From Saccoglossus kowalevskii (Eukaryota > Hemichordata > Enteropneusta > Harrimaniidae), in assembly GCF_000003605.2 (NCBI RefSeq), contig NW_003112484.1:11354-41686 (forward strand): DNA of 30,333 nucleotides. Reading direction: 5' to 3'. Under the pieces are notes generated by a model. That model had not been told where the DNA came from. It saw only the letters and a program-made list of their open reading frames with translations, and did no database searches. Position numbers and translations under genes: made by a program. Below are positions 1-30,333 of this stretch, piece by piece (the stretch's first letter is position 1; every line of letters starts with the position of its first letter).

Positions 1-251
1 CCAGCTGACCGTCGGACGATACTGTCTCTCAACGGAAGATCGTCGGCGCATTTCAGATATTGTTGGTTACGCCAGAATCTGGAACTGTAAACCAAACTGC
101 TTCTTGTCAAGCAATTGTTTCTCGTTCACCGACTACGGTTTTTAACAACTGTGAAATTAACGTGTCTTTACCCGTCTTTACCTGTGGCTACAACATCAGC
201 TCCAAGAAATCGTCCGTTGTCGGACGGTCAGTAAATGACCAACTTAGCTGG
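1..251. repeat. Possible fold-back element, left edge cut by the window
   Basis: Bases 5-20 (CTGACCGTC then GGACGAT) recur in inverted orientation at 209-231, where the two blocks are separated by seven extra bases. CCAGCT at 1-6 pairs with AGCTGG near 246-251. This suggests terminal inverted repeats of a ~250-bp MITE-like element that starts at or before the window edge. The enclosed frame (60-278) is open for 72 codons but has no ATG and no recognisable domain, so I do not call it a gene. Confidence 0.3.
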
Positions 252-596
252 ACTGTAGTGTCCATTCTTAAGAAATAATGAGTTCGTATTTATTACCGTT
301 AAAATATTGTTATTTACTTATGTTCATTTGCTGTTTCATTAAAACGTAATTTGTGGATATATTTGGTGACATTCGTTTTTCTATAGAGACCTGTCACTGA
401 CGTCATGCGGTACCGGTCTATTGTGCGAGAGATGTTGACGCGTTTGCGTCTTTTAGAATCTTCCGTATAAATCCGCACCAGTAAAAAGGCCTGTATCGAC
501 CCCGGATGAAATCGTATAGGTTTTCTTTTGGGCCAGACGAGCGAAAAATAACATAACTAAAGACTTTTTTTCATATAAGATATATGATAAAACGTT

Positions 597-710
597 TGGA
601 CTGGGTACGGCTTTTGCTGTCCTCGATCGTACGCCGGCGGCTTACGCGCCCTCGCAAACTCGGGCGCTTCCGCCGCATGACCTCTGGCCGCAAAAGCCGT
701 ATCCAGTCCA
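597..710. repeat. Long GC-rich hairpin (fold-back element or structured RNA)
   Basis: The arm at 597-617 (TGGACTGGGTACGGCTTTTGC) is the reverse complement of 690-710 with one mismatch, which would be a G-U pair in RNA. Inside it, a GC-rich second pair of arms (about 629-651 and 661-680, CGCCGGCGG against CCGCCG) closes a short loop around 652-660. The 114-bp block is far more GC-rich than its surroundings. It could be a MITE or fold-back insertion, or a transcribed hairpin. The minus-strand open frame across it (571-810) is a by-product of the palindrome, rich in Arg and Ser, and is not called as a gene. Confidence 0.6.
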
Positions 711-1846
711 TAAAGAATATTACTAGCCGATGTTGGCTAAAATAGAGCTCCGTCGCGCTTTTACACTCGTGTTTATACGTGTTTGGTTTTGAGGGGACGC
801 AAGGAATCATGGGAAGGAAATGAACATTGTTTGTATACGCGAAATTCGAACAGGCGCACCCACTATGTAGAAATTGTGTTGTTCACTGGCAAAAAAGAAA
901 TCTAAGCATTAATTTTTATAGGCAAATGTTGAACCACAAAAATTATGTGAAGATTTTAATAAAAAGACTTTCATCTTGCCACGAAGCAGAAATATGAGAT
1001 GATCTTTAGGTAAATCATTACCATAGAAAACAACGGTAGGATGATTTAAAAATAGACAAGACATGATATTTTCATAATTTATTTTATTTTTGTTATTACG
1101 GTATGAAATGTCATATTTAAAAATGAAAAAAATAATATTTAGCAACATTTCCCCCTTTTTTGCCTTTTCATTGCATCGAAGTTGTTGGTAAGATAACTAT
1201 CTTTATTTTCATACGACAAATATGCCGCACTAGAGATGCAAATAAGCAGTTTCTCTTGATTCAAATACCGCAAAAAAAAAAAAAAAAAAAAAATTTGTCA
1301 AACAAATTTAATGAAGAACCAATAAAACTATCACCCGCTTCGTTTGATTGTTGTGCACGGTAGCGGTGACACGATTCATCAACTGAATATTATTGAGGGC
1401 GCAATTCTCCGAAGATCATAACATTTATGTTAATACGTTTTACGGAAATACTTTTCACTTACATAAAAGGCGGGTGATTTTATGCAAAACGCGAGTGTCG
1501 TCAAAAGAGTCCGAATACGGGTAATACCCGCATAATACAGATATACATTTGCAGGTATTAAGGAGTTCACTGGAAAAAGGACCGCTTAACCTACTACAAA
1601 TTACCACGTCTGTAACGACTTGTCAGTAACAAGATCATTAAATATCCAATTTTTTTTCATTATATTTACCTATGAATGTATAGAAAAATAATCCCCTTCC
1701 CGAATCATATACAGCCCGTGTAAAGTGTAAAATCAAATAGCGCCAATGGGTTACTGAACGTACTAAAAATTGGAGACTTAAAGGGCCTCACAATTATAAC
1801 GGTCTTCAATAATACTTAAATAATTCAGTCAAAAAACTGAGACATT
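711..1846. other. Non-coding upstream region of the TRIM-NHL gene
   Basis: AT-rich with no supported coding exon. It holds a 22-base poly(A) run (1272-1293) and a small palindrome, CGGGTAATACCCG, near 1518-1530. An acceptor-like AG at the end of AATAATTCAG, about 20 bases before the TRIM ATG, could close a 5' UTR intron. No clear TATA box was identified. Confidence 0.4.
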
Positions 1847-4075
1847 ATGGCGAGTGCTGAGTCAAAACTCCTACACGAAATCCACGAGTATTTTCTGGTC
1901 TGTGCAGTGTGCTCCGAGCGGTACAGAAATGCAAGAATTCTACCGTGTTTTCACAGCTTCTGTGAGCAGTGTGTCTGTAAGTTGGTCGATACGGCTGGGG
2001 GAAACAGTATAATATGCCCCGTATGTCGAAAAGGTCACGATCTGCGAGACGGTCTGGCGGGCATACCTAAGAATTTTTATCTCAATGAGCTCGTTGGTTT
2101 GTTCGACAAGAAGCGAAGCGAGGACGTCTCAACAGAAGCAGAATGCGGTAGCTGTGAAAAGGGAGCAGCACAGACTCGATGTCTTGATTGCGCAGTTGGG
2201 CTATGTGATGGTTGTACCCGTATTCATCATCGCTTACATATTCTGAAGTCGCATCGCCTGATGTCTCTTGAAACATACATCATTACGCGCTTCTCTCAGC
2301 CACCTGAAGTGCTGCAACCGTTTTACTGCAACAATCACCATGACAACCAGATAAAATTTCATTGTGATACATGTGATATTCCAATATGTTCGGAGTGTAC
2401 TGACTTGAATCACGTTCCAAGTGATCACGACTACCGATATTTGAATTACACATCATCAAAACATAAGATGTGCTTAGAGGATATGGTAGACAGACAGCAA
2501 GAAATTGAACTGCAAGCAAATGACAGTAAACAGGAATTAAAAAGAATGTCAGAAATTCTGGATAGTCATTTGCACGAAGAAGTGACAAATTTGAATCAAC
2601 ACATCGAGAAAAGAATTATAGAAATCAAAGCCAAGTTCAATAAAGATGGAGATAAACTGTTGGCGGACATGAAGCGTGAATATCAATCACTGAAACAGAA
2701 CTTGAAAGCACGAATTAAGGAACTTGAAGTTGCTGAGATCGACATGAAAAATGCAAGTGACTTTGGGGAGAAACTAATAAATTCAGGGAATGCTGAACAG
2801 ATGATGTCAGCAAAAAGGAGAATGGCGTCGCATATAGATGGAATGATAGAAAGTAACACCGAGCAAAACCAAGCAGAAGACGGATTTGTTCAATTCAAGA
2901 CAGAATATTTCCACAAAACCCAAAGCCTTGGACTAATGCGTTGTCACAGATGTAGTTCAGAACCTCCGGATGTATCCAAGTTTCAAATTGCAAGAAATGA
3001 AGAAAAAACAGTTGCCGTGACGACAAATGATGAATATTGCAGATCATCAGCTATAACGGAGACCAGATCTAAACTAAAGACATCTGACAAGATTGAACGA
3101 AAAGTGAAATCTGTAGAAAATCAAGACAGGACAATGTCTCTGAAAAATCATTTTAAAGTAGACGAAACACATAAATTGTCAGTTTCTGTGCTCAATCCAC
3201 CTATTGAGAGATCACAATCACCAGCTGTGATTTCCATAATTGGTAATAAGAGTTTAATATGCAAATATGGTGTTCAGGGTATAGGCGTGGGTCAGTTCAA
3301 TAATATCCTAGGTGTTAGTGTAGGTGGGAATGGGGTAACTGCTGTATGTGACCCAGGTAATCACAGAGTTCAGTTATTTTCTGTATATGGCACACACCAA
3401 CGTGTTCTTCACTTCACTCATTTTACATCCGATTTCAACCCACGATATGTAGCTGTATCAAGGAATGGTTTTTACTTCGTTACAGATTGGAATAACAGAC
3501 AAGTTGTCGTGTGTGACGAAAACAATAAGATAATTAGATGCTTTGGGAATCAGGAATTGACATCCCCTATGGGTATTGCTATTAGTCCTGTGAATGACAG
3601 AGTGTATATCAGTGATTACAATACACATTGTGTTAAAATCTACACGCAGGATGGAGAATACATCAAGACTTTTGGTTCTCATGGTAGTGGGAAATGGCAG
3701 TTTTCCTGTCCGTGGGGAATGACCGTCAATAACAAGGGCAATGTCATTGTGGCTGACTACAGCAACCATCGCATTCAGGTGTGTGATCCTAATGGTGTGT
3801 TCTTATTCAGTTTTGGCAGTAAGGGGAATGGTAATAATCAGTTCAATTGTCCGTATGATGTTGCTTGTGATAACAATGGCAATATGTATGTTTCTGATTA
3901 TTGCAATAACAGGGTCATGAAATATGATTCACACGGTGTATTTATATCTCGTATTGATAGTGACCAGGATGCATTGCGGTACCCTGGTGGCATCGGTGTC
4001 ACTGGGGATAATATATGCGGTCGCATTGTGGTATCAAACCGTGGGGATAACTGCGTTAAAGTATTTGCACAATGA
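1847..4075 (+). CDS. TRIM-NHL protein, TRIM2/3/71-like E3 ubiquitin ligase
   Basis: A complete, intronless 742-residue protein. Order of parts: C3HC4 RING at 19-60 (C19-x2-C22, C34-x-H36-x2-C39-x2-C42, C57-x2-C60); B-box 1 about 100-136; B-box 2 at 161-194 (C161, H164, C173, C176, C181, C184, H189, H194); coiled coil about 205-345; a polar, poorly conserved linker about 365-465; then about six NHL repeats (470-742) with typical VADYSNHRIQV and VSDYCNNRVMKYD strands. Family knowledge: the RING recruits E2 enzymes for ubiquitin transfer, the coiled coil dimerises, and the NHL propeller binds protein or RNA. The filamin-type Ig domain of vertebrate TRIM2/3/71 is not evident in the linker, so orthology to any one of them is not claimed. 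The ATG has A at -3 and G at +4. TGA stops the frame at 4073-4075. Confidence 0.93.
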   Translation: MASAESKLLHEIHEYFLVCAVCSERYRNARILPCFHSFCEQCVCKLVDTAGGNSIICPVCRKGHDLRDGLAGIPKNFYLNELVGLFDKKRSEDVSTEAECGSCEKGAAQTRCLDCAVGLCDGCTRIHHRLHILKSHRLMSLETYIITRFSQPPEVLQPFYCNNHHDNQIKFHCDTCDIPICSECTDLNHVPSDHDYRYLNYTSSKHKMCLEDMVDRQQEIELQANDSKQELKRMSEILDSHLHEEVTNLNQHIEKRIIEIKAKFNKDGDKLLADMKREYQSLKQNLKARIKELEVAEIDMKNASDFGEKLINSGNAEQMMSAKRRMASHIDGMIESNTEQNQAEDGFVQFKTEYFHKTQSLGLMRCHRCSSEPPDVSKFQIARNEEKTVAVTTNDEYCRSSAITETRSKLKTSDKIERKVKSVENQDRTMSLKNHFKVDETHKLSVSVLNPPIERSQSPAVISIIGNKSLICKYGVQGIGVGQFNNILGVSVGGNGVTAVCDPGNHRVQLFSVYGTHQRVLHFTHFTSDFNPRYVAVSRNGFYFVTDWNNRQVVVCDENNKIIRCFGNQELTSPMGIAISPVNDRVYISDYNTHCVKIYTQDGEYIKTFGSHGSGKWQFSCPWGMTVNNKGNVIVADYSNHRIQVCDPNGVFLFSFGSKGNGNNQFNCPYDVACDNNGNMYVSDYCNNRVMKYDSHGVFISRIDSDQDALRYPGGIGVTGDNICGRIVVSNRGDNCVKVFAQ

Positions 4076-4426
4076 AGAGTGTATCATGATGCAAATTGTT
4101 GATGTTGATACTCCGGTCCATATAAAGATGTTTTCTGATGAGCTTCCGAAGTTTTTGATTTTCATGTAATCATTTTGCAATTGTTCTGTGTCCGCGTTAC
4201 AACTTTTTGATTTATTCACGTTGCGAAAAATTGTTATACTGTGTTCAAAGAAAAAAAATTATAATGGGAATTTTTTGTTTTATATCGGGTAGATGATTTT
4301 GATTATATCGAATATGATTTGATATATATCGGGTTATATTGGAGAAGATTATTTTGGTTATATCAAGAAATAATAGTGGTTGCATCACATTTCACTTATA
4401 TGGGTTTATAGAATGGAAGCATATCA

Positions 4427-4432
4427 AATAAA
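4427..4432 (+). terminator. Poly(A) signal of the TRIM-NHL gene
   Basis: AATAAA lies about 350 bases past the stop codon on the coding strand, the nearest canonical signal. The 3' UTR would be AT-rich with several near-repeats of TATATCGGGT and TTATATC (about 4280-4370). Confidence 0.5.
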
Positions 4433-5226
4433 TTCAAGCACTGTGAGGGCGATGCTATGGATTTAGTTTAACGAAATAAATAGCGTACAATTTGAATATA
4501 ACAATTTCTTTTGATTGATAGTAAACTCATTTTCAACAAATTATGAGTTTTACTGGACCATGGGGGTAAAATCTGTCTTTTACGCCGATTTAGTTTAAGC
4601 CGCCCTAAATTGACCCTAAAAGTCTCGACCGGCTCTCCGTTTTTACAGAAACGGTTTTTGCACGTGTGCACAATAACGCCGCCTTGAAAAGCATGCCCTC
4701 AATGTCAGCCTACTTATAGAGTTTCATTTCTTGCAAAACATGGTGGCCGATAACAACGCCAGCTCAGTTTAGTCTTTATATACGTATGAACACAGGACCA
4801 ATTAAAACCACTGGCCCAAAAATACAATAGTACAATCATTAAATATACAATAGTTGAGGGAACACACTATATACAAGAAAAATATAATATATTCTGATAA
4901 GCGTGTCTCCTTTCTGACCAGTAAACGCGAGGTAAACAAATTTATCTGTATTGCGTATAGTGGCAACTTTGTCAGAACTCACGAGCTCGATAAGTTTACC
5001 AGGATAACAATCAGTGTGATAATATAACGGGATATATTGTTCACGTATAATTCATGGAAAGTGGGTCAAATGGTATTCGTCCTCAATGGTGTTATTTAGA
5101 CACAAAATGGCAAATTTCTTTCAATTCTAGCAAGTTAAAAGTGTCTTCACGTTTCAATTTTTAAATTATGAGACGATACTCGAAGTCTGGTCAGAGCAAT
5201 TGTATGTAATAAATTATCTGTATGAC
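4433..5226. other. Intergenic, no supported gene
   Basis: AT-rich sequence. A short hairpin (CCGTTTTTACAGAAACGG, about 4638-4655) and the palindrome GCACGTGTGC next to it are the only structures I see. The minus-strand open frame at 4468-4671 looks like chance. Confidence 0.4.
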
Positions 5227-5529
5227 TTAAATATTTTTCTCGTGGAAAACTGAAGTTAGTTTAAATCTTTCATAATGGTCAAGTTTTGAGTACATCTTGA
5301 TTTGTTCTTGCCAACATTGGAAATCCATGTCGTACGATCTTTGTTTAAATAATTTAAGGAATGTCGATTCGCAGACTACTACTTGATTTACCCGTGCCTC
5401 GCCAAAATCAAAAGAAAATAACGTTAATTTCAAATTACGTGCCCAACATGTTTTAATATTGTTTGCTTGGTGAAGTTGACATTTGTAGCACGCAAGAACG
5501 TAGCGATCATTAATTTTTAGAATACGTAG
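5227..5529 (-). other. Open frame of about 100 codons, unrecognised
   Basis: On the minus strand a frame is open from an in-frame stop at 5530-5532 to TAA at 5227-5229, longer than most in this AT-rich stretch. The translation has balanced composition (segments such as KCQLHQANNIKTCWARN and DFQCWQEQIKMYSKLDHYERF) but no domain I recognise and no ATG near the start. It may be an exon, a decayed transposon fragment, or chance. No convincing splice acceptor was found upstream. Confidence 0.15.
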
Positions 5530-5961
5530 TCAATATTTGGTAATTTTCTCAAGCCTACGCGACCTTAAACTCGGTTGACCTACCTAACTTACCCCTAGAA
5601 GCAAGGTTTATATAGCGTTATATGGAATTTTAAGGACATATTTACAAAACTTGTGTAATATAATCGCCACATCTTTTGCTTTGTCAAATCCCTATACTTC
5701 AGATCCAAATGTTTGCTTTAAAAATAAACATAATGGTTTCAACTGACAATATGAACACCTGAAAATTTGTCCGTGAAACGTTTGCTCAGATCGTTAGTAT
5801 ACAACAACAAAAGCAAAGGTTCAGAATTTAAAACTACGTGAATATAACTATAGTCGCACAATGCGTTTATGACTTGTTCGCACTGGCATTAAAACAAATG
5901 GGAAATAATTTTAAACTTATAAACAATAAGAGAATATTCCGAAAGGAATGTGTTATGGGTT
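5530..5961. other. Intergenic, nothing recognised
   Basis: AT-rich sequence without open frames, repeats or signals that stand out. Confidence 0.4.
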
Positions 5962-6069
5962 TAGCCTGACATGTAGGCGTGAGTGACGCCCTCGCCGGCC
6001 GAACCGCATTAGACCTAACTAACGGTTTGGGGCACCACAGAAGGCGCAACTCACGCGACATTGTCAGGG
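5962..6069. mobile_element. Fold-back MITE-like element, copy 1
   Basis: Starts TAGCCTGACATGTAGGCGTG and ends with GGCGCAACTCACGCGACATT followed by GTCAGGG. The ends are imperfect inverted repeats of about 30 bp (CCTGACA-TGTAGGCGTGAGTGACGCC against CCTGACAATGTCGCGTGAGTTGCGCC, read on opposite strands). The same element recurs at 22101-22193 with about 80% identity by eye, and as a more diverged form near 15220-15305. No coding capacity. Confidence 0.65.
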
Positions 6070-8652
6070 TTCAGACGCCCAGTACGCGTGTTCTTGTTTA
6101 TGTGTTGCGTACTGTGTACGTGTAAACGGTGACGATGGGTACCGGTAAGACCTCCAGTTCAACAATCATGTTACTTGACGCATTTGATCCTGGAAATGGT
6201 AAATCATTCTTTGTTCAATTGTAATGACGTGCTCAATAATTTTGAATATTTTTTGGCAATGATAATAACAAGTCAGTCGCGATACATCGTGTGCATAACT
6301 GTATTTGTATTATTGGATAATTAATTAATTAATTAATTAATTAAAATTACTGCGAATAAATACTCTGCTTTCTTTCCTCAAATGTGTACCAACATTTATT
6401 TAAAAAGGTCATTCATATTAATAATTAGGTGGTATCCGAATCAAAACGAAGGATTGTGATTGGAAACGAATTCTCTTGATATAAACAGTTACAAGCGCAA
6501 ATATAAGTGTTCGACTGTGGGAATGCTCGCTATTGTATAAGGACATTTGGCTAATAAAACATACTCTTGAAATAAATAAATGGTAACTTTTCGAACAAGT
6601 TCCCCAGCTGTGGTGTTTTTTGTTTGTTAAATAATAATAATGCAAAAAAAACACGGCACCAACGTCATTTTTTTCTCGTTGTATAATACTGCTCCTAGTG
6701 TGTCATATTTTTTGTTTCGGGCTTACTGGCACGTTTTCGTCAGTTATTTGCGCTGCTATCACAGCTTACTTCAATATTCCGCAGTTACCCAAATTGTGGA
6801 CCCGAAACAAATAATGCAGCGCGACGACGACCAACATCAACATTGATTTTTCCGCAACCAAATGCGCTTCTCTAATGAAATCACTGCACGAGTACGAGTT
6901 TTGACAGAGACACGGCTTGCACTAATTACTGCCAGTGACTCCTTTGATACCTTCCAATAACATAAAAATACCTAGTTAAAGCTTGGAACTCGCTCTGTTT
7001 GTACTATTTGGTTTACGCAACAGGGCTCATACCACTAATTGAATTTCCATAGACGACAATGTTAACATATGACGAGATTGCTATATGAAAATGATGAACA
7101 AAGTTGAAAACATGGCTCAAAAATGGGAAATCAACATGCCAGTAATCAAGCACTTGAAAAAAACTAACATGTTGGCCAGCTCAAACTCTTGCAAATCTCA
7201 GGTAAACAAGACACACCTACTGAATTTGGATTGCACCTAGAGAAATCACTGGAAAAACACCAAGATTAGAACATCCAAATACACGCAGTAGTAAACAAAA
7301 GACCACATGTTGGTCTCACCTTTGACCCAAGTGATCACGCCCTCAAACAGGGAGCACGTGAGAAAAAAAATAGTTAAAAAATTTCATTGGTTCTTGCTAA
7401 GCATTTAAATTGAGCAGCCATTGGTTAGTGGCATGAGACCAACAGTACAGTCATAGTCGCCATCTGTGTTTAAATCGACCCATATCTCACGCATGCGTGG
7501 CCCGACCGCCCTTTAAAAATAGGTTTCGTTCATTGAAAAAAAGGGTACTGCGCATCACATTGCATTTATCGTAGTCCCAGTATTTTAAAGCAGAACTATT
7601 AAATATGATGTAATATTTTGTGCAAAAATAAACGGATTATAGAAAACTGTAACAGGCTAAGACACAGAGTGAAATAGAAATGATTATTCAAATACTTCAA
7701 TTTACAAGTAACCTGTAGAATGCTGTGTGGGTAATATTTTTTATATTGATTTGTGTTGTATTTGCATTAAATATTTACCGAACAATGAGAAATCTATAGG
7801 ATTGGATATACCTCTCAGCTGGCTTCACATGCATAGTTCAAGACTGCCTAACCGGTGCTTATACCAGGATTTAGTTACAGCACCTAGACGGTCTGTGGTT
7901 ACAGCTTCATGTTCCGAGTAATCGCATTAAATTGACATTACAATAGAAAATAAAAGCTGGCACTCCCATGCAATTAATAGGAAATGAAATTCCTGGGATT
8001 GAAACATAGATTTTGAAGTCACTGGTATAGAAAATGAATAACTTGGCATAAAGTCGAGGTAGTTTATTTAATTAGTGCTGAACTGGAGACTGAAATTATA
8101 ATTACGTTCGTTGTCATATAATTTTTTTATTTCAATTTCTCTGAAGTCAAATAGAATACACACACGAAAGGATGTTTTGGGAGGTGTAGTGTATATGGAG
8201 GGGTAGGGGTGGGTGTCATATAATTTGTTCATTCCCAACTCTCATGAAGTCACTTAGAATTTCACTTAATTTATTTTCGCTGAAAAGTTTTCAGGTTACG
8301 TGTGGATTTAATTTTCAGTGTTCTGTATCAAGTCTCAATAGAGTATGAGGGAAATGACATTTTCACTGGAATTTATTTTAGCGGAAAAATGTTTTTTTTA
8401 GTGAAAATGAAGTATTCCACATTATTATACATCTGTCACCGTAAAATATAGGTAAGGCTCTGTCAAAATTTGAAAGAGCAACTAATATTCTTTAAACTAG
8501 TATTTATTTATAGATTTAATTTTTCATTCTGTTCGTGAGCTCGCTGGAGCCTTCATCCCTTGTCTATTTCTTACACTAGATACCAGCCTATACCCCCTCC
8601 CCGCTCATATGGAGTGCGTACAGTCTCAGATCTAAGGTACAGTTGATTATAG
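6070..8652. other. Long intergenic stretch without a supported gene
   Basis: Holds the TTAA microsatellite (6319-6344). It also contains a 10-bp inverted pair GTTGGTCTCA / TGAGACCAAC (about 7309-7318 and 7435-7444) and a small plus-strand frame of about 50 codons beginning ATG at 7085, whose composition is dominated by Lys and Asn. An ATGGGTACCGGTAAGA segment near 6134 resembles a first exon followed by a donor, without any partner exon found. None of these is strong enough to call a gene. Confidence 0.35.
6319..6344. repeat. (TTAA)n microsatellite
   Basis: Six to seven uninterrupted TTAA units in an AT-rich setting. Confidence 0.9.
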
Positions 8653-8874
8653 TTCCTGGGCTCCCTGTGTTTCAATCCACGGCTAGCAAGCAACATCACA
8701 AGCGAAGTTGTAGCGCGCAGCTCAGCTACGACCGCTGTCGACGAAAGTCATCCCGTCAGTGGAGTGCCGCAGTTGCACGGCATATTTGCCAATGCACAAT
8801 TCCATGGAGGAACTGATTCGGAACAGTTCACCGAGATCGGACGGCTACCTATCGTGCCAATCCTTCACCACTGA
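8653..8874 (+). other. GC-rich open block, possible exon or element remnant
   Basis: About 220 bp of markedly higher GC than either side. On the plus strand it is open from just after an acceptor-like TTATAG (AG at 8651-8652) to a TGA near 8872, about 73 codons, with a coding-like segment GGTDSEQFTEIGRLPIVP. A second frame starts from an ATG at about 8812 (MEELIRNSSP). No domain is recognised and no partner exon was found. A decayed transposon or SINE is equally possible. Confidence 0.2.
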
Positions 8875-8880
8875 ATTCAA

Positions 8881-9475
8881 ACGAATCACGTGGTGTGCTG
8901 TTACATTTTCAAAGGCGTGATTCAACTATTAGGGGCGTTTCAGTAAAAAACAACAACATCGCAATGCATGCAAATTCAACATTTTCAAACCAGTATACTA
9001 AAACAGAAATGTTCAGAGATACAAAAGAAGGATAGATATTGCTTTTCAGTATACACGTCTCTGTTGACACAAACCTTCACATATTCTACTCCCAATTATT
9101 CCTACGTAAAATGGAATAGCCTCTTTCCATGTAAACACTCTTAGTAAAATCACGTGATAGGCTGTTAACATGTGCTGTTACATACTTTTCCGCCGGTATG
9201 GAAAATGTGTTTAATTAGCTCTCATTCAAGCAACAATGCAGATTTCCCAGTGAGAGTGAAACTGGTTCGATTCTGCCATTAGAATAAAGGGGAAATTTCA
9301 GCAAAAAACAAATAACCCTAGAATGCATACAATACGCTGGACTTCGGTACAAATCTCGCATTAGTTACAACAGCAGAATACCACACTATATATTGTATAT
9401 CGGCCTGAACCTCTCTGTTGCAATTCCAGAAATTACCCCCATATGTACAACCATTTTCCACCTTAGTATCACCCA
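8881..9475. repeat. Diverged direct duplication, period about 355 bp
   Basis: Matching landmarks occur twice in the same order and spacing: AATCACGTG with GCTGTTACAT, then TTTCAGTAAAAAACAA near 8938 against TTTCAGCAAAAAACAA near 9296, followed by AATGCATGCAA / AATGCATACAA and CTCTGTTG near 9059 and 9414. The copies are heavily diverged between the landmarks. This could be an old tandem duplication or two copies of one dispersed element. Confidence 0.4.
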
Positions 9476-9479
9476 CCCC

Positions 9480-9791
9480 CGAAAAAAACTCTTAATACCA
9501 CGCTGAAACGTTTGGTAAAAATTATTATTTGTTTAATTCAGTTATTTGACTATGATCATGGAAAAACTCGTACATTGGTCAGTATTTTGTTTTCGAACAA
9601 TGTCAGTTAATTAGTTAAACTCGGCATTCTTATTAGAACTACTTTAGTTGTTTTACACACATTTTACTAGACATATAACCAATTCAATAATTGTGCTTGT
9701 TAATTTGAAAATTCGTGTTTAAACAATCATAATATAATAATGACGGTTAACACGCGAAGAGTAGTAACCGAGCTGGTATCCTTGTCCAGTA
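9480..9791. other. AT-rich 3' flank of the small secreted-peptide gene
   Basis: Probable 3' UTR and downstream region of the minus-strand gene. A minus-strand ATTAAA variant poly(A) signal lies near 9532-9537. No canonical AATAAA was found on the minus strand here. Confidence 0.35.
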
Positions 9792-10496
9792 TCATTCTTC
9801 TGCATCATCCAAAATGTCGTCAAGACGTTTCCTGGCAATGGCTTCTTTCTCTTCCAATTCTTTCAATTCTAACTTTGTCTTCAGATATTCTTCTATGACA
9901 TCATATTTACCATCTCTATAACACAGAAAGTTAAAGTGAGTGCGTGAGAGAGTGAGTGAGTGAGTGACTAAGTGAGTAGGTGGTTTGCAATTGGTGATTG
10001 AGTAGTCAGTCAGTCAGTCGGGTAATTCGTGAGCGTACGTGCGGCCTTGAAAGAGAGCCTTAGAGAGCCTTAAGCAAAATATCAATAGTAATGTAGAATT
10101 TGACATTACAGTTAAAGAACATATTACTTCTTGTTCCACCTTAAATTATACGACTGTGTATCACAAATTATATTATTATAATGGGTTATTATATTTCGTC
10201 ATGATATCTGCTTAGATTAGAGTTGCCCATCGTAAATATATTTTTGGCTCATTAATTAGAAAACTGAATCACTTCCTGACTCATTCTCTAAGAAACCTTC
10301 TTTATTGTCAAACAGTATTTTTTGATGTCATACAGGAACTATCTACATATCAGATTATATTAGCTAATAGATCGAACGTATCAACGTACCTATCCATTTC
10401 CCTATTTCTTCTTCTTCGTGAACTAGGGATCCCATTGGCAAGCGTCAACACCAGCAAGGCACAGAACAATAAACTCCACACTTTTAGGCTTTTCAT
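9792..10496 (-). CDS. Small secreted polybasic peptide precursor, two exons, 76 aa
   Basis: Reconstructed by splicing. Exon 1 is 10496 down to 10390, ending AG before GTACGT; exon 2 is 9915 down to 9792, after CTTTCTGTGTTATAG. The phase-2 junction restores AGA (Arg36) and the sum is 77 codons including TGA. The ATG has A at -3. Residues 1-20 form a clear signal peptide (MKSLKVWSLLFCALLVLTLA). A tetrabasic RRRR (27-30) follows, then an acidic, strongly helical segment rich in Glu, Lys and Leu (about 38-64), an internal RKR (64-66) and a short acidic tail (LDDILDDAEE). After the signal peptide there is no cysteine. RRRR and RKR are typical prohormone-convertase or furin sites, so a secreted peptide or processed hormone is inferred. 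I do not recognise the family. The 474-bp intron carries a GAGT/CAGT repeat. A possible further acceptor (CGTTTTGTAG) just before the ATG hints at a 5' UTR exon. Confidence 0.72.
9936..10020. repeat. (GAGT)n / (CAGT)n microsatellite
   Basis: Imperfect GAGT units, then a run of CAGT units near 10006-10019, inside the intron of the small secreted-peptide gene. Confidence 0.8.
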
Positions 10497-10845
10497 GGTT
10501 TCTACAAAACGAATGTAGTAGTACAAACATGTTTTGTAGAATTGTATAGAAGAGATTCGGGTGGATAGAGATAACGGAGGCGAGATAACAGTGGCTTGAG
10601 CAAGTAACGAGGTTTATTACACTAACATAAAACCGCATCTGACAAGTACAAGGACAATTTCTCAATTTATTGGGAATGGTGCATTCTTGAATTTAGGCGG
10701 GAAGAGGATGCATTACATGTTTGTAATAGGTCAATAAGGAAGAAATCTGATTGACTAAAATATATGCGTTGTGATAGGCTGAATCTTTTGTATGCAGAAT
10801 CCAAAAGTTGCATTAAGCTCGAGTGCTTATAATGATTCCCGATAC

Positions 10846-11494
10846 ATGTGTCATGAATTTGTTTTCGCGTATCTGTTGGTCGACTTAATTAACTGATTAT
10901 TAGCGAATTGCTGTGTTATGTCTGTCATCGTGTAGGCCTATTTGAAATTTTGGACAGAACTTGGCTCAGTGATTTGGAACTAATTATGAGATAATCGTCG
11001 CCATTTTGACAGTTTATATTCATAGTTATTAATGTAGTGAACGATTAATCAAAAGATATGACGTATTCAGTACTTAGTGTGATTGGCTTTATGATTGAAG
11101 GTTACGCCCTAGAGTCTTTTACTGTTTTGTAATTGGTTAGAGTTTTGAAAATGAATAAAGAGAGTTTGAGTTGGTCTTGGCGAATACTCCACGACAGACG
11201 CAGTCCGAGAGAGTCCAGGGGCGAGCCTTGAGGCAGTCCAGTCTTGGGCGAGTCTTGGTTCAGCCTTGTGAGAGTCTTGGGGACTTTTCCCCAGGGCGCT
11301 GTGTCTTATAGAGTGCTCCAAAAGATCGACTAAGACGAGAGCTGAAACGTATTTCGTTGTGTGCGTCTTATTTGACTGTAAAGTATAAGTGACTTTCCCG
11401 ATCCCATACCTCAAGGGGACGAGATAGAGAGACGAGACGAGTTTCCCCCCTGGCAAGTGTGGAGACCCCGAGAGAGAAGATTTTCCCCCTGATA
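10846..11494 (+). repeat. Left LTR of the non-autonomous retrotransposon
   Basis: About 649 bp. Begins (A)TGTGTC and ends CCCCTGATA. The 174-codon minus-strand open frame over its right end (11109-11633) is not supported as a gene because it crosses the LTR boundary and matches nothing known to me. Confidence 0.7.
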
Positions 11495-11496
11495 CG

Positions 11497-11514
11497 TGGT
11501 GGAGAATCCGGGCA
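11497..11514 (+). other. Primer-binding site candidate
   Basis: TGGTGGAGAATCCGGGCA begins two bases after the LTR end. Its complement ends in CCA and has the layout of a tRNA 3' end (T-stem, seven acceptor bases, discriminator, CCA). I could not assign the tRNA species. Confidence 0.5.
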
Positions 11515-12951
11515 TTGCGTCTTACGCACATTGACATCCTGTGAAGAAAAGTGAATGGCGAAGGTGTGTCTTTCTTGCGAACCGAACTAACTGGCTCGAT
11601 GGCAGAGACGAAACCGCGCTCAACGACTAACACCGTTAACAGTATGGCACCGATGAACGATGCTGAAGAGATGAAGACCTCTGAACCCCTTATGAAGGAT
11701 GAGTACCGGATAGGACAGTATAATTAAGAATTGAGCGACATTAAAGACAAGAAGATGAAAGAACGACCCGGACTAACGCGACGACAAGAGAAGAGACGCT
11801 TATAGACTTTGATTAGAACTTTAGCTATCTGTGTATTGCTTAGAGTACTGCTCGCTGGACACTGTAACTGACACTGTGTAACTCAGGACGTTGAACCCTT
11901 TTTCACAACCCTAACCCTATTGCTCAGTAATGTAATGTATTGCTTGCTTTTCCTATTGTTTTACCGTTTCTTTTAGTGATGTTGAATTGTATGTATGTGA
12001 GCGCCCAGATCTTTGTTTTAAACTGATATTTAGTGACGTGCGAGGTCCTTTATAACGATTTAAGCGCGTTTCAGTGGACAAGTATTTGCAACACAGTGTT
12101 TTGAGTTTTGTGAAGTTTGATGGAGTTTTAATGAGTTTATGAGTACGGTTTTAAGAGTTGTTTTTGTTTATGTGTTGTTTTCCGGAATACTTCTGACGCT
12201 TTTTGAGTTGATAGCACCTTTGTAACGTTTTTTAATGTCTTTTTGAGATAGGAGTGTGGTGCGCTTATATGCGTATTGTTTGATATCGCAAGCTTTTGTT
12301 CATGATTGACAGGATTATGTGTAACATAGTAGTTTCTATCGTTTTAGTCTTTTCCCCGTCTTTTTGCCAGAGGAGTAATGTGTTATGAAAGCGAATTTGT
12401 CTTTGCATTCTGTTTCCACGCCGTATGACTTTTGTTTAGATTAACGACTTGTGAGTTCAGTTGAAGTTTATAAGCGTATATGACAGGAGTTTGATTAATA
12501 GCTTGTTTATTCATTGTTTATTAGTTACCGCTTTGCAATGCTTTAACCGAGAGACGCATCCCTGGTAATCACGTGATCAAGCTGTCGACTGCAGCGATTG
12601 GCTGATCGCATGGTTACACCGCCACGCCTTAGTTTTTTGACCTTTTGATATAGAGTTTGTAACCTTAGTAACGGAGAAAGTGTAGCAAAGGGTTAACTCA
12701 GCGAACTGTTTGAGAAAAGTGAGTCGTTTGGTAGCCTTTCCCTTGTTTTTGATTTATAACCGTTGATATTTGAGACTTTATAACCATTGTATTTAGACTT
12801 ATAATCAGTTTATTAATTAGTGTGTTTTACTCTTTTTGATTTATACCTTTTATTAGTATTGTATTTAACCCGTATGACGATGAGTGGCAAACGGTATCTT
12901 TGATTTGTGAACGTGCAATGCCAAGAGGCATATCTCAGTTTGGGTGAAGGG

Positions 12952-13981
12952 ATGTGTCATGAATTTGTTTTCGCGTATCTGTTGACCGANNNNNNNNNNN
13001 NNNNNNNNNNNNNNNNNNNNNNNNNNNNNNNNNNNNNNNNNNNNNNNNNNNNNNNNNNNNNNNNNNNNNNNNNNNNNNNNNNNNNNNNNNNNNNNNNNNN
13101 NNNNNNNNNNNNNNNNNNNNNNNNNNNNNNNNNNNNNNNNNNNNNNNNNNNNNNNNNNNNNNNNNNNNNNNNNNNNNNNNNNNNNNNNNNNNNNNNNNNN
13201 NNNNNNNNNNNNNNNNNNNNNNNNNNNNNNNNNNNNNNNNNNNNNNNNNNNNNNNNNNNNNNNNNNNNNNNNNNNNNNNNNNNNNNNNNNNNNNNNNNNN
13301 NNNNNNNNNNNNNNNNNNNNNNNNNNNNNNNNNNNNNNNNNNNNNNNNNNNNNNNNNNNNNNNNNNNNNNNNNNNNNNNNNNNNNNNNNNNNNNNNNNNN
13401 NNNNNNNNNNNNNNNNNNNNNNNNNNNNNNNNNNNNNNNNNNNNNNNNNNNNNNNNNNNNNNNNNNNNNNNNNNNNNNNNNNNNNNNNNNNNNNNNNNNN
13501 NNNNNNNNNNNNNNNNNNNNNNNNNNNNNNNNNNNNNNNNNNNNNNNNNNNNNNNNNNNNNNNNNNNNNNNNNNNNNNNNNNNNNNNNNNNNNNNNNNNN
13601 NNNNNNNNNNNNNNNNNNNNNNNNNNNNNNNNNNNNNNNNNNNNNNNNNNNNNNNNNNNNNNNNNNNNNNNNNNNNNNNNNNNNNNNNNNNNNNNNNNNN
13701 NNNNNNNNNNNNNNNNNNNNNNNNNNNNNNNNNNNNNNNNNNNNNNNNNNNNNNNNNNNNNNNNNNNNNNNNNNNNNNNNNNNNNNNNNNNNNNNNNNNN
13801 NNNNNNNNNNNNNNNNNNNNNNNNNNNNNNNNNNNNNNNNNNNNNNNNNNNNNNNNNNNNNNNNNNNNNNNNNNNNNNNNNNNNNNNNNNNNNNNNNNNN
13901 NNNNNNNNNNNNNNNNNNNNNNNNNNNNNNTCCCCCTGGCAAGTGTGGAGAACCCCAGAGAGAGAGAATTTACCCGTGATA
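12952..13981 (+). repeat. Right LTR, mostly replaced by an assembly gap
   Basis: Only 38 bases before and 51 bases after the run of N are visible, and both match the corresponding ends of the left LTR. If it has the left LTR's length, about 560 rather than 941 bases should be missing. Confidence 0.65.
12990..13930. other. Assembly gap (941 N)
   Basis: Unknown bases. The open frames that span it are artefacts of reading N as open. The gap falls inside the second LTR, as expected when an assembler cannot separate two near-identical repeats. Confidence 0.99.
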
Positions 13982-14058
13982 ATACTATGCATGCCAACAT
14001 CGGTATAAAGCAATGTACGAGTGTCATTTCTGGCATACTAGTAATCACACGTGTTATT

Positions 14059-14121
14059 TTAAAGCGGGAGGGTTGTCACATGCGCACGCGCGGGAATTGG
14101 GTCCCAAGTGACGATAACAAC
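14059..14121. mobile_element. Partial copy of a TTAA-flanked MITE
   Basis: TTAA followed by AGCGGGAGGGTTGTCACATG and on to GTCCCAAGTGACGATAACAAC. This matches, on the opposite strand, the right half of the element at 23497-23663 at roughly 85% by eye. The other half is not recognisable here. Confidence 0.6.
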
Positions 14122-15219
14122 TCACGCTGAAAATTTATACCCAATATAATCATTGTAACATGTCATATCCAGTCATAACGTGACTACACTTGGAGTTGTC
14201 CACATACATGGTGTTACTAAATATTCCATGAAGATAAATTAAAACATGGTTAATTCAATTATGAACAATTGTACATAAAATTGACACCGTTTTCTGACGT
14301 TACTAAAATTTAGTCTAACATAACCTGCTCAATGCTCGTCCAAGTCAATGAATGCTCAATAAGTTACATGGCAGTCTATGGGGCGTTATTTTAAAACATA
14401 ACGTTTAATTAGCTGAAGAGTGACATATAAGTATGACTTATGTAGAAAGGAGCAAGTATTCTATGAGTAACTTTGCATCAGCTTACAGACATGAAATAAC
14501 CTTGAAAATACAGTTGTCAATTCCCAGGTTGTATCTTGGAGCGGCAATAACTGTGATTTTGAACATTTTTTGTTTAAATCTAACCACTGAAAGATGACCA
14601 GATTCTGACGAAATATTGTTTTAGAGACAATTGCATGGACAAAGTGGCCATTCACAAGGCTAATGTCACATAAAATGCGATGTGTCGAATAGCTGCAAAC
14701 ATTCGTTGAAAACGGTCACGTGGTGGGACCGTGAAAAATTATGATGCACGACGTACACTATTATGGGAAATAGCACATAAAATCATTAAGAGACCGTCAG
14801 ATAGAGGATTAGCCCCTCAAGATGGCGACGTATTTGATATTTCGCCCAAGCTCCCAGTAAGTTGTAATCTTGTACCGTAATCGCTCAACAAAACTTGATT
14901 TTAATAGATCACGCCCTCTAGAGGTCTTGACGCAACCCTGTGGCTTTCTTTTTCCCCCTTACAGGTGATGTTCATAGCGTTTATGCTCTGCTTTCAGTTC
15001 TCGCATTTCGGCAATGGACGTTAACAATTGACACAGGAAGTGTTTCATTAAAAATAAAAATCAGAGAAAAAAATCGACAGTTACAACTATAAACTGTCAT
15101 TTTTGTGTTATTCAATATTTGTTACGTTTTTATACTGTTTGTGAATAAGATATTATTTATCATATTAATTCACCATTAAACACGCGTCATAAGCATGGAA
15201 TCTTACGTAAGTATCACAT
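14122..15219. other. Non-coding stretch with a possible short spliced transcript
   Basis: AT-rich, without recognised coding exons. At 14819-14856 AAGATGGCGAC, a YY1-type initiator context around an ATG, is followed after 11 codons (MATYLIFRPSS) by a consensus donor, GTAAGT (14857-14862). A strong acceptor, CTTTTTCCCCCTTACAG, ends at 14964. Joining them gives an in-frame stop almost at once, so any product would be tiny. Confidence 0.25.
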
Positions 15220-15305
15220 GGCGCCTGTGGAAGTTGCGCCATGACATGCCAGATTGTCACAAACTAGACTGCAGAGGGCGCAACTCACACCAGCTTGCCA
15301 GGCAA
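15220..15305. mobile_element. Diverged relative of the 5962/22101 fold-back element
   Basis: GTGGAAGTTGCGCC near 15229-15243 is inverted relative to GGCGCAACTCACAC near 15278-15291 (12 of 14). The right side, GAGGGCGCAACTCAC followed by TTGCCAGG, resembles the right end of copy 1 (AGGCGCAACTCAC, then TTGTCAGG). Confidence 0.4.
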
Positions 15306-15721
15306 GGTATCTAAATATGCACACTGTTCTAAAACTGTTTTTCCCCCAGAATATGTTGCTGGCATTCTGTTCGATGTTAATATTACCACGATGTTACCGG
15401 GCGTGCATGTTTGTGTTCACAACTTGAATTCACTGTTTGTCTATTGTTTCTAGAGATTTCTAAAAATGTGTCTACGGACACAAAAATGTTATAAATTGTA
15501 ATTTGTTCTTACTTCATTGTGTGCTTACTAATGAAAAACACGTTTTCTGTATTTGTAGGATAATATCTCAAACCTTTCTTAGGGAACCTGGATAGATGCA
15601 TACAATGCAGAATTCGCATGTCTGTTACAATACTAAGTCTGGTATCATAAAATATCTATCTAAAACTTCATATGACAGGAAGTGTATGAATGTCAAGCAC
15701 CACACCCACCCACCCCCCCCC

Positions 15722-15724
<3 letters not shown>

Positions 15725-15757
<33 letters not shown>
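15725..15757. repeat. (CA)n microsatellite
   Basis: About 16 CA units preceded by a C-rich run (15708-15721). Confidence 0.95.
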
Positions 15758-15758
<1 letters not shown>

Positions 15759-15786
15759 TCGCGGGCATGGTAACTAAGCAACCAGA

Positions 15787-15981
15787 TACTGTAAAATACT
15801 TTATTCCCACCGACAATAAAATCCAATTTCAATGAAAATAAAATCCGGTGAATATACTTTTTTTCGCCTATATTTTACATTACACAAACATCGGTGAAAA
15901 TAAACTCTACTATACAAAACACGCAAAAATACTACTTTTCGGCGAACATTAATTCCAACTAAAATAATGTATTTTACAGTA
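15787..15981. mobile_element. MITE with perfect 13-bp terminal inverted repeats
   Basis: TACTGTAAAATAC at 15787-15799 is the exact reverse complement of GTATTTTACAGTA at 15969-15981. The outermost TA on each side could be a TA target duplication, as with Tc1/mariner-type elements. The 195-bp interior has AATAAAATCC motifs and no coding capacity. Confidence 0.7.
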
Positions 15982-17034
15982 ACTAAAACTTGGCAAATAC
16001 GCGAAATTAAGGCAAACTTTATGTGTCTTATTGCGTCATGAATGCTAACACATCCAAGCTCAAAACACGGTCATCACACCACGCCGTGTCCCGTCAATTT
16101 GACCTCACGTGAAATTACAGAAAACAACTACGTTTGTGTTTCATTGTATTTACTTTAGTTTATTAAATATACAAGCGCCCCTTACGAACTTCTACAATTT
16201 CATTTAAATCACCTTTTACAATTTAAATAATGTATACACGTGACTGTACAAACATGTCACGTGCCCCAGTCAGCCAATGGCGTGGTAGCTGCACGTCCGT
16301 GTTCAACTTATTGCGCAGGGCTGCTTAACGACAAGAGTCAGGTACTTTGAATCATTGAATATAGACTTCAGTATTCGTCTTCGTCGTACCGTGTCATTCT
16401 CTCGTCCTATTAAGATCACGCGATATAAGTAACGCCATCAGGGTTTCTGCACAGTACCCACAAGTATAGAAATATATAAAAAAAGAACAACAATCTGAAA
16501 TGAAAAAACAAAACAAAAACAAAGTAGATTAGTCACTGTGACATGATTGCAGCGCTGATAGTGTTTCTCTTCTATATTTTACAGGAGAAATAATGTCGTT
16601 GAAAAGCATGATGTCATTATTGGCATTGGCATAGCAACCGAACATCTATCAGACAGGACTGTACCTGTTAAAATCAATAACGAACATTGTTCCGTGCTCT
16701 TAGTGTGCCATCAGGTATAACAAAAAATCAGCTTTTAATATACATTTTTTTTCCACGTAAATACACCACGTATAGGCATGTATCGTGTACACATTACCCA
16801 GGCGTATCATAATTCATTTGGGTCACGTGATTTACTATCTCACACCAGCTGTGGAGCGGGAGGTACTTTCGTTTCAATTCATCCTAGTATTTAGAATGAC
16901 TCACTAATCTCTCATTTGGGGGGCATCGCGGTTGAACAATTTGAATACGCTCGTTCAGTGTGTTACACGGTGAGTCAGACGTGTTCTTTTGTCATTACCT
17001 TCAAAGTTTTGTCGATCAGAAGAACATTTGCGTG
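15982..17034. other. Non-coding stretch with promoter-like and splice-like signals
   Basis: Near 16256-16280 there is CACGTG and a CCAAT box (CAGCCAATGG). At 16585 a strong acceptor (TTCTATATTTTACAG) precedes GAGAAATA and an ATG with only a 13-codon frame. This could be a non-coding transcript; nothing here is certain. Confidence 0.25.
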
Positions 17035-17078
17035 GTTGCCATGGAAACTAACGCCAATAGAAGAGCGACGATGACGTC
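17035..17078. promoter_or_regulatory. X-box / CCAAT / CRE cluster
   Basis: GTTGCCATGGAAAC (17035-17048) differs by one base from the symmetric RFX X-box GTTGCCATGGCAAC. GCCAAT lies at 17053-17058 and TGACGTC, a CRE core, at 17072-17078. RFX, NF-Y and CREB/ATF sites in close array are known from ciliary-gene and MHC class II-type promoters. No coding exon is evident right beside it, so the target is unknown. Confidence 0.5.
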
Positions 17079-17278
17079 GAGTTTCAGAGATACTCCATTA
17101 TTACCTAAATATAACAAAATATTTATATTTATAATTCAATAAATTGATAATTCAAGTATAATTATTTGTATTTGTATGGGGGAAAATATTCAGTGTTCAA
17201 TGTTAGTGGATTACTCACTAGCTCTTAAATTTACTAGTTTGTGAAAAAACAACTATTCATTTTAACCCGGTTTTTAAT

Positions 17279-19282
17279 TTAGCGCATATAGTTTTTAGAA
17301 AATATGCGAAAATAAAACCCAGTCAGGCTAGGCATACTGGTATACTCATTACATTCGACTTCACCGGCCGCAGGGTCTGCTTCGGTAGGTTGAGATCCTA
17401 GTGGTAGGCATTTGAAATCATTTGACGTGTTCTGATTGTTGACAACGTCTGCAACGGTGGCATAGGCACACATGAATTTAAAGCTGGAGCAATTGTCAGT
17501 TGGTACAGTAGCATTAATTGCGACTTGGATCTCCGTTACCGGACTTGATGGATCGTTCTCACTGCCCAGATATTCACTTCTAAGTGTGGTTAGATCGGCG
17601 GGGGTTGCGGCAATGCCATCGACTGGTCCCTTGATGACGTCCATGGACTCAAGATCGTCGCTATCGGCGAAAAACACTTTCAGTGAGAAAGTGTCCGGTG
17701 CGCCATCGGCGGCGGCTGCGATGTTTACTTCTGCTACGTTGTTGATTGTGACCGTGGCTTCAATGGTGACTTCAGTGTCGGTGTTGTAAGTAATGGCTTC
17801 ATCGCCAGCTGAAACGGCGAAACTCTGCATAGCCAAATCTGAATAAAACAACATTGAAACAACAATTAATCAGCTAGAAATATAGCGTTAATAAGTGTGC
17901 GGTAACGTTGTCTTAAGATAACCAAATCAGCAGGCTAGTTTGGACAACTCCAAATGCAGTTTTTGGGCAAAGCTCAACTAATTAAGTTGGCAGGCATATC
18001 AAGTTTTAATAAGTATGGGCGTGTCTTTGGTGTGACAAACGTATAAAAGAACATATATCAATATGTTATGACGAATTCTGGACAGAAGAGCCGGAATTCG
18101 GAATTGATCAAGAGATCTTTGAGAAAACATAATTTATTTCAGAAGATTAGACCATGTCTGACCATAAAACAGTTACGTCATCATACTCATACAATAACTG
18201 CTGGAATACTGTGAATAAATAGTTATTTGTGAAAAAAATACTGCCTGGAAGAAATAGCTTATACCAAATACAGATGGAGGAAGACTGTTTTTTTATTTTC
18301 TTCAATTTGAACGGTATCTGTTCGATAAAGCATAAAACAAACACGATATTTATATGACAACGCGAGGTGTGGAGAGCTGTAACGGACCCCTTCCCGTTCA
18401 CCGCAAGATACCGCGTTACATAAAAACAGAACAAACAAAGCAGTGTTATGGGAATATTTCCAATTGTGTGCTAGACACATTTGATGACGGTCAATTTTGA
18501 TGCAGTAGGGGCATCTCAACTCATATTTATCTTTGAAAAGTCGGCATTTCGAAATTGAGCTATACAAATTTAAATTCATTCGATTTCACGCGTTATGCGA
18601 GATCAGCCTTACCCGAACATTTTTTAACACCTGCGGCACCATCAGCAGCGCCGAGTGTGATACACTTGGCACCCGTGTCTTGGTTATTAAACCCGACACA
18701 CGCGTGAGAATAAGCCAAACAATTGGCAGCAATACACGTGACACCTTCGATGGTCGTAACTGGAATGTCAAGTCTACCGGGGGTTATACCATCGGTTGAA
18801 GCCGGGACGAACTGCGCCGGTTCTAGTGTTGTACTAAACGCATCTGACTTCGTGGTTGCAGTGGCCAAATCGTCCGCATTCGTTAAGTACATTTCAATTG
18901 AGGTGATTTCTTTATCCACATCTTCTAGGTTGTCGAAAGATACTGTCACGCTGACGTTGGTTGGTGTGCCGGGCATGTAGAACACGTTAGCCTGGTCTTG
19001 TACCGCTGCCTCCGAAATCGATGCCTCTGTAACGAATTGCAAAGTGTGTTAAATTGTATAAAATTGTTAAATTATTAAAAGAAAAATATTGAATACTAGG
19101 TGATGTTACTAAACTGTAAACGGAATATTTTATTTTAACCCATCTTTCAACAGTTTCTTGTTTCTGGTGTACCTCGGAATCAACATACACAGCGGAACGT
19201 CTTCAACGCCATTGCTAAATTTGATCTACTAATTATAGTAACCGTGGTTGTGACTGGTTAACATTGGGTTAAACAACGAAAC

Positions 19283-19315
<33 letters not shown>

Positions 19316-19490
19316 GATTTTATACAGTTAGATAGACAGACGTGATTTCAGCTCCCAAATATTACACACACAGCATGTCGACTGATCAGATCTGCTCACG
19401 CGCACATCACCGTTACATAGTTAGTGACTCACCTGATCGAGCGCTTGAAAGCGACACAAATAGCAAAAACACTGCAATTTTAAGATCCAT
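17279..19490 (-). CDS. Secreted protein of two homologous domains, three coding exons, 343 aa
   Basis: Coding exons: 19490-19433 (ends before GTGAGT), 19026-18613 (after TTCGTTACAG, before GTAAGG) and 17838-17279 (after TTTTATTCAG). Both junctions are phase 1 and the total is 344 codons with TAA. Exon 1 encodes a signal peptide (MDLKIAVFLLFVSLSSARS). Exon 2 encodes domain 1 (20-157, cysteines 117, 122, 129, 141, 156). Exon 3 encodes domain 2 (158-320, cysteines 274, 281, 301, 320) and a 23-residue tail. The domains share a Thr/Val-rich beta-type N-terminal half, a FADSDDLES / LTNADDLAT motif, a Cys pair before an N-N-Q stretch, a K-C-x-x-LG motif and a terminal AAG-x-x-x-C. N-glycosylation motifs occur at N43, N266, N273 and N294. 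Thr, Ala, Asp and Val are abundant. I do not recognise the family; an extracellular or secreted role is inferred. The last exon could continue past 17279 if a donor near Cys320 is used. Confidence 0.8.
19283..19309. repeat. (TA)n microsatellite
   Basis: About 13 TA units, in the first coding intron of the two-domain secreted gene. Confidence 0.9.
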
Positions 19491-19534
19491 GTTGATTTGG
19501 ATATGAACTGGAAGTAATATAATAATGACGATAT
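19433..19534 (-). other. Exon carrying the start codon, with upstream splice acceptor
   Basis: The acceptor CCATCTTTCTTTCAG ends at 19535, so about 44 bases of 5' UTR precede the ATG at 19490 within this exon. This implies at least one further upstream, non-coding exon. Confidence 0.55.
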
Positions 19535-20180
19535 CTGAAAGAAAGATGGTTCAATAAATTTTACGTGTATTTGCCACGCGAGTATTGTTGCCTATAAGCA
19601 AATAAACCACTCAATAATTTCGATGGTGCTTCGACGCTTGTAACAATACTGATACCCTGTGTTACCATGCTTGCAGAGCAGTGCTTACGTGGCTGCGCAT
19701 GCGTGGGTCCACGAGCTCTAATACATCATGCAGACGTAAAACCATGACCGAATTTATTCAAAATGCTATAACGTGAGAAAATGTGTAAACCACGTGATTG
19801 CAAACCGTATTTCAAGTTCTACTGATACGCAGACAAAAAAAAAAGTGGTTTGCCATTTTGTTGTCTGAGACTATAGTGGAGTGGATACAACCGATCATGG
19901 CTGTGTTTCTGATCGATTTATATGACATTTTTTTAAATGATTATTATACACAGTTTCAGTAAACTTGAATTCTACCAAATGATGATTTGACATTTCAAAT
20001 ACACAACACAAAATGAATATTTCCGAGATGGCAAAAGCTTTAAAGATGGTTGCAAGAGGTGATTGATTTCGAATTGTTTTTTTTTTCAACGTGTGTGTGT
20101 AGATTTACGAATATCGACTCCATTTCTCATGCAAAAAAAGATAAAATTCACTAACTGTTGGGACCAGTAAATAAACTCAC

Positions 20181-20230
20181 CTTTTTCCCGATCGACAATT
20201 TTAAATACTATGACACAATACCAGGTTCCT
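20181..20230 (-). other. Probable 5' non-coding exon of the two-domain secreted gene
   Basis: A consensus donor, AAAAAG then GTGAGT, has its exon edge at 20181. It is the nearest good minus-strand donor upstream of the acceptor at 19535 that I found and would give a ~650-bp intron. The 5' edge of the exon is not visible; 20230 is nominal. Confidence 0.35.
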
Positions 20231-22100
20231 GCTGTAAATGAGTATTATCTCCTAGCAACACATCTATCCCGCCCTGCATCAGTACTTTCACCATGCAACC
20301 CCAAAGTTATTATTCGTTACACGTGCCTTTTTCACATTTTTTTCACCGTTCAATGGACTCGAGAGTGAATATAGGAGGAGCACACATGATCATCCCGACT
20401 GAATAAAGTTACATCATAATAAATATTACCTTCGACACGTCCTCTTACGTTTTTTTTTTTATCGGAAGGTACGTGACTGCCAGGCCGGTAGACTGCCGCT
20501 TGAGACTAACTTCTCAGGCAGGAAACCCGCGAGGGCACCGGTAGGGCTTGGAACATGTACTACCGCACTGGACCGCGTTAGCGCCCAGGGTTCTCAACTC
20601 AGAAAGTTGTGACTGTTTAGGGGTCGGCGTGTCTTAGGTATATTATGTTTTTTACTAGTTTCATTTAAAAAGATGCATGGTCGGTTAGTTTGTGATCGTA
20701 AGATGAGAAGTAACTATAACTTTTTTCCAAAATGCCTACCATATGATAGTGTGTGTGCGTTGATGAAGTACCTTGTAATCCTATTGACCAGCTGACACCT
20801 GTTGCTGGCATCGGTGAGTCACCGTATTATTTGTGTCTGTGCATATATTATGTTAAACTATACACCAATAAAAACAAGGTAAATTGTGCCCCAGACGGTT
20901 TAGCAATGACTCAGCCGAAATGATAAACTTGCTAAACGAAAAAACAAGTAAAAATATTGTCATTTTCTTAATTTTTTTTACATTTTTGATATTATATCAT
21001 GATACAAGAATGAAGAAAATGAAAAATAAAATACAATGAAAAATAGCATGTGTTGTCTGTTTTAGAGCATTTTCCATTGATACTTTTGCTCGATGTCACA
21101 CGGTGTAAAAAAGATACATAGCGACATACAAGGTATTTTTTGATGTGTAGAAGTATTTTGAAAATTGCTCAATTTTAGTGGAGGATATGTGTTTTCATTT
21201 TGGTCCCTGAAAACCGCTGCTAAAACTGGCATTTTACGCATATGGGTTTTCCATCATTCCCAAAAAAATTCTAAATTGTTTCTATAACAGTCCGTCAATC
21301 CCTCTTGGCATAATAATAGCTCGCCAGGCAGCCTCGGGACTCCATAATTATGTTGTTACTGAGATCGGAAGTTGCAACCGTGCACTATTTCTTTATGCCA
21401 TGCGGACAACTGAATTCAACGTGACATCAGGTGAATCATCCTACCCAGTAGGTCACGCTTTTATCTATGATGTCTGTGGTTAATCCCCCAACCGGGACTA
21501 CTGTAACATTCGTGCATGTTTTGTCAGTCCCTGGGGCAGCATAAGTGTACTAGAGATTGTGTGACAGTTGTGTGCACTTTCCCGCTTATGGGTTGCAAAT
21601 GACTGGTCAATAACCTGCTAATTCATTGATAGGATAATACATACAGCTTAGCGAACAAGGACTGACAATTACGTCATCTCCAAGATCACGTGTCAGCGCG
21701 TCGGATGGACTGTGGGGGTGGGAGGTGGATTAACGCTCGAACGCAGTATCCCGGGATGCCAAGTCACGACGTAATAATTTAGTTTAACTGGTTGTAGGGG
21801 GTTCTGTTTATTCAATTTAATAATATATAACAGTAATGACTCTTGTTCAGCAGATTACTGTTTTCAGACTCTCTACAATTGTAGCTTGACCCCCCTACAG
21901 AAATAATGGTCAACCCCTAACAGATTGATTCATAACTAGTCTCTATGCGATTCGCAGCGTAGGCTTTGCAGCTGACGAACACTAATAGTGTGGCTTTTAT
22001 TTATTATTAAAACACAGTCCCTCTATAGACTATAATGAGACTGTGATTAAACACGCAGTTGCCGTATACAATGAGCAGTTTAGGTAACCACCCTGGATGC
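20231..22100. other. Intergenic, with a GC-rich block and a signal-peptide-like frame
   Basis: Mostly AT-rich. A GC-rich block at about 20470-20600 (GCACTGGACCGCGTTAGCGCC, ACTACCGC, CCGGTAG) may be a tRNA-like or other repeat remnant. At 20763-20813 an ATG opens MKYLVILLTS, meets TGA, and continues HLLLAS up to a consensus donor, GTGAGT, at 20814. No partner exon was found. Confidence 0.3.
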
Positions 22101-22193
22101 TAGCCTGACATGTAGGCGTGAGTGGCGCCCTCGCCGGCCGAACGGCATCAGACAGTCGGGTTTGGAGCACCGCGGAGGGCGCAACTCAGGCTA
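22101..22193. mobile_element. Fold-back MITE-like element, copy 2
   Basis: Runs from TAGCCTGACATGTAGGCGTG to GAGGGCGCAACTCAGGCTA. The termini are inverted (TAGCCTGA / TCAGGCTA) and AGTGGCGCCCTC pairs with GAGGGCGCAACT. It is flanked by ACCCTGGATG on the left and ACCCTAGATG on the right, a possible ~10-bp target duplication with one change, although the left repeat is separated from the element by one base. Same family as 5962-6069. Confidence 0.7.
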
Positions 22194-22867
22194 CCCTAGA
22201 TGTTTGTAGATCGCATAATTTCGTTCGTAATTTCTCCCAGTTCTCGTTACTTACGGAGCTGAAGCAAGGTGAACTATGCAAAGTCTTATTTATGAATACA
22301 AAGACATTGGGAAATTGTGGCGTACAACGTGTCCTAATAGGAGAAAGCAGACAGTATATATCATAGCATTGAAAAATTAACATTTCCACGAAGAGGTCAA
22401 CTCATTAGTCACTCTGGATTATTCAAATTCCAGTCTTGTTTTCCATACGTAATTATCATTGTTATAATACCTCCAGACAAACGATGGTAGTATGTTTATT
22501 GATTTTAGACTTACAGAAGTCCCTAGTACAACAACAATGTTGGACCATAGATGTAGTAAGAAGGACGCCCTCACCGAAAACGGCACTGACAAACCGAGGA
22601 ACCACGAACAGCATAATTGGCCGTATACAGTCTATGGTACTACCATTTACATATTTTGTAAAGCTATTTCAAGTATTCACATAAGTAAAATTAACTAAAT
22701 ATACATTAACAACGCCATCCGTCATAATTGCCCGAATTACAGAGAATTAGCGCCGCCAGCGTGGAAATACTGATATTTCGTTTGTGTCATGCACCTACAA
22801 TAAAACGAAAGGTGAACGTGTCCTTACCGTTGGGGCAAACACGAATACATATATCACATGTAGACGT
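22194..22867. other. Intergenic, no supported gene
   Basis: Several short frames on both strands (22186-22389 minus, 22436-22698 plus) lack domains, splice partners and coding-like composition. Confidence 0.4.
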
Positions 22868-23020
22868 ATACTGTAAATGCGTTAATTATTCACTGGGTTT
22901 TAATTTCCCTACTTTAGCTGATATGTAAGTTGTGTTAAATTAAATCCAGATGAACATGTAAAATAACATTATGTATCATTATTTCACTGTAAATTTGTGA
23001 AATTAAAACTCAGTTAATAT
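22868..23020. mobile_element. Decayed MITE
   Basis: TACTGTAAATGCGTTAATTA with CACTGGGTTTTAATTTC (to about 22909) is roughly mirrored by GAAATTAAAACTCAGTTAAT near 23000-23019, preceded by another CACTGTAAAT. The ends resemble those of the element at 15787-15981 (TACTGTAAA). Confidence 0.35.
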
Positions 23021-23232
23021 GCCGATGAGTAATAAATTGTTGTAACATTCACTAACTTCGCTGTGATTTATGAAAGTATTGATCGAAAGTATTGATCACA
23101 AAACACCACAACTACATATTTCCGGTCTCGACTTGCAGCCTGCCTGTTTTTATACTCGTAAATTATCTGCGTGAGCCGACACAGACTTTGAAATGTTATA
23201 GCGCCACCAACGCTGGTTGTCGCCGGCTCTAC

Positions 23233-23457
23233 TCACCTAGGCTCAGAATTAAGTAGACTTTGTACCATATTGACCATTCCAATGTCTACCTGTAGACCAT
23301 CTAGTGGTTTCTTGGGTGAGTATGCACGGCTCAAGGTATCAGCCAAATCCATTTGCTTTCCCAAGCGATATACTAAGTTCACATTACACTGATGCATCTC
23401 AACGATTTTGCAGTAGTTTGAGATTGCTTCATCAGAATCATTTCCGAAGTCCTGTGA
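23233..23457 (-). pseudogene. Ty3/gypsy pol fragment (C-terminal end of RNase H)
   Basis: A 74-codon minus-strand frame includes VNLVYRLGKQMDLADTLSRAY. It matches the highly conserved YxPGKxxxLADTLSRA signature at the end of gypsy-type RNase H, just before the connection to integrase, and is followed by VNMVQSL as in many invertebrate gypsy elements. Stops bound it on both sides (TGA at 23458-23460 and 23233-23235). No reverse transcriptase or integrase motifs are seen nearby, so it is a dead fragment. Its upstream end lies about 40 bp from the TTAA MITE at 23497. Confidence 0.75.
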
Positions 23458-23496
23458 TCATCCTGTATCGTAACTAGTCTGCCATATACGTACTGA

Positions 23497-23663
23497 TTAA
23501 GCGGGGGTGTCGTCACCTGGGCATGCGTCAGATGGTCATAGCGTGTCATTGTTTACAAACAAGCGTCTACCCATGAACCTTTGCGTTTTTAGCGTGTGTT
23601 GTTATAGTCGTCGCTTGGGACTCAATTCCCTCGCGTGCGCAGGTGACGACCCTCCCGCTTTAA
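23497..23663. mobile_element. TTAA-flanked MITE with ~28-bp inverted termini
   Basis: TTAA-GCGGGGGTGTCGTCACC at the left is inverted as GGTGACGACCCTCCCGCT-TTAA at the right; the arms continue into CTGGGCATGCG / CGCGTGCGCAG. TTAA at both ends is the target duplication typical of piggyBac-type transposition, so a non-autonomous piggyBac-like element is inferred. A partial second copy lies at 14059-14121. The 74-codon plus frame across it is chance. Confidence 0.7.
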
Positions 23664-23729
23664 ATCATTCCACCACTCCACTCCAACGGTTCTTTCTCCG
23701 TCTATACATACCTAGTCTCTGTGTCTGTT

Positions 23730-23756
23730 AACAACAACAACAACCCCCCCCCCCCC
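23730..23756. repeat. (AAC)n followed by a 13-base C run
   Basis: Four to five AAC units (23730-23743), then C13 (23744-23756). Confidence 0.9.
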
Positions 23757-24128
23757 ATCGGCAAGATCTGTCGGTTGTCGTATTCTGGATAGGGCTACAC
23801 CTAGAACTGTGTTCGTCAATGGTCATTGGTAGCTTTGCGGTCGGTATGCCCTTCATATACATGTATATCACCAACCATAGATTTTACACCTTGCAGTCTA
23901 TGCTGGTATTCTTCAGAGATCACAGATATGCCAATTGTCATGCATAACATAACAAAAACATCCACTGAAAGCGGCACTAAAGGTAGATATAGGTATATGC
24001 TCTCATTATGTGCATCAAATATACTTTACTTTGCTTGATTCAGGTAGTATAACGTCAATGATTGGTGGTAGGTAGTGACTTCTTTGAAGAGCATGGGGAT
24101 CAATGACAAAAAAAAACACGTTTTTCTT

Positions 24129-24508
24129 TGACCATCGCAGGCCAAAAAATCAATTACTTCCTGCTTTGATCCTTAATTAAACAACTAGATGAGTGCATTC
24201 CGCTTAGACTGTCCCAGGATCAAAACGAGACCAGTGTAATCTGTTTAGACCATCTCAGCCCGGCATCCCAGACCTCAAACTAGACTCTGACCATCCCTGG
24301 CCCAAAAATCGCATTTTGATTAGACCACTCCGGGTCGAAACCAGACAAGTGCATTCCGCTTTAGAATGCCACAAGACAAAAAACTAGACTGCTGCACTCT
24401 GATTAGCCCAATAAATTAGACTATAGTGTATTCTGCTTTTAGAACATCACAGGTTTCCAAACTAGACTAGACTGATTAGACTATCGCGGACACATAGCTA
24501 AACTAGCC
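24129..24508. repeat. Degenerate minisatellite, unit about 40 bp, about 10 copies
   Basis: Units start at TTAGAC or TTGACC, carry a CATCxCxGG-like core, then CAAAACTAGAC and end GTGCATTCYGCT. Examples of the unit start appear near 24129, 24205, 24245, 24319, 24361, 24402, 24439 and 24476. Units differ in length (about 30-45 bp) and by many substitutions, so the array is old. Confidence 0.7.
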
Positions 24509-24598
24509 TAGAATAAAATATTTATTTATATTATATATATTTACCCGAAAAATATTTATTTGCCGCGTCTGCCTTGTGGTTGGAAGCCGAAAGCAGCG

Positions 24599-24608
24599 AT
24601 GGCAGTGG
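24599..24608 (+). other. Candidate first coding exon end (ATG GCA GTG G then GTGAGC)
   Basis: A short GC-rich stretch (24561-24598) precedes an ATG, then a donor, GTGAGC, ten bases later, in the manner of a minimal first exon (M-A-V, phase 1). No matching downstream exon was recognised. Confidence 0.15.
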
Positions 24609-24793
24609 GTGAGCGAATGTGTTTTCTGTGCAATTATCTTACAAGTGAGTTTGATTTTGTTCATTAATTTGTACGTGTTTTAATTGGTGGATTTAAAGAA
24701 AAAATATTTCACATTAGGGTAATTAAATTGATGGAATTGACGAGAATGGTTGACATTCACTAACTGCAATCACAGTGGTTTGACTGTATCATA

Positions 24794-24799
24794 TTTATT
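24794..24799 (-). terminator. Poly(A) signal, minus strand
   Basis: AATAAA on the minus strand directly after the stop of the 24802-25022 exon. It could also serve the WD40 transcript, giving a 3' UTR of about 450 bases. Confidence 0.5.
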
Positions 24800-24801
24800 T
24801 G

Positions 24802-25022
24802 TTATATTTCCTCCACAATCTTGAATTGAAGACCAATATTGTTTCTAGCAATAACAAAAATACTCTTCTCGCAAACGGTGTTTCCGATTTCCACGGGACA
24901 AGAGCTTCCTTTTCTCTTGATATCAGCAAGTGTACTCGGGCTCAATGGGGCAGCGTATATGGGTCGGTACGGAACACTTTTTTGGAAGTGAAATTCAATT
25001 GTAATTTCACACATCCTTAAGC
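24802..25022 (-). CDS. Isolated terminal exon with its own poly(A) signal
   Basis: The acceptor TGTTGTGTTTTCAG ends at 25023. The frame then runs 73 codons (LRMCEITIEFHF ... QFKIVEEI) to TAA at 24802-24804, with AATAAA (minus strand, 24794-24799) three bases later. This is the layout of a genuine last exon. The product segment is unfamiliar. The exon is in phase 1, which fits a possible CAG-GTGTCG donor (phase 1) within the last exon of the neighbouring WD40 gene, so it may be an alternative C-terminus of that protein. Otherwise it belongs to a gene whose other exons are not seen. Confidence 0.45.
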
Positions 25023-25243
25023 CTGAAAACACAACATACTGGACCAATCTACTAACCACACAATGCGAATGTATAAAAACGAAAGCAACAAATGTTGTAG
25101 CTTATTTTTATATATTCATTCATTTGGTATTCTTTATCAGTTATGATTTTTACAACTTTTAAAAAAAATCGATATTTCATGCTAACATTTGTGTTTATCT
25201 CGTATTATCATCCGCATGTAATTGGTGATGTTGGCTTATTTCT

Positions 25244-27168
25244 TCATTGGACATTTTTTCTGAGTTTATCACTGGCTGCTTCTTGTACTTCCTCGTCGAC
25301 GCCGACACCTGGAAACATTTCCTGCAGATTCCCCATGAACACCCTGCCCTCATAGTCCCCGACTGCAATATGTCTGTTATCCCTACTACTGGCGCACGTA
25401 AGTAACTGATTGCCATGGGTGTCACTCGACATCTCGGCGCCAATGTCCCTCTCACAACCAACTTCTTTCCCGGTGGTCTGATCCCAGTATCTGTAAAATC
25501 CAAATTGGGTCAGCAAGTTATAATAACGGCGAACAACAATATTATAGTGAAAAGAGAATGTTTAAACATTTTTTCTTTGATATATTGTATCTTGATAACA
25601 ACATTGGGGTATGATTCATCATAACATGATGTCCTTGGCAGTCAACATAGTATAATACTGGTAGTGCGATAAAAAGTTTTTAATTACCTATAAGTGTAAG
25701 CGCATGCGCATTAGTGTTTATTTTGTCACTAGTATTTTATCGATTGAATACTCTTGCGTTAACTGCCAAAACAAGATTTAATTTTAAGAAATCACAGTAT
25801 AATGTTATTACAAAGATACAATATCAAACAAAATATCACATATATTTATAGATTATCTAAATGGGCTTAAAAATATTCACCGTATCCACATGTGTCACTT
25901 TAAAAATTAAATCGACTCTCGAACTCTCTGCGGCACGAACAACAAAATCGCATCAATACATTAGTAAGACCATGGCAACATACGTATGTATACACTGCTG
26001 ATGATTGTGTCGAGTTCTACGTAGAAAGTGGACCATAAAAACACAGCACATTGACCAGGTTTATCATTGCAGTGAAGTTTATGGCTTTTGAAATTTCGTA
26101 CAGAAAAAAGGATACATCCCATAAAATCTAAATATTATAGTTATTAATAAATCTACATTTTGTATGATTTGTAGAAAACCTCACTAATCCATGTAAAAGA
26201 CAACAATGTTTTGTAATTTTGTATAGTTACATAAGAAATCTTATCAGAGTCTTGAAATCAAATCAAAAGTAGTCTTGAGTAATTACAACTCCCTAGTATA
26301 CGTAGGTGTCATACCTTACTGTTTTGTCGCTTGCACACGACATAAGTATTTGTGTTTGCCCAATACTAACAAAACTGCAGCTCCATGCAATACACGAGTG
26401 ACCTTTCAAAACGTGTACAATTTTTATCTTCCCGACGTGCCAAAGTCGAACGGTCCGATCAAGGGACGTGCTGGCCAATAAAGTTCCATCGCCAGAAAAT
26501 ATGCATGACGTCACCCAGTGAGTATGACCCCTCAACGTTCTCGTTTTGATCCTCCCAGAATCATTATATGTGGCAGTTCTGAAAAACCACAGTCGTACGG
26601 TCCTGTCTTTGGAGGCGGATGCGATGATATCTCGGCTAGGGGAGATGGCAACGTCGTCAATGACGTTCGTGTGGCCCCTAAAAACGCGGATAACTTCTGC
26701 TTTTCCCGCAGCGAAGGACAGCAATGTCACCACTTTGTCCGCCCCTGCCGAAAATACCTCGTTAGCATCTCTTCCAAACTTGCAACTGAACACGGGTCCT
26801 GACTTCCCAGTGAATGTATGACGGCACGATTGTGTTCCAATGTCCCAGACGTGAACGCTGCCACTGCTACAACACGTACAGATGCTGCCGCCATCCGGAC
26901 TGAAATCACAGCACCATACCATAGAATCGTGGGGGAACGTCTTTATCGCATCGGTATTTTGCTCGCCACCTTTTATCTTCCATATCTGTACTGTCTGGTC
27001 ACCGGAGCAGGTAGCCAAAAGGGAAGAATCGGGTGAAAAGCAGCATTTTTCCACCCAGCACTTGTGACTAACAAACGGTCGAAGGCGAGCGTCGTCGCTA
27101 TGTTCTAAACCCAGTTGTTTACGAGATCGTGTCTCTTGCAAATCGTGACGATCTTCTTCTATATCCAT
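25244..27168 (-). CDS. Seven-bladed WD40-repeat protein, two coding exons, 366 aa
   Basis: Exon 1 is 27168-26315, ending GTA AG before GTATGA. Exon 2 is 25490-25244, after GGATTTTACAG. The phase-2 junction gives R285 and restores the WD motif SDKTVRYWD, so the splice is well supported. The total is 367 codons with TGA. The start is the ATG at 27168; the frame remains open two codons further up only through TTG. WD repeats lie at about 35-65, 80-110, 122-152, 165-196, 214-245, 256-290, and a divergent last blade at about 300-340 (HIAVGDYEGRVFMGN). GH and WD-type dipeptides such as GHTNVIDD and DRTVRLW are clear. The N-terminal 30 residues are charged. WD40 propellers are scaffolds for protein complexes, with no enzymatic activity expected. 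I cannot name the orthologue. The 824-bp intron is AT-rich without other features. Confidence 0.9.
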
Positions 27169-27549
27169 TATCAATCAATATTCACACATTCTAAAGTCTT
27201 CGGTTAACCTGAAACTACAAACAAAATTTACCGCGACACACCATCATGTCCTGAGCCGATGTGTTCCACGCGTTCCAAGCTGTCATGTCAACGCGACCAC
27301 GTGCGTTTGTTTACTTCCGGATTTCTTTCTTCCGGTGCAAAGGATTATGGGGGCAGTGAGCGGCCATATCGAAAGTTAGTTTCGCAACTGAGTGTGTATG
27401 TACATGATGAAACCGGCTGTAATGTCCGATACCAAACACAGGAAGCACTAGATATCGCGGCAAATAGTGTCACCGATACACGATGATAACATTGGGTCAT
27501 TTAGTTTACATTGTATTGGCCAGGACTTGGAAGATTTTAACTGGACAAA
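27169..27549. promoter_or_regulatory. Divergent (bidirectional) promoter
   Basis: A CpG-richer stretch between the WD40 start (minus) and a candidate plus-strand first exon. It holds CACGTG (near 27299-27304) and two ETS-type sites: ACTTCCGG at 27313-27320 and CTTCCGGT at 27329-27336. No TATA box was seen. ETS-rich TATA-less promoters often drive housekeeping gene pairs. The 75-codon plus frame here (27259-27486) uses CpG-rich promoter sequence and is probably not coding. Confidence 0.45.
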
Positions 27550-28150
27550 ATGGTGAGCTCGCACACACTAATACTATCTGACAATCAGTTGACTGTGCTT
27601 GCCTTGCTGGCTTGTCACACTAGACTGTGTGCCTGTAGAGATTAGGATCCATACAATCACGAAGGAGAAACAAGCTCTGTAGTACAAGTGACTACTGACG
27701 CCGTTACATGGTCTCATACATGCATAATGAGGTGTATGTCACCGAATGACTTTTACATCACGTGTTTGTGTCTAATCGATTTCGATGATACACAGGCTAG
27801 CATACATTTGTGTAAAATCACCAGAGAACACTGTCACTTGTCCATTTCTTCATTAATTAAAAATTAGAGATATAACAAAGACAACGAGACAATTTGTATA
27901 TCTCCAAATTGGGTGAATTCGCCATCACATCTCAAATTTGTTTGTCAAATTTGTCAAAAATAAAGCACTGTAGTGTAATAATAATATGAGGTTATTCCGC
28001 GGATACTGCAAAGTATGCACAAAGACAGTACAGAGGGAGTATTGATCACCGTGCAGTATCTCGTAATAATCTTATTATTATACATTTTCTTCCCAGGAAT
28101 ACATCATGGGAATGCTGAAATCCAAAAAGTTTAGAACAGAATCAGTAAAC
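27550..28150 (+). CDS. Tentative 5' end of a plus-strand gene (two candidate exons)
   Basis: An ATG at 27550-27552 is followed at once by a donor, GTGAGC (27553). The strong acceptor TTTTCTTCCCAG ends at 28096. Joining them gives M-EYIMGMLKSKKFRTES, or translation may begin at the later ATG as MGMLKSKK, which has a Gly2 suited to N-myristoylation. The exon may end at TCA before GTAAAC (28148-28150), a weak donor. Orientation and distance fit the partner of the WD40 gene at the divergent promoter, possibly the same gene whose exon lies at 29810-30333, but intermediate exons and matching phase were not found. Confidence 0.25.
27974..28083. mobile_element. Palindromic fold-back element
   Basis: The left arm (GTAATAATAATATGAGG, then GGATACTGCA near 28001-28010) is mirrored by TGCAGTATCTCGTAATAAT and ATTATTATAC (about 28054-28083), roughly 75% paired over 35 bp. 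It falls in the presumed first intron of the plus-strand gene. Confidence 0.45.
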
Positions 28151-29809
28151 TTCTTTGTGTGGCGTCCGTTCAAACCCTGGGGGCAGCCATGTTTATTTTT
28201 TTTTATTAGAGAACACTTACGCACGTAATCGCTCCATATTTGGAATTTACGTTTCCTAATATGGTAGAAAATTTACGACATGCTTGCGACAGATGTATAC
28301 TCTTTGATGCGTTCGTATTCCTATTGGGATTTTGAATGAAGTGTAATACAGATGCAAAGAAAGAAAAACAAAATGAGAATAAAAAACAAAACTGACAAGA
28401 AAATTAAAGTAGAAAAAAAATAATGGTAAAATAAACCGGATTGTTTTCCATATTTGTGTTGGTGAATATTAAGTATACTATTGCATGTACATGACCTTAT
28501 CTTGGGATAGCTTGAGGTAATTTTTTTCTTGGCTCATTTTGTGGAAAAGTGTCTTGCTGCGAGAATGTGAGAAACAAATCATAATATTGTGTTTCTTATA
28601 TTGGTTTGCATATGTGTCACTCTCAAAATAAATATACATATACGATGATTTTAAGGTTCCTTACACAGTTCCTCTATACTGTGCTCCTTCTAAATTTCAT
28701 TATTTGCGCAACATGGATATAATGTCACCCCCATATTGTTTTGGACACCAAAACTGCAATATTGCAAGGAAAATTGCTGACTGGTTTGCTATGTACATCG
28801 CAGGATCGCTACAAGATTAGAATAAGTTGGCTGGAACCATAGAGGGACTGTGCTGGAACCAACCTCAACAGTAGATGTCAACCTAATACTGAGGAAAACA
28901 TTGATTATCATTAGGGGATGCAATTCTCTTTCAATATTTATTTTTTCTACCCGGTACCGGTAATTGAATTTAATGAAAAGAAATAAACGTATCTCAATAA
29001 ATGTATGCACTGACGTGTCTCACATGTCAGAACGCGGTCTAGTACATGGCATAATGATAGTAGATTTAGCAGAATGGCGCAACCTCGTAAAAAAGGTTTG
29101 AACAGTTCTAATCATGTAACAATCTTTAGACTCGCATGTCAAGCAGACAGAAGCTTACGAAACAATATATCCTTACATGATTAATGAAATCTATAACTTG
29201 ACTTTTCAGAAAAATATTCAGCTCTGTAACAATTTTTGAAAGGGATTTCTGCCATAGACAAATAACTTATGAATGAAAGTAGCAATATCAAACATAATTG
29301 CTGCATTGTTCATTTTAAAAAAATGCAGTCTCATGTATTTCACGAGTTATGTGTGGTCAGAATCAGAGACTTGTTCTGTGTTTTAGGTTTTGTGCGTCTG
29401 TCATATCATATCATATGTCTATCATTTACTTTTTCAAATTTTTCTTACTAACTTGTTATTTTTTTTTTTTTATTAATATTTCTATTGCTATATATACTCA
29501 AAGAAATGTGTATTTCTTAAGATGAAATAAACAATTATTATTATCTTTTGTCAACTCTGTAAATCTTAACAGTACATACCAACTTGACTGGTGGCCATTT
29601 TGTTTTTTCATTGCCTCCATTTGGTTTAATTTAAAACATTTCTACTGTTATTCATTATATACAAAACCATTTGTAATATCTACTCATGACTATGAGCTAA
29701 TTTACTGTGAGAAACCTTACATTATGCCAAATCTCAAGTGATTCTTATGATTTCAAAATTATTGATGACGACCATTACATTTTTAATGAATTTTTAACAT
29801 TACTTCCAG
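28151..29809. other. Probable intron or intergenic sequence before the last exon
   Basis: AT-rich with short homopolymers and a (CATAT)n patch near 29400. A small plus frame begins ATG at 29074 (MAQPRKKGLNSSN, 36 codons) in a good context (A at -3, G at +4). It could be an alternative first exon but lacks a clear donor. Confidence 0.3.
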
Positions 29810-30333
29810 CAGTGGAACAGCACTTGGCAGCCAATATAATCAAAGAAAATCCAGGAGGGCAGCTCCTAAATGAAGAAGATACAAAACGTGATTGTATCCT
29901 TCTCAGTCGGGCTACTTCGAGTAATAACACTGATGCTAGGAGGCAAAAACATGCTTTAAAGTCAGCTGAAAGAACAAATAATAGTACTCTATCTAAAAAT
30001 GTCTTGCACAAGCAAGAAGAGAATTATGAACCCAATCAAGAGACGTCAAAAAAGAGAACTACAGAGGGCGCCAGACACAGTACCATAAGCAATGATGAGT
30101 ATCAGTCTGCTGCAGAAGACGTTGATTTGGATACAATTGATTGGTGCAGTTTAAGTGGGGACAAATTTTTAGTCAAGTTGGAAATGTTATGGCTCAGTGA
30201 TAAGAAAAACACTGTGCCATCAGTTTTGAGAAAAAAGTTTCGAAGTATCGAAGATCCTCATGGATTTGTGCTCTATCTTTTGGTGAATAATCCTGATGTT
30301 GAAAACAGGAAGAGAGCTGATAGTATCGCTTTT
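29810..30333 (+). CDS. Coding exon of an unrecognised protein, runs off the window
   Basis: After the acceptor ATTACTTCCAG (AG at 29808-29809, possibly a second AG at 29811-29812) a frame stays open to the last base, 174 complete codons from 29812. The frame is also open upstream to 29701, so the acceptor could lie further left, near 29738. The protein starts VEQHLAANIIKENPGG, has a long polar region rich in Asn, Ser, Lys and Glu, then a better-folded segment with TIDWCSLSGDKFLVKLEMLW and HGFVLYLLVNNPDVENRKR, perhaps a helical domain continuing past the edge. I do not recognise a family. The overlapping minus frame (29775-30011) is a shadow. The 3' end is missing. Confidence 0.65.

Follow-up and report, generated by a model that had tools for sequence, protein, structure and literature searches.

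A candidate two-exon gene for a small secreted helical peptide precursor in the acorn worm Saccoglossus kowalevskii

Known precursors and helical peptide families

The closest described systems to the locus analyzed here are Arnp11 and Arnp15a/b of Asterias, orphan single-peptide neuropeptide precursors which, in the excerpts of PMC4772807 that concern them, are short proteins with a signal peptide, a basic cleavage site and one proposed peptide of about 50 residues. The same layout is predicted on the minus strand of a 30,333-nucleotide stretch of Saccoglossus kowalevskii DNA (the window). In those excerpts the Asterias precursors carry six cysteines and their cleavage site is preceded by an acidic spacer, whereas the S. 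kowalevskii precursor has a basic pro-segment and no cysteine in its mature part. This is a likeness of kind.

Three further groups resemble the product of this locus in part. Known members of the CRH/DH44/ELH type are amidated. They have in common with our peptide a single helix of 30-40 residues, but there is no Gly here and the alignment scores are at the level of noise. PTH-type hormones are non-amidated helical peptides that follow a basic pro-segment, and in both respects the S. kowalevskii peptide is alike; the N-terminal residues that we take to be those of PTH-type activation are absent from it. Single-pass microproteins (SMIM20, BhlA-like) have a charged helix behind a hydrophobic N-terminus, as here, but the SMIM20 alignment is weak and the match to Holin_BhlA (PF10960), the only one in Pfam, is below the cut-off (16.7 vs 22.6 bits).

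We aligned the protein with eight references (CRH, DH44, ELH, PTH, PTHrP, PACAP, DH31 and SMIM20, the phoenixin precursor), using 2000 shuffles for each. The score for SMIM20 was reached by 2.55% of shuffles, which is not convincing for the lowest of eight tries, and that for PTH(1-34) by 4.45%, again with eight references tried. The scores for CRH (8.55%), DH44 (41%) and ELH (70%) were reached still more often, and PTHrP, PACAP and DH31 showed no recognisable relationship in the same test; we accepted none of the eight as a relative. Neither the CRF nor the Parathyroid family appeared in the Pfam scan, whose limit was E 10, and the PDB search returned no PTH or CRH/DH44/ELH-type peptides. A search of the S. 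kowalevskii genome itself with the Parathyroid profile (PF01279) gave no match, but its controls were equally silent, which makes this result uninformative.

These results bear on the idea that the product is a divergent member or an analogue of a family of helical hormones, of either PTH or CRH/DH44/ELH type, and a ligand of a class B receptor. One long predicted helix that follows a polybasic site would suit such a ligand, and the excerpted part of PMC5627052 places PTH-type and other receptors in ambulacrarians while its ophiuroid search found no such precursors. Against this stand the shuffle tests and the Pfam and PDB results above, the lack of an amidation Gly, and the CRH that S. kowalevskii already has, as stated in the excerpted part of PMC10508912. 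Overall, we consider a ligand of the PTH/CRH kind, as a family member or as an analogue, to be very improbable.

Gene structure and the case against chance

The coordinates and reading frame proposed in the earlier note were right (Table 1): the two joined exons make 231 nt, an exact frame of 76 codons and a stop. Its consensus splice sites with matching phases were also borne out, since the GT-AG intron in phase 2 gives an exact spliced frame. The ATG at 10496 is the first past the upstream in-frame stops. Scored with splice-site weights, the donor (3.8 bits) ranks in the best 39 of the window's 3707 GTs, and no other donor within the gene exceeds 2 bits. The acceptor (2.6 bits) ranks in the best 126 of 2924 AGs, and a rival acceptor at 10045 is nearly equal (2.0 vs 2.6 bits). 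Retention of the intron would give a 48-residue product ending ...MDRYVDTFDLLANII. There is no TATA box (TATAWAW) in the 700 nt upstream, and an ATTAAA lies 255 nt downstream of the stop.

Table 1. Features of the candidate precursor gene, in window coordinates
Feature	Position	Strand	Length or basis
Coding portion of exon 1, from the ATG through the signal peptide and RRRR to the second base of codon 36	10390..10496	-	107 nt
Predicted signal peptide MKSLKVWSLLFCALLVLTLANG, residues 1-22	10431..10496	-	von Heijne score
RRRR, residues 27-30, likely convertase site	10407..10418	-	sequence; cleavage predicted
Intron, phase 2, GT-AG (GTACGT...TTATAG)	9916..10389	-	474 nt; splicing predicted
Pyrimidine-rich CTCA-repeat tract ahead of acceptor	within intron 9916..10389	-	
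Exon 2, with the helical segment, RKR and the acidic tail, up to the TGA	9792..9915	-	124 nt
RKR, residues 64-66, doubtful cleavage site, within predicted helix	9825..9833	-	sequence and structure prediction
Acidic C-terminal tail LDDILDDAEE	9795..9824	-	sequence

For comparison with chance, we scanned 300 order-2 and 300 order-4 Markov simulated windows for a two-exon signal-peptide gene of 60-150 residues, under three splice settings (the observed scores, relaxed and loosest). Under all three settings the ATG at 10496 was the sole ATG of the real window to give such a model. Since the thresholds were chosen after the gene had been seen, the figures for the simulated windows and for the genome sample below are guides and not formal probabilities, and with that reading a model of any sort arose in 4 (order 2) and 7 (order 4) of the 300 windows at the observed scores, in 22 and 32 under relaxed settings and in 141 and 166 under the loosest. 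Models with at least one tribasic site were rarer (1 and 0, 5 and 11, and 34 and 52 windows, respectively), and those with two tribasic sites appeared under the loosest settings alone (2 and 3 windows). The combination of two tribasic sites with no mature cysteine occurred in 0 of 300 windows for both orders at each setting, and that of two dibasic sites with no cysteine in 0 and 0, 1 and 1, and 10 and 15. In an earlier simulation, which used a simpler rule for the signal peptide, 17 of 200 windows had a model of any sort and none of the 200 had one with two polybasic sites.

The same genome was sampled as 22 stretches, each of 10,000 bases, with 145,930 readable bases in all. A single ATG had a model under the strict and middle settings and 12 ATGs had one under the loosest, and no model had even one tribasic site.

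Codon usage was scored with a coding model trained on the TRIM and WD40 frames of the window. Exon 2 scored +7.8 bits; its first 120 nt scored 7.0, a value equalled or exceeded in 1.2% of the 5448 overlapping stretches without stops taken from elsewhere in the window. Exon 1 was neutral (-1.3 bits), and a different frame of the joined sequence, interrupted by stops, outscored the gene frame (9.3 vs 6.5 bits). The latter two results, together with the frequency of models in simulated windows under the loosest settings, speak for a chance or decayed frame that makes no protein. At the observed splice scores such models were scarce, however, and no counterpart with two tribasic sites and no mature cysteine arose in the simulated windows or in the sampled bases of the genome. 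A chance origin of the two-exon frame is unlikely; we leave only a small probability to a frame without a product, and are confident that this is a real small gene.

Proposed secretion and processing, and the predicted helix

The signal-peptide score of the precursor, obtained with a von Heijne matrix, was 12.2, the highest among the window's 284 ATG frames with 25 codons or more, with the cut placed after Gly22; none of the 1872 ATG frames of the real-genome sample reached this value. Beyond the signal peptide the protein reads IPSS-RRRR-NREMDRDGKYDVIEEYLKTKLELKELEEKEAIA-RKR-LDDILDDAEE, and it has no repeated peptide unit. The signal peptide and tetrabasic site claimed in the earlier note are thus supported, and its remark that a C-terminal Gly for amidation is lacking was correct, as the sequence ends ...LDDILDDAEE and the RKR is preceded by AIA. 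The description of the product as cysteine-free holds for the mature part, although the signal peptide does contain one Cys.

We consider it highly probable that the product is secreted. The N-terminal segment could alternatively be an uncleaved signal anchor of a small membrane protein, with RRRR and the helix in the cytosol by the positive-inside rule, as in single-pass microproteins. The strong positive cluster directly after the hydrophobic segment and the sub-threshold likeness to Holin_BhlA, which combines a membrane segment with a charged helix, would both agree with this, but the uncharged core spans just 15 residues (6-20), after which come NGIPSS and a strongly predicted cleavage site, and we regard a membrane protein as improbable.

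The helical segment named in the earlier note was borne out by prediction: AlphaFold2, given exon 2 alone (residues 37-76) without an alignment, returned one helix, K39-E75, with a mean pLDDT of 91.5. This predicted helix passes uninterrupted through RKR. The heptad register was matched or bettered by 2772 of 20000 shuffles of the same composition, salt bridging by 5454 of 20000 and the helical moment by 44% of 5000; because all three are at shuffle level, we claim no coiled coil. A second cleavage at RKR, which the earlier note had also proposed, is doubtful because the confidently predicted model places this site well inside an unbroken helix.

We infer splicing, secretion, cleavage at RRRR and signaling from the sequence, and the course of processing that we propose is as follows. 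The signal peptide would come off after Gly22. A furin-like convertase would then cut after RRRR, taking off the short basic pro-segment IPSSRRRR. A Pro/Ser stretch right after the signal peptide is a typical place for removal of a pro-segment, and RRRR conforms to the furin rule, so that loss of these eight residues is the most likely cut. This would free one 46-residue peptide, N31-E76, which would be acidic, cysteine-free and almost wholly helical and would act extracellularly, where it could plausibly serve as a peptide signal. Convertases prefer exposed loops, and since RKR lies in the modeled helix, a single 46-residue peptide is likelier than a further cut into peptides of 33 and 10 residues, which is possible but less likely.

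A product that is secreted but is no prohormone would have its basic runs left unprocessed or only trimmed and would work as the whole protein, for instance as a binding helix outside the cell, a mucus component or a host-defence peptide. It is consistent with the modeled helix running unbroken through RKR, with the lack of an amidation signal and with the presence of just one polybasic site outside the helix. The position of RRRR, in a Pro/Ser stretch where pro-segments are typically removed, speaks against it, and we view such a protein as a lesser but substantial possibility. Our preferred reading is that a genuine, apparently single-copy two-exon gene encodes a secreted 76-residue precursor from which cleavage at RRRR would release a 46-residue helical peptide that is plausibly a signal. 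We give this reading an even chance, and put the narrower statement, that the product is a processed peptide signal, at about the same level. That this signal is a peptide hormone or neuropeptide is put forward as a hypothesis with which the evidence is at most compatible.

Copies, surroundings and implications

The gene is apparently single-copy. When the genome (572,110,611 bases in 4830 contigs) was searched with the protein, the matches were its own two exons and a third site, which has 30% identity and a single stop (E 0.57); exon 2 alone matched nothing in the genome beyond itself, and among repeats of at least 30 nt in window positions 1-12980 there was no nearby second copy. The third match lies in a locus (L003, G000:C2728) where frames on the opposite strand, at 249-1629 on the minus strand, resemble what we take to be a Tigger/CENPB-type transposase. 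We rejected this transposon-like place as a second copy and treat the match as due to chance.

Outside the genome, NCBIfam gave only Phr_nterm, below the cut-off (E 0.077), and the PDB two weak matches (E 0.39 and 0.88). None of the 95 pattern matches in IMG/VR and none of the 588 in GTDB was confirmed. These empty searches, like that of Pfam, say little on conservation because the five collections hold no invertebrate proteomes. Rfam returned nothing at the gathering threshold, and six peptide stretches of the protein had no match in the full text of 5.39 million papers.

Several other features of the window were recorded. A probable second secreted gene lies at 17279-19490 on the minus strand: a signal-peptide-like start at 19490 (MDLKIAVFLLFVSLSSARSGESLTM) has the second best score of the 284 frames (11.4), and the open stretches 18593-19048 and 17279-17869 on that strand are weakly alike (34% over 65 columns, E 2e-04) and have no Pfam match. 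The start and the two stretches may form one gene. A single exon at 1847-4075 on the plus strand encodes a 742-aa TRIM-NHL protein (RING, B-box, NHL repeats), whose nearest solved relatives are TRIM71, TRIM2, TRIM3 and fly Thin. On the minus strand, the span 25244-27174 holds a 293-aa WD40-repeat exon and a further frame, WD40-like as judged by eye, at 25244-25561, and a frame at 23233-23457 holds a stretch (..GKQMDLADTLSRA..) that we take to be like retroelement RNase H. Positions 12990-13930 are a run of 941 N, and the long "ORFs" there are artefacts because N is read as X.

The mitochondrial contig of the same genome (L005, G000:C4830; 17,037 bases) has COX1 inverted between ND1 and COX2 (186-3999). 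In these three genes ATA stands at Ile, AAA at Lys and AGA at Ser positions that we assume to be conserved, and AGG is absent. Both the code and the inverted COX1 follow the pattern given for the S. kowalevskii mitochondrion in the excerpted part of PMC3121625 (AUA Ile, AAA Lys, AGA Ser, AGG unused; COX1 inversion), which also states that AAA is Asn in echinoderms and that Balanoglossus has no AAA; an excerpt of PMC2697986 is in accord on ATA and AAA. By these marks the genome is most probably that of S. kowalevskii or of a near relative.

The ambulacrarian receptors for which the ophiuroid search excerpted from PMC5627052 found no precursors make a ligand role testable, although nothing specific points to it. 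The idea that the locus supplies a missing ambulacrarian ligand, in the form of a single-helix peptide without amidation that would be freed after RRRR and activate an acorn-worm class B (PTH-type) or other ligand-less receptor, is accordingly a long shot. Small secreted precursors are easily lost by gene finders when they are split over short exons, and hemichordates are central to the reconstruction of signaling in deuterostomes. If the product is real and processed, it would be a lineage-limited or fast-evolving signal and a candidate for orphan receptors. Without processing, it would still be a small secreted helical protein that belongs to no recognised family and came to light from the raw sequence alone.
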